NCBI RefSeq assembly: GCF_000442515.1
Contig: NZ_AQPH01000014.1
Location: forward strand, 1-62,663
Direction of reading: 5' to 3'
Length of the DNA: 62,663 bases
Source: Magnetospirillum fulvum MGU-K5
GTDB lineage: Bacteria > Pseudomonadota > Alphaproteobacteria > Rhodospirillales > Magnetospirillaceae
The notes beneath the pieces are model-generated. The model searched no databases. It worked only from the letters and a program-made list of their open reading frames with translations, and had not been told where the DNA came from. Position numbers and translations under genes: made by a program. Each line of letters opens with the position of its first letter. Position 1 is the stretch's first letter. Shown here in pieces: positions 1 through 62,663 of this stretch.

Positions 1-462
1 GGCGAGTCCCAAGCCCGAAGTTAGCCCGCAGAGGCGGCGACGCAATTCGCGCTTGTTGGCCAGGGCGACGGCATGTCCGGGATGAGTGGGGTCGGGGAAC
101 TCGATCGCGGTGTTGACGAAGGCGCAGCCGCGATAATCCGGGCTGGAAATCCGTTTGGCCAAGGCATTGAACAGGTCACGCAACTGGGCGCGGGGATTGC
201 CCGCGCTGGCCGCTGTCACATCGTCCCACCACAGCCAATAGCGCCGGTTGCGGTCGGCAAGGAACGCCGCGACCAGATCGTCCTTAGAGGGGAATGAGCG
301 GTAGAGGCTCATTTTCGCGACCCCCGCCTTTTCGATCACCGCCTCGATGCCGACGGCGCGAATTCCCTCCCGGTAAAACAAATCCGCCGCTGCGGCCAGG
401 ATGCGGTCGCGGGCACAGGGTTTGCCGTTACAGTCAGACGGGTGCGTTTTGGTGGTGTTCAT
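1..462 (-). CDS. TetR family transcriptional regulator (3' end outside window)
   Basis: The reverse strand is open from an ATG at 462 to the window edge, giving 154 residues with no stop. An N-terminal TetR helix-turn-helix lies at about residues 15-62 (RILAAAADLFYREG ... GVAKMSLYRSFPSKDDL), followed by the start of the ligand-binding helical domain. It is divergent from an MFS transporter gene at 578, the classic repressor/exporter pair, and a near-perfect palindrome sits between them. Likely role: ligand-relieved repressor of that transporter and of itself. The ligand cannot be told. The C-terminus is missing only because the window ends. Confidence 0.9.
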   Translation of the reverse strand, partial: MNTTKTHPSDCNGKPCARDRILAAAADLFYREGIRAVGIEAVIEKAGVAKMSLYRSFPSKDDLVAAFLADRNRRYWLWWDDVTAASAGNPRAQLRDLFNALAKRISSPDYRGCAFVNTAIEFPDPTHPGHAVALANKRELRRRLCGLTSGLGLA

Positions 463-485
463 CGTGGTTCCGGTCACATCATCGA

Positions 486-539
486 TTGACAATGATAGGA
501 ACCCCTGTGTATCGGTGCAAGGAGTAGACCGATCTGTCT
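486..539 (+). promoter_or_regulatory. Candidate promoter and TetR-type operator
   Basis: A -35-like TTGACA at 486-491 is followed after 16 bases by a weak TGTATC at 508-513. At 526-539 AGACCGATCTGTCT is an inverted repeat with one mismatched pair (AGAC-n-GATC-n-GTCT). It lies in the 115-bp gap between the divergent TetR and MFS genes. Palindromes of this size with central GATC are common for TetR proteins. The promoter half is much less sure than the palindrome. Confidence 0.5.
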
Positions 540-577
540 CATTTTATCCCCGTCTCTCCGCGATCGCCGAGGTTCCG

Positions 578-1840
578 ATGTCGCTGTTTCCTACCTTTCA
601 CCGGATACATTTCGGCTGGATCGTCGCCGGGCTGACCTTCGTCACCCTGCTGGTGGCGGCGGGGATTCGCTCGGCCCCCGGGGTGATGATGGTGCCGCTC
701 GAAACCGAGTTCGGTTGGAGCCGGGCCACGATCTCGGTGGCGATTTCGGTCAATCTGGTTCTGTACGGGCTGATGGCACCGTTTGCCGCCGCCTTGATGG
801 ATCGGTTCGGGGTGCGCCAGACGATAGTGGTGGCCCTGTCGGTGCTGGCGATCGGTGTTGCGACCACGACGGCGATGGGGGCGCCGTGGCAAATGGTCGT
901 GTTGTGGGGAATCGTCGTCGGGTCCGGGTCGGGCAGCATCGCCCTGGTGCTGGGGGCGACGGTGGTGACTCGCTGGTTCGATGCCTGGCGCGGAACGGTG
1001 ATGGGGGTGCTGTCGGCGGCCAACGCCACCGGGCAATTGGTGTTTCTGCCTTTGATGGCGCTGGCGGTTCAGCATTGGGGGTGGCGTGTCGCCGTTCTGT
1101 TGATCGCGGCGGCGGCGGCTTTGTTGGTGCCGGTGGTCTGGGTGCTGATGCGCGAGCGTCCGGCTGATCTCGGCTTGTGGCCGGTGGGGGCGAGTGAAGC
1201 GCCGCCTGCGCTGCCGTCTCACGGTAATCCGGCCTGGACCGCGATCGTGGCGTTGGGCGAGGGTTTGCGCTCGCGCGATTTCTGGCTGCTGGCCGGGGGA
1301 TTCTTCGTCTGCGGCCTCTCGACCAATGGTCTGATCGGCACTCACCTGATCCCGGCCTGTTTCGATCATGGTATCCCCGAAGTCCGGGCGGCCGGGCTGC
1401 TTGCCCTGATGGGGGCGTTCGATCTGGTTGGGACCACGTTGTCGGGGTGGCTGTCCGATCGGTGGGATTCTCGCCGTTTGTTGTTCTGGTATTATGGGTT
1501 GCGCGGACTCTCGCTGATCTTTCTCGATGCCGCTTTCGGTCCCGATGTGTTCGGTCTGTGGCTGTTTGCGGTGTTTTACGGTCTGGACTGGATCGCCACC
1601 GTGCCGCCGACGGTCAAGCTGGCTGCCCAATCGTTCGGGCGCGAGCGGGCCGGGGTGATGTTTGGCTGGATCTTTGCTGCCCATCAAATCGGGGCGGCGG
1701 TCGCCGCGTTTGGGGCGGGGTGGATACGAACCGACCTGGGGGATTACTGGCTGGCCTTCGTGATTTCGGGTGTTGCCTGCCTGCTCGCCGCGGTGATGTC
1801 GTTGATGGTCGGGCGCCGTGTCAAGCTTGAGTCGGCATAG
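578..1840 (+). CDS. MFS transporter
   Basis: 420 residues from ATG 578. The chain is strongly hydrophobic, with about 12 predicted membrane segments, beginning HFGWIVAGLTFVTLLVAAG. The loop-2/3 motif GLMAPFAAALMDRFGVRQT matches the MFS signature, and the second half repeats the pattern (GTTLSGWLSDRWDSRR). This arrangement resembles the oxalate/formate antiporter-like or monocarboxylate branch of the superfamily. The ATG at 578 is chosen because translation further upstream would run through the operator region and lacks hydrophobic character. The substrate is unknown. The divergent TetR gene probably controls it. Confidence 0.88.
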   Translation: MSLFPTFHRIHFGWIVAGLTFVTLLVAAGIRSAPGVMMVPLETEFGWSRATISVAISVNLVLYGLMAPFAAALMDRFGVRQTIVVALSVLAIGVATTTAMGAPWQMVVLWGIVVGSGSGSIALVLGATVVTRWFDAWRGTVMGVLSAANATGQLVFLPLMALAVQHWGWRVAVLLIAAAAALLVPVVWVLMRERPADLGLWPVGASEAPPALPSHGNPAWTAIVALGEGLRSRDFWLLAGGFFVCGLSTNGLIGTHLIPACFDHGIPEVRAAGLLALMGAFDLVGTTLSGWLSDRWDSRRLLFWYYGLRGLSLIFLDAAFGPDVFGLWLFAVFYGLDWIATVPPTVKLAAQSFGRERAGVMFGWIFAAHQIGAAVAAFGAGWIRTDLGDYWLAFVISGVACLLAAVMSLMVGRRVKLESA

Positions 1841-1883
1841 AAAGAAATCAATATAAGGCATTGAATATAAAACAACATTCATC

Positions 1884-1901
1884 GCACACACTCCCGTGTG
1901 C
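1884..1901. promoter_or_regulatory. Inverted repeat in AT-rich gap before the aminotransferase gene
   Basis: GCACAC (1884-1889) and GTGTGC (1896-1901) form a perfect 6-bp inverted repeat around a 6-base centre. It sits in the 134-bp AT-rich gap between the MFS stop and the aminotransferase start. No T-run follows, so an operator is as likely as a transcription stop. Nothing else is recognisable in this gap. Confidence 0.3.
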
Positions 1902-1974
1902 AACGATAGGGTGCGTGCCTCATTTAAATCAGTTACTCTAGTAGCTTGTCGTCTTTGGCCGGAGAGTTCGGCGC

Positions 1975-3138
1975 GTGCATCCCGTTTTTGCAACCTGCGG
2001 CACCTCGGTCTTTGAAGAGATGTCGCGTCTGTCCGCCGCTCATGGCGCGATCAATCTCGGTCAAGGCTTTCCGGTGGGGATGGAACCGCCGGAGGTGCTT
2101 GCCGCCGCCGCCCGCGCTATGAACGAGGTGTCGCACCAATACCCGCCGATGATGGGGATGCCGGTCCTGCGTCAGGCAGTGGCCGAGGCCAATCGTCGCT
2201 TTTGGGGCCTTGACGTCGATTGGGAGACCGAGGTGCTGATCACCTCGGGCGCGACCGAGGCGCTGGCAGATTGTTTTTTCGCCCTGCTCAATCCGGGCGA
2301 TGAAGTGATCGTCTTCCAACCTGCTTATGACAGTTACGGGGTGGCGATCCGCCGTGCCGGGGGCGTGCCGGTGCCGATCCGGCTTGACCCGCCGGATTGG
2401 GATTTGCCGCGTCAGCGGATTGTCGATGCGATCACGCCGCGCACCCGACTGATCGTTCTCAACAGCCCGATGAACCCGATCGGAAAGGTATTCGACCGCG
2501 ACGAACTAGCCTTTCTCGCCGATCTGCTTGATCGTCACGATCTGATCGCGGTCTGCGACGAGGTCTATGAGCACATCACCTTTGACGATGCGCTCCATAT
2601 CCCGCTGATGACACTGCCCCAGGCGCGCGAGCGCTGCTTGCGGATCGGGTCGGCGGGCAAGACGTTTTCGGTCACCGGGTGGAAGGTCGGCTATGTCACC
2701 GCTCCGCCCGCTCTGCTGGGGCCGGTTGCCCGGGCTCACCAGTTCCTGACCTTCACCACGCCGCCGATGCTGCAAAGCGCCGTCGCGGTCGGACTGGGGC
2801 TGGGGAACGATTATTTCGACGGGCTGAAGGCGACGTTGCGCCAGCGTCGCGACGTGTTGGCGGCCGGATTGCGCGGGTTGGGAATCGAGGTGTTGCCCTG
2901 CGATGGCACCTACTTCCTCTGCGCCGGGATAACTGGTCTTGGGGATGACGATCATGCCCTGTGCCGCCGCCTGACCGCCGAAGCCGGAATCGCCGCTATT
3001 CCCCTCAGCAGCTTTTACGAAGACCGGGCTGTCCGCTCCCACCTCCGGTTCTGTTTCGCCAAGGAAACCGTCGATCTGGAGCGGGCGGTGGTGCGGATCG
3101 AATCCTGGCTTGGTCAAAGACAAAGGAGAGCGATATGA
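1975..3138 (+). CDS. Class I/II pyridoxal-phosphate aminotransferase
   Basis: 387 residues, the usual size for fold-type I aminotransferases. Visible hallmarks are the cofactor glycine loop (LITSGATEALADCF), the NSPMNPIGKVF segment, the CDEVYEH motif, and the Schiff-base lysine K229 in SAGKTFSVTGWKVGY. The pattern fits the kynurenine/methionine aminotransferase (YbdL, KAT) or DapC-like group. It transfers an amino group between an amino acid and a 2-oxo acid in the cytoplasm; exact substrate unknown. Its stop overlaps the ATG of the copper chaperone gene by four bases (ATGA), so the two are translationally coupled although no shared function is evident. Confidence 0.9.
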   Translation: MHPVFATCGTSVFEEMSRLSAAHGAINLGQGFPVGMEPPEVLAAAARAMNEVSHQYPPMMGMPVLRQAVAEANRRFWGLDVDWETEVLITSGATEALADCFFALLNPGDEVIVFQPAYDSYGVAIRRAGGVPVPIRLDPPDWDLPRQRIVDAITPRTRLIVLNSPMNPIGKVFDRDELAFLADLLDRHDLIAVCDEVYEHITFDDALHIPLMTLPQARERCLRIGSAGKTFSVTGWKVGYVTAPPALLGPVARAHQFLTFTTPPMLQSAVAVGLGLGNDYFDGLKATLRQRRDVLAAGLRGLGIEVLPCDGTYFLCAGITGLGDDDHALCRRLTAEAGIAAIPLSSFYEDRAVRSHLRFCFAKETVDLERAVVRIESWLGQRQRRAI

Positions 3139-3605
3139 AGCGTTTCCTCGGTGCCGTGGGCGCTGTGATCCTGGGCATGGCCGCGTTGCCCGCCTTGGCG
3201 GGCGAGATCGAGATCGGCAATGCTACCCTGCGGCCTCCGGTGGTGGCGGGGGGGAATGGAGCGGCTTTTTTCACGATCACCAATCACGGCCCGGCTGACC
3301 GTCTGATCGCTGCTGCTGCCACCGCTGCCCGCTCGGTCGAGTTGCACACCCATATCCGCGACGGAGACGTGCTGCGGATGCGCAAGGTCGATGCGATTGC
3401 GGTGCCCGCGCAGGGGCAGGCCGAGTTGAAGCCGGGCGGCGACCATGTGATGCTGTTCGGACTGGACCCGGCGGCGACCGGTCCCGGCGCCCATGTGCCA
3501 CTGACCCTGACCTTCGAACGGGCGGGAGATATCCAGATCGAGGTTCCGGTCGCGGCTTTGCCTGCGGCGGCTTCCGGGCATCATGGAGCGCATGGTGATC
3601 AATAA
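3135..3605 (+). CDS. Periplasmic copper chaperone PCuAC-like protein
   Basis: 156 residues beginning with a clear Sec signal peptide (MKRFLGAVGAVILGMAALPALA). The mature part has the PCuAC/DUF461 copper site: histidines at H71/H73, a following RMRKV methionine, and GGDHVMLFGL near the end. Such proteins bind Cu(I) and pass it to the CuA or CuB centre of cytochrome oxidase together with Sco. A Sco gene overlaps the 3' end, which supports this role. The start at 3135 has AGGAGAG just upstream and overlaps the previous stop. The tail GHHGAHGD may add metal ligands. Confidence 0.9.
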   Translation: MKRFLGAVGAVILGMAALPALAGEIEIGNATLRPPVVAGGNGAAFFTITNHGPADRLIAAAATAARSVELHTHIRDGDVLRMRKVDAIAVPAQGQAELKPGGDHVMLFGLDPAATGPGAHVPLTLTFERAGDIQIEVPVAALPAAASGHHGAHGDQ

Positions 3606-4206
3606 CACGGTTAAGGCCGCGGGCCTGATCGCCGTTCTGGCCGTCTTGCTGATCCTGGTGGCGGCGCTCAATCCCGGTTTGTCCGAACGGATCAGCCAGG
3701 GGTTGGCGCTGGTCACATCGCCCCGGCTTGATACCGGGTTCACCCTGACCGATCCGACCGGAAAGACCGTTACCGACCGCGATTATCGTGGTCGGTATAT
3801 GCTAGTCTTTTTCGGCTATACGTTCTGCCCCGACGTCTGTCCGACCACTTTGACCGTTCTGGCCGGAGCGCTCGACCATCTCGACGCGGCGACCGCCGCC
3901 AAGATCGTGCCGGTTTTCGTTTCGCTCGATCCCGAGCGCGACAGTCCGGCGGTGATGGGGCAGTACGTCGCCGCCTTCAGCCCCGCGATCGTCGGCCTGA
4001 CCGGCAGTGCCGATGCGATCGCCCAGGTCAAGAAAAGCTATCGGGTCTATTCCGCCAAGGTCGAAGGCAGCGCCCCCGATCTCTACACCATCGACCATTC
4101 GGCGTTGCTGTATCTGATCGGCCCCGATGGGCGCTTTCGTGCCACCATCGATCCCGGTCATTCCGCCGCGGGTCTGGCGGCGGAACTTTCCCGCGCGGTG
4201 CAATAG
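3583..4206 (+). CDS. SCO1/SenC family copper-thioredoxin protein
   Basis: 207 residues: an N-terminal membrane anchor (AAGLIAVLAVLLILVAAL) and a periplasmic thioredoxin fold. The copper ligands of the family are visible: C82 and C86 in FCPDVC and H172 in IDHSALLYL. Sco proteins deliver or reduce copper for the CuA site of cytochrome c oxidase. The reading frame starts inside the PCuAC gene (23-bp overlap), so the two are co-expressed. The first ATG is used; a start a few codons later (ATG of MVINN) is possible. No oxidase genes are in the window. Confidence 0.92.
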   Translation: MERMVINNTVKAAGLIAVLAVLLILVAALNPGLSERISQGLALVTSPRLDTGFTLTDPTGKTVTDRDYRGRYMLVFFGYTFCPDVCPTTLTVLAGALDHLDAATAAKIVPVFVSLDPERDSPAVMGQYVAAFSPAIVGLTGSADAIAQVKKSYRVYSAKVEGSAPDLYTIDHSALLYLIGPDGRFRATIDPGHSAAGLAAELSRAVQ

Positions 4207-4212
4207 GGGCCG

Positions 4213-5472
4213 TCAGTCCGGCTCGGTTTCGCTGGCGCGGCGTTGCCGTTCAACGCGCAAGCGGGGCAGGTGGCGGTGAAACAGGAGTCCGGCGGCGGCG
4301 CAGATCAGGCCGCCCAGCGCGACCGTCGGCGGTGCCCCGACTCGTCCCGCCAATATACCGGACAGCAGGGCGCCGAACGGGGTCATCCCGATAAACATAA
4401 TCGAGTACAGCGCCATGGTGCGCCCCCGATAGCGGTCGGGGACCATCATCTGGATCAAGGTGTTCGAGGACGCCATCTGAACCATGAAGCAAAAGCCGGT
4501 GCAGACCAGGATCGCGGCCGACAGCCAGAACCAAGGCGACAGGCTGAACAGCACCAGCGACAGCCCAAACCCGACTGAGCCATAGGCGACCCAGGTCTCC
4601 AGCCCATGGAGTTTGCTGCGGGTTGCTAGCAGCATCGCGGCACAGAGCGCTCCCAACCCTGACGCACTCATCAAGATGCCCAATCCGGCCGCACCGCCGC
4701 CCAGGATGCGGTCGGCGAAGATCGGCATCAGCACGGTGTAGGAGATTCCCATCAGGCTGGCGATGCCGAGCAACAGCATCAAGGCACGGATCGGGCCGTG
4801 CCCGGCGACAAAAGCGACGCCTTCGCGGATATTGAACAGCACGCTGCCGGAACTCGGTTGTCTTGGCTCAGGGTGGCGGCGCATCGCCAGGAGCCCGGCG
4901 ATCACCGCCAGATAGCTGACCGCATTGACGGTGAAACACCATCCTTCTCCACCCGCCGCCACCACCAGTCCGGCGATGGCCGGACCGAACAGGCGGGCAC
5001 CGTTGAACAGCGAGGAATTGAGAGCGATCGCGTTGGGCAGATCGTCGCGCCCGACCATCTCGACAATGAAGGCTTGGCGGGCCGGGATGTCGAAGGCGTT
5101 GGACACGCCCAAAAGCGCGGCCAGGGTGAACAATTCCCACACCTGGACCCGTTCGGTCAGTGTCAGAACGGCGAGGACCGCCGCCAGCACCATCGCGCTG
5201 GTCTGGGTTATCAACATGATGCGGTGGCGGTCAAAGCGGTCGGCGACGACACCGCCCAGGGTGGCGAGCAGAAAGACTGGACCCTGGGAGGCGAATCCCA
5301 TCAATCCCAGCAGTTCTGCCGAGCCGGTCAGACGGTAGACCAGCCACGATTGCGCCACGGTCTGCATCCAGGTGCCGATCAGCGAGATCAGTTGACCGGC
5401 GAAGAACAGCCGGTAATTGCGGTGATGCAGGGCGCGGGCAAGCAGGGCAAGTTTGGGGGGTGGATTGGTCAT
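4213..5472 (-). CDS. MFS transporter, EntS/DHA3-like exporter
   Basis: 419 residues from ATG 5472 (MTNPPPKLALLARALHHRNYRLFFAGQ). The opening NYRLFFAGQLISLIGTWMQTVAQSWLVYRLT and GGVVADRFDRHRIMLI are typical of the MFS_3 group, which includes enterobactin exporter EntS and macrolide exporters. About 12 membrane segments. It probably exports a small hydrophobic compound or siderophore; the substrate cannot be fixed. It converges on sco with six bases between stops, and a 9-bp-arm inverted repeat lies just upstream of its start. An earlier in-frame start exists but would place that repeat inside the coding region. Confidence 0.87.
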   Translation of the reverse strand: MTNPPPKLALLARALHHRNYRLFFAGQLISLIGTWMQTVAQSWLVYRLTGSAELLGLMGFASQGPVFLLATLGGVVADRFDRHRIMLITQTSAMVLAAVLAVLTLTERVQVWELFTLAALLGVSNAFDIPARQAFIVEMVGRDDLPNAIALNSSLFNGARLFGPAIAGLVVAAGGEGWCFTVNAVSYLAVIAGLLAMRRHPEPRQPSSGSVLFNIREGVAFVAGHGPIRALMLLLGIASLMGISYTVLMPIFADRILGGGAAGLGILMSASGLGALCAAMLLATRSKLHGLETWVAYGSVGFGLSLVLFSLSPWFWLSAAILVCTGFCFMVQMASSNTLIQMMVPDRYRGRTMALYSIMFIGMTPFGALLSGILAGRVGAPPTVALGGLICAAAGLLFHRHLPRLRVERQRRASETEPD

Positions 5473-5508
5473 GGCCGACCCATCAGCGCCCGAAGCCGGG
5501 CTGTAGGT

Positions 5509-5533
5509 CAAGTGTCGAGTTGTCCGACACTTG
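5509..5533. promoter_or_regulatory. Perfect 9-bp-arm inverted repeat, candidate operator
   Basis: CAAGTGTCG (5509-5517) and CGACACTTG (5525-5533) are perfect inverted repeats around seven bases. The site is 37 bp upstream of the leftward MFS gene and 137 bp before the rightward binding-protein gene. Its size and position suit a dimeric repressor. No regulator gene adjoins it, so the protein that binds is unknown. Confidence 0.5.
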
Positions 5534-5669
5534 GGTCCGGTCGAGCTTGCCCGCATCGCTTGTCTTGGCTGGTACGATGTCGGAAAATAATACAATATCG
5601 GAGCCAGTGCGAAGGGTGAGCGCTGTTAATCGCGGGCGGATCGCAATCACGCTGGCGAAGGGGGGATGG

Positions 5670-6488
5670 ATGTCGGTTTGCTACCGATGGTGGGCGTCAC
5701 GGCCTGTCATTGTATTGACTTTTCTTCTGACCGTCTTCGCCTTCGGTGCTCCCGCCCAGGCGGCCGATAATCGTGAATCGACGATTTACCAGCGCGGCGT
5801 TCTGCGTGTCTGCATCTGGCCCGATTATTACTCGATCACTTTCCGCAATCCCCGCACCGGGACGTTGGAAGGAATCGATATCGACATGGCGCGGGCCTTT
5901 GCCGCCGATCTGGGGGTGTCGGTGGCGTTCATCGAAAGCTCGTTCGCCCGTCTGATCGAAAACCTGTCCGGCAATGCCTGCGACATCGCGATGCATGCCG
6001 TTGGGGTCAGGGCTGATCGCGCCGCCCATGTCGCCTTCAGCGCCCCCACTTTGATCAGCGGCATCTATGCCGTCACCATCCGCGATCATCCGACCATCCA
6101 TACCTGGGCCGATATCGATCGTCCCGGTATCGTCGTGGTGGTGCAAAAGGGGACCTATATGGAACCCGAAATGCGCCGCCGTCTGGTTCACGCAGAATTG
6201 CGGGTGGTTTCCGCGATCCAGGAACGCGAGCGCGAAGTCGAAAGCGGCCGCGCCGATGTTTTCATGACCGATTACCCCTATGGTCGGCGGATGGCCGATC
6301 TGACCGACTGGGCATTGCTGATCGAACCGCCGGTGCCTGTAGCGCCGACCGCGTATGCTTATGCGCTGCCCAAGAACGAGCCGGCCTGGCTGGACCGGGT
6401 CAATCGCTTCGTTGCCTCGGTCAAGGCTGACGGACGCCTGCGCACCGCGGCCGAGCGCCATCGTCTGCTGCCGATTTTGGCCGAATAG
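5670..6488 (+). CDS. Periplasmic solute-binding protein, family 3
   Basis: 272 residues with a signal peptide (PVIVLTFLLTVFAFGAPAQA). The mature chain opens with RGVLRVCIWPDYYSITFRNP and GIDIDMARAFAADLG, the standard start of family 3 (amino-acid-type) binding proteins, and has the usual two-lobe length. No permease or ATPase gene is nearby. Instead, the next gene 13 bp downstream is a sensor kinase with an extracytoplasmic region, so this protein may present a ligand to that kinase rather than feed a transporter. The start at 5670 follows a GGGGGG-rich Shine-Dalgarno-like stretch; longer starts would bury the signal peptide. Confidence 0.85.
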   Translation: MSVCYRWWASRPVIVLTFLLTVFAFGAPAQAADNRESTIYQRGVLRVCIWPDYYSITFRNPRTGTLEGIDIDMARAFAADLGVSVAFIESSFARLIENLSGNACDIAMHAVGVRADRAAHVAFSAPTLISGIYAVTIRDHPTIHTWADIDRPGIVVVVQKGTYMEPEMRRRLVHAELRVVSAIQEREREVESGRADVFMTDYPYGRRMADLTDWALLIEPPVPVAPTAYAYALPKNEPAWLDRVNRFVASVKADGRLRTAAERHRLLPILAE

Positions 6489-6501
6489 CCAAGGAGTGGG
6501 G

Positions 6502-8580
6502 ATGGCTCGTCCGCTGCCGCCGCCCACCCCACCTTCCGCTGCGGGTCCCGCCGTCGCCTCGCGTCTGCGAGTCGCCAGACCGTTATGGATCGCCGGATTC
6601 CTGGCCTTCTCGGTGGCGGGATTGTTCGCCGCAGCGGTGGCGGTCTCGTTGCGCGACGCAATCGACCATCAGGGGGAGAGCGCCCGTCTGGTCGCTGCTC
6701 TGGCCGAGGAAAGCCTGACTCGCAGTCTTGAATCGACCGAAAGCACCTTGGCCGCGATCGGCTCGATCGTGCGAAACCCAAACAATAACGGGGCATTGCG
6801 GCAGGCGTTCGAACAATCGCTTCGCTTTGCGCCGCATCTGCGGCAAGTGGTGGTGATCCATCGCGACGGTCGCGTGCTGGCCGACAGCGCCAACCGATCG
6901 GTGGGGGCCACAATCGATTTGGAGCGGTTGGGGTTTCACACCGGACTCGGTGCTGACAGGGCACATGATCCGACTCAGCTTGATCTGGGTGGTGAAGTCA
7001 CCGGACGGTACCTTCCCCTGCTCAACATGCCGCCGGATCTGTCACCCCGCAGCATCGTTCCGGTTGCCCTGGCCGCCGGTCCCGATTTCGTTGTGGTCGG
7101 CGCGCTCAATCCCACCCATCTGCTGCGCCGGTTGTCGTCGTCCGGGCTGGGACCATCCAGTTCGGTACAGTTAACCCGGCTTGATGGGCATCCGATTCTG
7201 ACCGCCGAGGACCCCCAACGGTCGGTTCTTGCCAACGGGCGAGGAGTATCGCTGATGCCCGCGGTCGATCAGGGGCTCCAGTCCGGGATGTTGCCACTGT
7301 CCGGTCCGGGAGAGGCGGGGGTGGCGGCGTTCCGTCTTTCCTCGCATTACCCTCTGGCGGTGGTGGCGGCGATCTCGCGCCAGGACGGGATTGAAACATG
7401 GCTGCGCAATAGCGGAATCCTGCTGTTCTGGGGGGCGGTGTCGCTGGGCGGCCTGCTGGTCGGTGGCGGATTGTTGCTGCGCGAGATGGTGCGGCGGATC
7501 AGCCTGCAAGACGAGGTGCGGTTGCTGGGGCTAACTCAGACCGTGTTCGCCCATTCGGCCGAGGCGATGCTGATCACCGGCGAAGACGATCGCATCCTCG
7601 CCGCCAATCCGGTCTTTGCGACATTGACCGGCTTAGACGCGGCGGCCTTGGTCGGGCGTTCTCCCGCCGAATTCCTGGAGATGGATTCCGTCGCGGCGGT
7701 GGGAGACGGCCCCTCGCACTGGCGGCTGCGCTCGGCATCCGGGTCTTCGCGTGCCGTCACTCTGACCCGTGCGCCGCTGGGCAGCGGTACCGTGATCATG
7801 ACCTTAAACGACATTACCGAGCGGATTGACAATGAACGTCGTCTGCAAGACGCTCTGCGCCAGGCAGAATTCGCCAATCGGGCCAAAAGTGAGTTTCTGG
7901 CCGCGATGAGCCATGAATTGCGCACGCCGTTAAACGCGATCCTGGGCTTTTCCGAGATTATCCGCGACGAATTGGGCGGGCCGGTCGATCCGGCATTGTG
8001 CCGCGATTATGTCACCGATATCTATAACAGCGGCTCTCACCTGCGCGACATCATCAACGATCTGCTTGATCTCGCCCGGATCGAAGCGGGAAAGCACAAT
8101 CTGGTTCCCCAGCCGCTCGATATCGATGCCGAGATCGCCATCTGTGTCCGATTGGTACGGGAACGTGCCGCGCACCACCGGCTCACTCTGACAATTGTCC
8201 CGTGCTCTTGCCCCAACCGGGCGGTGCTGTATGCTGATCAGCGCGCTGTGCGTCAGATGCTGTTCAACTTGTTGTCGAACGCGATCAAGTTCACCCCACC
8301 GGGCGGAGATGTTACCGTGTCGTGCGATTGCGATCCCGATGGCTCGGTTCGGTTGGCGGTCAGCGACAGCGGGATCGGGATCGCGCCCGAACTGCACGAG
8401 GTCGTGTTCCATGCCTATGAACGGGTGCCCAACAATGTGGTCCGCAAGATCGAGGGCAGCGGGCTTGGCCTTGCGCTGGTGCGGACGATGATGAACCAGC
8501 ATGGCGGATCGGTGACGTTGGTGAGCACCCCCGGGGTCGGGTCAACCTTTACCCTGGTTTTCCCCCCGGGGGCTTGCTGA
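6502..8580 (+). CDS. PAS-containing sensor histidine kinase
   Basis: 692 residues. A first membrane helix at about 24-48 (LWIAGFLAFSVAGLFAAAVAV) is followed by an extracytoplasmic domain of about 250 residues of the double-Cache type, a second helix near 310 (ILLFWGAVSLGGLLVGGGLLL), a PAS domain at about 345-450, the phospho-acceptor helix with H471 in AMSHELRTPLNAILGFSEI, and an ATPase domain (NLLSNAIKF, DSGIGI, GSGLGLALV). It is a membrane two-component kinase. The preceding binding-protein gene suggests what it may sense. No response regulator lies beside it. AAGGAG precedes ATG 6502. Confidence 0.92.
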   Translation: MARPLPPPTPPSAAGPAVASRLRVARPLWIAGFLAFSVAGLFAAAVAVSLRDAIDHQGESARLVAALAEESLTRSLESTESTLAAIGSIVRNPNNNGALRQAFEQSLRFAPHLRQVVVIHRDGRVLADSANRSVGATIDLERLGFHTGLGADRAHDPTQLDLGGEVTGRYLPLLNMPPDLSPRSIVPVALAAGPDFVVVGALNPTHLLRRLSSSGLGPSSSVQLTRLDGHPILTAEDPQRSVLANGRGVSLMPAVDQGLQSGMLPLSGPGEAGVAAFRLSSHYPLAVVAAISRQDGIETWLRNSGILLFWGAVSLGGLLVGGGLLLREMVRRISLQDEVRLLGLTQTVFAHSAEAMLITGEDDRILAANPVFATLTGLDAAALVGRSPAEFLEMDSVAAVGDGPSHWRLRSASGSSRAVTLTRAPLGSGTVIMTLNDITERIDNERRLQDALRQAEFANRAKSEFLAAMSHELRTPLNAILGFSEIIRDELGGPVDPALCRDYVTDIYNSGSHLRDIINDLLDLARIEAGKHNLVPQPLDIDAEIAICVRLVRERAAHHRLTLTIVPCSCPNRAVLYADQRAVRQMLFNLLSNAIKFTPPGGDVTVSCDCDPDGSVRLAVSDSGIGIAPELHEVVFHAYERVPNNVVRKIEGSGLGLALVRTMMNQHGGSVTLVSTPGVGSTFTLVFPPGAC

Positions 8581-8589
8581 ACGCGGCGG

Positions 8590-8937
8590 TTAGAAGCACT
8601 CTTCCTCAAGCTTCTTCAACGCCTCCATCGCCACGTCATCGTCATGGTCCTCGAACAGTTCGACCATGTAATAGACGTGGGAGTGGAGCAACAGCAGCTT
8701 GTCGGTCGTCGCGGTCGCGCTGCTTTCGGCCAGTGCCAGCCGCTGACGGAAGCGGTCCCACAGGGCGTTATTCTTCGCCGGGTCGTCGATGTGGCGATAG
8801 AGATGGCCCAGCACCACCTCCATGTTGCCGTCGAAATCAATGCCGCGGAAGCTGATATAGCGATCGGGGTTGGCGGCGGACTCGTCCGCGGACAGAGAGA
8901 GCGAAGCCGGGGAAGACGTCATGGACGGTACCTTCAT
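8590..8937 (-). CDS. cowN: N2-fixation sustaining protein CowN
   Basis: 115 residues, acidic, no signal or membrane segment. The core [44 protein letters not shown] and C-terminal KLEEECF match what I recall of CowN, a small protein that lets Rhodospirillum rubrum and Rhodobacter fix N2 in the presence of CO by protecting nitrogenase. The upstream same-strand gene encodes an RcoM-like CO sensor, which fits. A second ATG at 8922 has AAGG eight bases ahead and may be the true start, giving 110 residues. No nitrogenase genes are in the window. Confidence 0.88.
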
Positions 8938-9025
8938 GCCAGGAGAAGCCGAACCGTAAGGCTTCGCTCAGGGTGACATTGCCCGGCCTGAGCGGACAAG
9001 TCCTTGCGCGTGAACCGTTCGATAT

Positions 9026-9056
9026 CTGCACGAACGACACTGAAGCTGCACGGACG
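9026..9056 (-). promoter_or_regulatory. Direct repeat, candidate LytTR (RcoM) binding site upstream of cowN
   Basis: CTGCACGAACG at 9026-9036 recurs as CTGCACGGACG at 9046-9056: 10 of 11 bases identical, with a period of exactly 20 bp. Read on the minus strand, each copy (GTCGTTCGT and GCCGTCCGT) fits a degenerate LytTR-type half-site with G-T at its centre. LytTR proteins bind paired direct repeats on one DNA face. The pair lies between the rcoM-like stop and the cowN start, about 90-130 bp upstream of cowN. Binding is inference. Confidence 0.5.
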
Positions 9057-9063
9057 GCGGCGA

Positions 9064-9846
9064 TCACACCGCCAACAGACGCCGCATCAGGTCGATTTTG
9101 TCTCGGCTGACCGGGATCAGAGTGGAATCCGGGTCGGCCAACCGCAGATGCAGGCGGCCCTGGTCCCGTTCGGCGGCGAGGACGTGGCGGATATTGACGA
9201 GGTGGCGGCGATGGACCCGAACGAAGGTCAGCGGATCGAGCCTGCGTTCAAGATCGGCCAGCGGACGCGGGCAGAACGCGGTGAAGGACAGCGTTTTCGC
9301 TTCGGCATAATGACCCTGGGCAGTCAGGCAGGCGACCTGATCGACATCGATCAACGTGGTAACGCCCCCCTTGCCGCGCATCAGCGGCAGTTTGAGCAGG
9401 GGGCCGAGGCCGTCTTCGCCCGTGTCGCCCATCTGAAGCTCGCCCTGGGCATGAAACATCATGCAATAGCCGATATTGGCGGGGGCGGGGCCGGTATGCA
9501 GCCGGGTCACCTTCGCCACCAGACTCCCCATCGGAGTCGTCACCAGCAACGAAGCGACTCCATCGGCCGAATCGCGGGCGCAATCGATCAGCCAGCCGAC
9601 CTTGGCCCGCGCCCCCTCGGGGTGGAGGGACAGGATATCGACCCCGTAAAGCGGTGTCGTGCTTTCGCGGCCCAACAACAATTGCCGGGCCAGCGGATTG
9701 ACCGAGCGAATCTTGCGCGCCGCATCAAGGATCACCACCCCCACCGGGGTCCGTTGCAGCCGGTATTCGAACGAGCCGCCATCGGCCGCACCAGCGGCCA
9801 TGAACGAAGGGGCGCGGTGGGGATGGGATTTAGATTCCTCACTCAT
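9064..9846 (-). CDS. rcoM: RcoM-like CO-sensing regulator (haem PAS + LytTR)
   Basis: 260 residues from ATG 9846. PAS domain at about 25-135 (FEYRLQRTPVGVVILDAARKIRSVN); LytTR DNA-binding domain at about 160-260 (VDQVACLTAQGHYAE, FVRVHRRHLVNI, IPVSRDKI). H75 in LSLHPEGAR and M106 in TTPMGSL sit where RcoM of Burkholderia xenovorans has its haem ligands (His74 and Met104, from memory). RcoM is a single-component activator that binds CO at haem. The next gene downstream on the strand is cowN, the expected kind of target. The start overlaps the FUSC gene stop (ATGA). Confidence 0.82.
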   Translation of the reverse strand: MSEESKSHPHRAPSFMAAGAADGGSFEYRLQRTPVGVVILDAARKIRSVNPLARQLLLGRESTTPLYGVDILSLHPEGARAKVGWLIDCARDSADGVASLLVTTPMGSLVAKVTRLHTGPAPANIGYCMMFHAQGELQMGDTGEDGLGPLLKLPLMRGKGGVTTLIDVDQVACLTAQGHYAEAKTLSFTAFCPRPLADLERRLDPLTFVRVHRRHLVNIRHVLAAERDQGRLHLRLADPDSTLIPVSRDKIDLMRRLLAV

Positions 9847-10385
9847 CGCGCCTGATGTCTCCGCCGCCAGAGACGCGCGGATCCCGCCCAGGTCAGGGCC
9901 ACCAACAGCGCCATCGCCGACCCCAGACAGGATTCGAGGAACCGCAAGCTGGCATTGCTGACGGGATGCAGGTCGGGATTGATCACGGTCAGGATCGCGA
10001 TCACCGTCACCGTGATCGCCGACAGTCGGCCACCGTCGGTCAATTGGAGCAGGGCACCGGCTCCGGCAGCCAGCCCCGCCGCAACGGTAAGGCCCAAGAG
10101 GCTGAACGGCAGGAAAGAGAGATAGAGGGCGGCGATCACTGCGCCGACCAGGGTACCCCAGACCCGCAGCGTGGCGGCGACCCTGGTGCCGGGCAGATCG
10201 TCTTGCAGCGAGGCCAGCCCGGAAACGGACGCCCACATTGCCCCGAACAAGGCGGAGTCGGGATGGATCAGGCCAGTGAAATAAATCCCGCCGCTATAGG
10301 ACAGCAGCACGACGGTAAACGCCTTGATCGCCCGGCTGAGGGCGAGCGAGCGGCGGATCGAATCGAGACTGAGGATGCTCTTCAT
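9843..10385 (-). CDS. FUSC / aromatic acid exporter-like membrane protein
   Basis: 180 residues from ATG 10385. About six hydrophobic segments with the FUSC/ArAE-type pattern: LSYSGGIYFTGLIHPDSALFGAMWASVSGLASLQDD and the loop LPGTRVAATLRVWGTLVGAVIAALYL. It is half the length of full FUSC transporters, so it would need to dimerise or have another role. The stop overlaps the ATG of the RcoM-like gene, so the two are co-translated; whether it belongs functionally to the CO response is unknown. A longer start upstream would add a non-hydrophobic tail and is less likely. Confidence 0.75.
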   Translation of the reverse strand: MKSILSLDSIRRSLALSRAIKAFTVVLLSYSGGIYFTGLIHPDSALFGAMWASVSGLASLQDDLPGTRVAATLRVWGTLVGAVIAALYLSFLPFSLLGLTVAAGLAAGAGALLQLTDGGRLSAITVTVIAILTVINPDLHPVSNASLRFLESCLGSAMALLVALTWAGSARLWRRRHQAR

Positions 10386-10539
10386 TTGCTGTGGAAGATA
10401 GGGGGGGCGGCGTTTCGAGACAAGCCCATCGGCTGGAACAATGCTCGTCAGGAAAAAATGATGTCGCACCATTGAGAAACGCGGCGCGGCTGCATAAATG
10501 CCGACTACCCTGTTCCAAACGGCGAACAACCGAGGTTCC

Positions 10540-12339
10540 ATGACGGCAGAGTCCTCTTTTCGCGCGTCGCCCCTCGGCCCCGACGCGGCCCGGAAACTCG
10601 ATGATTTGATCGGGATCGTATCGGCGGATGAAGCCCTGTGGATCAGTGGCTATCTGGCCGGTTTCGCCTCCAAGGCGGGGCAGGGATTCCGTGATGCCGC
10701 GCCGAAGACCGAGGCGGTGGCGACCGAACCGCTGGTGATCCTGTTCGGATCGCAGACAGGGCATTCCGCCGAGCTTGCCCGCCATATCGAGCGCCGTGCG
10801 ATTGGAATGGGGCTGGCCGCCCGTGCCATCGACATGGCGTCCTATCCGCTTCAGGAAGTGAAATCCCTCCGCCATCTTCTGCTGGTGGTCAGCACCTATG
10901 GCGAAGGCGAGCCACCGGATGCAGCGCGGGGATTTCACGAATTTCTGATGGGGCGTCGGGCACCGCGTTTGCCTGGGGCTGAATTTGCCGTGCTGGGCCT
11001 GGGCGATTCCAGCTTCCGCCATTTCTGCAAGACCGCCCGTGAGTTCGATGCCCGATTGGAAGAATTGGGGGCGCATCGCCTGATGCCCAGGCTCGATTGC
11101 GACGTCGATTACGAAGACCCGGCCGAGACATGGATCGAGGCGACCCTGGCGGCGATCGCCCCACACCTGACCAAGGTTCCGGTTGTCTCCGTTGCCACTT
11201 CCATCCCATCTGCCGGGGGGTATGACGAGGCCAATCCGTTCCCGGCTCCGCTGCTGGATACGATCCCGCTGACGGGGCGAGGGTCGGACAAGGTGGTTCG
11301 CCATGTCGAGCTGTCGCTGGAAGGATCGGGACTGGTCTATCAGCCCGGCGATGCGCTGGGGGTGCACCCCCGGAACGATCCGGCCCTGGTGGCGGAACTG
11401 ATCGAAACCCTGCATCTGGATCGCGATGCCTTGATCGCCGAAGGCGGGCAACAGCAGCCTTTGGCGACGGTGCTTGAGCAGACGCGGGAGATAACCCTGG
11501 CGACGTCCCGCTTCATCGATCTCTATGGCGATGCGGCGAAGGCGCGAAAGCTGAAGACGCTGACCCGCCCCGATAAACGTGACGAGCTCGAAGCCTATCT
11601 GAAGGGGCGCCAGATCGCCGATATCGTCCGCGAGTTTCCCGCCAAGGGGATCGAGCCGGGCAGCTTCGTCACGATGTTGCGGAAATTGCGCCCGCGCCTC
11701 TATTCGCTGGCGTCCAGTCCTCTGGTGTATCCCGACGAGGCCCACCTGACCGTCGGTCTGGTCGCGTTCGGCGCGGCCGAGCGTCCCCGCCGCGGGGTGG
11801 CTTCGGGTTGGCTGGCCGAGCGGGTCGGGCCGGAAGACACGGTCCCGGTCTTTGTCGCCGCCAACGAGCATTTTCGTCTGCCCGCCGATCCGACCCGGCC
11901 GATTCTGATGATCGGGGCAGGAACCGGGGTTGCTCCCTTCCGCGCCTTTATGCAACAGCGCGAGGCGATCGGAGCGAGCGGACGGAACTGGCTGTTTTTC
12001 GGCGATCGTCGCTTCCGTACCGACTTCCTCTATCAGACCGAATGGCAGCGTCTGGTCAAGACCGGACTGTTGACCCGGATGGATGTCGCCTTCTCGCGCG
12101 ATCAGGCGGAAAAAGTCTATGTCCAGCACCGCCTGTTGGAACAGGCCAAGGATGTCTTCGCCTGGATCGAAGCGGGCGGCCACGTCTATGTCTGCGGCGA
12201 CGCCTCGACTCTGGCTCCGGCGGTCGAAGCCGCTTTGACCCGGATCGTCGCCGACCATGGCGGTCTTGGTCCCGAACAGGCTGCCGACTATCTCAAACGT
12301 CTTCAGCGCGAAGGCCGCTATCAGAGGGACGTCTATTGA
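10540..12339 (+). CDS. cysJ: Sulfite reductase (NADPH) flavoprotein subunit
   Basis: 599 residues from ATG 10540, the same length as E. coli CysJ. FMN-binding flavodoxin domain at about 63-205 (ILFGSQTGHSAELARH), connecting and FAD domain (RPRLYSLASSP), and NADPH domain (IMIGAGTGVAPFRAFMQQREA), ending in the family's usual ...RDVY. It passes electrons from NADPH to the CysI haemoprotein for reduction of sulfite to sulfide in cysteine synthesis. GAGG lies seven bases before ATG 10540; an in-frame ATG at 10498 lacks this. cysI follows two bases downstream. Confidence 0.96.
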   Translation: MTAESSFRASPLGPDAARKLDDLIGIVSADEALWISGYLAGFASKAGQGFRDAAPKTEAVATEPLVILFGSQTGHSAELARHIERRAIGMGLAARAIDMASYPLQEVKSLRHLLLVVSTYGEGEPPDAARGFHEFLMGRRAPRLPGAEFAVLGLGDSSFRHFCKTAREFDARLEELGAHRLMPRLDCDVDYEDPAETWIEATLAAIAPHLTKVPVVSVATSIPSAGGYDEANPFPAPLLDTIPLTGRGSDKVVRHVELSLEGSGLVYQPGDALGVHPRNDPALVAELIETLHLDRDALIAEGGQQQPLATVLEQTREITLATSRFIDLYGDAAKARKLKTLTRPDKRDELEAYLKGRQIADIVREFPAKGIEPGSFVTMLRKLRPRLYSLASSPLVYPDEAHLTVGLVAFGAAERPRRGVASGWLAERVGPEDTVPVFVAANEHFRLPADPTRPILMIGAGTGVAPFRAFMQQREAIGASGRNWLFFGDRRFRTDFLYQTEWQRLVKTGLLTRMDVAFSRDQAEKVYVQHRLLEQAKDVFAWIEAGGHVYVCGDASTLAPAVEAALTRIVADHGGLGPEQAADYLKRLQREGRYQRDVY

Positions 12340-12341
12340 CC

Positions 12342-14078
12342 ATGGATGAGCAGCCCACCCGTTCGCCCGAAGACCGCTCGCGCGATGTCACCCAGCCCTT
12401 GTCGGCTCTCAGCCCCGCCGAAAGCCTGAAAGCATCCAGCGATTATCTGCGTGGCACGATTGCGCAAGGGTTGGTCGAACCATTAAGTGGCGCGATCTCC
12501 GCCGATGATCAGAGCCTTTTGAAATTCCATGGAATTTATCAAGAGGATGATCGCGATCTCCGTGACGAGCGACGGCGGCAGAAGTTGGAACCGGCCTTTG
12601 AATTCCTGGTGCGGTTGCGTCTGCCGGGTGGGGTGTGCTCCCCCCAGCAATGGCTGGTGCTGGACGATCTTGCCCGCACCTATGCCAACGGGACGTTGCG
12701 CCTGACGACGCGACAGACCTTTCAGTTCCACGGCATCTTGAAGAAAGATCTGAAGAAGACGATCCAGGGAATTGATAAAGCTCTGCTCGATTCGATCGGG
12801 GCCTGCGGCGATGTCGTGCGCGGGGTGTTGTGCTCATCCTTGCCCGAACGCTCGCGCCTGCACACCGAATTGTACGAACTGGCGAAACGGACCAGCGAAC
12901 ATTTCCTGCCCAAGACCCGCGCCTATCACGAAATCTGGCTGAATGAGACGAAGGTGGCGGGCAGCGCCGCCGAGGATGAACCGCTGCTTGGCAAAACCTA
13001 TCTGCCGCGCAAGTTCAAGATCGCGTTTGCTGCTCCGCCGTCGAACGATGTCGATGTCTATACCCACGATCTTGGCTTTATCGCGATTGCCGAGGAAGGG
13101 CAACTCGTCGGCTTCGATGTCGTTGTTGGCGGGGGGATGGGGCGGGCCGACAACGATCCCACCACCTTTCCTCGTCTCGCCGATCCGATTGGTTTTTGCC
13201 GCACCGACGAGGTGATTGCGGTTGCCGAGGCGGTGGTGTCGATCCAGCGCGATTACGGCGACCGGGTCACCCGCAAACATGCGCGGATGAAATACACCAT
13301 CGATTCGCGTGGGGTAACGTGGTTTCGGGGCGAACTGGAACGCCGCCTGGGGCGGAGCCTGGAGCCGCCGCGTCCCTTTGTCTTTACCGCGAACACCGAT
13401 CCGTTCGGCTGGACCGAGGGAGAGGACGGACGGTCTCATTTCACTCTGTTCGTCGAAAACGGGCGGGTGAAGGGACGGATGATGGAGGGCGTGCGTGCTC
13501 TAGCCGCGATTCATCAGGGCGATTTCCGTCTGACCGCCAACCAGAACCTGATTATCGCCAATATTCCCGCCCATGAGCGGGGGCGAATCCAGGCTGTGCT
13601 GGCCGAGTACGGATTGGATGGTGGAGGCGACAGCGGCCCCAGCCTGTTGCGGCGCAACGCGATGGCTTGCGTGGCCCTGCCCACCTGCTCGCTGGCAATG
13701 GCGGAAAGCGAGCGTTATCTGCCCGGCTTCATCACCCGGCTCGAGAAAATCCTGGTCGATTTTGGTCTGGGCGAGGTGCCGATTATTCTGCGGATGACCG
13801 GCTGCCCCAACGGTTGCTCGCGTCCTTATGTCGCCGAGATCGGCTTCTCCGGACGGGGGCCGGGGACCTACAACCTCTATCTCGGGGGCGGTTTCCACGG
13901 TCAGCGCCTCAACCGCCTGTTCCTCGAAAATGTCGATGAAGAGACGATTGTCGCGACGCTGACCCCAATCTTCCGCCGTTTTGCCGCTGAACGCGGCGCA
14001 GATGAACATTTCGGCGATTATGTGATTCGGGCTGGGCTGATCGCGCCGGTGACCTCGGGACGGGATTTTACCCGGTAA
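12342..14078 (+). CDS. cysI: Sulfite reductase (NADPH) haemoprotein subunit
   Basis: 578 residues, near the 570 of E. coli CysI. It carries the sulfite/nitrite reductase repeats (GVCSPQQWLVLDDLARTYANGTLRLTTRQTFQ) and the 4Fe-4S/sirohaem cysteines in VALPTCSLAMAESERYLP and TGCPNGCSRPYVAEIG. With CysJ it reduces sulfite to sulfide using six electrons. Start ATG 12342 lies two bases after the cysJ stop; a second ATG at 12346 is in another frame. The pair forms an operon with no other cysteine genes visible. Confidence 0.96.
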   Translation: MDEQPTRSPEDRSRDVTQPLSALSPAESLKASSDYLRGTIAQGLVEPLSGAISADDQSLLKFHGIYQEDDRDLRDERRRQKLEPAFEFLVRLRLPGGVCSPQQWLVLDDLARTYANGTLRLTTRQTFQFHGILKKDLKKTIQGIDKALLDSIGACGDVVRGVLCSSLPERSRLHTELYELAKRTSEHFLPKTRAYHEIWLNETKVAGSAAEDEPLLGKTYLPRKFKIAFAAPPSNDVDVYTHDLGFIAIAEEGQLVGFDVVVGGGMGRADNDPTTFPRLADPIGFCRTDEVIAVAEAVVSIQRDYGDRVTRKHARMKYTIDSRGVTWFRGELERRLGRSLEPPRPFVFTANTDPFGWTEGEDGRSHFTLFVENGRVKGRMMEGVRALAAIHQGDFRLTANQNLIIANIPAHERGRIQAVLAEYGLDGGGDSGPSLLRRNAMACVALPTCSLAMAESERYLPGFITRLEKILVDFGLGEVPIILRMTGCPNGCSRPYVAEIGFSGRGPGTYNLYLGGGFHGQRLNRLFLENVDEETIVATLTPIFRRFAAERGADEHFGDYVIRAGLIAPVTSGRDFTR

Positions 14079-14092
14079 GCGGGATAAACGAA

Positions 14093-14124
14093 ATGTGATG
14101 GAGTGTTGTCCTGTCCGATCACAT
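14093..14124 (+). terminator. Weak inverted repeat after cysI
   Basis: ATGTGAT (14093-14099) and ATCACAT (14118-14124) are perfect 7-bp inverted repeats 18 bases apart, 15 bp after the cysI stop. There is no U-run, so it could equally be a regulator site for the downstream XRE gene. A second, more distant pair (TAGGTTGC at 14158-14165, GCAACCTA at 14223-14230) lies closer to that gene. Confidence 0.25.
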
Positions 14125-14243
14125 CTCTAGGTAGTCATGCGCTTTGTGGTGTTTTCTTAGGTTGCTGTCTGTGCGAGGATGAGGCGTCAGGGTTTTGTCG
14201 ATCCTGGCGATTCAGGCATTTTGCAACCTAGGCGGATGACACC

Positions 14244-14765
14244 GTGTCGAATACCCGTACATCAAGCCGTGGGCGCACCCCGTCCGGGCGCCCCAATCCC
14301 GTCGATATTCACGTCGGCGAGCGCTTGCGCCTGCGGCGCATGCTGCTGGGCCTCAGTCAGGAAGCCCTGGCGCGATTACTGGGGCTGACCTTTCAGCAGA
14401 TTCAGAAATACGAAAGCGGCGCCAACCGCATCGGAGCCTCGCGGTTGTACGACCTCGCCCATGCCCTGGGTGTGTCGGTTGATTATTTCTATGAAGAGAT
14501 GACCGAGCAGGTGCGGCAGGCCAGCCCCCGCCATATGGTGCGGCTGGATTTAGAGCCCGAGGTGCCGCCGATTCTATCGGTCAATAGCCGCGAGACTCTG
14601 GATCTGATCCGGACCTATTACCGGATCAACGATCCCTCGGTGCGCCGCCGGGTGCACGAGCTGGCCCGCTCTCTTGGGGCACAGCTCGAACGTCAGGCGG
14701 AACGGCTCCGGCTTAGTCAGGGTGTCGATGCGGTTCGGCAGAATCGGCCGGATCCTGGTGAATGA
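14244..14765 (+). CDS. XRE family helix-turn-helix regulator
   Basis: 173 residues from GTG 14244. An HTH_3 domain covers about residues 25-82 (VGERLRLRRMLLGLSQEALARLLGLTFQQIQKYESGANRI), followed by a helical tail (RETLDLIRTYYRINDPSVRRRVHELARSL). This two-part layout is common in alphaproteobacterial XRE proteins with several paralogues per genome. Its target is unknown; the preceding cysJI operon is one candidate, itself another. Its last 53 bases overlap the tail of the convergent CDF transporter gene. Confidence 0.88.
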   Translation: MSNTRTSSRGRTPSGRPNPVDIHVGERLRLRRMLLGLSQEALARLLGLTFQQIQKYESGANRIGASRLYDLAHALGVSVDYFYEEMTEQVRQASPRHMVRLDLEPEVPPILSVNSRETLDLIRTYYRINDPSVRRRVHELARSLGAQLERQAERLRLSQGVDAVRQNRPDPGE

Positions 14766-15657
14766 TGATATCGAAGCGGGGATATTCGGCCAGAATGGCC
14801 GCTTCGACCTCATCGGCGATCCGATGCGCCTCGGCCAGCGGCAGGGTACCCGGCAATTCAAGGTGAAGCTGGATGAACCCCTGGCGGCCCGATGTACGCG
14901 AGCGCAGATCATGCATGCTCTGCACTTCGGGATGAGCCAGAACCAGGGCACAGATACGGTCGCGGTCGGAATCCGGCAATTCCCGGTCCATCAGCGTGTC
15001 AAGCGCGCCGCGAGCGATTTGCGCCGCATTGATCATCAGCCAGATGCCGATGGCGATGGCGAAGATCGGATCGGCGACGGTCCAGCCCGGCCCCATTGCC
15101 AACAGCAGCGAGATGATGACGCTGGCATTGATCGCGACGTCACCGGCGTAGTGCAGCGAATCCGCCGAAATCGCCAGTGATTTCGTTCGAGCCACCACCC
15201 GGCGCTGGAACGCGACCAAGGCAAAGGTGGCCAGGATCGAGAACACCATCACGGCGATACCCCATTCGCCATGGGTGACGGGCTCGGGGTGAACCAGACG
15301 TCCCCCGGCCTCGACCATCAGCAACCCACCCGATCCGACAATGAACGCCGCCTGTCCCAGACCGGCCAGCGCCTCGGCCTTGCCATGACCGAAGCGATGT
15401 TCGTGATCGGCCGGTTGCAGCGCCTGACGCACCGCCATCAGGTTGAGCGCCGAGGCGGCGAGGTCGAGAGCGGAATCAATCAGGGTTGACAGCAGCGATA
15501 CCGATCCGGTGGCGATCCAGGCGGCCAGCTTGGCGGCGATCAGCAGGGCCGCGGTCGCGGTCGAGGCATAGGTCGCCAGCCGCATCAGCCGGGCTTCCGC
15601 CTTGTCGTTCTCGTGTAATGACGCGGCGGCTAGGGGAAGAGAGTGACGGTCGTCCAT
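14713..15657 (-). CDS. Cation diffusion facilitator (CDF) transporter, FieF-like
   Basis: 314 residues with six membrane segments and a cytoplasmic C-terminal domain. The metal-site motifs are visible: [11 protein letters not shown] in TM2, the [14 protein letters not shown] loop, and [15 protein letters not shown] in TM5. The C-terminal CDF dimerisation domain has [22 protein letters not shown]. It exports Fe2+, Zn2+, Mn2+ or a similar divalent cation using the proton gradient; the D/D/H/D arrangement resembles FieF. The gene overlaps the 3' end of pdxH by 28 bp at its start and the XRE gene at its end. Confidence 0.92.
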
Positions 15658-16232
15658 GATCCATTTTCCCGAAGAAAAACCTGCCGCTCATGCAGCCTGA
15701 ACTGGCGGTCCTGCCAAAACTCGATCCGCTTGGGCACCAGACGAAAGCCCGACCAATGCGGCGGGCGCGGCACCGTGCCAAGTCCGAAGCGGGCGGTGAA
15801 TTCGGCGATCCGGCGCTCGAGCTCGAACCTGCCGGTCAGAATCCGCGACTGGCGCGAGGCCCAGGCCCCGATCTGACTGGCGCGGGCCCGGCTGGCGTAA
15901 TAGGCATCGGCCTCTTCTTCCGACACCGGGACGATGTCGCCTTCGACGCGAATCTGCCGTTTCAGGCTTTTCCAGTGGAAGCACAGCGCCGCCTGGGGGT
16001 TTTCCGCCAGATCCTGTCCCTTGCGGCTTTCCAGATTGGTGTAGAAAACAAAACCGCGTTCATCAGCGCCCTTCAATAGCACCATCCGCACACTGGGACG
16101 GCCGGTCGCATCGGCGGTGGCCAGCGCCATGGCGTTGGGATCATTGGGTTCGTGGCGGGCGGCTTCGTCCATCCAGGCGTGAAATTGGGGAAGCGGGTCG
16201 TTCCCATCGGCAGGTTTCGAAGTCTGAGACAT
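15630..16232 (-). CDS. pdxH: Pyridoxamine 5'-phosphate oxidase
   Basis: 200 residues from ATG 16232. Family motifs: [54 protein letters not shown] (FMN and substrate site), [14 protein letters not shown], and the C-terminal [19 protein letters not shown] with the catalytic Arg/His. It oxidises pyridoxamine or pyridoxine phosphate to pyridoxal phosphate with FMN. ACAGGA lies upstream of the chosen ATG. It is followed by the overlapping CDF gene and faces the dnaJ-like gene across a 283-bp gap. The aminotransferase near 2 kb would use its product. Confidence 0.96.
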
Positions 16233-16515
16233 GATATCCTGTGGATTATTCCCTCTTGCCGAGGGTACCTCAAAATGCCCCAAATTCATCCCATATGGTA
16301 GTCGTTCCTTAAATCTGATCTTGACGCGAAGAGACTGAGATGCAGCCGCAATTTGCCGATTGCTTTCCCCCTTTTGTCCGCTGCCGCGGCGTTACCCCGC
16401 CGCCAACGCGGAATCCCGGGTGGTGGAGTCGGTCGAGTTTCCGTAACATGCCGCCCGACGGGGGCCGGCTTGTTCCCGTCCTTGCACTTTTCTCGATCAT
16501 GCGGACGCCGATATT
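16233..16515. promoter_or_regulatory. Divergent pdxH / DnaJ-like intergenic region
   Basis: This 283-bp gap must hold promoters for both flanking genes. I see a GC-rich imperfect inverted repeat near 16382-16409 (CCGCGGCGTT ... AACGCGG) but no confident sigma-70 or heat-shock (RpoH) promoter. No open reading frame in it looks real. Confidence 0.3.
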
Positions 16516-17451
16516 GTGAAAGACCCTTATCAGATTCTGGGCGTGGCCAAGACTGCCACCGACGACGAAATCAAGAAGGCCTATCGCGCGCTGGCTCGCG
16601 AACTTCACCCTGACCTCAATCCCGGTGACAAAAAGGCCGAGGAACGGTTCAAGGACATCTCGGCAGCCTATGACTTTCTGTCGGATACGACCCGGCGCAG
16701 CCAGTACGATTCGGGAGAAATCGACGCCACCGGCGCGCCGCGTCGGACCCGCTCCTCGTCCTGGCGTCCCGGCACGGGCGGCGGAACCGATTGGGGATCG
16801 GCCGGGTCGGCCTGGGGATCGCGCAGCGGTTTTTCCTTTGGCGATGATGCCGACGATATTCTGGCCGAGATGATGCGGCGCAAGGCGCAGGGCCGCGCCC
16901 GCTCCGATTCCCATCGCGGCGGCGAGGTCCGTCATTCTCTGACGGTTTCCTTCACCGACGCGGCGCAGGGGGTGACCAAGCGGGTAACCCTCATCACCGG
17001 CCGCACCGTCGAGGTCAAGATTCCTCCCGGAGCGACCGACGGCCAGACTTTGCGGCTGAAAGGGCAGGGTCAGCCCGCCGGTCCGACCGCCGCGATTGTC
17101 CCTGACGCCTTCATTGACCTGCATGTTGAAAGCCATCCCTATTTCGTCCGCCGCGAGCTCGATATTCTGATCGATCTACCGATCTCGGTGCAGGAGGCGG
17201 TGCTGGGAGGCAAGGTCACCGTGCCGACCATTGACGGCAAGGTCACGTTGAGCATTCCCCCGGACTCGAATGGGGGCGGCGTCTTGCGGCTGAAGGGCAA
17301 GGGGATTGCTGGTTCCGACGGAACTCGCGGCGATCAGTTGGTCACCTTACGGGTGGTTCTGCCCGAAAATGATGCCGAGTTTAAAAAGCTGGTCGAGAAA
17401 TGGGGGCCGCGCAACGGCTACGATCCCCGTGCCAAGGCTGGAATGGCTTGA
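16516..17451 (+). CDS. DnaJ-class co-chaperone (CbpA-like)
   Basis: 311 residues from GTG 16516. J domain at 1-68 with the HPD triad (YRALARELHPDLNPGD), a Gly/Ser/Arg-rich linker (about 72-110), and DnaJ C-terminal peptide-binding domains I and II from about 135 (VRHSLTVSFTDAAQGVTKRVT, GRTVEVKIPPGATDGQTLRLKGQG). There is no cysteine-rich zinc domain, so it is of the CbpA/DjlA-like type II class rather than DnaJ itself. It would stimulate DnaK ATPase and bind unfolded clients. A strong hairpin follows four bases after its stop. Confidence 0.92.
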   Translation: MKDPYQILGVAKTATDDEIKKAYRALARELHPDLNPGDKKAEERFKDISAAYDFLSDTTRRSQYDSGEIDATGAPRRTRSSSWRPGTGGGTDWGSAGSAWGSRSGFSFGDDADDILAEMMRRKAQGRARSDSHRGGEVRHSLTVSFTDAAQGVTKRVTLITGRTVEVKIPPGATDGQTLRLKGQGQPAGPTAAIVPDAFIDLHVESHPYFVRRELDILIDLPISVQEAVLGGKVTVPTIDGKVTLSIPPDSNGGGVLRLKGKGIAGSDGTRGDQLVTLRVVLPENDAEFKKLVEKWGPRNGYDPRAKAGMA

Positions 17452-17454
17452 TAC

Positions 17455-17480
17455 CAACTGGTCAAGGACTTGGCCGGTTG
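17455..17480 (+). terminator. Hairpin directly after the DnaJ-like gene
   Basis: CAACTGGTCAAG (17455-17466) pairs with CTTGGCCGGTTG (17469-17480) as a 12-bp stem containing two G-U wobbles, four bases after the stop codon. The following TATTGTG is only weakly U-rich. Position and stability suggest a transcription terminator or a 3'-end stabiliser. Confidence 0.55.
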
Positions 17481-17523
17481 TATTGTGCCTCTGCCTTAGC
17501 GGGCGCATTCGCGGCCCTCGGTC

Positions 17524-17620
17524 GCCGCCGCAATGGCGGCTAAATACCGGCCAACGGGGTAAATCGAGGTGAGATAATCCCGGCCTGGGGGGATCGCTTC
17601 AAAGTGATCTTTCCAGGCCG
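17524..17620 (+). ncRNA. Structured intergenic region, possible small RNA
   Basis: Two further stem-loops follow. GCCGCC (17524-17529) pairs with GGCGGC (17535-17540) across five bases. A longer stem runs from 17581-17597 to 17604-17620: CGGCCTGG pairs with CCAGGCCG, then GGG with TTT by G-U wobble, then GATC, with a six-base TTCAAA loop. The wobbles pair only in plus-strand RNA; on the minus strand they become C-A mismatches. That asymmetry suggests a functional plus-strand transcript, either the dnaJ 3' UTR or an independent RNA. No promoter was identified. Confidence 0.35.
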
Positions 17621-17678
17621 AAGGTCGCGTAGGTGACGGGCTGTTCCCTCAGCCCCGCGTCTTCACTCTCGGCTTCTC

Positions 17679-18119
17679 TTACATTTTATGGCCGGGCAGG
17701 CGGATCACGCCGAACCAATATTCCTGAATACCCTGAATCGCAGCGAACAGGGCATCAACATCAACAGGTTTGGTGACGTAGCCCGACGCCCCGGCGCTAT
17801 AAGCGCTGGTGATATCGCGTTCGGCGTCCGACGTAGTCAGCATCACTACCGGGATGTCGCGCAACTGTGCATCGGCTTTCAACTCGCTTAAGACGGCATG
17901 GCCGTTTTTACGCGGCATGTTGATGTCGAGTAGAATCAGATCGGGGCGCACCGGGCCGTTATGCCCGTTGCTGTCCTTGCGCAGGAATTCCATTGCCGCC
18001 ATGCCATCGGCAACATGGTCGAGCCGACAGGGGTACCGCCCGACCGAGAACGCTGCTTTGACCAGACCGGCATCGCCGGGATCATCATCGACCATGAGAA
18101 CGACAAAGGGGGGCGGCAT
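17679..18119 (-). CDS. CheY-like single-domain response regulator
   Basis: 146 residues from ATG 18119. One receiver domain: acidic pocket DDD at 11-13, phospho-acceptor D65 in LILLDINMPRKNG, T in MLTTSDAERD and K in GYVTKPVD. There is no output domain. The sequence style (ILLDINMPRKNG, ELKADAQLRDIPVVMLTTS) is that of the Rcp1-type receivers that partner phytochrome or hybrid kinases. No kinase adjoins it; a UspA gene lies upstream on the same strand. Confidence 0.9.
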   Translation of the reverse strand: MPPPFVVLMVDDDPGDAGLVKAAFSVGRYPCRLDHVADGMAAMEFLRKDSNGHNGPVRPDLILLDINMPRKNGHAVLSELKADAQLRDIPVVMLTTSDAERDITSAYSAGASGYVTKPVDVDALFAAIQGIQEYWFGVIRLPGHKM

Positions 18120-18217
18120 TCTTGCACGCGTCCTGATATTTACGAATAAGTGCAAGTGTACCCTTCTGTGGCGCGCCAAGGGAAACAAACTTTGGCAGCC
18201 TGGCTCTGCCGATCGAT

Positions 18218-18667
18218 TTATCCCGGTTGGATCAGGGGTGTCTCTGCGACGATCAGCACATTGCATGGGGCGCGCTCAAGCAAATCGTGTCCAACCGAGC
18301 GATCGACCAGACGTCCTAGCCATGACAGATGGCGGTGACCGATCACGATCAGATCGGCGGAGATCTCGGTGGCCAGGCGGGCGATTTCATCTGCCGCCAA
18401 GCCGGTTGGGGCATGGGTTCGGCAGGGCAGTCCGTTTGCGGCCAACTGACGCGCCGATGCCTCCAGAGTGGCGACGGTGTCGTGATCCAGCACATCGAAT
18501 GGCACAGAGGTCGGGTTGGCGATCCCCAATTCCCAATGGCGAGCCGGGTCAGAGACCGAAACTACATGCAACTCTCCCCCACATTGGGTGGCGATATCCG
18601 CCGCCGCCTTGATAACAGCCGAAAGTTGTGGCGAGGCATCGACGGCGATCAGTACGATTCTGGGCAT
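18218..18667 (-). CDS. Universal stress protein, UspA family
   Basis: 149 residues forming a single Usp domain: N-terminal beta strand RIVLIAVDASPQ, central region with EISADLIVIGHRHLSWLGRLVDRSVGHDLLERAPCNVLIV, which carries a degenerate nucleotide-binding glycine pattern. Usp proteins support survival under stress and starvation; the exact job is unknown. It lies 13 bp downstream of the emrB-like gene on the same strand and could be the last gene of that run. Confidence 0.9.
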   Translation of the reverse strand: MPRIVLIAVDASPQLSAVIKAAADIATQCGGELHVVSVSDPARHWELGIANPTSVPFDVLDHDTVATLEASARQLAANGLPCRTHAPTGLAADEIARLATEISADLIVIGHRHLSWLGRLVDRSVGHDLLERAPCNVLIVAETPLIQPG

Positions 18668-18680
18668 CGGACTCTTCCCC

Positions 18681-20243
18681 TTATTCCTTTCGACGCGGCC
18701 GCATCAACCAAGCCGGACCGAGGGCAACGAAAAAGATCACGGCGACCAGCAGGAAGCTGTCGCGAAATCCCATCACACTGGCCTGGGCCGCCACTATGCT
18801 CGACAGGAAACGGTAGACCTCCTGGCTGTGAAGGGAGAACTGCGGGCTATCCGGAATCCCGGCGCGGGTCATCAAGACCGCCAGCTTGTTCAACGTTTCG
18901 GTCGCGGCGGCTCCGCCCGTCTGAAGGGCGTTGAAGGCATCGGCATGGAGCGCGGTTTGCCGCTCCAGCGCGACCGACAGCGCCCCCACTCCAACGGCAC
19001 CGCCCAATTGGCGCATGAAGTTGATCGCTCCGGCCCCCTGGCTGATCAGGGCCGGGTCCAGAACCCGTAACGCTCCGACATTCAGAGACGGCAGGATCAG
19101 ACCGAGCCCGATCCGGCCCACCACCACCCATCCGGCAAAGACCCAGAAATCGGTCGAGGTGTCGGCGTTTGCCATCAGAAGGCTTGACCACGCAAACAGG
19201 ATCAGACCGGAGAGGATCAGGATATAGGGTGGCAGCCGGTCACTCATTCGTCCGGCCAGGGGAAAGACCACGCCAAGAACGATCCCGGCAGGCATCAGCA
19301 ACAGACCGGATTCGGTGGGGGTATAGCCCTGGACGGTCTGGACGAACAGCGGGACCAGATAGGTGGAGCCGTACAATCCCAATCCCAGGATGAAGGCAAC
19401 CGCCGAGGCAACTGCGAAGCGGGGATTGAGGTAAACGCCCAGCGACAGAATCGGCGATCTCGTCCGGTTTTCGTGCCAGATGAAGCCCAACGTCGCGACC
19501 CCGGCCAGGGTAAATCCGCCGGTGACCATCGTGGACTCCCAGCCCTGGCGCTGTCCATTGGCCAGGGCGGTCAGCAGCGCGGCAATCGCCACCGACAGCA
19601 GGATGAAGCCCAGCATGTCGAACGCGACCGGGCGGCCGGGGGGGCGCGTCGCCAGGAAGGTCGGGGCCAGGAGGATTCCGGCGAAGCAGAAGGGGGGGCC
19701 AAGAAAGAAGACATCGCGCCAGGAATAATTGTCAATCAGCATCCCGCCCAGGGTTGGCCCCAACGCCGGGGCCAGGATCACGCCGACGCCGTAAATCCCC
19801 ATCGCGGTGCCGCGCTCGGCGGGGGGGAAGGCGCGGAAGATCACCACCATCGCCAGTGGCTGGACCAGCCCGGCAGCAGCGCCTTGCAGGGTGCGGGCGA
19901 CGATCAGAACGTCTTCGTTGGGGCTAAGGCCGCCCAGGATCGAACTGGCGATGAACACGACCAGGGCGGCGATATAGGTCGTGCGGGTGCCAAAGCGGGC
20001 AATCGCCCAGGCGGTCACCAGCATCGTCGCCGTCATCGCCGCCAGAAAAGCGGTGGACAGCCATTGCGCCTTGTCCTGCCCCATCCCGAATTCGCCCATG
20101 ATGTCGGGCAGGGCAACATTGACGATCGTCGCCGATAGCACCATTGCGATGGTGCCCAGCATCACCGTGCCGGTGGCGTACCATTTGTAGGCCGGACCAT
20201 AGCGCTCGGCGAGGTCTTCAGCGCTGACCGACATCGATATCAA
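18681..20243 (-). CDS. EmrB/QacA-type (DHA2) multidrug MFS transporter
   Basis: 520 residues with about 14 membrane segments. DHA2 signatures are visible: IVNVALPDIMGEFGMGQDKAQWLSTAFLAAMTATM, QGAAAGLVQPLAMVVIFRAFPPAERGTAMGIYGVGVILAPALGPTLGGMLID. It works as the inner-membrane pump with an EmrA-like adaptor, extruding hydrophobic drugs or uncouplers across both membranes. The start overlaps the 3' end of the adaptor gene by 26 bp; a second Met three codons in (20234) is possible. Gene order marR-emrA-emrB is the standard one. Confidence 0.93.
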   Translation of the reverse strand: MISMSVSAEDLAERYGPAYKWYATGTVMLGTIAMVLSATIVNVALPDIMGEFGMGQDKAQWLSTAFLAAMTATMLVTAWAIARFGTRTTYIAALVVFIASSILGGLSPNEDVLIVARTLQGAAAGLVQPLAMVVIFRAFPPAERGTAMGIYGVGVILAPALGPTLGGMLIDNYSWRDVFFLGPPFCFAGILLAPTFLATRPPGRPVAFDMLGFILLSVAIAALLTALANGQRQGWESTMVTGGFTLAGVATLGFIWHENRTRSPILSLGVYLNPRFAVASAVAFILGLGLYGSTYLVPLFVQTVQGYTPTESGLLLMPAGIVLGVVFPLAGRMSDRLPPYILILSGLILFAWSSLLMANADTSTDFWVFAGWVVVGRIGLGLILPSLNVGALRVLDPALISQGAGAINFMRQLGGAVGVGALSVALERQTALHADAFNALQTGGAAATETLNKLAVLMTRAGIPDSPQFSLHSQEVYRFLSSIVAAQASVMGFRDSFLLVAVIFFVALGPAWLMRPRRKE

Positions 20244-21360
20244 TCTCCACCATCATGCCGGGTCGCAAGGGGAAATCGTCGGGTTGAGTAACGGCGATCC
20301 GCAGCGGAACCCGCTGGGTGATCTTGGTGAAATTGCCCGATGGGTTCGGGCTGGGCAGCAAGGCAAACTGGCTGGTGGTGGTGTTGCCGATCCGCTCAAT
20401 CGTCCCGGTGAAGCTGCGGTCGGGATAGGCATCGACGGCGATCGAGACACTCTGGCCGGGACGCAGGCGTTCCAGCTTGGTTTCCTTGATGTTGGCCTCG
20501 ACCCACACCGTCTTGGGGTCGTGTAGCAGCAACAGGCGTTGGCCGGGGATCACATATTCGCCGGGTTCGACGAATTTCTGATCGACGATGCCATCGACCG
20601 GGCTGCGAACGACGCGGTCGCCCATTGATATCTCGTGCTGACGCCGTTGTGCCTCGATCTGCTCGGCATCGTGGGCCAGCCGTTCGGTCTCTTTTTGCAG
20701 CACACCGACATCACCCAGATGGGCGCGGGCCTCGGCCAGGGCGGCTTCGGCCTCGCCTAACCGGGCCTGGGCGGCGCGCTGGGCCTCCTCGGCTCGCCGC
20801 AATTGCGAACGATGGAGGTCCCAGGTCTGGCGCGAGGCATATTGCGCGGCGAGCAAGGCGTCAGTGCGGTGAAAATCCTCGGCGGCGCGCTCCGCCTCCG
20901 AGTGAGCGGCGGCCAGATCGGCGATTGCGGCGGTGCGGCGCGCTTCGGCGGCGGTAACCGCGCTGGTCGTGGTGCCGGTAACGATCCGCATCTGGGCTTC
21001 GGCGCGTTCGCGGTCCAGCCTGATCGAGTCGGCGCGGGCCTTGAGCTCTTCCAACTGCTGGGCCGCCTCGCGCTGGTCGATCACAGCGAGGACGTCTCCC
21101 GCTTTGATCTTCTGTCCGTCGGTGACCGGGCGTTGCGCGATCCAGCCATCAATCCGGCTGCTGATTGTTACCATGTCGGCCATCACCCGGGCATCGCTCT
21201 CCGTGATGTGATCAAGGCGGCCATACGACCAGCCTCCTACCACGAGCACGGCGACGAGGGCGGCCCCGATCATCGCCTGGCCGCGCAACCGGGGTAGACG
21301 CGACATCGCCCGCAGACGCAGCCCCAGCGAAGGACGGTCCGGCGATAAGAGCGGCTTCAT
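20218..21360 (-). CDS. EmrA-like HlyD membrane fusion protein
   Basis: 380 residues. One N-terminal membrane helix (IGAALVAVLVVGGW), a lipoyl/biotinyl half (RIDGWIAQRPVTDGQKIKAGDVLAVID), a long alpha-helical hairpin rich in Ala/Glu/Arg at about 95-225, the second lipoyl half (VRSPVDGIVDQKFVEPGEYVIPGQ), and the beta-barrel (AVDAYPDRSFTGTIERIG). It bridges the EmrB-like pump to an outer-membrane TolC channel, which is not in the window. It overlaps the marR gene end by four bases (ATGA at 21357-21360). Confidence 0.93.
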   Translation of the reverse strand: MKPLLSPDRPSLGLRLRAMSRLPRLRGQAMIGAALVAVLVVGGWSYGRLDHITESDARVMADMVTISSRIDGWIAQRPVTDGQKIKAGDVLAVIDQREAAQQLEELKARADSIRLDRERAEAQMRIVTGTTTSAVTAAEARRTAAIADLAAAHSEAERAAEDFHRTDALLAAQYASRQTWDLHRSQLRRAEEAQRAAQARLGEAEAALAEARAHLGDVGVLQKETERLAHDAEQIEAQRRQHEISMGDRVVRSPVDGIVDQKFVEPGEYVIPGQRLLLLHDPKTVWVEANIKETKLERLRPGQSVSIAVDAYPDRSFTGTIERIGNTTTSQFALLPSPNPSGNFTKITQRVPLRIAVTQPDDFPLRPGMMVEIDIDVGQR

Positions 21361-21818
21361 AGCGACTCTCCGTCACTCGTCCGACCGCCGCCAAGATTTC
21401 GGGTCATCCGGGCGATCAGCGACTGGCACAGTTCCAACTCGGCATCGTCGATTTCACTCAAGGCTTCGGCGCGCAGGATGGCGGCAATCGTGGCGATTTC
21501 GCCGATCAGCGGCGTCGCAGCGGAGGTGAGGTGAATGATCTTGCTGCGGCGGTCGGTCGGACAATCGCGCCTCTCCAGCAAGCCCAGCCTCTCCAGGCCG
21601 TCGAGCACGCGCACCAGGGTCGGACCTTCGACGCCGACCCGTTCGACCAGTTCACGTTGCGGCAGATGGCCATCAGCTTTCGACAGATGGAGGAGAATCG
21701 TCCATTTCGCCTGGGTCAGCCCCAGGGGAGCCAGCCGCTCGTCCAGTCGCGCCCGCCACAGCCGGGCCAGTCGGGCGAGATCGAAACCGAATTGTTCTTT
21801 GGCCCGAGGGGGTGCCAT
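21357..21818 (-). CDS. MarR family transcriptional regulator
   Basis: 153 residues from ATG 21818. Winged helix at about 30-105: LTQAKWTILLHLSKADGHLPQRELVERVGVEGPTLVRVLDGLERLGLLERRDCPTDRRSKIIHLT, close to SlyA/EmrR types. It heads the marR-emrA-emrB operon and probably represses it until a drug or phenolic ligand binds. TTGGAGA precedes ATG 21818, and a tandem direct repeat just upstream is a candidate operator. Confidence 0.92.
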   Translation of the reverse strand: MAPPRAKEQFGFDLARLARLWRARLDERLAPLGLTQAKWTILLHLSKADGHLPQRELVERVGVEGPTLVRVLDGLERLGLLERRDCPTDRRSKIIHLTSAATPLIGEIATIAAILRAEALSEIDDAELELCQSLIARMTRNLGGGRTSDGESL

Positions 21819-21839
21819 CGGATTCTCCAACGCGGGAAA

Positions 21840-21869
21840 TAGGTATGAGGCTATTAAGTAGGAAGCTAT
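21840..21869. repeat. Tandem 15-bp direct repeat upstream of marR-emrAB
   Basis: TAGGTATGAGGCTAT (21840-21854) is followed without a gap by TAAGTAGGAAGCTAT (21855-21869); 12 of 15 positions agree. It is AT-rich against a GC-rich background and sits 22 bp before the marR start. Both features fit an operator or promoter element. MarR sites are more often inverted repeats, so the binding protein is uncertain. Confidence 0.4.
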
Positions 21870-21951
21870 CGATTTTGACGCAAGCCCCAAAATGACGAAG
21901 GCTGGCATTGCTGCCAGCCTTCGCCGTTCCGGTTCGCACGAATTCGTCTGT

Positions 21952-22146
21952 TCAGCAGCAGCGGGTTGCTCCGCCGCCGCCGTACCGCGCATCCTGGCGG
22001 TTGCGGAAGAATTCCTCGTAACTCATCACCGGGTCGTCGGGATGGCGGGTCATCTGGTGAATGACATACCCATCGTAATCGGGCACGCCCACCATCAAGC
22101 GGCTGGCCTGGCTGAGGATGCGATAGGCAACCTTCAGATCAAGCAT
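21952..22146 (-). CDS. YbdD/YjiX family small protein
   Basis: 64 residues from ATG 22146. The family signature is clear: RLMVGVPDYDGYVIHQMTRHPDDPVMSYEEFFRNRQDARYGGGG ending in two cysteines. In E. coli the homologues YbdD and YjiX are encoded next to cstA and yjiY, as here; YjiX/YbdD is needed for pyruvate transport by its partner. The start lies inside the end of the cstA gene (8-bp overlap), so the two are made together. Confidence 0.92.
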   Translation of the reverse strand: MLDLKVAYRILSQASRLMVGVPDYDGYVIHQMTRHPDDPVMSYEEFFRNRQDARYGGGGATRCC

Positions 22147-24199
22147 GCCCCACCTCCTTGGTCCCACCGGATTCGAGTGCGGTCGGGTGATCTGTGGCGA
22201 TCGCCCGACGGATCGAAACGATGCCAAAACCCACCATCGCCACGACCAGGATCAGCAGGAAGATCGCGATCCCGGCATCGACATAGGCGTTGAAGACGAT
22301 CTGGTTCATCTGGTCGATCGTCTTGGCCGGACCGATCACCTTACCGGCATCAAGTGCGGTGCCGAATTTGTCGGCCTGCGCCAGGAAGCCGATTGCCGGG
22401 CTGGCGTGGAACACCTTCTGCATTCCGGCAGTCAGGGTGCAGATCAGCAGCCAGATCGCCGGAAGCACGGTGACCCAGGCATAACGCTGCCGTTTCATCT
22501 TGAACAGCACCACTGTGCACAGCACCAAAGCAACCCCGGCCAGCATCTGATTGGCGATGCCGAACAGCGGCCACAAGGTGTTGATGCCGCCCAACGGATC
22601 AATCACGCCGGTATAAAGGATATAGCCCCACAAGGTGACGGCGATCCCGGTGGCGATCAGGTTGTTGCTCCAGGATTTGGTCTGGCGGAAGCTGGGAGCG
22701 ACCGCGCCGATCATGTCCTGGACCATGAAGCGGCAGGCACGGGTGCCCGCATCGACGGCGGTGAGGATGAACAACGCCTCGAACAGGATCGCGAAATGGT
22801 ACCAGAAGGCCATCATCGCCTTGCCGCCGATGACGCTGGAAAAGATTTGCGCCATGCCCACCGCCAAGGTGGGAGCACCGCCTGCCCGCGACAGGATCGA
22901 GGTTTCGCCGACATCCTTGGCGGTCTCAAGCAGCATTTCCGGGGTAATCGCAAAGCCCCAGGAACTGATCACCGTCGCCGCGTTGGCGACGTCGGTGCCG
23001 ATCCGGGCAGCCGGGCTGTTCATTGCGAAATAAACGCCGGGGTCGATCACGGTGGCGGCGACCATCGCCATCACCGCGACGAAGCTTTCCATCAGCATGC
23101 CCCCATACCCGATCAGGGGGATCTGTGTCTCGGTTTCCAACATCTTGGGCGTGGTGCCCGATGAAATCAGGGCGTGGAAGCCCGACACCGCGCCACAGGC
23201 GATGGTGATGAACAGGAAGGGGAACAGATTTCCAGCAAAGACCGGCCCGGTTCCGTCGATGAACTGGGTCACCGCTGGCATCTTCAGAGTGGGCATCACG
23301 ACGAGAATGCCGAGTGCCAAGCAGATGATCGTGCCGATCTTGAGGAAGGTAGAGAGGTAGTCGCGCGGGGCCAGCAGCAGCCACACCGGCAACACCGAGG
23401 CGACGAAGCCATAACCGATAATCATCAGCGCCAGTTGTTCCCCCTTGAAGGTGAACAGCGGGGCCAGATCGGGGCTTTCGGCGACGGTCTGGCCATAGAG
23501 CAGGGCTGCCATTAGCAGGGCAAAGCCGATCAGACTCATCTCGCCGATCCGCCCCGGCCGCAGGAAGCGGGCATAGATCCCCATCAGGATCGCGATCGGA
23601 ATGGTGGCGATGACGGTGAAGGTGCCCCAGGGGCTGCCGGTCAGAGCCTTGACGACCACCAGGGCCAGGACGGCAAGGATGATGATCATGATCATCAGCA
23701 CGCCGACCAGCGCCAGCGATCCGGCGAGGGGGCCCATTTCCGAACGGATCATGTCGCCCAGCGAGCGACCGTCACGGCGGGTCGACAGGAACAGAACCAT
23801 CGAATCCTGAACCGCTCCGGCGAAGACGACACCAGCGAGAATCCATAGGGTGCCGGGAAGATAGCCCATTTGCGCCGCGAGGACCGGGCCGACCAGCGGA
23901 CCCGCCCCGGCGATGGCGGCGAAGTGATGGCCGAACAGCACATATCGGTTGGTGGGGACGTAATCGAGGCCGTCATTGTAACGAACAGCCGGGGTCAACC
24001 GATTCGCATCGACGCTCATCACCTTGCTGCCGATGAACAGGCCGTAAAATCGATAGGCGATGAAATAGGTACAGACGGCGGCGATCACGAGCCAGATGGC
24101 ATTGACGCTCTCGCCGCGCTCCAGCGCCACCACGCCCAGCGCAAAAGCACCGAGCAGGGCCGTGGCTAGCCACACCAATTTAGATAGAGGTGCACCCAT
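22139..24199 (-). CDS. cstA: CstA family peptide/pyruvate transporter
   Basis: 686 residues from ATG 24199, with about 16-18 membrane segments. CstA signatures: DGLDYVPTNRYVLFGHHFAAIAGAGPLVGPVLAAQMGYLPGTLWIL and FHALISSGTTPKMLETET. The family comprises carbon-starvation protein CstA and the BtsT/YjiY pyruvate-proton symporter; length and the YbdD partner do not separate the two. Likely role: uptake of pyruvate or small peptides during carbon limitation. A 17-bp palindrome lies about 90 bp upstream. The 11-codon longer start at 24232 is less likely. Confidence 0.93.
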   Translation of the reverse strand: MGAPLSKLVWLATALLGAFALGVVALERGESVNAIWLVIAAVCTYFIAYRFYGLFIGSKVMSVDANRLTPAVRYNDGLDYVPTNRYVLFGHHFAAIAGAGPLVGPVLAAQMGYLPGTLWILAGVVFAGAVQDSMVLFLSTRRDGRSLGDMIRSEMGPLAGSLALVGVLMIMIIILAVLALVVVKALTGSPWGTFTVIATIPIAILMGIYARFLRPGRIGEMSLIGFALLMAALLYGQTVAESPDLAPLFTFKGEQLALMIIGYGFVASVLPVWLLLAPRDYLSTFLKIGTIICLALGILVVMPTLKMPAVTQFIDGTGPVFAGNLFPFLFITIACGAVSGFHALISSGTTPKMLETETQIPLIGYGGMLMESFVAVMAMVAATVIDPGVYFAMNSPAARIGTDVANAATVISSWGFAITPEMLLETAKDVGETSILSRAGGAPTLAVGMAQIFSSVIGGKAMMAFWYHFAILFEALFILTAVDAGTRACRFMVQDMIGAVAPSFRQTKSWSNNLIATGIAVTLWGYILYTGVIDPLGGINTLWPLFGIANQMLAGVALVLCTVVLFKMKRQRYAWVTVLPAIWLLICTLTAGMQKVFHASPAIGFLAQADKFGTALDAGKVIGPAKTIDQMNQIVFNAYVDAGIAIFLLILVVAMVGFGIVSIRRAIATDHPTALESGGTKEVGHA

Positions 24200-24286
24200 G
24201 GACCTAATCCTCCACTCTGGGAGCCAAGGCAAAAGTTATATTATTGGCCGGGCGCGGAGTCTATTTCCGTCACGGGCTCAGATCAA

Positions 24287-24303
24287 ATATTGCGACGCAA
24301 TAT
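24287..24303. promoter_or_regulatory. Perfect 17-bp palindrome upstream of cstA
   Basis: ATATTGCGACGCAATAT is a perfect palindrome with 8-bp arms around one base. It holds the core TTGC-GAC-GCAA at 24290-24300 and lies 88-104 bp upstream of the cstA start in an otherwise empty 250-bp gap. The same TTGCnnnGCAA core lies upstream of the phosphotransacetylase-type gene at 51836. A homodimeric regulator of C2/C3 carbon genes is the natural inference. Confidence 0.55.
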
Positions 24304-24434
24304 CACCTGGAGCGCTTCCATTCTCCTCGGCACGCAACCTGAAATTACGCCCGGGGCCCCGGCTGATTTGGAGACGTGCTGGCAACGCGCCGCAGGTTTT
24401 ACTTGGACAGGAGGTGGCAGCGACGATGTGCGGG

Positions 24435-24460
24435 GCAAACCCTTTTGGGTCAGGGTTTGC
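24435..24460 (-). terminator. Hairpin at the end of the prohibitin-like gene
   Basis: GCAAACCC (24435-24442) and GGGTTTGC (24453-24460) form a perfect 8-bp stem around ten bases. It overlaps the stop codon of the leftward prohibitin-like gene. No U-run follows in that direction, so it may act by slowing polymerase or protecting the mRNA 3' end. Confidence 0.45.
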
Positions 24461-25661
24461 GGGCCGAAGCGTCGGCGGGTTTGCTTTCAGGCTGATCCTT
24501 GGGTTGAGACTTGCCTTCGGGCGGTAAAATGGTTTGCCCCATCATCGCTGGCGGAATCGACGGCTCTACTTTGCGTTCAACCCCATACGTCGTCGGTCGG
24601 GCAGCATTCTGAGGCGGGATGTCGGACGAGCGGGCATTGTGGGTTTTCAACTCGGTCGCGGTCGAGGTGTCCTTGGTCGCGGCGGCATCGCTGCGGGGGC
24701 CGGATGGTGCCGGGTTGTCGGCGGTGTTGAGGATCACCGGCAAGCCATCCTTGCCGCCGCCAATAATGATGATCTTGCCGTTGGGTGAGGTCGACAACGC
24801 GATTGTCGCTTCGATTCCCCGCAGGCGCAAATATTCCGGGGTGATGGTGCGGGCGACGATGTCTTGGAAGGTCCGAATACCTTCGGCCTCGATCTTCTTG
24901 CGCTCACGTTCTTTTTCTTCACGGGCGATACGGAAATCGTACTCAAGCATCGCCTGGTATTGCTCGGCCTTGCGCTCGATCGCCTCGGTCACCTTGTCGG
25001 GGAGTTTCACCGAGCGGATCAGCACATCTTCAACAGAAACCAGTTTGCCGCGAAAGCTTTGATTGACCAGGGACGAGCCCAGTTCCCGCACCATCCGTTC
25101 CAGCAACTCGGCCTGGATAAAGCCACGGGCGTCAGAATAAAGCTGTTCCGGGGTATAGCGCGAGATCAGTTCGCGGACATGTGATCCGATTTCGGGATAA
25201 ACCAGAATTTCGGGATAATCCGGGCCAACCAGGGAATGCAGCAATCCCAGCGCATCCTTGTTGACGCGATAGCGAACCGCTACTTCGACCTGCATGGTCA
25301 GGCCGTTCGAGGAAATCGTGTCATATGTCCTGGCATTGTTCTGAAGCCGGGCGTCATAGACATACATCTCGTCCCACGGAAAGATGGCATGGACGCCTTC
25401 GCCGTAGGTTCGGTCGGTTACCGTCCCCCCGAAAAAGCGCAGCCACAACACTCCGGCATGACCGGCGGGGACGTTGATAAAAATGCTGGGGGCAAGGAGG
25501 ATGATGCCGAGGATCAGCAGTAGAGAAAAAATGTAGATGGAACTGGCGTTCTGGCGCAGGCGACGGTGCAGCGAGCGAAGACCAGATCGATCCATAAAGC
25601 GACGGAAAGACCCCGGCGAACCGTCCGCCACGGGTGGTGCCGCATTGTTTACCTCTGCCAT
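24450..25661 (-). CDS. SPFH/prohibitin-domain membrane protein
   Basis: 403 residues from ATG 25661, which has GAAGGG at good spacing. Cytoplasmic N-terminus, one membrane helix at about 44-65 (IYIFSLLLILGIILLAPSIFI), then an SPFH/Band-7 domain (PAGHAGVLWLRFFGGT ... GEGVHAIFPWDEMYVYD), a charged coiled coil at about 235-275 (EKERERKKIEAEGI), and a Pro/Ser/Lys-rich disordered tail of about 90 residues. Such proteins form ring or cage scaffolds and modulate membrane proteases such as FtsH or organise lipid domains. The partner is unknown. Confidence 0.88.
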   Translation of the reverse strand: MAEVNNAAPPVADGSPGSFRRFMDRSGLRSLHRRLRQNASSIYIFSLLLILGIILLAPSIFINVPAGHAGVLWLRFFGGTVTDRTYGEGVHAIFPWDEMYVYDARLQNNARTYDTISSNGLTMQVEVAVRYRVNKDALGLLHSLVGPDYPEILVYPEIGSHVRELISRYTPEQLYSDARGFIQAELLERMVRELGSSLVNQSFRGKLVSVEDVLIRSVKLPDKVTEAIERKAEQYQAMLEYDFRIAREEKERERKKIEAEGIRTFQDIVARTITPEYLRLRGIEATIALSTSPNGKIIIIGGGKDGLPVILNTADNPAPSGPRSDAAATKDTSTATELKTHNARSSDIPPQNAARPTTYGVERKVEPSIPPAMMGQTILPPEGKSQPKDQPESKPADASARKP

Positions 25662-25839
25662 CTTCACCCTTCTCGCTCGTCGGGCTTATCCTGAAGCGGT
25701 CGGTTTGCCCCGAAATACTCGCGATCAATCCACGCGATGCCGGTTCAGGCACCACCGAAGACAGGATTACTCTAACGTAACTTTCTCGATTTGCTTACGA
25801 ATTTCGCGAGATGGGCGACAGGCGATGAGAATCAGCAGG
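25662..25839. other. Intergenic region upstream of the prohibitin-like gene
   Basis: About 180 bp with lower GC than its surroundings and a short palindromic stretch near 25784-25797 (ATTACTCTAACGTAA). It probably contains the promoter of the prohibitin-like gene. No coding potential or known RNA was recognised. Confidence 0.3.
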
Positions 25840-25965
25840 TCAAAGAGGGGGGAGTAACAGCAGGGCGATGGTAAAATGGCCCAAGAAACCGAACGCGGTG
25901 GCCCGGCCCAACAGGCCGCAGATTGCGCAGGCAATAAGATAGAGGATCAAAACAATGATCGACAT
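25840..25965 (-). CDS. Small hydrophobic membrane protein, 41 residues
   Basis: ATG 25965 opens a 41-residue frame starting MSIIVLILYLIACAICGLLG, then RATAFGFLGHFTIALLLLPPL and a stop. It is almost wholly hydrophobic: two short membrane segments around a GLLGRATAFGFLGHF turn. AAGGGA lies eight bases before the start, good ribosome-site spacing. The turn resembles short alphaproteobacterial membrane proteins with GLLGRNTxxGFxGxF, which I recall as uncharacterised and usually slightly longer. Function unknown. Confidence 0.6.
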   Translation of the reverse strand: MSIIVLILYLIACAICGLLGRATAFGFLGHFTIALLLLPPL

Positions 25966-26047
25966 GCCGCGTTCCCTTGCCTTCCGCCGTTAAATCCGCC
26001 GCGCACAAGCCAGTGCTCGCCATGTTCGGACCTGAGACGAGGATACT

Positions 26048-26083
26048 CTAGGGCCGGTTCAATTGAAATAGAACCGGCCCTAG
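26048..26083. terminator. Perfect 13-bp-stem hairpin
   Basis: CTAGGGCCGGTTC (26048-26060) and GAACCGGCCCTAG (26071-26083) pair perfectly around AATTGAAATA. It lies between the DUF697 gene and the 41-residue membrane protein gene, both leftward. A short stem with CCCC/GGGG arms near 26103-26113 lies on the DUF697 side. It is most likely a transcription stop for the DUF697 gene, though no long U-run follows on either strand. A dispersed repeat copy is the alternative. Confidence 0.55.
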
Positions 26084-26168
26084 CCTTTGCCAAAGGGTGA
26101 CGCCCCTTCGGGGTGCAGGCATACCTCAACCGTCGGTTGGCGCGTCTGTCGGTCAATGTGGATTGGGG

Positions 26169-26738
26169 TCAGGCCGCCGCCGCGTCGGTAGTCGCTCCCA
26201 ATCCCTTGTCCTTGGCTTCCTTGAACGTGGCGGCGAACTGATCCTTGGCCTCCTTGGCATTGAACGACAGGAACGTCCCGCCGGAGGCGAAATGGCGCTT
26301 GAAGGTCTTGCCAACGGCATATGTGAATGCCGCCGCGAATGCCGGTTGTGTCGCCAACGAGAACACCGTGCCGAAAACCGGCGCACTGCGCAGCAGGCTG
26401 TGAACCGCGCCCGAGGACAGAATGCTGCCGCTGACGGCCGAGGTGGCGATCCCGGCCAAAAGGGCGGTGACAGAAGATTTGACGGCATTAGCCTTGAAGG
26501 GCACACCGTAGAGATCGCCCAGTTCCTTCAACAGCTTGACCTGAACGGCGATCAGGGCAGCGGTATCAACAAAACGGAAGGGGATGACGCCCGCTCCGAT
26601 CGACCAATAGACGTTGTTACGGATGATGATATCGGCCTGGGCGGCATGATGGTCCGGTTCCGTGGCCGAATGTGCTTTCTCTTCAACAGGCTCGTCCGAA
26701 ACAGCGGCCTGAGTCTTGGCTTTAGCCTCGCTGGTCAT
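26169..26738 (-). CDS. DUF697 (YcjF-like) family protein
   Basis: 189 residues from ATG 26738. A charged N-terminal 45 residues is followed by the DUF697 core IIRNNVYWSIGAGVIPFRFVDTAALIAVQVKLLKELGDLYG and two hydrophobic segments (SSVTALLAGIATSAVSGSIL, FGTVFSLATQPAFAAAFTYAVGK). DUF697 proteins are usually fused to or paired with a Ras-like GTPase (YcjX/YcjF); none is seen here. Probably an inner-membrane protein of unknown function. The start at 26738 is preferred to an earlier in-frame one because it begins a typical soluble, charged leader. Confidence 0.8.
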   Translation of the reverse strand: MTSEAKAKTQAAVSDEPVEEKAHSATEPDHHAAQADIIIRNNVYWSIGAGVIPFRFVDTAALIAVQVKLLKELGDLYGVPFKANAVKSSVTALLAGIATSAVSGSILSSGAVHSLLRSAPVFGTVFSLATQPAFAAAFTYAVGKTFKRHFASGGTFLSFNAKEAKDQFAATFKEAKDKGLGATTDAAAA

Positions 26739-26802
26739 GATCTCCCCCGTGAGGTGAATCCAGTTGGTAAGGATCGACAAGGCAAGAATAGCATGATCTG
26801 GA

Positions 26803-26843
26803 CGCAAAGGGTGGGCCGGTCTGGAACGAAACCGTCCTTTGCG
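26803..26843. terminator. Two-part hairpin between TAXI and DUF697 genes
   Basis: CGCAAAGG (26803-26810) pairs with CCTTTGCG (26836-26843); inside it CGGT pairs with ACCG. It lies in the 227-bp gap downstream of the leftward TAXI gene, the only feature I see there besides the leader of the DUF697 gene. There is no U-run; it is a plausible end to the five-gene operon transcript. Confidence 0.35.
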
Positions 26844-26965
26844 GGCATCGAAGTGCCGAGCTTGCAGCCGTTGGAAATCGGACTCGCTCTGTCGCCCGCA
26901 CTCGCCCTGAGGATAGGGATGAATGGTTGTGTCGTCAACCTTGGAGTCTTATTAAGTGGGCGCGT

Positions 26966-28060
26966 CTAATTTTTTAGTTGTGGCTGGAGGAGTCCGATCT
27001 CCCGCCAATAGCGGAGCGCTCCGGGATGGAAGGGCAGGTAATTGCCGGTCGACACCATCTCCTGGACGTTGAGAGACTGAAGCGCGGGATGCTGAGTCCG
27101 TAACAAGTCGATATTCTCTACCGCCGCGCGGACCAGCCAATAGACGATGGTCGGATCAAGTGGTTCGTAGGCGAGCACCGCCGCCCGGATTCCGTATGTT
27201 TCCAGGGGCTTGTCCTGTCCGGGATAGGTGTTCGAGGCGAGGGAGAGCCGGGAGAATTCGGGGTGGAGTCGCAAGATCTCCTCCATCCCCGGACCGGACA
27301 GGCCCAGAACCTTGGCCTCACAGCGGCCAACCGCTTCGGTTACCAAGGGCGATGGATGCCCGCTCCACACCGCGAAGGCATCGATATAACCGCTGCACAG
27401 ACCCTGGGGGCTGGATTCGACCGAAACCCTGTCACGACGGGCCAGATCGACCGGACGAATGCCGCTGGCGCTCAGATAATCGAGGAACAATTCCTGGCCG
27501 ATGGTGCCGTCCGGTCCAAGATTGATTCGCTTGCCGCGCAAATCGGCGGCGGTATCGATCCCCGCCCTGGCCCGTGTCACCAACAACCCCATTTCGCCAT
27601 ACAGCGACATTACCGATCGCGCTCCGGGGATATCTTCCTTGCCTGAAGCCGCCAGATAGGAGAGGTCCGATTGCATGATCACGACTTGCGCCCGACCCTG
27701 TCGCATCAGCCGGCGATTGTCCGAGCTGCCCTGAGAGCGGAGCGCGACGCAATGAATCCGGTGCTGTTCGAAATGAATGCGGAGTGCACTGCAAAGAGCG
27801 CTGGCGACGGTGAAGTATACGCCGCTGGTTCTTCCTGAATAAATGGTCAGATATCTCTCTTTGAGGGGCTTTGCCGCATTGGGATGCGACGCCGATGTAA
27901 AATTAATATCGGTCCAGTCTTTGTATTCGCTCAGAGGGACGAAGTCTGGGTTGTAGGGCAGGGTGTTCTTTTTCTCTGCCGCCGAAGCGCTCGCCACCGA
28001 AAGCAGCACGATCAGGGTGGCGAGACCGCGGAACACAACAAGGCGTGCGCTCTGGATCAT
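26966..28060 (-). CDS. TAXI family TRAP-type solute-binding protein
   Basis: 364 residues with a signal peptide (GLATLIVLLSVASASA). The TAXI fold is evident: YLTIYSGRTSGVYFTVASALCSAL, QGSSDNRRLMRQGRAQVVIMQSDLSYLA, LRGKRINLGPDGTIGQELFLDYL, YIDAFAVWSGHPSPLV. TAXI proteins normally feed a fused DctQM TRAP permease, for substrates such as glutamate or 2-oxoglutarate; no permease is near. Its ATG overlaps the thioesterase stop (ATGA, 28057-28060), so it is translationally coupled to a peptide-synthesis accessory operon, an unusual setting. Confidence 0.88.
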   Translation of the reverse strand: MIQSARLVVFRGLATLIVLLSVASASAAEKKNTLPYNPDFVPLSEYKDWTDINFTSASHPNAAKPLKERYLTIYSGRTSGVYFTVASALCSALRIHFEQHRIHCVALRSQGSSDNRRLMRQGRAQVVIMQSDLSYLAASGKEDIPGARSVMSLYGEMGLLVTRARAGIDTAADLRGKRINLGPDGTIGQELFLDYLSASGIRPVDLARRDRVSVESSPQGLCSGYIDAFAVWSGHPSPLVTEAVGRCEAKVLGLSGPGMEEILRLHPEFSRLSLASNTYPGQDKPLETYGIRAAVLAYEPLDPTIVYWLVRAAVENIDLLRTQHPALQSLNVQEMVSTGNYLPFHPGALRYWREIGLLQPQLKN

Positions 28061-28836
28061 GACGCCTCCTGGTAAAGGCCCGATCTGACCGGGGACGATT
28101 CGCGTCCGGCTTCTTCGATCATCAGCCGCACAATCTCATCTTTGTGACTTTGCGCGAAAAAGTGGCCAGCAGCCAGCGTTTCGAGGCGGAAGTTGCGGGC
28201 GGCAAAGGCGCTCCAGGCTTGCATATCAGCCACGGCGACGAAGGGATCATCGCGTCCGGCCAGGGCGAGCACAGGGGCGGCGATCATCGGAGCGGGCGAG
28301 CGGGAAAAGCCTTCCGACAGAAAGAAATCGGCCCGCAGAGCGGGGAGAAACAGCGCCATCAGTTCCTCGTGTTCCAACGCTTCACGCGGGGTGCCGCCCA
28401 TGGCACCGACCGCTTGCAGGAACGCACGGTCGTCGAGCGGAGACAGAGGGGCGCGGTGGGGGGGCACGTGGGGTGCCGCGCGGGCGGCGACCGTGACCAG
28501 AGACAGGGGGGCGGCGGCCTTGCTCAGGCTGACGGCAAGATCAAGCGCCAGGGCCGCTCCCAGACTGTGCCCGTACAGCGCCAGCGGTGCGGCAGGCAGC
28601 GCCAGAGCCGCCTGGGTTAATTTCTCGATGATGGTGGCGAGGTCGCGGCAGGGCGGTTCGGTCACTCGCCGTTCGCGGCCGGGTAATTGCGCGGCGACCA
28701 ACTCGACGCTGGGCGGCAGCGACTCGACCCAGGGACGGAACAGCGCCGGTCCGCCACCGGCATGGGGCAGGCACAATAGCCGCAGCACGGGGCGCTCGAC
28801 CGGCTCCCCGATCCGAACCAGCCAGTCGCCGCTCAT
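28057..28836 (-). CDS. Type II thioesterase (NRPS/PKS editing)
   Basis: 259 residues, the standard size of GrsT-type external thioesterases. Alpha/beta-hydrolase features: LLCLPHAGGGPALFRPW, the substrate loop AAQLPGRERRVTEPPC, nucleophile S91 in GHSLGAALALDLA, an aspartate in AGRDDPFV, and histidine in LAAGHFFAQSH. Such enzymes remove wrong acyl groups from carrier proteins of nonribosomal peptide or polyketide synthases. ATGA overlaps couple it to the exporter upstream and the TAXI gene downstream. Confidence 0.9.
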   Translation of the reverse strand: MSGDWLVRIGEPVERPVLRLLCLPHAGGGPALFRPWVESLPPSVELVAAQLPGRERRVTEPPCRDLATIIEKLTQAALALPAAPLALYGHSLGAALALDLAVSLSKAAAPLSLVTVAARAAPHVPPHRAPLSPLDDRAFLQAVGAMGGTPREALEHEELMALFLPALRADFFLSEGFSRSPAPMIAAPVLALAGRDDPFVAVADMQAWSAFAARNFRLETLAAGHFFAQSHKDEIVRLMIEEAGRESSPVRSGLYQEAS

Positions 28837-30452
28837 GTCTCCTCTCCGTCGACAAAGGCTCCGTCGCGCATGGCCAGGACCTGGTCGGCCACGCCGAACC
28901 AGCGGTCGTCATGGGTGACGCAGATGACGATTTTGCCGCGGGCGCGGTAGGCGGGAAGAATCTCTTCATAGAACAACTTGCGGAAATGCGGGTCCTGATC
29001 GGCCGCCCATTCGTCGAGGATCAGCACCGGCTTGTCCTCGATATCGGCAACCACCAGGGCCAACCGCTTGCGTTGCCCGGCCGAAAGGGAAAGGGTTGAA
29101 AAGGCACCGTTTTCGATCCGAACCTTGGACTCAAGACCTAACCGGGCCAACAGCGGTCCAGCGGCTTGCCACGCTTCGGATGGAATGCCGTACAATCGGC
29201 GAAACAGGTGATAATCGGCGAACACGGCGGAAAGAGTATCGCGATAGGCCTGCATCCGCTCTTCGGTGATGATCTCGCCATTGACCGAGAGAGTCCCGCC
29301 GCTTGCCGGAATCAGTCCGACCAACAGGCGCAGAAAGGTCGATTTGCCCGAACCGTTGCCGCCAGTGATAAAGGTGATTTGTCCGGCGCGGAAACGGGCG
29401 TTCAGCGGCCCGACCGAAAACCCGTAATCGCCTTTGTCGTCCGGGTAGCGATACCCCAGGTGCGACAAAACGATCTCCTGTGGCGGGGCCATCGGCGACG
29501 TGGATTCCGTTTCGCTCCGGCGGCCGCCGCGCAACTCGTCTTTCAGGGCATAAAGCCCGGTCAAGGCGTGTTCCGCATCGCCGATGATCGGAACCGCCTG
29601 GACCACGGTGCCGATCGGCCCGATCATGAACATTGCGGCCGTGGTGGCCTGGATCGCCTCGGCGTGAAAGGTGGTGGTGACCATCGGCACCACGAACACC
29701 ATCACCCCGACCAAAAGGTAGAAGGCCAACTGAATCGCCGCGAACTCGCGGGCCCACCGCTGCTTGATCGCCGATTTCGCCGTCCGGGTCCGGCGCGAAA
29801 TTCCGGCCAGATCGCCAACGACGTCATGCCCGCGCCGTTCGTTCAGGCGAATTTCCTTCTGCCCGCGCAACAACCCTTCCAGACCGTCGAACAATTCCAT
29901 TTCGGCGGTTTCGGCCCGACTTGTTTCCTGACGCAAATCGGCCATCCGCCGCCAGTGCAGCCATACCGCCAGCACCAGAAACAGCACCACCGCTCCAAAC
30001 GCGGCAAGCGAAAGCCAGGCGACGTACAGGGAAACGAACAGCAACGTCACCGTGTCCTGCGCCCCGACCGCCAGCATCGGCACACAGCGCGAAACGGCCT
30101 GACAATCGCGGGTCAGGGCGGCAAAGGCTCTGGCCTTTCCGATCCCGTCAAGGCTTTGCATGTCGGATTGGCGAATGCCCTCGACCACCTCGCCGCGCAA
30201 TCGGTCGACCACGCCCTCGACTTCGGTGGCGCAAATCCGCGTCACCGTCGATTGGGTCGAGGCGTACAAAGCGGTGGCGACCAGGAACAGCAAGATGAGG
30301 CGCAACCCGGCCCCACCCGATTGAGCCTGCTCCGCCGCGATGTTGATGACGGCGAGAACCACCGTGGTCGACACCGCCGACAGAATTGTCAGCCACAGCA
30401 TGACCCTGGGATTGGTGGACATCTCGGCGCGCAACAGGCGAAACGACGACAT
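28833..30452 (-). CDS. Cyclic-peptide-type ABC exporter, second of pair
   Basis: 539 residues from ATG 30452. Six-helix transmembrane domain at about 1-310, then an ATPase domain: Walker A with K370 in GGNGSGKST, signature LSAGQRKRLALV, Walker B VLILDEWAADQDPHFR, switch histidine in VTHDDRW. The DEWAADQDPHFR string is typical of the SyrD/PvdE/YojI cyclic-peptide exporter group, which moves nonribosomal peptides or siderophores to the periplasm. It starts four bases after the stop of its homologue, and both have complete ATP sites, so they may form a heterodimer or serve two products. Confidence 0.9.
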   Translation of the reverse strand: MSSFRLLRAEMSTNPRVMLWLTILSAVSTTVVLAVINIAAEQAQSGGAGLRLILLFLVATALYASTQSTVTRICATEVEGVVDRLRGEVVEGIRQSDMQSLDGIGKARAFAALTRDCQAVSRCVPMLAVGAQDTVTLLFVSLYVAWLSLAAFGAVVLFLVLAVWLHWRRMADLRQETSRAETAEMELFDGLEGLLRGQKEIRLNERRGHDVVGDLAGISRRTRTAKSAIKQRWAREFAAIQLAFYLLVGVMVFVVPMVTTTFHAEAIQATTAAMFMIGPIGTVVQAVPIIGDAEHALTGLYALKDELRGGRRSETESTSPMAPPQEIVLSHLGYRYPDDKGDYGFSVGPLNARFRAGQITFITGGNGSGKSTFLRLLVGLIPASGGTLSVNGEIITEERMQAYRDTLSAVFADYHLFRRLYGIPSEAWQAAGPLLARLGLESKVRIENGAFSTLSLSAGQRKRLALVVADIEDKPVLILDEWAADQDPHFRKLFYEEILPAYRARGKIVICVTHDDRWFGVADQVLAMRDGAFVDGEET

Positions 30453-30456
30453 CGGC

Positions 30457-32100
30457 TCAGGCTCCGGCAGCCGACGGGACGGCGCGCAGGCGTCCTTCGT
30501 CGAGATGATAGCGACGGTCGGCGGCGTCGAAATAGGCGTCGTCATGGGTGACCGCGATGATTGTCAGACCGCGCGCCCGCAATTCGGGGAGTATCTCGCG
30601 ATAAAACCGGCGGCGAAAGTGCGGGTCCTGGTCGGCGGCCCACTCGTCGAGCACCAGGACTGGGCGTTGCTCCAGCAGCGCCACCACCAGGGCGAGACGT
30701 TTCCGTTGCCCGGTCGACAGGTCGATCCGGGTGAAGCGGTCGTCGTGAAGGTCGCAGATTTTGTCCATCTCCAGCATCCGCAGCAACGGTGCGGCCTCGG
30801 CAATCCGCTCGGGAGCGATGCCGTACAGGCGCGGAAACAGGTGGAAATCAGAATAGACCGCGGCGATCAGGCCGCGATAGGCCCGCATCGTCGCCGAACC
30901 GATGGCGATACCGTCGATCTCGATTCGTCCCTGGAGCGGGCGATAGAATCCGCACAGCACCTTCATCAGGGTCGATTTGCCCGAGCCGTTGCCCCCGGTG
31001 ATGAAGATGATCTCGCCCCGTTTAACGGTCAGATCGATCGGACCGACGGCAAAGCCGGATTCCCCGTCGGTTCCGTCATACGCATAGCCGATACCCCTCA
31101 GGCTGATTTCCGAGAAATCGGCGGGCAGGGGGCGCGGCTCGACCCGCTCGACCTCATCTTCCATTGCCGTCAGGTCCGCATCGAGGCGGAGGATTTTTTC
31201 GGCGGCGGCGTTCGACGCGGCCAGGATGCCCAGCGACTGGATCAGTCCGCCCATCGGTCCGATGATGAAGATCACCGCCGTCGTCACTTTGACGATATCG
31301 ATATTCGCAGCGAGCCCATAAAGCGGGATCACGAAGACGACGACGGCCAGCAGGCAGTAGAAAATCACCTGACCGATGATGAACTGGCTGAAGATGTGAG
31401 TCTGGACATCAAGCCGGACCGCACCGGCGTGGCGGCATTGTTCGGCAATGGTCTGTCCGAAATCGGCGCTGCGGCGGCTCGATAGCCGGATTTCCTTGAA
31501 GCCCTCGAAGAGGTCGGACAGGCTTTCGAACAGACTGGCCTCTTCCGCCATCATCTCGTGGTGACGGCGGTGAAGCCGGGCTCCCAACCGGGCATAGATC
31601 CAGCCGCCGGCCGAGACCCCGATGGCAACGATAACGAACGCCAGCGGCGAGAGGTAGAGGATGTAGAGCAGCACCGCACCGGCCAGAATCCCCGAGCGTA
31701 GCGCCAGGGCGAGAAACTGGCTGTTCTGGGAAATCGTCTGAGTTGCCTGGGTGACGCTTTCGAACAGGGTCTGATGCCCGATCCGTTCCAACTGAACGAA
31801 ATCGGCGCGGCGGATGCGACCCAGGATGCGGACGCGCATGAAGTCGATAGCGGTTTCCAGGTCAGAACCAACCCGTCCGACCAGAAATACCTCGGCGTAA
31901 TAATAGAGGGCGGCGGCGGAAACGAAGAGAGCGGCTAATCCCCAATCGACCTGATCGAATCCCTGGCGCGCCATCTTCTCGGCGGCGAGATTAACCGTGG
32001 CGAGGAGAAAAACCCCTCCAATGCTCGACGCGACGGCGCTGGCGAGCAGTCGCAGGCGAGGTGTGCCCCCTTGCACGGTCAAGAGGTCGAGGATTTTCAT
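30457..32100 (-). CDS. Cyclic-peptide-type ABC exporter, first of pair
   Basis: 547 residues from ATG 32100. Same layout as the next gene: six membrane helices (AVASSIGGVFLLATVNLAAEK first), and an ATPase domain with K375 in GGNGSGKST, LSTGQRKRLALV, VLVLDEWAADQDPHFR and VTHDDAYFD. Closest in style to PvdE/SyrD exporters. The two proteins share the family core but differ through the membrane domain, so they look like an old duplication. A start at 32100 fits the family's N-terminus; longer reading frames upstream run into the thioesterase-distal gap. Confidence 0.9.
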   Translation of the reverse strand: MKILDLLTVQGGTPRLRLLASAVASSIGGVFLLATVNLAAEKMARQGFDQVDWGLAALFVSAAALYYYAEVFLVGRVGSDLETAIDFMRVRILGRIRRADFVQLERIGHQTLFESVTQATQTISQNSQFLALALRSGILAGAVLLYILYLSPLAFVIVAIGVSAGGWIYARLGARLHRRHHEMMAEEASLFESLSDLFEGFKEIRLSSRRSADFGQTIAEQCRHAGAVRLDVQTHIFSQFIIGQVIFYCLLAVVVFVIPLYGLAANIDIVKVTTAVIFIIGPMGGLIQSLGILAASNAAAEKILRLDADLTAMEDEVERVEPRPLPADFSEISLRGIGYAYDGTDGESGFAVGPIDLTVKRGEIIFITGGNGSGKSTLMKVLCGFYRPLQGRIEIDGIAIGSATMRAYRGLIAAVYSDFHLFPRLYGIAPERIAEAAPLLRMLEMDKICDLHDDRFTRIDLSTGQRKRLALVVALLEQRPVLVLDEWAADQDPHFRRRFYREILPELRARGLTIIAVTHDDAYFDAADRRYHLDEGRLRAVPSAAGA

Positions 32101-32200
32101 CTTCGGATCGATACCCCCGGAACATCTCTTCCCGATGGGGAAGTCTTGCACTCTAGCCGCAACGGCGCCAAGCCGTCCATCCATTGACGGACGATTGGAC

Positions 32201-32896
32201 TCATTCGACGGGCAATGTTTGCGCGCACCAGGAGGCAAGGGCGGCAGGGTCAAGCCGGGAATGATCGATCTGGGCCGCATCTTCCCAGGCGAGGGCGAGG
32301 AGATGATCGGGGGGGAGGGGGCACCGCCACAAATGCCAGTGCCGTCCGTTGAGAACGGCTGACTCCTCGCCGATCTCGATTCGCTCCATCGCCACGGCAA
32401 GGCCGACGCCTTCGGCCTTCAGCACCGCCTCGCAGGCGGTCCAAGTGGCAAAAAAGGCGGCGCGCCAGGAATCCGAGGTCGGATCGGAGCCGAGCCTTGC
32501 CGCTTTGGCGGCTCCAAATGCGGTTTCCGCCAACGCCGCATCAAGTCGGGGGCGACGGATCGATTCGACATCGACCCCGACCGCGCCGCTCGCGACCGCC
32601 ACCGCGACGTGGCCGTCGGTATGGCTGAGGCTGAAATCCGGTGCGGCGGATGGGGTGGTCAGGACCGGCTTGCCCCCTGTTGTGGTCGCAAAGGTCAGAT
32701 CAAGCGGGGGAATGCCCAGAGTGAGGCCCAGCGCCAGCCGGGTCAGGGCATGGGCGGCAGTGTACGCATGGCGATCCTCGGCGCGGCGAAAGCGGTCGGC
32801 GCGCCCTTTTTCATCGGCCGAAAGCGCGCGGCGCCATACAGATTCCGCTATCGGGTTTCCATCCAGGGCCACGGAATACAGGCGTACGGGCTCCAC
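32201..32896 (-). CDS. 4'-phosphopantetheinyl transferase, Sfp type
   Basis: About 231 residues from a GTG at 32896 (then EPVRLYSVALDGNP); a longer TTG start at 32992 is possible. Motifs: DRFRRAEDRHAYTAAHALTRLAL, FSLSHTDGHVAVAVA, the magnesium site GVDVESI, and FFATWTACEAVLKAEG. Enzymes of this group move phosphopantetheine from CoA to carrier proteins and so activate peptide synthetases. In the last motif the usual WxxKEA lysine is cysteine (WTACEA), a variant I believe occurs in some active members. It begins the leftward run with two exporters and a thioesterase. Confidence 0.85.
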   Translation of the reverse strand: MEPVRLYSVALDGNPIAESVWRRALSADEKGRADRFRRAEDRHAYTAAHALTRLALGLTLGIPPLDLTFATTTGGKPVLTTPSAAPDFSLSHTDGHVAVAVASGAVGVDVESIRRPRLDAALAETAFGAAKAARLGSDPTSDSWRAAFFATWTACEAVLKAEGVGLAVAMERIEIGEESAVLNGRHWHLWRCPLPPDHLLALAWEDAAQIDHSRLDPAALASWCAQTLPVE

Positions 32897-33113
32897 TGGA
32901 TCACCCGACCCAAACCAGGAGAACAGAGCGAACCCGACCTCTGCGTGCCGCCATATTTTCTCTCCGTCCCTGCGCCGTAAGGACCTCCCCAATGCCCGGA
33001 AACCGGCCGACGGTCAAGCCGAACCAGGGGCGTTGCCGTCCTCCTTTCTTGCCATTATGGTTGAGACGGTGAGGCGCTCTGTCGTTGTCAGTCTAGGCCA
33101 GGAGGGGGTGCAT

Positions 33114-34712
33114 GTGCTTGGAATAGCTGCCCAATTCGCAAATGATGTGATTCTTGTCTTTTCTTTGGCCGGGCGGCTGTTAGAAGCCAATGAAAGATTT
33201 TACGACCTATACGGGTATCGTCATGATGACGTGGCTGACATCACTCTGAGCGATATCCGCAGCCTGAGTTGCATGGACTCGGTTCCTGCCGATTTGAAGC
33301 GGGCGGAAGATGAAGGCGGGGTGACGTTCGAAACCGAGCACCGTCGCAAGGATGGCTCGGTCTTTCCCGTCGAAGTCAGTTCGCGGGTGGTCGAGATCAA
33401 AGGCACCCGTTGTGCCGTCAGCATTGTCCGCGACATCACCGAGATGAAGGCGGCCGCGGCCCGAATCGCCGGGATGAACTGTCTGTTCCAGACCGTGACC
33501 GCCGCCCATCAGGCCCTGTTACATTCAAGCAGTGATGACGAGGTTTTCGCCGGAATCTGTTCGGTCGCGACCGCATTCGGGCTGAAGATGGCCTGGGTTG
33601 GTCTGGTCGATGGCAACGAGGTGACCCCGGTCAGATGGTCGGGCAACGGGAGCGAGTACCTGGCTGGAATTATGATCAGGGTCGATCCCGATGACCCTCG
33701 CTCATGGGGGCCGACCGGAAAGGCGATACGGCTTGGGGTTCCTGTCGTCTGTAACGATTTCCAGAACGACCCGCAGACCGCTCCCTGGCACGAGCGGGGG
33801 CGCGCCTATGGCTGGGGGGCCTCGGCGGCGTTTCCGTTGTTCCGACGCTCACGCACGTGCGGGGCGTTTACCATCTACAGCGATCGCCCTGATTTTTTCG
33901 GTCCGGACGAGGTCAATCTGTTGGAAGATCTGGCCGGAAACATCTCCTTTCGGCTCGATCAGATTGATATCCGCAACGAAAACAGAGAGTTGGAAGGCAT
34001 TCTTCAGAAGAGTCTGCAAAGCCTGCTTGACGTCAATATCGAGCTGGAACGCTTTGCTGAAATCTATTCGCACGATCTTCAGGAACCCGTTCGCAATGTC
34101 GTCAGCTTCACCCAGTTTTTAGAACGGCGGCTATCGGGAAAATTGGATGCCGAGACCCAATCTCTGTTGAAAACGATTGTTGAAGCGGCAATGAGAATTC
34201 GGCAGTTGAATTTTGATTTGCTGGAATTCTCCCGTTCACGTCATTCGCAGACGGCGTTGGCCTGCGTCGATAGCGAAACGGCGGTGCAGTATGCTTGTGG
34301 CGAGTTGGAAACCAGCCTGGAGCAGGCGGGAGGGCAAATCCGGCTGCATCAGCCGCTGCCCCAGGTTCTCGGAAACGAAGCAGAGTTGCGTCAGGTCTTT
34401 ATCAACCTGCTGTCCAACGCAATCAAGTTTGCCTCTCCGATGCGTCCGTTGACGATCGACGTTAGCGCGACGCCCGAGTCCGGAGGATGGCATTTTACCA
34501 TTCAAGACAATGGGATCGGGATCGAAGATCAATATTTGGATAAGGTGTTTACCGTGTTCTTCCGACTGCACGCCCTGCCGGAATATCCGGGGTCGGGTGT
34601 CGGATTGGCGATCACCCGCAAGATCATCGATCGCCATGACGGTCGAATCTGGATCGAATCGCGTTATGGCGTCGGGACATCCGTCCATTTCTGGCTCCAT
34701 GCCGTGAAATGA
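33114..34712 (+). CDS. PAS-GAF sensor histidine kinase
   Basis: About 532 residues. PAS domain at about 5-110 (FANDVILVFSLAGRLLEANERFYDLYGY, RRKDGSVFPVEVSSRVV), GAF domain at about 130-285 (FAGICSVATAFGLKMAWVGLVDGN, CGAFTIYSDRPDFF), phospho-acceptor H320 in EIYSHDLQEPVRNVVSFTQFLERRL, and an ATPase domain ([35 protein letters not shown]). No membrane segment, so cytosolic. GTG 33114 is chosen because AGGAGG lies eight bases ahead; the upstream ATG at 33057 has no ribosome site. It resembles the phytochrome-like bacteriophytochrome kinase module (HDLQEP) without the chromophore domains. Confidence 0.88.
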   Translation: MLGIAAQFANDVILVFSLAGRLLEANERFYDLYGYRHDDVADITLSDIRSLSCMDSVPADLKRAEDEGGVTFETEHRRKDGSVFPVEVSSRVVEIKGTRCAVSIVRDITEMKAAAARIAGMNCLFQTVTAAHQALLHSSSDDEVFAGICSVATAFGLKMAWVGLVDGNEVTPVRWSGNGSEYLAGIMIRVDPDDPRSWGPTGKAIRLGVPVVCNDFQNDPQTAPWHERGRAYGWGASAAFPLFRRSRTCGAFTIYSDRPDFFGPDEVNLLEDLAGNISFRLDQIDIRNENRELEGILQKSLQSLLDVNIELERFAEIYSHDLQEPVRNVVSFTQFLERRLSGKLDAETQSLLKTIVEAAMRIRQLNFDLLEFSRSRHSQTALACVDSETAVQYACGELETSLEQAGGQIRLHQPLPQVLGNEAELRQVFINLLSNAIKFASPMRPLTIDVSATPESGGWHFTIQDNGIGIEDQYLDKVFTVFFRLHALPEYPGSGVGLAITRKIIDRHDGRIWIESRYGVGTSVHFWLHAVK

Positions 34713-34723
34713 TCCGATGTCGG

Positions 34724-34764
34724 CTTGCCCTATCCAGGCGCGTACGCATCCTGGATAGGGCAAG
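34724..34764. terminator. Strong bidirectional terminator
   Basis: CTTGCCCTATCCAGG (34724-34738) and CCTGGATAGGGCAAG (34750-34764) form a perfect 15-bp stem with an 11-base loop. It lies between the convergent PAS-GAF kinase and pgm genes. AT-rich sequence follows on the right (GTAATTAAGCAATAAAAAC). It probably ends transcription of both genes. Confidence 0.8.
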
Positions 34765-34810
34765 GTAATTAAGCAATAAAAACAAATTTCTGGAGCGAAG
34801 TCTCCAGGGC

Positions 34811-36499
<1,689 letters not shown>

Positions 36500-36612
36500 T
36501 CAACCACCCTATGCCCCTAAACCGACGGTGAGGAGACGCTGAACCCCCTTGGAGGCCAAGACGCCTCGTCGTAGACTGCGCGCCTTGACGCAACCACCAA
36601 TCGGGACCGACC

Positions 36613-36771
36613 ATGACCGAAGAGACCGAGACCCAATCCGCCCCGCCGACCAAGCGCGTGTCCAGCGCTGTGGCGATGAATCGCTTCATCTGGGGGATGC
36701 TGAAGCCGTTCCTGCTGGTGGCGGGCGGTGCCGTGGCCCTGTTGTATCTGTTGCGGCAGTCTGGACTCTGA
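36613..36771 (+). CDS. Small single-pass membrane protein, 52 residues
   Basis: ATG 36613 opens a 52-residue frame. Residues 1-20 are polar (MTEETETQSAPPTKRVSSAV); residues 30-47 form one hydrophobic helix (KPFLLVAGGAVALLYLLR). GGGA sits seven bases upstream. Codon use (C/G third positions) matches the neighbours, which favours a real gene. No family recognised. It is divergent from pgm and followed by the large kinase gene. Confidence 0.55.
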   Translation: MTEETETQSAPPTKRVSSAVAMNRFIWGMLKPFLLVAGGAVALLYLLRQSGL

Positions 36772-36828
36772 TCGTCCTATCTTAGGGCCTATCCCTGATA
36801 AGCCTCAAGGTTGTTCCGGTCGCAAATC

Positions 36829-36848
36829 ATGACTATAGTATAAGTCAT
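36829..36848. promoter_or_regulatory. Inverted repeat upstream of the large hybrid kinase
   Basis: ATGACT (36829-36834) and AGTCAT (36843-36848) flank an AT-rich ATAGTATA. The AT-rich centre resembles a -10 element, so this may be a repressor site over a promoter. It is 55-75 bp before the kinase start. Confidence 0.35.
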
Positions 36849-36903
36849 ATCCACGCTGTCGCCCGGTGCGGGCGACGGCGGTTGGGAACCTTGATGGTGG
36901 GGA

Positions 36904-39900
36904 GTGAAGACCGGGATGCCCGCGCCTTCCCGCGACCGGTTCATCGCCATTGCGACCCTGGCCTATGGGGTTTTGGGGTTCGCCTGGATTTTATCCTCCG
37001 ATTCCCTGTTGTTCTGGCTGGCTCCCGATGACCAAATCGGTTGGGTCGAGTTGGTCAAGGGCGGCGGTTTCATTCTTCTGACCGCTTTTGCCCTGTTTGT
37101 TCTGCTCCAACGTGTTCCCGATCGAGTGCCGGCGGATCTTCCCTTGCCCGGCCCGTCGGCTCCGTTTTCACTTGGCCGAAGCGGAACCTTGCCCAAATGG
37201 GCGGCTTATTCTTTTGCAATTCTGTCCTGCCTTGTCACGATCGCCCTTCGTGCCGCGATCGCAGCTTCGTTTCCGAGCAGTTCTCTTTTGATTCTGTTCG
37301 TGCCCCCGATTGTCCTGTCCGCCCTATTGGGTGGATTGGGGCCGGGGGTGGTGGCGACAATGCTGTCGGCGTTGGCGGTCGATCTCCTGGCGATTTCACC
37401 CGTCGGCAGTCTGGCGATCACTCATTCCTTCGATCAATTTCAGTGGCTGGTGCTGATTGCCTCTGGGCTTCTGGTCAGTATTCTGAGTGAAGCGCTGCAC
37501 CGTCTGCGTTTACAGGCCGAGATAAACCGCCAGATTCAGGCAGTGACCCTGAACAGCATTGGCGATGCGGTGATTTCGACCAACACGGCGGGATTGGTGA
37601 CGTTTATCAATCCGGCGGCCGAGGCCTTAACCGGGTGGCGGCGGGATGAGGCGGTGGGCCGCCATGTCTCCGAGGTTTTTCGCGTTATTTCCGAGGATGA
37701 GCGCCTCACCGTCGTCGATCCGGTCGCTCAGGTGATCGCGACCGGCGAGGTTGTGGGCCTAGCCAACCATACGTTGCTGTTGGCACGAGACGGTCGCGAG
37801 ATTCCTATTCATGACCGGGCCGCTCCGATCCGCGCCCAGGACGGACGGTTGCTGGGCGTCGTGATGGTATTCGAAGACAATGCCGACCGCCGTGCCGCCG
37901 AACGTGCTCTGGCCGCGGAGCGCCGTCTGTTGCGCACTCTGATCGATGGTCTGCCCGATCTGGTGTGGCTCAAGGACACCGAGGGTCGTTTCATCATCTG
38001 CAACCCGATGTTCGAACAGTTTGTCGGCTATCCGGAAGCCGAAATTGTCGGCCGCACCGATTACGATCTGGTGCCACGCGACATGGCTGATCTGTTCCGC
38101 AGCAACGACCGGCGAGCCATGAAGCTGGGCCATCCCGTCGTCAACGAGGAATGGATCAACTTTGCTGATGATGGTCACCGTGTCTTGCTGGAAACGATCA
38201 AGAACCCGGTGCGCGACGCCAATGGAACCATCACCGGGGTTCTGGGGATCGGTCGGGATATCTCGGCCCGCTGGCAGGCGGAAAGCGCGTTGCGTCGCAG
38301 CAGCGAAAAGCTGGCCCGGCTTGCTTCGACCGTCCCCGGCATGCTGTACGATTATTGCGAGGATGCCGAGGGTGTCCCCCGTTTGCTCTATGCCAGCGAT
38401 TATTGCCGGGAGATTTTCGAGGTCGAGCCCGAAGCCGCCGTCGCTGATATCGGCGTGCTTCGCATGATGATGGATCCGGAGGACGGGGTACGGATGCGGG
38501 TTGGCCAGAAGGCCGCCGCGGAAGCTGGCGAATTGTATGCCTGCGAGGTGCAAATCACCACGCCCTCAGGACGGCGCAAATGGGTCCAGTTTATTTCCCG
38601 TCCGGCTCACTCCGATCTGGAAGAGGTGTTTCACCTGCGCAGTGGCCTCGCCCTGGATGTGACCGAGCGCAAGATTGCCGAGGCTTCGCTCCGGGAAAAA
38701 GATGCGCTGCTGCACGAGATGAGCAGTATCGCCAAAATCGGGGCCTGGAGCCTTGATGTTGAAAACCATCGGGTCGCCCTGACCGATGAAGTCGTTCGTA
38801 TCCATGATCTGGAACCGGGCGTAGCGGCTTCGGTCGAACAGGGATTGAGCATGTTCCAGGGCGAACAGCGCACCATGCTTGAAACCGCACTGAACGACGC
38901 GATCGCGTTGGGTCGTCCCTACGACCTCGAACTTGAAATGCAGACGTCTAAAGGGAGTCTCAAATGGGTTCGTACGATTGGCTCTCCCGTCCTTGCCGAT
39001 GGAAAAGTGGTTACGATCCGAGGGACCCTCCAGGACATCAGTGACCGTAAACAAGCCGAACAGGCGCGGTTGCAGGCCGAGGAACGCTTCCGCCGTATGG
39101 CTGAAACGGTTGGCGAGGTGTTTTGGTTGGCGACGCCCGATTTCTCGCGGTTCGATTATCTTAGCCCCGCCTTCGAGCCGATTTGGGGGATGCGCTGCCA
39201 GGACTTGTACGATAACGGTCTGGCATGGATGACCCCCATCCATCCCGATGATTGCCAGATGGTTCGGACGGCCTTCGATGCGGTGCGGGAGGGGGTTCCC
39301 TGTGACATTGAATTTCGCATTCAACGCGGTGACGGCACCTTGTGTTGGGTCAATTCCCGTGCCTATCCGTTGCGCCGCCCCGATGGGACGGTCGAGATGG
39401 TCTCGGGCGTCGTCACCGATATTACCGAGCGTAAGCAGGCGGCGTTACGGCTGGGCGCTGCCGAGGCGAAGCTCAGGCTGTTCATTGAAAATGCTCCGGC
39501 CGCACTGGCGATGCTCGACCGCCAGATGTGTTATATGTTCGTCAGTCGTCGCTGGCTAACCGATTATCGGTTGAATAGGACTGATGTGATCGGTAAATGT
39601 CATTACGATATTTTTCCGGATATCCCCGAGCGCTGGCGTGACATTCACCGGCGTTGCCTTGCGGGGGCGACCGAAAAATCTGACGAAGACCCCTATGTCC
39701 GCGATGATGGCAGCACGGAATGGCTGCATTGGGAGATTCGGCCATGGATGGAGGATGACGGCCAGATCGGTGGAATCCTGATCATGTCCGAGAACGTCAC
39801 CGAACGGGTGTTGTCACGGGAACAAGTGCGCAAACTCTCGCTGGCGGTTGAGCAGAGTCCGAACGGGATTCAGATCACCAACGCGGTTGGTGGGATGATC

Positions 39901-42513
39901 GAGTATGTCAACGAAGCCTTCCTCAACATGACCGGCTATGCTCGCGACGAACTGATCGGCCACAATCCCAACATCGTTTCCTCGGGTCTGACCCCTGCGA
40001 CCACCTATGCCGATTTGTGGCGCACCCTGTCCGACGGCCAGCCGTGGCAGGGCGAATTCATCAACCGCCGCAAGAACGGTGAAATCTTCATTGAATTCGC
40101 CCGTATCTCGCCAGTCCGCAACGAAGACGGCGCGGTGTCTCACTATCTGGCGATCAAGGACGACATCACCGAACGGAAAAGAATCGGGCAGGAACTTGAT
40201 CTTTATCGTCACCATCTTGAAGACGTGGTGACGATGCGGACTGCCGAATTGCGTGCAGCGGAAAGCAAGCTGCGGCTGATTCTGGAATCAAGCGCCGATG
40301 GATTATATGGGATGGATGTCGATGGCAGCCTGACCTTCATCAATTCTGCCGCCTGCCAAATGCTGGGATACGCCCCGTCGGAATTGTTGGGGCGAGGCTC
40401 GCACGCCACCTTCCACCATAGCTATGCCGACGGCAGCGTGTATCCCGATCACCTCTGCCCGGCCTTCTCGACGGTGCATGACGGTGTAGTTCGCCGCACC
40501 ACTGACGAGGTGTTCTGGCGCGCCGACGGCTCCGCATTCCCGGTCGCCTATGCCGTTCATCCGATGATGCAGGACGAAACGATCGTTGGCGTGGTGGTCA
40601 GCTTTTCCGATATCACGGCACGGATAGAAGCCGATCAGGCCCGCGAAGCTGCCCTGGCCGAAGCCCAGCGTCTTGCCCGCTTGCGCCGCGATTTCCTGGC
40701 CAATATGAGCCATGAAATCCGCACTCCGCTGAATGCCGTGCTGGGGCTGGCCCAGATCGGCCGGGTCGAGCGGCAACTCGACCGCGCCCAGGGTCTGTTC
40801 TCACGCATTCTGGATTCGGGGCAGGCGTTGCTGGAAGTCGTCGACGATGTCCTCGATTTCTCGAAGATCGAAGCAGGCAAGGTTCAGGCCGAGAAAGCGC
40901 CGCTGATCCTGGGGGCGATGGTCGATCGCGCCGTCGCCTTGGTCTCGCACCGCGCCTACGAAAAAGGCCTGCGGTTCCGGGTCGAGGAGGCCCCCGGGCT
41001 TCCGGTGTCGATCCTGGGCGACTCACTGCGCCAGACCCAGGTCCTTGGCAATCTGCTGTCGAATGCGGTGAAGTTCACCCCGACGGGCGGTACCGTGGTG
41101 GTGTCGGTCGACAGCGTCGGCGGCAAATTGCTGCTGCGGGTCTCCGATACCGGCATCGGGATGACGGTCGAGCAGATCGGGCGGCTGTTCCAGCCATTCG
41201 AACAGGCCGACGGTTCGACCACCCGCCATTACGGCGGCAGCGGGCTTGGCCTGTCGATCTGCCGCCATCTGGTTAATCTGATGGATGGCGAGATTTCGGT
41301 CGAAAGTACCTTGGGTACGGGGAGTCTGTTCACCGTTCGCTTGCCGCTGGAGGCGGTGGCTGAAGAGAGTCCGGCCCCGACCGCAATAGCCTCGGTGGCT
41401 CTGGTCGGTCTGGCTGACGATGATGCCGAGGCGCTGAGGATCGCTTTGCAGGCGCGGGGGTGCATAGTCTCCGTGGCGGCCGATCTCAGCGATCTGTTGC
41501 CGGAGGGCGATATCCTGGTGCTGGGCCATGCTTTCGCCGCCGAGACCGCCAATCATCTGATTTTGCGTAAGCTGGCCCAATTGGGGCGGCGGCTCCTGGT
41601 CGCGGCCGATCCCGACAATGGACGGGTGCCGCCAGGGTTGTCCGATCTGGCCGGTGGGCTGGATTGGCCGTTGCGGGCGCGTCACGTTCTCGCCGTTGAG
41701 CCGGTTTCGCTCAGTCCCTCGTCTTCGATGGAACGGCCCCTGAACGGCTATACCATCCTTGCCGCTGAGGATAACGAGGTCAATCGTCTGGTTCTCGACG
41801 AGATGCTGACCCTGGCGGGAGCGGTTCTGACCCTGGCGGTTAATGGGCGTGAAGCCCTGGAGATTGTCGAACAAAAAGGCGAGGGGGCTTTCGACCTGGT
41901 GCTGACTGACATTCAGATGCCGGAAATGGATGGATACGAATTGGCTCAACGTCTGTCGGTTCTGGCCCCCGGCCTGCCGGTGATCGGGGTCACGGCCCAC
42001 GCGATGCCCGAGGAAGAGGGCCGGTGCCTTGCGGCGGGGATGGTCGCCCATGTCACCAAGCCGATCCACATGGACAAACTGGTCGCGGTCATTCGCCGTC
42101 AGGCCCGTCAGCCCAGTCCGGCCGTCCCGCTCAGTTCGGTCGAAGTGATGTCCGGCATCGATTGGGATGCGCTGGCCCGTCAATATCCGGGCCGGGAAAG
42201 CTTTGTGGCCCGACTGACCGCCGCCGTGACCCATTCTCATGCCGAGACGGCAGACGCGCTGCGTCGAGCCGCCCAGACCGGGCAATTGGCCGAGATTTCC
42301 CAGATCGCCCATGCGGTCAAAGGGACCGCTGGCAATGTGTTTGCCGAATCGCTGCGGGTCCGGGCGATGGAAACAGAACGAGCGGCTTTGGCCGATGGAG
42401 CCGATGCCGATCCGGTTGCGCTGGCCGAGCCTCTGGCCCAGGCAGTCGAAGCGTTGTTGGCTGAGATCGAGGCCCATGATCGGGCTCACTCCGATCTGTC
42501 GGTGCCGCAATGA
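36904..42513 (+). CDS. Eight-PAS hybrid sensor histidine kinase with receiver and Hpt
   Basis: 1869 residues from GTG 36904 (ATG 36916 is an alternative). Order: two membrane helices at about 8-68; a four-helix membrane domain at about 95-195 (DUF4118-like); eight PAS domains between about 210 and 1245; phospho-acceptor H1270 in [15 protein letters not shown]; ATPase domain ([18 protein letters not shown]); a degenerate receiver at about 1495-1575 without a clear aspartate; a full receiver with D1669 in [14 protein letters not shown]; and an Hpt domain with H1803 in [13 protein letters not shown] phosphorelay integrating many signals. It overlaps the next gene by ATGA, so that protein is its likely partner. 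Confidence 0.9.
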
Positions 42514-43673
42514 GAGCCCGGCCGCGCATTCTGGTCGTTGACGACCAACTCGATAATTGTCTGGTTCTTGAGGACCTGTTGTCGGCGTCGTATGAGGTCG
42601 AGATCGCTTCGGACGGTCTGGCCGCTCTGGCGGCGGTGGAGCGTGAGACGCTTCCCGATCTGGTCCTGCTCGACGTGGTGATGCCCGGTCTGGACGGGTT
42701 CGAAGTGTGCCGCCGGTTGCGTGAGTGCCCGACCACACGCGATCTTCCCCTGATCTTCCTGAGTGGTCTTGAATCCGCCCGTGACGAGGAGCACGGCCTC
42801 TCGCTCGGTGCCGACGATTTCATTCATAAACCGTTCGTTGCTCCGCTGGTCCTGGCGCGGGTCCGCAACGTCATCGGCCGACGGGAATCGGCGATCCGCG
42901 AGCGTCAGATCGCCGTGATCCAAGCCCGTCTGGCCGAGCAGGAGTCCAACGCCGCCGCGATGCAGGCGGTGATCGACCGGCTGACGGTGATGAACACCGA
43001 ACTCGAACGCTATGCCTTTGTCGCGGCTCATGATTTACGTGAACCGCTGCGCTCGGTCACCAGTTTTGCCCAATTGCTTGAACGCCACCTTGGCGATGGC
43101 CTCGACCAGACCGGGCGGGATTATCTGCGGTTCGTCGTCGATGGTGCCCGCCGCATGCACGATCTGATCGGCGGGCTGCTGGCCTATTCCTATATCTCGT
43201 CGAATGTCGGGCCGCCTGCCTGGGTGTCGTCAGACGCGGCTTGCCGGGCGGCGATCGAGAATCTTGACCTGATCATCCGCGAAAGCCGGGCCGAGATCGT
43301 CATTGTTGATTTGCCGATTGTCCGTGCCGATGAATTGCCATTGCTACAATTGTTCCAGAACCTGATCAGCAATGCGGTCAAGTTCCGCTCTGCCGACCGT
43401 CTCTTGCGAGTCGAGATTTCTGCTCGCCGGCGCGAGGGTGAGTGGGAATTTTCCATAGCCGACAATGGAATCGGGTTCGATCCGGCCGAGCAGGACGTGT
43501 TTGAACTGTTCCGTCGTCTCAGTCCACATAACGGCCCGGGGGGAAGCGGCGTCGGACTGGCGATCTGCAAGCGGATCGTTCAGACTCTGGGCGGTCGGAT
43601 TTCGGTCAAGTCGCGTCCCGGCCAAGGCAGTGTGTTCTCCTTCACCCTGCCATCGCCGGAACTGCCCGACTAA
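42510..43673 (+). CDS. Response regulator-histidine kinase fusion
   Basis: 387 residues. N-terminal receiver with acidic DD at 11-12, D55 in [13 protein letters not shown] and K108 in IHKPF; a coiled linker at about 125-165; phospho-acceptor H174 in [25 protein letters not shown]; and an ATPase domain ([36 protein letters not shown]). Its ATG overlaps the stop of the giant kinase, so the Hpt of that protein probably phosphorylates D55 and thereby controls this kinase. Its own downstream regulator is unknown. No DNA-binding domain. Confidence 0.9.
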
Positions 43674-43708
43674 GGTCGGATCATGGCGATCCTCGTCTGG
43701 TTGGGCGA

Positions 43709-44182
43709 TTATTTCGAACGAGCAACGAGATGGTCGAGCAGCCCGGCGGCACCAGCCTCGATCAGGTCAAGCACCTGTTCAAACCCCTCCGATCCGCCGT
43801 AATACGGGTCGGGGACGTCGTGAACCCCGAGCGTCGGAGCGAACGACAGAAACAGTCGCACCCGGTCCAAACTGTCCGGCGGACAGCGCCGTCGCAGCAG
43901 ATCAAGATGGCCGCGATCCATCGCCAGGATCAGGTCAAAACGGTCGAAATCCTCGGCGGCAACGACTCGGGCCCGTAGCGGTGTTAAATCGATCCCCCGC
44001 CGCGCCGCCGCCGCAATCGAGCGGGTATCGGGCGGATCACCGACATGATAGGCGTGCGTGCCTGCCGAATCGGTCAGGATCGCCTCCGACAGATTTCGGG
44101 CGTCGACCATGGCCCGGAAAACCCCTTCGGCGGTCGGGGAGCGGCAGATATTCCCTGTACAGACGAACAGAACCTTGACCAT
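43709..44182 (-). CDS. Low-molecular-weight protein tyrosine phosphatase
   Basis: 157 residues from ATG 44182. P-loop CTGNICRSP gives catalytic C8 and R14; the general-acid aspartate lies in VHDVPDPYYGG. It dephosphorylates phosphotyrosine proteins, often bacterial tyrosine kinases of exopolysaccharide systems, or small molecules; arsenate reductases are related but this has the phosphatase DPYY loop. It converges on the receiver-kinase gene and is divergent from the sirtuin gene. No kinase partner is nearby. Confidence 0.93.
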   Translation of the reverse strand: MVKVLFVCTGNICRSPTAEGVFRAMVDARNLSEAILTDSAGTHAYHVGDPPDTRSIAAAARRGIDLTPLRARVVAAEDFDRFDLILAMDRGHLDLLRRRCPPDSLDRVRLFLSFAPTLGVHDVPDPYYGGSEGFEQVLDLIEAGAAGLLDHLVARSK

Positions 44183-44240
44183 TGCTGCGTTCCGGTTTTC
44201 GATCACAGCCCACATTATAGCGAAGAGAACGGACACCGCC

Positions 44241-44984
44241 ATGCATCAGGTCTCCTCGCCCGGCAGCATTGTCGTGCTGACCGGAGCCGGTATTTCGAAA
44301 GAATCCGGTCTTGATACCTTTCGCGACCATGACGGTCTGTGGGCGCGGGTCCGGATTGAGGATGTTGCCACCCCGGAAGGATATCGCCGCAATCCGCAGC
44401 GGGTTCAGGCGTTCTATAACGCCCGGCGGCGCGAATTGTCCCAAGGCAGCGTCGAGCCCAATCCGGCCCATCTGGCCTTGGCGCGGCTGGAGCGGGAATG
44501 GCCGGGCGAGGTGTTGGTGGTGACGCAGAACATCGACGATCTGCACGAACGCGCCGGAACCTCGCGGCTGATCCACATGCATGGCGAATTACTGAAGGTG
44601 CGGTGTGAACGCTGTGCCCGTCCGCTCCCTTGGGCCGCCGATATCGATGAATCCAGCCTGTGCCCCGAGTGTGAGCGAACTGGAACATTGCGGCCCCACG
44701 TCGTCTGGTTCGGCGAGGTGCCGCTGGAGATGGACCGCATCCTGGCGGCGCTGGAAAAGTGCTCTTTGTTCGTCTCGATCGGGACGTCCGGCCATGTCTA
44801 TCCGGCTGCCGGGTTCGTCACGGCGGTGCGTGAGGCCGGTCGAGCCCGGACGGTCGAACTCAATCTGGAGCCGTCTCACGGTGCCAGTCTGTTTCACGAG
44901 GTTCGCACCGGACCGGCCTCGGAATTGGTTCCCGCTTTTGTCGAGGAGACGCTCTCCTCCGCAGCTCAAAACGCCAATCTATGA
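44241..44984 (+). CDS. cobB: NAD-dependent protein deacylase, sirtuin (CobB-like)
   Basis: 247 residues from ATG 44241. NAD site GAGISKESGLDTFRD, TQNIDDLHERAG, catalytic H114 in IHMHGEL, and a zinc site C122/C125/C141/C144. Y59 and R62 (FYNARR) match the pair that lets SIRT5-type enzymes and E. coli CobB remove succinyl as well as acetyl groups. It regenerates unmodified lysines, for instance on acetyl-CoA synthetase. A PatZ-type acetyltransferase that would make such marks lies 4 kb away. A hairpin follows the gene. Confidence 0.94.
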   Translation: MHQVSSPGSIVVLTGAGISKESGLDTFRDHDGLWARVRIEDVATPEGYRRNPQRVQAFYNARRRELSQGSVEPNPAHLALARLEREWPGEVLVVTQNIDDLHERAGTSRLIHMHGELLKVRCERCARPLPWAADIDESSLCPECERTGTLRPHVVWFGEVPLEMDRILAALEKCSLFVSIGTSGHVYPAAGFVTAVREAGRARTVELNLEPSHGASLFHEVRTGPASELVPAFVEETLSSAAQNANL

Positions 44985-45062
44985 TGTGGAATGGCGGAGG
45001 TCATGGCCCGGGGTTTCGCCTCGAAATTGTTTTGAGACTAGGACGGGCGTCGGTCGTGGGTG

Positions 45063-45091
45063 GCAAAATTCCCTCAAAAAGGGAATTTTGC
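45063..45091. terminator. Hairpin between sirtuin and kup genes
   Basis: GCAAAATTCCC (45063-45073) and GGGAATTTTGC (45081-45091) pair perfectly over 11 bp with loop TCAAAAA. It ends the sirtuin transcript or forms a leader structure for kup, 69 bp further on. The lower arm is itself U-rich in RNA (AAUUUUG). Confidence 0.6.
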
Positions 45092-45159
45092 TTACGATGC
45101 TTGACTCCTGACTCAATCCGGGTAGGCATGTGCCGATCAATTCTGCGGGGGACCCCGAC

Positions 45160-47049
45160 ATGACAGCCACCCAGGCCGAGGGGACGTCCCGGAATGTGCC
45201 TGCTCTGATGCTTGCCGCGATCGGCGTGGTGTTCGGCGATATCGGCACCAGCCCGCTTTATGCGATGAAGGAAATCTTCTCGGGCCCGCACGCCCTGACG
45301 ATGGACCGTGCCAATGTTCTTGGCATTCTGTCGCTGGTGTTCTGGTCGATTACCATGATCGTCTCGTTCAAGTATGTGATCGTGATCATGCGGGCCGACA
45401 ATCGGGGCGAGGGCGGCTCTCTGGCGCTGCTGGCTTTGGTCAGTCATGCCGCCGAAGGGAACAAGCGTCTCGCCCTGCTGGTCAGTGCGCTGGGAATCTT
45501 CGCCGCGGCCCTGTTCTATGGCGATAGCATGATCACCCCGGCGATTTCGGTTCTGTCGGCGGTCGAGGGATTGGGCGTGGCCGCCCCCAGTTTGGAACGC
45601 TGGGTGGTGCCGCTGACTTTGACCGTGCTGGCGGCGCTGTTTCTGATTCAGCGGCAGGGGACCACCGTCGTCGGGCGGCTGTTCGGTCCGGTGATGCTGG
45701 GATGGTTTGCTGTCCTGGCCATTCTCGGTATCCGCAATATCGTTCATGCCCCGTGGGTTCTTGCCGCGCTTAGTCCTCATCACGCCCTGATGTTTCTGGT
45801 GCGCGAGGATTGGCACGCCTTTCTGGCGCTGGGATCGGTGGTTCTGGCGGTGACCGGGGCCGAGGCGCTTTACACCGACATGGGCCATTTCGGCCGCCTG
45901 CCGATCCGGCTGGCGTGGTATCTGCTGGTGCTGCCCGCGCTGGTGCTGAACTATTTCGGTCAGGGTGCATTGTTGCTGACCGACCCCTCGGCGCTGGCCA
46001 ACCCGTTCTTCCGCCTTGCCCCTGCCTGGGCAACGATGCCGATGGTTCTTTTGGCGACGGCGGCGACGGTGATCGCCAGCCAAGCGGTGATTTCCGGTGC
46101 GTTTTCAGTGACCCGGCAGGCGATTCAGCTGGGCTATCTGCCGCGGATGGAAATCATCCATACCTCGCGGGAAGAGATCGGCCAGATCTACCTTCCCTTC
46201 ATCAACTGGATGCTGATGATTTCGGTGTTCGCGTTGGTTTTAGGCTTCCAGACCTCCAGTAACCTTGCCGCCGCCTATGGCGTTGCGGTGACGGGAACGA
46301 TGGTGATCGATTCGCTGCTGATCGGCTCGGTGATGTTGCTGATCTGGAAGTGGACCCCGCGCAAGGCCGGGATTTTCGTCGGATGCTTCCTGGTGGTCGA
46401 TCTTGCCTTCTTCCTCGCCAACGCGACCAAGATTCCCTATGGCGGGTGGTTCCCCCTGGCGGTCGGCCTGATGGTGTTCACGATGTTGACCACCTGGAAA
46501 CGCGGCCGCCGTCAGTTGATGGAACGGTTGAAAGCCCATTCCTTTCCGGTGGTTGATTTCCTGGCCAGCCTGTCTGACCGGGTGCCGCGTGTGCCGGGAA
46601 CAGCGGTCTTTCTGACCGGTACGTCCGAGGGCGTGCCAATCGCCCTGCTGCATAATCTGAAGCACAATCGGATCATGCATGAACGGGTCGTGCTGCTGAC
46701 CGTTCTGGTCGAAGAAACGCCATTCATTCCCGAGGACCGCAGACTGGAAAACCGGTTGATCGCTCCCAATGTGCATCGCCTGTATCTGCGCTATGGTTTC
46801 ATGGAGAGCCCCAACATTCCCAAGGCGCTGGCTCAGGCCCGCAGCGACCAGCTCGGCTTTTTCTATGAGCCGATGTCGGTGTCCTATTTCGTTTCGCGCG
46901 AGACGGTGATTCCGCTCAAGCGTCCCGGCTTTTCCGGCTGGCGCGAGCAATTGTTCGCCACCTTGTCCCGCACCTCCACCAGTGCCGCCGACTTCTTTCA
47001 TCTGCCCAGCGATCGGGTGGTTGAACTCGGTAGCCAGGTGGAAATCTGA
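45160..47049 (+). CDS. kup: Kup family potassium uptake protein
   Basis: 629 residues from ATG 45160 with GGGGGA upstream; GTG 45130 is an alternative. About 12 membrane segments and the family signatures AIGVVFGDIGTSPLYAMKEIF, RADNRGEGGSLALLAL, ALFYGDSMITPAISVLSAVEGL, ALYTDMGHFGRLPIRLAW, and the cytosolic C-terminal domain (GTAVFLTGTSEGVPIALLHNLKHN). Kup imports K+ with H+, mainly at low pH or low K+. It is followed after 17 bp by a second kup copy. Confidence 0.95.
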   Translation: MTATQAEGTSRNVPALMLAAIGVVFGDIGTSPLYAMKEIFSGPHALTMDRANVLGILSLVFWSITMIVSFKYVIVIMRADNRGEGGSLALLALVSHAAEGNKRLALLVSALGIFAAALFYGDSMITPAISVLSAVEGLGVAAPSLERWVVPLTLTVLAALFLIQRQGTTVVGRLFGPVMLGWFAVLAILGIRNIVHAPWVLAALSPHHALMFLVREDWHAFLALGSVVLAVTGAEALYTDMGHFGRLPIRLAWYLLVLPALVLNYFGQGALLLTDPSALANPFFRLAPAWATMPMVLLATAATVIASQAVISGAFSVTRQAIQLGYLPRMEIIHTSREEIGQIYLPFINWMLMISVFALVLGFQTSSNLAAAYGVAVTGTMVIDSLLIGSVMLLIWKWTPRKAGIFVGCFLVVDLAFFLANATKIPYGGWFPLAVGLMVFTMLTTWKRGRRQLMERLKAHSFPVVDFLASLSDRVPRVPGTAVFLTGTSEGVPIALLHNLKHNRIMHERVVLLTVLVEETPFIPEDRRLENRLIAPNVHRLYLRYGFMESPNIPKALAQARSDQLGFFYEPMSVSYFVSRETVIPLKRPGFSGWREQLFATLSRTSTSAADFFHLPSDRVVELGSQVEI

Positions 47050-47066
47050 CCGGCGGGGGATCAAAA

Positions 47067-48973
47067 ATGACGACGGTTTCAACCAGCCTTCCCGCTACGC
47101 CGGGAACGAAGGCCCGTCTGGGCGCGTTGTCGCTTGCCGCCGCTGGGGTGGTCTATGGCGATATCGGCACCAGCCCGCTTTACACCCTGAAGGAATGTTT
47201 CAATCCCAGCCATGGGATCGAGCCGAACGCCGACAACGTGCTGGGCATCGCCTCGATGGTGGTGTGGGCGCTGCTGCTGATTGTTACCCTGAAATATGTC
47301 GTTTTATTGATGCGGGCCGACAATCGGGGAGAAGGCGGCATTCTCGCTCTGCTGGCGTTGGCTCTGCGCTCGGTCGGACCTGGCCGGGCGGCGGCGGGGC
47401 CAGTGATGGCGCTGGGCTTGATCGGGGCCGGTCTGTTCTTTGGCGACGGGATGATTACCCCGGCGGTGTCGGTTCTGTCGGCGATCGAAGGGATCGAAGT
47501 TCTTACCCCGGCACTAAGCCCCGTTGTCGTGCCGCTGTCGCTGGCGGTGCTGATCTGGCTGTTCCTGATGCAGAGTCGGGGCAGCGAGCGGGTCGGGCGG
47601 CTGTTCGGTCCGGTGATGGTGGTGTGGTTCGTGACGATTGGCCTGCTCGGGCTTGTCCAGATTTTCGATAATCCCGCCATTGTCGGTGCCTTTGATCCCC
47701 GGTACGCCGTGACGTTTCTCCTCGATCATGGCTGGATCGCGTTCCTGACCCTGGGATCGGTGGTTCTGGCGGTGACCGGGGCCGAAGCGCTGTATGCCGA
47801 CATGGGCCATTTCGGCAAAGTGTCGATCCGGCTGGTCTGGAGTGTGCTGGTGCTTCCCGCGCTGCTGCTGAACTATCTCGGACAGTCGGCCTTGGTGCTG
47901 GCCGACCCCGCAGCGGCGCAGAACCCGTTCTATATGCTGGTACCCAGCTGGGCTGTGGTGCCGATGGTCTTTTTGTCGACCGCTGCGGCGGTGATCGCCA
48001 GTCAGGCGGTGATTTCGGGAGTGTTCTCGCTGTCGCGTCAGGCGATGCAATTGGGCTATTCCCCCCGTCTGGCGATCCACCATACCTCCGACGAGGAAGA
48101 GGGGCAGATTTACGTCCCCCGCGCCAATTGGGGGCTGATGCTGGGGGTCGTCGCCCTGGTCGTTGGTTTCCAAAGCTCGTCGGGGCTGGCCACCGCTTAC
48201 GGGATCGCAGTGACCGGGACGATGGCGGCCACCTCGATTCTGGTGATGGTAGTGGCGCGGACGTTGTGGCGCTGGCCGCTGTGGCTGTGCGTGGGGTTGG
48301 CGGGGTCATGCTGGCGGTCGATCTCGCCTTCTTCGCCGCCAATCTGATGAAGTTCGGCCATGGCGGCTGGTTCCCGCTGCTGGTCGGGGCGGGGATGTTG
48401 CTGCTGATGGGGACTTGGCGCAAGGGGCGGGCGATTCTCGACCGCCGTCTTGCCGAAGGGGCAATCCCGCTGCCGAACTTCCTGGAGCAGCAAAAGGTCA
48501 ATCCCAGCGTCATCCGTGTCGATGGGACTGCGATCTACATGACCGGAAATTCCCAGACGGTGCCGCTCGCCCTGCTGCATAACCTAAAGCACAATAAGGT
48601 GCTGCACCGTCGCGTCGTGTTCATGACCGTCACGGTCGAGGATATTCCCCGCGTGCATGGCCGCGACCGTCTGACGGTCGAAAACCTGTCCGACGGGTTC
48701 TATCGGATCTCCGTTCGCTATGGCTTCATCCAGGAACCCGATATCCCCAAGGTCCTGCGGCTGTGCAAGGCGCTGCACGGACTCGAGTTCGACATGATGG
48801 ACACCACGTTCTTCCTTGGCCACGAAACCCTGGCGCCCTCGGCGCATCACGACATGCCGGAATGGCGCGAGCGCCTGTTCGTGGTGATGAGCCGCAATGC
48901 CGTTCCCGCCACCGAGTTCTTCCACATTCCGCCGGGACGGGTGGTCGAACTGGGCAGCCAGATCCGGCTGTAA
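47067..48973 (+). pseudogene. kup: Second kup copy, frameshifted
   Basis: A tandem Kup homologue (AAGVVYGDIGTSPLYTLKECF, RADNRGEGGILALLAL) reads in one frame to about 48300, then stops at 48347; the rest (GGVMLAVDLAFFAANLMKFGHGGWFPLLVG to the usual VELGSQIRL end) continues in another frame to 48973. Adding one base around 48291-48306, in the G-rich GTGGGGTTGGCGGGGTC, restores about 635 residues, the normal length. No other damage is visible, so it is a fresh mutation or a sequencing error. If real, only a truncated membrane part lacking the C-terminal domain would be made. Confidence 0.88.
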
Positions 48974-48979
48974 CGCCGG

Positions 48980-51697
48980 TTACGGCCCGCCCGGGTCGGG
49001 GTCGGGAGCGGTCTGGGCTGGATTGCGCAGGTCGAGTTCGACTTCGAGAATGTCTCCATCGACGGTGCGGGTCGGGACAAAGCCGAGATGCTGGACGAAG
49101 GCCAGCATCCGCGGATTGTCCTTCAACACCTGCCCAGCAATCGATCGGGTTCCGCGCGAGCGGCAATAATCGATCATTTTGACCAGCAGACGTTTGCCCA
49201 GCCCGGTTCCCTTGATGTCCGAGCGGACGACGATCGCGAACTCGGCTTTTTCATTATCGGGATCGGTGACGGTGCGGACCACGCCCACCGTTTCCTTGCC
49301 ATTCTGGATCGCGGTTTCGGCGATGAAGGCCATCTCGCGGTCATAATCGATCTGGGTCAGCCGGGCCATTTCGCTGTGCGGCAGTTCGTGGACCAGACCG
49401 AAGAAGCGGAAGCGGATGTCCTCGGGCGTCAGTTTCGAGATGAAGACGTGGTGGTTGGGCTCGTCTTCGGGACGAATCGGGCGCAGCAGCGCTTTTTGCC
49501 CGTCGGGCAGGGCGAAGATCTCCTCAAGCTCTTTGGGATAGGGGCGGATCGCCAGATGCTCGGTGCCGGGCTTGGCCGGGGCAACCGAGATATGGGCGTC
49601 GAGCGCCAGCACGCCTTTTGAATCGGCGAACAGCGGGTTGAGGTCGAGTTCGACGATTTCAGGGAAATCGACCACCAGTTGCGACAGATGCACCAGGGTC
49701 CGGGCGATGGCCTCGCGGTCGGCGGGCGGGCGACCGCGATAGCCTTCGAGCAGGCGGGAGACCCGGGTCCGCGAGATCAACTCATAAGCCAGCGTGGTGT
49801 TGAGCGGGGGCAGGGCCATCGCCCGGTCGGCGATCACCTCGACCGCAATTCCTCCCTGGCCGAACATGATCACCGGGCCAAACACTGGATCGGTGGCGAC
49901 ACCGACGATCAATTCCTGTGCGCCGGCTCGCCGTGCCATCGTCTGGACGGTAAAGCCGGTGATCCGGGCTCCCGGATAGAACTGGACGACGCGATCGAGC
50001 ATATCGCTGGCGGCTTTTTCGACTTCGGCCGCGCCGGTCAGGTTCAGCACCACGCCCCCGACATCGGATTTGTGAACGATGTCGGGCGACAGAATTTTCA
50101 GCGCGATCCGCCCGCTCATCGTCGCGGCGATCCGCCCGGCTTCGGCCGGAGTTTCGGCGACATGGGTCTCGACGGCGGGAATCCCATAGGCTTCCAGCAC
50201 CGCCTTGGCCTCGGGTTCGTTCAAAGTGCCGCCGCCATGGGCCAGCGCATTGTCGATCAGGGCGCGGGCGCGGGCGGTGTCGGGCACGAAATCGAGAGGA
50301 GCCGAAGCCGGGACTTCCATCAGCAGGGTCTGATTGCGGCGATATTCGATCAGATGCATGAAGGCCTGGATCGCCGCGCGCGGGGTGTCATAGGCCGGGA
50401 TCCCGGCCCCGCTGAACATGTGGCGGGCATGAGCCACCGCTTCGTTGCCGACCCAGCAGGTCATGATGGTGGCGCGGGGGCGGTCCTTGCAACTGCGGAT
50501 CACTGCGGTCGCCACTTCGGTCGGATCGGAGATCGCGCTGGGAGCGTGCATTACCAGCACGGCATCGACCGATTTGCATTCGGTCAGGATCGTCAGCGCC
50601 TTAACATAGCGTTCACCGTCGGCGTCACCAGCGATATCGACCGGATTGCCGCGTGACCAGTTCGGCGGCAAGACCGCGTCGAGTTTGGCGATCACATCGT
50701 CGGGCAGCACGGCCAGTTCGCCATTGCGCTCGGCCAGATCGTCGGCGGCCAGGACACCGATCCCGCCCCCATTGGTCAGGATCGCCAGACGGCGCCCCTT
50801 GATCGGGCGGGCTCGCGCCAGCGTCTCGACCGCGCCGAAAATCTCGTCGATATCGCGGACCCGCAACATGCCGGCCCGACGCATCGCGGCATCGAACACC
50901 AGATCGGACCCGGCCAGAACCCCGGTATGCGAGGCGGCGGCGCGGGCGCCTTCCATACTGCGTCCGGCCTTGATCGCGAGAATCGGCTTGTTGCGGGCGG
51001 CGGCGCGGGCTGCCGACATGAAATTGCGCCGCTGCTGGATCGTCTCGATATAGAGCAGGATGGCCCGGGTCGAGGGATCGCTGCCGAGATAGTCGAGCAC
51101 GTCGCCGAAATCGACTCCGTCGGTATCGCCCAGGTGGATGAAGTGGGAAAAGCCGATCTCGCGCGGGCGGGCCCAATCGAGCACCGCCGTACACAACGCG
51201 CCGGATTGAGACACGAAGGCAAGCTTGCCCGGACGGGCCCCGCGATGGGCGAAGCTGGCGTTCAACCCGATTCCCGGGACCAGAATCCCCATGCTGCTGG
51301 GGCCGAGAATGCGCATGTCGTGGGCGCGGGCCATCGCCAGTGTCCGCTCGATCACGCTATGACCATCCGGGGTGACAGCCTGATGCAGGCCATGCGTCAT
51401 GATGCAGGCGGCGCGGGTGCCCCGCTGTCCCAACGTGTCGAGGATGCCGGGAACGGTCTCGGGCGGGGTACAGATCAGCGCCAGATCGGGTGCCTGGGGC
51501 AGACAGGCGACGTTGGGATAGGCCAGAACGCCGGCGACCGAGGGGTGATCGGGCGTTACCGGCATCACCGGCCCGGCAAATTCCTCCTGCAACAGATTGC
51601 GCATGACCACCCAGCCGATGCTTTTGGGCTTGGTCGAGGCCCCAACAACCGCAATCGATTGCGGCCGAAACAGCGGCTTCAGGTTGCGTATGCTCAT
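48980..51697 (-). CDS. PatZ/Pat-type protein lysine acetyltransferase (NDP-forming acyl-CoA synthetase-like + GNAT)
   Basis: 905 residues from ATG 51697, close to E. coli PatZ (886). Order: CoA-binding domain (FRPQSIAVVGASTKPKSIGW), succinyl-CoA-ligase-like domain, ATP-grasp region at about 490-700 (EAKAVLEAYGIPAVETHVAETPAEA), and a C-terminal GNAT domain at about 735-890 (RPIRPEDEPNHHVFISKL, VVRSDIKGTGLGKRLLVKMIDYC). PatZ acetylates lysines of acetyl-CoA synthetase and other enzymes. The region QSGALCTAVLDWA has the ligase loop, so activity as an acyl-CoA synthetase cannot be excluded. The sirtuin nearby would reverse the mark. Confidence 0.9.
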   Translation of the reverse strand: MSIRNLKPLFRPQSIAVVGASTKPKSIGWVVMRNLLQEEFAGPVMPVTPDHPSVAGVLAYPNVACLPQAPDLALICTPPETVPGILDTLGQRGTRAACIMTHGLHQAVTPDGHSVIERTLAMARAHDMRILGPSSMGILVPGIGLNASFAHRGARPGKLAFVSQSGALCTAVLDWARPREIGFSHFIHLGDTDGVDFGDVLDYLGSDPSTRAILLYIETIQQRRNFMSAARAAARNKPILAIKAGRSMEGARAAASHTGVLAGSDLVFDAAMRRAGMLRVRDIDEIFGAVETLARARPIKGRRLAILTNGGGIGVLAADDLAERNGELAVLPDDVIAKLDAVLPPNWSRGNPVDIAGDADGERYVKALTILTECKSVDAVLVMHAPSAISDPTEVATAVIRSCKDRPRATIMTCWVGNEAVAHARHMFSGAGIPAYDTPRAAIQAFMHLIEYRRNQTLLMEVPASAPLDFVPDTARARALIDNALAHGGGTLNEPEAKAVLEAYGIPAVETHVAETPAEAGRIAATMSGRIALKILSPDIVHKSDVGGVVLNLTGAAEVEKAASDMLDRVVQFYPGARITGFTVQTMARRAGAQELIVGVATDPVFGPVIMFGQGGIAVEVIADRAMALPPLNTTLAYELISRTRVSRLLEGYRGRPPADREAIARTLVHLSQLVVDFPEIVELDLNPLFADSKGVLALDAHISVAPAKPGTEHLAIRPYPKELEEIFALPDGQKALLRPIRPEDEPNHHVFISKLTPEDIRFRFFGLVHELPHSEMARLTQIDYDREMAFIAETAIQNGKETVGVVRTVTDPDNEKAEFAIVVRSDIKGTGLGKRLLVKMIDYCRSRGTRSIAGQVLKDNPRMLAFVQHLGFVPTRTVDGDILEVELDLRNPAQTAPDPDPGGP

Positions 51698-51804
51698 CGT
51701 CCCCCCGGATGCGAACCTTCGCGTTAAACAAATAGGATAGCCCCCGATCCCGGTGCGCAGCAATGACCGTCCGGATCGTGGTGGTTACGGATGTGAACTG
51801 GACA

Positions 51805-51846
51805 TTGTGTCTATGCCAGGAGATGGATTATATTGTTGCACTGCAA
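51805..51846 (+). promoter_or_regulatory. Candidate promoter with TTGCACTGCAA site upstream of the MaoC-PTA gene
   Basis: TTGTGT (51805-51810) and TATATT (51829-51834) stand 18 bases apart as -35 and -10. TTGCACTGCAA (51836-51846) is a perfect palindrome of 5-bp arms just after the -10, where a repressor would block initiation. Its core TTGCnnnGCAA recurs in the palindrome upstream of cstA. The rest of the 187-bp divergent gap shows nothing firm. Confidence 0.45.
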
Positions 51847-51884
51847 AATAAAAATAACAGCGAACGCCACTGACGGAGCCGAGC

Positions 51885-53297
51885 ATGCCCGAGATGATGG
51901 AAAACCGGACGTTCGATGAGATTCGGGTCGGTGACAGCGCCACTCTGACCAGGACCTGCACCATGGACGACGTCGAACTGTTCGGCGTCGCGATCGGTGG
52001 CTTGAACCCCACGCATTACAGCCCGGAGAGTGCAGAACTCTTTACCCGCAGCGGCAAGATCAAAGCGCACAGCATGTGGGGGTGTTCGTTGCTGTCGGCC
52101 TTGTTCGGCAACGAACTGCCGGGGCCGGGGACATCCTATCGCAGCCAGGACATCACCTTTACCGCACCGATCGATATCGGTGACACGGTAACGGTGACGG
52201 TTACCGTGATCGAGACTCTGCCACCCCACGACGTCGTGTTCGATTGCCTGGCGACCAAACAGACCGGGGAAACCGTCTATACCGGGCGGGCCCGCGTTGC
52301 CGCCCCAACGGTCAAATCGGTGCAGCCGCGCATTCAGTTGCAGGAAGCCAGCCTGCATCGCCGCCATCATGTCTTCGAAGATATCATCACCAGTTGCAGC
52401 GGGCTGACGCCGGTGACAGTGGCGGTGTGCCATCCGTGTGATCAGGTCTCGCTGGAAGGTCCGGTCGAAGCCGCCCGTCTCGGCCTGATTGCCCCGATCC
52501 TGGTTGGCCCAGAGGCCAAAATCCGTCAGGTTGCTGCCGAATTCTCGATCGATATCGCTGGTCTGCGCATTGTTGACTGCGCCCACAGCCACGAATCGGC
52601 GGAAAAAGCGGTCGCTCTGTGCCGGTCGGGCGAGGCCGAGGCGTTGATGAAGGGTTCGCTGCACACCGACGAGATGATGCACGAGGTTGCCTCGCGCGAG
52701 AAAGGTCTGCGTACTTCGCGGCGGATCAGCCACGTCTTCATCATGGACGTGCCGAGCTATCCCCGGACGCTGATGATCTCGGACGCGGCGATCAACATTT
52801 ACCCGACGCTGGAGGACAAGGTCGATATCGTCCAGAACGCGATCTCGCTGGCCCATGTCCTGGGGGTTGATCTGCCCAAGGTGGCGATTTTGTCGGCGGT
52901 CGAGACGGTCTATCCCAAAATCACCTCGACGATCGAAGCGGCGGCCCTGTGCAAGATGGCCGACCGGGGACAGATCACCGGGGGGCTCCTCGACGGGCCG
53001 CTGGCGTTTGATAATGCGATCAATGTCGAAGCGGCAAAGATCAAGAAGATCGTCTCGCCGGTGGCGGGACGGGCCGACATCCTGATCGTTCCCGATCTCG
53101 AGGCCGGAAACATGCTGGCCAAGCAATTATCGTATTTGGCCGATGCTGAAGCCGCCGGAATCGTTTTAGGGGCCCGTGTTCCGATCGTGCTGACCAGCCG
53201 GGCCGACAGCGCCAAGGCGCGCCTGGCCTCGTGCGCGGTGGCGGTTCGTTTCGCCCATGCCCGCCGCGCCAAGAACAAGTCGATTGCCGCCGAATAA
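51885..53297 (+). CDS. Bifunctional MaoC hydratase-like / phosphate acyltransferase
   Basis: 470 residues. Residues 1-150 form a MaoC hot-dog domain (GDSATLTRTCTMDDVELFGVAIGGLNPTHYS, SMWGCSLLSALFGNELPGPGT); residues about 165-465 form a phosphate acetyl/butyryltransferase domain (HVFEDIITSCSGLTPVTVAVCHPCD, AEALMKGSLHTDEMM, GGLLDGPLAFDNAIN, AGRADILIVPDLEAGNML). It converts acyl-CoA and phosphate to acyl phosphate; acetyl, propionyl or butyryl specificity is open. The MaoC part has D/H of the hydratase motif (GGLNPTHY). Acetate kinase follows, completing the pathway to the acid plus ATP. Confidence 0.92.
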   Translation: MPEMMENRTFDEIRVGDSATLTRTCTMDDVELFGVAIGGLNPTHYSPESAELFTRSGKIKAHSMWGCSLLSALFGNELPGPGTSYRSQDITFTAPIDIGDTVTVTVTVIETLPPHDVVFDCLATKQTGETVYTGRARVAAPTVKSVQPRIQLQEASLHRRHHVFEDIITSCSGLTPVTVAVCHPCDQVSLEGPVEAARLGLIAPILVGPEAKIRQVAAEFSIDIAGLRIVDCAHSHESAEKAVALCRSGEAEALMKGSLHTDEMMHEVASREKGLRTSRRISHVFIMDVPSYPRTLMISDAAINIYPTLEDKVDIVQNAISLAHVLGVDLPKVAILSAVETVYPKITSTIEAAALCKMADRGQITGGLLDGPLAFDNAINVEAAKIKKIVSPVAGRADILIVPDLEAGNMLAKQLSYLADAEAAGIVLGARVPIVLTSRADSAKARLASCAVAVRFAHARRAKNKSIAAE

Positions 53298-53330
53298 TGG
53301 CTTTAACGCGAGACTCGAAGGGTCCTGCCC

Positions 53331-54539
53331 ATGAAAGACGGAATCCTGGTCATCAATGCTGGCTCATCCAGCATCAAATTCTCTTTGTACATCTCGCAGG
53401 AAGGAATTAAGCCGACTCTGTCCTGTAAGGGATCGGTCGAGGGGATCGAGACCGCGCCGCATTTTGTCGTTAAATCCCCGCTCGGGCTGGTTCTGAACGA
53501 GCGGCGGTGGACCGAACAGAGCGACATGCAGCATGAGGTGCTGTTCAAGCACCTGATCGACTGGGTCGAAGATCATCTGGGCGATGTTGAACTGCGCGCC
53601 GCCGGTCATCGGGTGGTGCATGGCGGGGCGCTGTATTCCCAGCCGATGCCGGTTACCGATCAATTGCTCGATGAACTCGAGGAATTGGTGCCGTTGGCCC
53701 CGCTGCACCAGCCGCATAATCTGGCACCGATCCGGTCGCTTCGCCTTGTCCATCCCGATTTGATCCAGGTGGCCTGCTTCGACACCGCGTTTCATCGCTC
53801 CAACCCCTGGCAGGCACAAAGCTTTGCCCTGCCGCGTAAGATCACGATCGAGGGGGTGCGGCGGTACGGCTTTCACGGCCTGTCATACGAATACATCTCG
53901 CGCACCTTGAAGTCCTACGCCCCGGCGACCGCCCGCGCCAAGGTGGTGGTGGCGCATCTGGGCAACGGCGCGTCGATGTGCGCGATCGCCGAAGGCAAAA
54001 GCATCGCCAGCACCCTGGGCTTCACCGCTCTGGACGGTCTGCCGATGGGCACCCGCAGCGGCTCGATCGATGCCGGGGTGGTGCTGTATCTGTTGCAGCA
54101 AAAAGGGATGACCCCCAAAGAGATCGAGGATCTGCTCTATCGCCAGTCCGGTCTGTTGGGCGTGTCGGGGGTCAGCAGCGATATGCGGGTTCTGCTCGAC
54201 AGTCTTGAACCCCGTGCCGCCGAGGCGGTCGATCTGTTCGTCTATCGCATCTCGCGCGAGTTGGGTTCGCTGGCGGCGTCGATGGGGGGGATCGATGCCT
54301 TTGTCTTCACCGGGGGGATTGGCGAGAATGCCGTCGCGATCCGCTCCCGCGTCTGCGACCTGTCAGAATGGCTGGGGATTCGAATCGACCAGGAAGCCAA
54401 CGAGCAGGGCGCTCCTCTGATCAGCGCTCTCGACAGCAAGGTGTCGGTCTGGGTGATTCCCACCGACGAGGAGATGATGATCGCCAAACATACCCGCGAG
54501 GTTCTGCGGGCGTTGCGCAGCCAAGGTGGAACGGTTTGA
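53331..54539 (+). CDS. ackA: Acetate kinase
   Basis: 402 residues. ASKHA-family motifs: VINAGSSSIKFSLY, AAGHRVVHGGALYSQP, ACFDTAFHRSNPWQAQSFALP, RYGFHGLSYEYI, VVAHLGNGASMCAIAEGKS, TRSGSIDAG, FTGGIGENAVAIRSRVC. It makes ATP and acetate (or propionate) from acyl phosphate and ADP, or the reverse for assimilation. It follows the acyltransferase gene after 33 bp with AAGGGTCCTGCCC before the ATG, so the pair is an operon. Length and motifs favour acetate over butyrate kinase. Confidence 0.95.
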   Translation: MKDGILVINAGSSSIKFSLYISQEGIKPTLSCKGSVEGIETAPHFVVKSPLGLVLNERRWTEQSDMQHEVLFKHLIDWVEDHLGDVELRAAGHRVVHGGALYSQPMPVTDQLLDELEELVPLAPLHQPHNLAPIRSLRLVHPDLIQVACFDTAFHRSNPWQAQSFALPRKITIEGVRRYGFHGLSYEYISRTLKSYAPATARAKVVVAHLGNGASMCAIAEGKSIASTLGFTALDGLPMGTRSGSIDAGVVLYLLQQKGMTPKEIEDLLYRQSGLLGVSGVSSDMRVLLDSLEPRAAEAVDLFVYRISRELGSLAASMGGIDAFVFTGGIGENAVAIRSRVCDLSEWLGIRIDQEANEQGAPLISALDSKVSVWVIPTDEEMMIAKHTREVLRALRSQGGTV

Positions 54540-54624
54540 ACCGGGGTTTGGAGTCGACCCTAGCCAAGTCAGATCGGAAAAGGCACACTGACGGTCAATC
54601 GCAAACGGTTGGGGGCCGGGTGAT

Positions 54625-55005
54625 ATGCCGAAAGTGAAAATCAGCGTCGGGCGCGTTGCCCTTCATGTGGACTTGCTTGATACGCCGACGGCCCAAGCCA
54701 TCCTGGCCGCAGTCCCGTTCGATTCTCGGGCAACCACTTGGCCCGGCGAAGTTTATTTTCAGGCTCCGGTGCGTGCCCCGTTGGAAGGCGATGCGCTTGA
54801 GGTCGTCCAGTCGGGCGAGATCGTGTTTCGTTCCGAAGGGGAATCGATCATTATCGGCTATGGTCCGACTCCGTGCTCGGAAGGGTCCGAAATCCGTCTG
54901 GCGGCTCGGGCCAATCTGTGGGGGCGGACTTCCGACGATCTGACCGCCCTGTCGGCGGTCGAGGCGGGTGATCTGGTTCGGGTCGAAGCTTTCGATCCGG
55001 CCTGA
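54625..55005 (+). CDS. Cyclophilin-like fold protein (DUF369 type)
   Basis: 126 residues. All-beta pattern with FQAPVRAPLEGDALEVVQSGEIVFRSEGESIIIGYGPTPCSEGSEIRLAARANLWGR, matching the cyclophilin-like TM1367 family I recall. Members share the cyclophilin barrel but not known isomerase activity; function unknown. It begins 86 bp after ackA, so it may be read from its own promoter or by read-through. A lipoprotein gene follows 12 bp later. Confidence 0.8.
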   Translation: MPKVKISVGRVALHVDLLDTPTAQAILAAVPFDSRATTWPGEVYFQAPVRAPLEGDALEVVQSGEIVFRSEGESIIIGYGPTPCSEGSEIRLAARANLWGRTSDDLTALSAVEAGDLVRVEAFDPA

Positions 55006-55017
55006 TGCTCCAAAAGG

Positions 55018-55305
55018 ATGGGTGACAACGTGCGTGCGGTCGTTCTGGTGTGTGTGTTGGCTCCGCTGCTGGCGGGGTGTGGGATTCCCGATCTGGTTGC
55101 CCATACGGTCAAGGCGGTTGAGAAAAGCCAGCGGGAGCCTGCCGCGTCGGCTCCGGCGGCTGATCCCGCTCCCGCTGCCGCCTATACCTCCCAGGAGAGA
55201 GTTGAGGAGGCTGCGCCTCCCGCCGCAGCCCCGGCCTATACCCCGTCCTCGCGCTCTGGCGGGGGTGGCGGTGGGATTACGGTCGAGGAATTGCCGCCGC
55301 GCTGA
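55018..55305 (+). CDS. Small Pro/Ala-rich lipoprotein
   Basis: Up to 95 residues. VRAVVLVCVLAPLLAGC is a short signal peptide with a lipobox (LAGC), so the mature protein would be a lipid-anchored chain of about 75 residues. It is low complexity: Ala/Pro-rich, then a GGGGGG run and VEELPPR. GTG 55030, just before RAVVLV, is an equally good start. The last 29 bp overlap the convergent pncC gene. No family recognised; probably a cell-envelope spacer. Confidence 0.6.
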   Translation: MGDNVRAVVLVCVLAPLLAGCGIPDLVAHTVKAVEKSQREPAASAPAADPAPAAAYTSQERVEEAAPPAAAPAYTPSSRSGGGGGGITVEELPPR

Positions 55306-55801
55306 GATGCGGGAGCGGTTCTTCCGCCGCAAGGGCCAGCGCGGTCAGCGCGGCCTGAAGCCGGACCGCGTCGCGGTCGCCGCTGAATGTCTCAACATGA
55401 TCGCTGGTCGCACCGCCCCGGATCGCCAGGGCGAAATGAACCAACCCGACCGGTTTCTGGCTGTTATCCGAAGTGGGACCGGCGATTCCGGTGATCGAGA
55501 CGGCCCGGTCGGCGTGAGAGTGCGCCAACGCCCCTTCGGCCATAGCGCGGGCGACAGGGGCGCTGACCGCGCCATTCGCCGCGATCAGGGCGGCGGGCAC
55601 CCCCAGCATCTCGGTCTTGGCGTCGTTGGAATAGGTGACGAAGCCGCGCTCGACCACCGCCGACGATCCCGAAAATGCGGTCAGCGCCGCCGAAACCAGT
55701 CCGCCAGTGCAAGATTCGGCGGTGGCAAGCGTCAGCCCCCGGTCCTTTAGGGATTCGAGAGTCCGCCGCGCGGACTCTCTCAATAAATCGGGGAAGGTCA
55801 T
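55277..55801 (-). CDS. pncC: Nicotinamide-nucleotide amidohydrolase (CinA C-terminal family)
   Basis: 174 residues from ATG 55801. Family core: LKDRGLTLATAESCTGGLVSAALTAFSGSSAVVERGFVTYSNDAKTEMLGV, AMAEGALAHSHADRAVSITGIAGPTSDNSQKPVGLVHFALA. PncC deamidates NMN to nicotinate mononucleotide in the pyridine nucleotide salvage cycle. It lacks the N-terminal MoCF domain of CinA, like E. coli YgaD/PncC. Its ATG overlaps the pgpA stop (ATGA). Confidence 0.93.
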   Translation of the reverse strand: MTFPDLLRESARRTLESLKDRGLTLATAESCTGGLVSAALTAFSGSSAVVERGFVTYSNDAKTEMLGVPAALIAANGAVSAPVARAMAEGALAHSHADRAVSITGIAGPTSDNSQKPVGLVHFALAIRGGATSDHVETFSGDRDAVRLQAALTALALAAEEPLPHLSAAAIPRP

Positions 55802-56331
55802 CCGAGCAGCGGGCGGAGGTGGAGGAAGAGAACCAGCCCGGCCAACGCGAACATTCCGGCCAGAATGTCGTCCAGCATCACGCCCATCCCGCCGCCGAAC
55901 GAGCGGTCGGCCCGACCGATCGGGCCGGGCTTCCAGATGTCGAACAGCCGGAACAGGATGAAGGCGACGCCATAGGCAACCGGATCGAGCGGAGCCGCCA
56001 CCAGCACCAGCCATTGCCCGGCGACTTCATCGATCACGACTTCCGAGGGATCTTCGACTCCGGTCCGGCCGATATAGTCGCGGGCGGCCCACCAGCCGAC
56101 GACGAAACAAATCACCGTCGCCACCAGCAGCATCCGGCTGCCCCCAGCCGACGCCAGCGCCCAACCGAGAGGAAGTGCCACCAGGGACCCCCAGGTGCCG
56201 GGGGCTTTGGGCAGCAGGCCGACACCAAAACAGGTGGTGATCAGGGTCACGGGATGAAAGGCGGAAATGCCGTCGCGTCGGTAGGCCAAAATCGAACTCC
56301 CCAGGGACAAAAGAGGCCGCCAGGATAGCAC
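55798..56331 (-). CDS. pgpA: Phosphatidylglycerophosphatase A
   Basis: 177 residues with four membrane segments. Motifs GLLPKAPGTWGSLVALPLGWAL, DPSEVVIDEVAGQWL, FILFRLFDIWKPGPIGRADRSFGGGMGVMLDDILAG are those of PgpA, which removes phosphate from phosphatidylglycerophosphate to give phosphatidylglycerol. The pgpA-pncC order is common in alphaproteobacteria. It starts 17 bp after the LuxR-type gene stop on the same strand, so all three may be co-transcribed. Confidence 0.95.
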   Translation of the reverse strand: MLSWRPLLSLGSSILAYRRDGISAFHPVTLITTCFGVGLLPKAPGTWGSLVALPLGWALASAGGSRMLLVATVICFVVGWWAARDYIGRTGVEDPSEVVIDEVAGQWLVLVAAPLDPVAYGVAFILFRLFDIWKPGPIGRADRSFGGGMGVMLDDILAGMFALAGLVLFLHLRPLLG

Positions 56332-56347
56332 GACCGGGCCGGACGGG

Positions 56348-57025
56348 TCACCCGGCCGGACGGGGGAGGGGAGGAGCGATCGGTGGAATGTCCCAGCCGG
56401 ATTGCAGGGCGATCCGGACCGCCTGGGCCCGGTTGGCCGCGCCGATCTTGCGATAGACGTTGCGCAGGTGAACCTTGATGGTGATTTCCTGAAGACTGAG
56501 CGCCTGAGCGATTTCCTTGTTAGTCCGCCCTTCGATCAGTTGCGCCAGAATTTCGCCCTCACGCCGCGACAGGCGGTCAAACGGCGGGGGTGCCCCTGCG
56601 GCGTGGGGTGCGGGGGCCGCATCGGTCGTTTCAAAGAAGCTGCTGGACGGCAGATAGGTTTCTCCCGACAGAACCAGCCGCAAGGCGTTGACCATCGCAT
56701 TCCCGCCGACCGTCTTGGGGATGAAGCCGGCGGCACCGGCTTTAACCGCTGCCTGGACGTGGTCGCGGGAGGAATAGCCCGACACGATCACCACCGGAAT
56801 TCCTGGGGCAAGAGCCTTGATCTGGGTCAGTCCGTCAAGTCCGGTCATTCCCGGCATCATCAGATCAAGCAGCACCAGATCGGGTCGGGGCGCGCCTTCA
56901 ATGGCGGCGACAGCCTCTCCCAGCGAGGCCGCATCGATGATCTCGGCCTCGGAATCAAGCTCTTTGAGGAACGGTCGTAACCCGTCCCGCACCAGCTTGT
57001 GGTCATCGGCCACAAGAATACGCAA
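56348..57025 (-). CDS. LuxR/NarL-type response regulator
   Basis: 225 residues from TTG 57025 (RILVADDHKLVRDG), chosen because GGGAG lies eight bases ahead; a TTG at 57040 is the alternative. Receiver with D54 in LVLLDLMMPGMTG and K in GFIPKTVG; a Pro/Ala linker at about 135-155; and a LuxR HTH (LSRREGEILAQLIEGRTNKEIAQALSLQEITIKVHLRNVYRKIGAANRAQAV). It regulates transcription when phosphorylated. The upstream gene on the same strand is kinase-like but lacks an ATPase domain, so the true kinase is elsewhere. Confidence 0.93.
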   Translation of the reverse strand: MRILVADDHKLVRDGLRPFLKELDSEAEIIDAASLGEAVAAIEGAPRPDLVLLDLMMPGMTGLDGLTQIKALAPGIPVVIVSGYSSRDHVQAAVKAGAAGFIPKTVGGNAMVNALRLVLSGETYLPSSSFFETTDAAPAPHAAGAPPPFDRLSRREGEILAQLIEGRTNKEIAQALSLQEITIKVHLRNVYRKIGAANRAQAVRIALQSGWDIPPIAPPLPRPAG

Positions 57026-57043
57026 TTCGGTTACTCCCAATCA

Positions 57044-57067
57044 GGGTGGGCTGAAATCAGCCCGCCC
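57044..57067 (-). terminator. Hairpin between the kinase-like gene and the LuxR regulator
   Basis: GGGTGGGCTGA (57044-57054) pairs with TCAGCCCGCCC (57057-57067) as an 11-bp stem with one wobble and a tiny loop. It lies downstream of the kinase-like stop and 18 bp ahead of the regulator's start, so it could end the first transcript or hide the regulator's ribosome site. Confidence 0.4.
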
Positions 57068-57132
57068 GAAAGTATAAGCGTCCCCGTCCATATCGACAAC
57101 CCGCTCACTTAATCCTTGGGAAATAAGGCATA

Positions 57133-58080
57133 TCAGTATGACGTGATGGCGTCGCAGGCTGGCGGACGCAGAAAAACAGCAATCACTCTGTCGAGTGAAG
57201 GCCAGTCTAAAGGTTTTGCAATGACGGCAAGTCTCTCGTCAAGGTTGGTGATATCTCGGCTGTCATGCTCATCCGGCTGGAGCGGAGTCAGGATAATCGG
57301 TTGAAGCGGGTCGAAATCGCGCAGCGTGGCAATCAGGGCAGTGTCGTCACCGATCTGTCCGTCCGGGTCGATCACGACCACGTCGGCGGGATCGTTGCAA
57401 AACTGGGTCCAGGCATCGGTGCAGGTCGCGGCGACGCTGACCCGAATTCCCGGACGATTACCGAAATGGTCCTGGAGGGCGGTATCGTTCCCGACGATGA
57501 GGATGTGAGCCTCGGCAGAGGCGCAGGGCACTGCCATCGGGCTGCTGGTCGATGGTGAGACGGATGTCGGGCGAAACAGCGCGTTCATGTCCTCAAGACA
57601 CTGGGAGGTGCGTTCGGCCTGTTCGGCAATCAGGGCAAATTGGGTCTCGGGCCAGCCGGACGCGGGGGGCTTGCCCCGCTCGATCATCAGCAAAGCCCCC
57701 TCGGCGGCCAGACGGATCACGTTGAGGGGCTGTGCCAGGTCATGGCGCAATCGTGCCGCGATTGTCTCGAGCAAGGGCTGGGCTGCATCACGAAACACCA
57801 GCAACCGGGATGGGCAGCCGCGAAACACGATATCGTGGCGGAGAAGACTCGCCGACCCGATTCCGATGCCATCGAGTGAGTCCGGGATGGGACATCCGAC
57901 CAGAGCGGGATAATCCTCGGTTCCGAACCGGCGCACGGCGGCCGGGTTGGCAAAGACCACGATTGATTGGGTGGTAACGATCAGGGCGTCGGGACAAAGG
58001 TCGATCAGAAGACGAAATCCCTCATCCTCCCGGCCGAGCGGTGCGATGTCGTCGCGGTCGAACAGCGCGGCCATCATCAC
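57133..58080 (-). CDS. PAS-DHp protein with receiver-like domain, no ATPase domain
   Basis: 315 residues, start at the first of three ATGs (GGGGAA upstream). PAS-like region at about 18-95 (LCPDALIVTTQSIVVFANPAAVRRFG), then a histidine-kinase dimerisation segment with H113 in AARLRHDLAQPLNVIRLAAEGALLMIE, then a receiver-like fold at about 190-310 (AHILIVGND, VVVIDPDGQ with D238, VIAKPLDW). No N, G1 or G2 box is present, so it cannot bind ATP the usual way. It may be a phosphotransfer or adaptor protein for the adjacent LuxR regulator. The gene ends cleanly, so this is not an obvious truncation. Confidence 0.75.
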   Translation of the reverse strand: MMMAALFDRDDIAPLGREDEGFRLLIDLCPDALIVTTQSIVVFANPAAVRRFGTEDYPALVGCPIPDSLDGIGIGSASLLRHDIVFRGCPSRLLVFRDAAQPLLETIAARLRHDLAQPLNVIRLAAEGALLMIERGKPPASGWPETQFALIAEQAERTSQCLEDMNALFRPTSVSPSTSSPMAVPCASAEAHILIVGNDTALQDHFGNRPGIRVSVAATCTDAWTQFCNDPADVVVIDPDGQIGDDTALIATLRDFDPLQPIILTPLQPDEHDSRDITNLDERLAVIAKPLDWPSLDRVIAVFLRPPACDAITSY

Positions 58081-58236
58081 AATTCCCCAAACGGAGTGTC
58101 AGGAGACGAAGATAGGGTCTGTGTCGGCTTGGTTCCATATATTTCCTATGGATAGTTCGTGTCCGGACCTTGAGCCCGTCCCGTTCTCGTGATCTTCTCC
58201 GGGCCTAAGACCACGGTTGAACGAGGACGGAAGACA

Positions 58237-58907
58237 ATGCCAAGACTGCTTGGGGCCCTGATCCTGATCTTTGCGCTGGTGGCGGTGCCGATGGCTCGTG
58301 CGGCCGAGCCCGCGCTCGATGTGCTCGACGCTCAGGTGTCCTACAGCGCTGATTTCACGATGACCGGACCGCGCGGAGCCTATACCGGCCGTGTCTGGCA
58401 CGCTCCGGGAAGCGAACGGCGCGATGTCGTCACCCAAGGGGGGGGCAGGGGATCTTGATCCATCGCGATACCGGGACCGCCTACTTCCTGGGGATCGGCG
58501 GCAAATGGTATGTCAGCCTGTCGCTGGAAGCGGCCGGTGCGGTGGTTGGCGGGCTTCAGTCGTGGGCGATCGAACGGACCCGGATCGGCGAAGAAAATGT
58601 GGCCGGAATGCGGACCACGCGCTGGACGGCCCAGGCCAGTGGACCGAAAGGCGGTTTCGAGGGCGAAATCTGGACCAACCGCGACGGGATTGTGGTGAAA
58701 GCGGTCGGGACGGTTGCCGCACCGGGGGGCAATCCGTCGCCGGTGGAAATGACCTTGTCCCATCTGAAAGTGGGCGCCGTCGATCCGCAGATGCTCGAGG
58801 TTCCTGAAGGCTGGTTCAGCCTTGACCTGCGCAAGCTGCCCGCCGACCGGGTGGTTCAGGCGATCGAGGGGATGAAGCCGATGCTTGATAAGCGTAACGC
58901 CCGCTGA
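58237..58907 (+). pseudogene. Secreted LolA-like/DUF4412-like protein, frameshifted at a G run
   Basis: A signal peptide (LLGALILIFALVAVPMARAA) and a beta-rich start (LDAQVSYSADFTMTGPRGAYTGRVWHAPGSERRDVVTQ) run into eight consecutive Gs at 58438-58445 and a stop at 58458. The rest (LIHRDTGTAYFLGIGGKWYVSLSLEAAG ... RWTAQASGPKGGFEGEIW) continues in another frame to 58907. One extra G restores about 223 residues. The pattern resembles LolA-fold or DUF4412 outer-membrane/periplasmic proteins. Either a true slipped mutant, a phase-variable gene, or a homopolymer sequencing error. Confidence 0.75.
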
Positions 58908-58917
58908 TGCGGGCGTC

Positions 58918-59466
58918 CTACCACACCCGGACGCGCCCGGTGTCGATATGGACGAAATCGGATTCGGGATAGGTGCCGACACCGCCGGCGCGCAACGAAC
59001 GCGCGGCACGCCCGATCATCCGGGTGGTGTGGCCGGGAAGGCGAATGTCGATCGCTTTACCCTGGGTGTGCAGGCTGTGGGTGGCGACACCGTCGCTATA
59101 GCTTGCCAGGATCGCATTGGTGGCGGGAGAGCGATAGCCGCTGACGACGTGGACCGCCCCCTTGGCTCCCAGCCTGCGTTGAACCGAGACCAGCAGGTCT
59201 AGCAGATGCGGATCGATCGGATGGATCGCCCCGGTGCGGTGGTCGCGCAGCAGCTTGGAGACCTGAGCAATAGCCCGGGGTTGATAACGGCCTTCCCCCC
59301 AATAGACGGTCTTCAGGGTTTCGCCGGTATGAGTATTGTATAGGTTGAGCGAACGCTCGGGCAAACGACGAACAGCAGCCTCGACCGGAGATACAACCAG
59401 CATTGCTGCTGCGGCCCCCAGGCCCAGGGACAGAAAACCTCGCCGGTTCTTCACCTCGTCGATCAT
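58918..59466 (-). CDS. DUF882 (YcbK-like) Tat-exported peptidase M15 protein
   Basis: 182 residues from ATG 59466, which has AAGGAGG five bases ahead. Twin-arginine signal NRRGFLSLGLGAAAAMLVVSP, then the M15/DUF882 domain: SLNLYNTHTGETLKTVYWGEGRY, VVSGYRSPATNAIL, HSLHTQGKAIDIRLPG, SDFVHIDTGRVRVW with the H/D/H zinc ligands of D,D-carboxypeptidases. E. coli YcbK lies beside the L,D-transpeptidase YcbB; here too an L,D-transpeptidase gene is next to it, on the same strand. Likely peptidoglycan trimming. Confidence 0.92.
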   Translation of the reverse strand: MIDEVKNRRGFLSLGLGAAAAMLVVSPVEAAVRRLPERSLNLYNTHTGETLKTVYWGEGRYQPRAIAQVSKLLRDHRTGAIHPIDPHLLDLLVSVQRRLGAKGAVHVVSGYRSPATNAILASYSDGVATHSLHTQGKAIDIRLPGHTTRMIGRAARSLRAGGVGTYPESDFVHIDTGRVRVW

Positions 59467-59510
59467 CCCGCCCTCCTTGCGGATCACCCTTTAGAACGGG
59501 CGCGGCCCTT

Positions 59511-59540
59511 TCTTAGCACCGACGGCAGGTCAGGTGTCAA
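59511..59540 (-). promoter_or_regulatory. Candidate sigma-70 promoter of the DUF882 gene
   Basis: On the minus strand TTGACA (59540-59535) stands 18 bases from CTAAGA (59516-59511), about 45 bp before the start codon. The -35 is a perfect consensus; the -10 is fair. It implies the gene can be transcribed separately from the L,D-transpeptidase. Confidence 0.45.
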
Positions 59541-59590
59541 CCCTAACGGTGTGGAATTTCCGCCGCACCGCCTTCGAATTAGGGAGAAAG

Positions 59591-59607
59591 CCGTAATTTA
59601 ATTACGG
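59591..59607. promoter_or_regulatory. Perfect 17-bp AT-rich palindrome
   Basis: CCGTAATTTAATTACGG is a perfect palindrome with 8-bp arms, in the 192-bp gap between the L,D-transpeptidase stop and the DUF882 start. It lies about 50 bp upstream of the DUF882 promoter. An operator is likely, or a weak stop for the upstream gene. Confidence 0.45.
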
Positions 59608-59658
59608 TTGAAGGGGAAAGTGGAACCTCTCTTAAATTGATCTTTTTGGGGTTTGATG

Positions 59659-61275
59659 TCAGGCGGGAGGCGGATTCGGGCGTGGGCGGGCCGGGGCGCG
59701 GGACTGACGCAACGCCTGACTGAGGCGGCGATCGTGGCCGTAAATGTCATCGCGGAAATTGATATCCCCCGACGGATCGACCCAGGCAGTGAAGTAGACC
59801 AGATAGACCGGGATGTTGCGTTCGAGCTTCAGGGTCCGGGTTTTCTTATCCGCGTTCAGGTTTTCCCCTAACCGGCCTTGCCACCGAGCTCCCAGCAGAA
59901 TTTCGCCCAGCCCAATCGGGTCTTCCAGCCGGATGCAGCCATGCGAAAGGGCGCGGAACGCTCGCGAGAACGTCCGGTGGTTGGGCGTATCGTGCAAATA
60001 GATATCGTCTGCGTTGCGCAGGTTGAACTTCAACTGACCCAAGGCGTTATCCGGTCCCGGGGGCTGGCGCAGACGATACGGGAACTTCTTGCCGATCGCA
60101 TTCCAGTCGATACCGTCGCCCGCCGCTTCGGGGCTGTCCTCGGGATAATCGGCGATCTGGAGATTGCTGTTGGCCAGATAATTGGGATCGCGCCGCAATT
60201 TGGGCAGAATCTCGTTGTTGACGATGCTGGTTGGCACCGACCACGGCGGATTAAGGACCACCGAACTCATCGACGTGTCCATGCTGGGCGTGGGATGACG
60301 AGTGTCGCCGACGACAACCCGCATCGACAGCGCCACCGCACCGTCTTCGACCAGATCGAGCGAGGCGGCCGGGATATTGACGCTGACATGCATTCGCCCC
60401 AGTTGGTGCGGCATCCAGCGCCAGCGCTCAAGATTGGCGGTGATCTGGCGCAGCCGAACTTCGACCGGGACATTGAGGGCGGCCAGACTGCGGGCACCGA
60501 TGGTGCCGTCTGGGTCGAGCCCATGGCGGCGCTGGAAACGCTTCACCGCTTCGACGACCGGGGCGTCATAGGTCGTGCCGTCGGCGAAAGCGGGGTCGAG
60601 ATCGCCCGAGGCGATCAGGCGGCGGCGCAAGGTCGGCAGGCGTTCGTCAGTCGTTTCAAGCGGAACCAGTTTCGGACCGTCGGGAATGCTGGGCCAGCCT
60701 CCGGCGCGGGCGATCGCCTGGGTCCGCTCCAGCCCTTCCTTCAAGCGCAGATAGCCGACGAAAGGCGGCTGAAACGCGGCGGCCTGGTCGGTCAGGGCTT
60801 TTCCGTCGGCAAGACCACGCAGGAAGCGAACCCCATCGAATCCGTTGCGGTTTTTGCCGCCAAACCCACCGAAGGCCCGGTCCGGATCGACCCGACCGAT
60901 AGCGATATCGCGGCCGAGACGCAGCAACGTGCTGCTTTGCAGGACGTCGACTTCGATTTCGGTCGAGGAGGAGGACGGAACGACATAAGGCGAACGGTCG
61001 AGTCCTTCGGCGGCGGCCAGCGTCGGCACCTCACCAAGCAGGCGGGTACCAGCCGCGGCTTTCGGTCCGGTCCAGGCCAAGTGGTAACCACGGGCGCGAT
61101 AAAAGTCGCGCAACATCCGGCCCTCGCGTTCCGGATCGGCGGACGGAATCGAGGCGATTACCGTATCGATCCGCCGCTGCATCGTCGGTGACGATTCGGC
61201 CCAGGCCAAAGTGTCTCCCCCCAGCGTGGCAAGGCCGAGGGTCAGGGAAACGTAAAAGGGGCGGGCGAAGGACAA
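59659..61275 (-). CDS. L,D-transpeptidase, YcbB/LdtD type
   Basis: 538 residues from TTG 61275, with AGAGG six bases ahead. Signal peptide at about 1-26, a scaffold domain, a peptidoglycan-binding domain near 245-285 (VVEAVKRFQRRHGLDPDGTIGARSLAALN), and a YkuD catalytic domain at about 310-500 with C447 in SHGCIRLEDP and HDTPNHRTFSRAFRALSHG. It forms 3-3 cross-links or attaches proteins to peptidoglycan and resists beta-lactams other than carbapenems. The long N-terminal scaffold is the YcbB type. The Pro/Arg-rich tail is disordered. Confidence 0.93.
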   Translation of the reverse strand: MSFARPFYVSLTLGLATLGGDTLAWAESSPTMQRRIDTVIASIPSADPEREGRMLRDFYRARGYHLAWTGPKAAAGTRLLGEVPTLAAAEGLDRSPYVVPSSSSTEIEVDVLQSSTLLRLGRDIAIGRVDPDRAFGGFGGKNRNGFDGVRFLRGLADGKALTDQAAAFQPPFVGYLRLKEGLERTQAIARAGGWPSIPDGPKLVPLETTDERLPTLRRRLIASGDLDPAFADGTTYDAPVVEAVKRFQRRHGLDPDGTIGARSLAALNVPVEVRLRQITANLERWRWMPHQLGRMHVSVNIPAASLDLVEDGAVALSMRVVVGDTRHPTPSMDTSMSSVVLNPPWSVPTSIVNNEILPKLRRDPNYLANSNLQIADYPEDSPEAAGDGIDWNAIGKKFPYRLRQPPGPDNALGQLKFNLRNADDIYLHDTPNHRTFSRAFRALSHGCIRLEDPIGLGEILLGARWQGRLGENLNADKKTRTLKLERNIPVYLVYFTAWVDPSGDINFRDDIYGHDRRLSQALRQSRAPARPRPNPPPA

Positions 61276-61422
61276 GAGCGACCTCTGGCCCCGTCACAGG
61301 GCGCTGGCGGACGAAACGACACTCCCGCCGAGGATCGACGGGATACCTGACTCGATATCGATCCAATCGGCGGGAGTGTCAACGCCCAACCGCTCTTCGT
61401 CACCGCAATAGAGTCTGTTTCT

Positions 61423-61863
61423 CTAACCCTGTTGCCAAGGAAGGTCACTGGCCTTCCATCCCGATACGGTACCGCGATGTTTTTTGCCGTCGTGTCCGCC
61501 TTCGAAACCGTCGGTGACGTTCCAGCAATCGCGATAGCCGAGTTCGGTCAGAAATTCGGCGGCCGCCCGCGAGCGAACGCCGGAGCGGCACAGCAGAAAC
61601 ACCGTATCATCACGGCCGACCCCTTCGGATTCAAGTAGGGCGGCGAAATCGTCGTTATGGACCATGCCGGGGAAGATCTGCCACGACGCCCGAACCAGAG
61701 TCCGTCCCAGCGAGGACAGATCGGGCTGACCAACGAAAGTCCATTCCGCCTGGGTGCGGACATCGACCAGCCATGCCCGGGGATTTTGGGCCAAACGCCG
61801 CCAAGCCTCGGTCGGGGAAACCTCGCCAGCATAGGACAGAGAACTGGCGGTTGATGAACTCAT
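61423..61863 (-). CDS. Rhodanese-like domain protein
   Basis: 146 residues. Single rhodanese fold: SPTEAWRRLAQNPRAWLVDVRTQAEWTFVG, active-site loop FLLCRSGVRSRAAAEFL with catalytic C. It would carry a persulfide or transfer sulfur to a thiol acceptor. The loop LCRSGVRS is the six-residue sulfur type rather than the longer phosphatase type. GAGT/AGGAG lies upstream of the ATG. It is divergent from the DsbD-like gene; the intervening region is AT-rich. Confidence 0.93.
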   Translation of the reverse strand: MSSSTASSLSYAGEVSPTEAWRRLAQNPRAWLVDVRTQAEWTFVGQPDLSSLGRTLVRASWQIFPGMVHNDDFAALLESEGVGRDDTVFLLCRSGVRSRAAAEFLTELGYRDCWNVTDGFEGGHDGKKHRGTVSGWKASDLPWQQG

Positions 61864-62032
61864 GGCAAGGACTCCTGATCAAAAATAACAATTACACGAT
61901 GTCATATTTTTATAATTCACACAACAAAAATGTTATCCGAAACGCAGTAAACGCGCCTGGGCCGGTCGTTGACTCCGGCGCGCCGTCGGTGTTGTTGTGC
62001 GGACGAGGAACGCAAAATCGGGAGAAGCCGGG
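61864..62032. promoter_or_regulatory. AT-rich divergent promoter region
   Basis: 169 bp between the rhodanese and DsbD-like genes. The left part is strikingly AT-rich (61875-61945), suiting a leftward promoter, with a small inverted repeat AACA-AAAA-TGTT at about 61922-61933. A TTGACT at about 61969 may be a rightward -35. No confident -10 assignment. Confidence 0.35.
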
Positions 62033-62663
62033 ATGATCGGGTTTCGCTGGGCGACGATGATTCTGGCGGCTTTGCTGGTTTTTGCCGCCGTTCCGCCCAC
62101 CGCCGCAGCCCCGGAACCGGGGGCGTCCGAGTGGGTGACCTCCGAGTCGGGGCGGGTACGGTTGGTGTCCGCCCGCGCGACCCTGGGCGATGCGGCCAGC
62201 TTACGCCTTGGCCTGCAATTCGATCTTGCTCCCGATTGGAAAATTTATTGGCGGACGCCGGGGGATGCCGGATATCCGCCCCGGATCGATTGGGCCGGGT
62301 CGCAGGGGCTGGGCGAGGTGGCCTTCCGCTGGCCTGCGCCGCATCGCTTTGTCTTGGCCGGTCTGCAAAATTACGGCTATCAAGGCGAGGTGGTGCTGCC
62401 GATTGATGCCAACCTGACTGCACCGGGGCAGGCGATATCGTTGAAAGCCCGAGTCGAGTTTCTTGCCTGCGCCAAAGTGTGCGTGCCGCAACAGGCCGAT
62501 CTTGCCCTTGATCTGGCGGCGGGAGACGGCGCGGCCTCGGTTTACGCCCATAACATCGCCCGCTTCGATGCCTTGGTGCCCGGTGAAGGCGAACGCCACG
62601 GACTATCCTTGAAACGAGCTGAAATCGTCGGGGAGGGAACGGATGCCCGGGTGCGGCTGCTGG
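62033..62663 (+). CDS. DsbD-like N-terminal domain protein (3' end outside window)
   Basis: ATG 62033 opens a frame reaching the window edge (210 residues). Signal peptide (MILAALLVFAAVPPTAAA) and then a periplasmic domain: SARATLGDAASLRLGLQFDLAPDWKIYWRTPGDAGYPPRIDWAGSQG, followed by VEFLACAKVCVPQQADLALDL with a CAKVC pair. This is the start typical of alphaproteobacterial ScsB/DsbD-type thiol-disulfide reductases, which transport electrons across the inner membrane to periplasmic partners. The membrane and thioredoxin parts lie beyond the window. Confidence 0.88.
   Translation, partial: MIGFRWATMILAALLVFAAVPPTAAAPEPGASEWVTSESGRVRLVSARATLGDAASLRLGLQFDLAPDWKIYWRTPGDAGYPPRIDWAGSQGLGEVAFRWPAPHRFVLAGLQNYGYQGEVVLPIDANLTAPGQAISLKARVEFLACAKVCVPQQADLALDLAAGDGAASVYAHNIARFDALVPGEGERHGLSLKRAEIVGEGTDARVRLL

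Follow-up and report, generated by a model that had tools for sequence, protein, structure and literature searches.

A predicted RcoM-type switch of a known kind for cowN in Magnetospirillum fulvum MGU-K5, with an altered haem pocket

Among the closest known counterparts of the regulator considered here is RcoM-1 of Paraburkholderia (Burkholderia) xenovorans, a PAS domain followed by a LytTR domain. His74 is its proximal haem ligand, and Met104 is its CO-replaceable ligand according to the title of one paper; RcoM and Met104 are also both named in PMC9670170. According to PMC11347149, the RcoM1 site consists of three TTCNNGCA repeats with a spacing of 12-13 bp, and the same source places CooA in the CRP/FNR superfamily. 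CowN of Gluconacetobacter diazotrophicus is stated to protect nitrogenase against CO (PMC8047169). The cooA-cowN clusters described for this species and for Rubrivivax gelatinosus resemble the present locus in that a CO sensor gene stands beside cowN, but CooA is described there as a CO sensor of another kind that recognizes another DNA site. In Rhodospirillum rubrum, rcoM adjoins cowN, as stated in PMC4257681 with reference to Kerby and Roberts 2011. The pairing of the regulator with cowN is therefore already known and not new (PMC4257681). The original prediction had set R. rubrum apart as a species in which CooA governs cowN, with RcoM control as an alternative wiring, and this contrast fails as it was worded.

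The window, a 62,663-nucleotide stretch of the M. fulvum MGU-K5 genome, carries a FUSC_2 gene, a regulator gene and cowN in this order of transcription on the minus strand (Table 1). The regulator and cowN are separated by 126 bp. An ATG at 8922 has, as read from the sequence, a better-looking ribosome-binding site than the start of the cowN open reading frame. The cowN product matched both family models above the cut-off, PF20543 with an E value of 4e-33 and 114 bits (cut-off 27) and NF033689 with 110 bits (cut-off 48). The C-terminus of the regulator matched LytTR (PF04397) above the cut-off with an E value of 4e-15. HMM matches in the PAS region were weak and below the Pfam cut-off, and the PAS fold was recognized from an AlphaFold2 model (mean pLDDT 83.7, pTM 0.48), for which the window protein was aligned with 36 locus proteins. 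In Foldseek, this model matched LytTR structures and several PAS domains, some of which bind haem (EcDOS, FixL and Aer2) while others contain none. The match to EcDOS (1s66; E 6.7e-5) is a loose one because its rmsd was 7.3. No solved RcoM structure was found with a working version of the RcoM-1 sequence or the alignment profile. An N-terminal PAS domain and a C-terminal LytTR domain thus lie in one short protein, the layout of RcoM, and the predicted order of a PAS-LytTR regulator followed by cowN on the same strand was borne out by the family models for LytTR and CowN and by the modelled fold for PAS.

Table 1. Positions of the genes and of the candidate control elements in the window
Feature	Position	Strand	Basis or remark
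FUSC_2 membrane protein gene	9843..10385	-	4-bp ATGA overlap with regulator start
PAS-LytTR regulator (RcoM-like), 260 aa	9064..9846	-	PAS ~25-135, LytTR 163-258
Candidate RcoM operator, three direct repeats 12 bp apart	9007..9054	-	match to published RcoM operator
Operator repeat 1, TCCGTGCA	9054-9047	-	RcoM-type repeat
Operator repeat 2, TTCGTGCA	9034-9027	-	RcoM-type repeat
Operator repeat 3, TTCACGCG	9014-9007	-	RcoM-type repeat
TTGTCC, possible -35 element	8994..8999	-	TTG at fixed distance from third repeat
cowN	8590..8937	-	PF20543 and NF033689 matches; ORF start 8937

A scan of named genomes with a CowN alignment gave 125 confirmed stretches, of which the 80 most similar to the window CowN were compared; this choice favours relatives of the window, and the loci are not independent of each other. 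The closest named loci among these 80 by CowN similarity were those of M. molischianum and M. fulvum. A window-like regulator was found upstream of cowN in 49 of the 80 loci, within 1 kb in 48 of them, so the survey of rcoM-cowN adjacency proposed with the original prediction came out in its favour. A CooA-like gene took the upstream place in seven loci, and neither gene was found in 24, for three of which less than 1 kb of upstream DNA was examined. In seven Pleomorphomonas loci (L073-L075, L077, L081, L085 and L096), cowN had no regulator, CooA-like gene or significant operator in the upstream DNA examined. Within the family of M. fulvum, cowN occurred in 29 of 55 genomes and the regulator lay upstream in 24 of these 29, two of the five misses coming from loci with only 207 and 638 upstream bases. 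In the order outside the family, the regulator was present at six of 11 loci examined, at one of them only in part, and three further cowN genomes stood outside this count. The figures were two of three loci in the class and none of five in the phylum, where one locus had a CooA-like gene. The link between regulator and cowN is weaker in the more distant sets. The cowN gene itself is rare, occurring in 33 of 248 genomes of the order, six of 385 of the class (five over the cut-off) and eight of 397 of the phylum, in sets that overlap.

The original prediction also counted the FUSC gene overlapping the regulator as a part of the module. This was rejected, as FUSC accompanies the pair at this place in only two of the 80 best-ranked named loci, those of M. 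molischianum and M. fulvum. It is probably incidental and outside the module.

The region between the regulator and cowN contains a candidate operator of three TTCNNGCA-type repeats, with a spacing within the 12-13 bp of the RcoM-1 operator. Its score of 16 out of 18 is the best on either strand of the window and was reached by none of 500 shuffles, the maximum of which was 14. Over the whole genome, the cowN site is one of two with at most one mismatch at 12-bp spacing. A genome-wide regulon was rejected, with 22 sites against nine in the reversed control (12-bp spacing only, at most two mismatches). With the patterns used, no CooA, NifA or sigma-54 motif was found in the 426 bp upstream of the window cowN. 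The TTG after the third repeat recurs at a fixed distance, and each of its bases is shared by 25 of the 32 non-redundant regions compared.

The same repeats were sought at the other loci, between the two genes (up to 350 bp) where the regulator was linked and in 350 bp or the available upstream DNA elsewhere, with significance set at p ≤ 0.05 by 60 shuffles per locus. Of the 48 linked loci, 44 had a significant operator ahead of cowN; 20 of the 48 fall within L078-L102, a range that is nearly all Azospirillum. In contrast, it was found in none of seven CooA-linked loci and in three of 25 others, or three of 32 non-linked loci (Fisher p 3e-14, from related loci). The four linked loci lacking a significant operator were L106, L107, L115 and L129. 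Scores of at least 13 were reached by 40 of the 48 linked loci versus 11 of the 960 control segments that were taken from these loci, and scores of at least 15 by 27 of 48 versus none of 960. One of the three positive cases among the 25 others is a Formivibrio sp. MAG (L128), where neither regulator type is linked and a weakly significant operator-like triplet upstream of cowN (score 14, p ~0.02) may be a chance occurrence.

The two further positive cases bear on which gene the repeats serve. In Azospirillum sp. TSH64 (L079), the operator keeps its place near cowN, with the regulator at a distance of 1.7 kb. In Pararhodospirillum oryzae (L067), the operator stands upstream of cowN with no linked regulator, and a full-length regulator is encoded elsewhere in the genome (E 5e-88). 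This search for unlinked regulators covered six of the 24 loci where neither gene had been found upstream, and P. oryzae was the one positive genome; the five other cowN genomes, which lack a significant operator, gave no full-length regulator, only partial, weak or absent matches. Since the site lies 10 bp past the stop codon of the regulator, the repeats might be imagined to autoregulate that gene or to serve another one, with cowN merely adjoining. However, the site follows the regulator gene and precedes cowN, and it stays with cowN in both of these genomes, which makes such a role very improbable. Control of cowN is the reading we prefer for the repeats.

The haem-ligand positions were compared by alignment with the working version of the RcoM-1 sequence, the best plasmid match of which, a Caballeronia plasmid protein, was 82.6% identical; two plasmid RcoMs (L025, L026) carry the same residues as this sequence at the ligand columns. 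The window regulator is only 27% identical to RcoM-1 in this alignment (67 of 245 aligned residues). According to the original prediction, which itself called for an alignment at His74 and Met104, H75 and M106 occupy the ligand positions of RcoM. The first half of this statement was upheld, since H75 aligns with His74 and a His is found in this column in all 46 named relatives aligned. The second half was not. M106 aligns with Asp110 of RcoM-1, the Met104 column is occupied by Leu100, and the likeness of the numbers 106 and 104 is a coincidence of counting; M106 was rejected as the Met104 equivalent. The protein therefore has the proximal His of RcoM and lacks its CO-replaceable Met. Among the 46 named relatives, the column holds Met in 32 and Leu in 14, and we filed the window regulator as RcoM-like and Met104-less because the Leu is shared in this way. 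These 46 were drawn from 49 named regulators, leaving out L063, which has no PAS domain, and L108 and L113, which dropped out during ORF extraction; inspected by eye, each of these two has the His and a Met in the 104 column. At L063 (Azospirillum doebereinerae, ~3550-3867), a LytTR regulator devoid of PAS adjoins cowN. The reading frame upstream of it resembles one for a TatA-type protein.

In a tree calculated without the ligand columns, the window protein fell into a clade of 12 rows (support 96/91) comprising the window, M. molischianum, M. fulvum, Azorhizobium, Xanthobacter and Hyphomicrobium. This regulator tree requires at least four changes at Met104. A Met at the M106 column was present in 11 of the 12 rows of this Met104-less clade versus 10 of 67 other rows, a number that includes four M. 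molischianum and M. fulvum copies (L008, L009, L032, L038) and becomes six of 63 without them. Outside the linked loci, the unlinked regulator of P. oryzae (L067, L172) likewise carries Leu in the 104 column and Met in the M106 column. The enrichment in the clade, together with the presence of both Mets in relatives such as L068 and L109 among those named, would fit M106 or another Met serving as a new sixth ligand, so that the classical ligand switch operated from a new place. In the AlphaFold2 model, however, the strand 97-104 contains L100, and M106 falls in the turn that follows, probably far from the iron, and for this reason we think that M106 is not the iron ligand. Moreover, the Hyphomicrobium protein (L061) has neither Met104 nor a Met at the M106 column. 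A relocated Met ligand is thus improbable.

Instead, the replacement of Met104 suggests that a ferrous haem in the window regulator would probably be five-coordinate and would bind CO without displacing a Met. A haem of this kind could also be FixL-like and sense O2, NO or redox, so that the regulator would control cowN while nitrogen-fixing or oxygen conditions set its expression more than CO does. This idea draws support from the Leu in place of Met104, which 14 of the 46 named relatives have as well, and from the fold matches to the O2 sensors EcDOS, FixL and Aer2. Against it, the relatives that bear Met104 have the same target and operator, CowN is stated to work against CO (PMC8047169), and the fold matches extend to PAS domains that hold no haem. 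We regard a different signal as improbable and retain CO as the likely one. More tentatively, and somewhat short of an even chance in our estimation, the cowN-linked Met104-less clade (M. fulvum and its kin, Xanthobacter, Azorhizobium and Hyphomicrobium) may have dropped the Met-off/CO-on switch for a five-coordinate or differently ligated haem of altered affinity or gas choice, with operator and target kept.

The genome setting was examined for what the switch might serve. Three nifH matches over the cut-off were found in the M. fulvum MGU-K5 genome. A further nifH match there (G000:C54:17510-18312) is split across two frames, possibly by a sequencing error or as a broken copy. In the family, nifH exceeded the cut-off in 23 of the 29 cowN genomes, and the matches in the other six were partial, split, just below the cut-off or only weak; judged by nifH alone, CowN occurs here in nitrogen fixers. 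No CooS passed the cut-off in the M. fulvum genome, where the single match had 20 bits against 478. CoxL gave no match there, although no control genome passed the CoxL cut-off either. The regulator also differs from RcoM-1 in its neighbour, which is cowN instead of CO-oxidation (cox) genes. No CooA-like protein above 24% identity was found, the best match (E 7e-7) being probably a generic relative, whereas CooA is stated to be present along with RcoM in R. rubrum (PMC4257681, PMC4703632). With nifH present, no CooS over the cut-off, no CoxL match and no close CooA, the switch probably serves nitrogenase protection, and these search results also make it likely that the regulator is dedicated to cowN. 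In a quick tree of 102 columns, grouping of the CowN of the window group with nine loci of Magnetospirillum and kin was rejected (AU p 0.004), and a joint group with a Xanthobacter-Azospirillum set withstood the test (p 0.42). Because this CowN tree agrees with the regulator tree, the two genes have probably been exchanged horizontally as a pair.

Taken together, the pair can with good confidence be proposed as a local switch that protects nitrogenase in response to CO, in which an RcoM-like regulator would activate cowN. The regulator would bind haem through H75, and CO on the ferrous haem would activate the LytTR domain. The activated domain would then bind the three repeats and recruit RNA polymerase to a putative promoter just downstream. 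This would switch cowN on, activation being assumed rather than repression, and CowN would allow nitrogenase to work in CO. Of the earlier proposal that CO activates RcoM and so turns on cowN, the RcoM-type control appears, at the level of sequence, well supported by adjacency and the conserved operator, but the Met claimed as a ligand does not occupy the Met104 column. Overall, the locus reads as an RcoM-type cowN switch that is known in kind and has an altered haem pocket.

The candidate operator is directly testable, and the natural Met104-to-Leu sensors offer a probe of whether CO sensing needs the Met switch. Since the genome gave no CooS over the cut-off and no match to CoxL, CO would matter to the cell solely as a poison of nitrogenase. 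The findings suggest that many diazotrophs may guard nitrogenase from CO by RcoM-type control of cowN.
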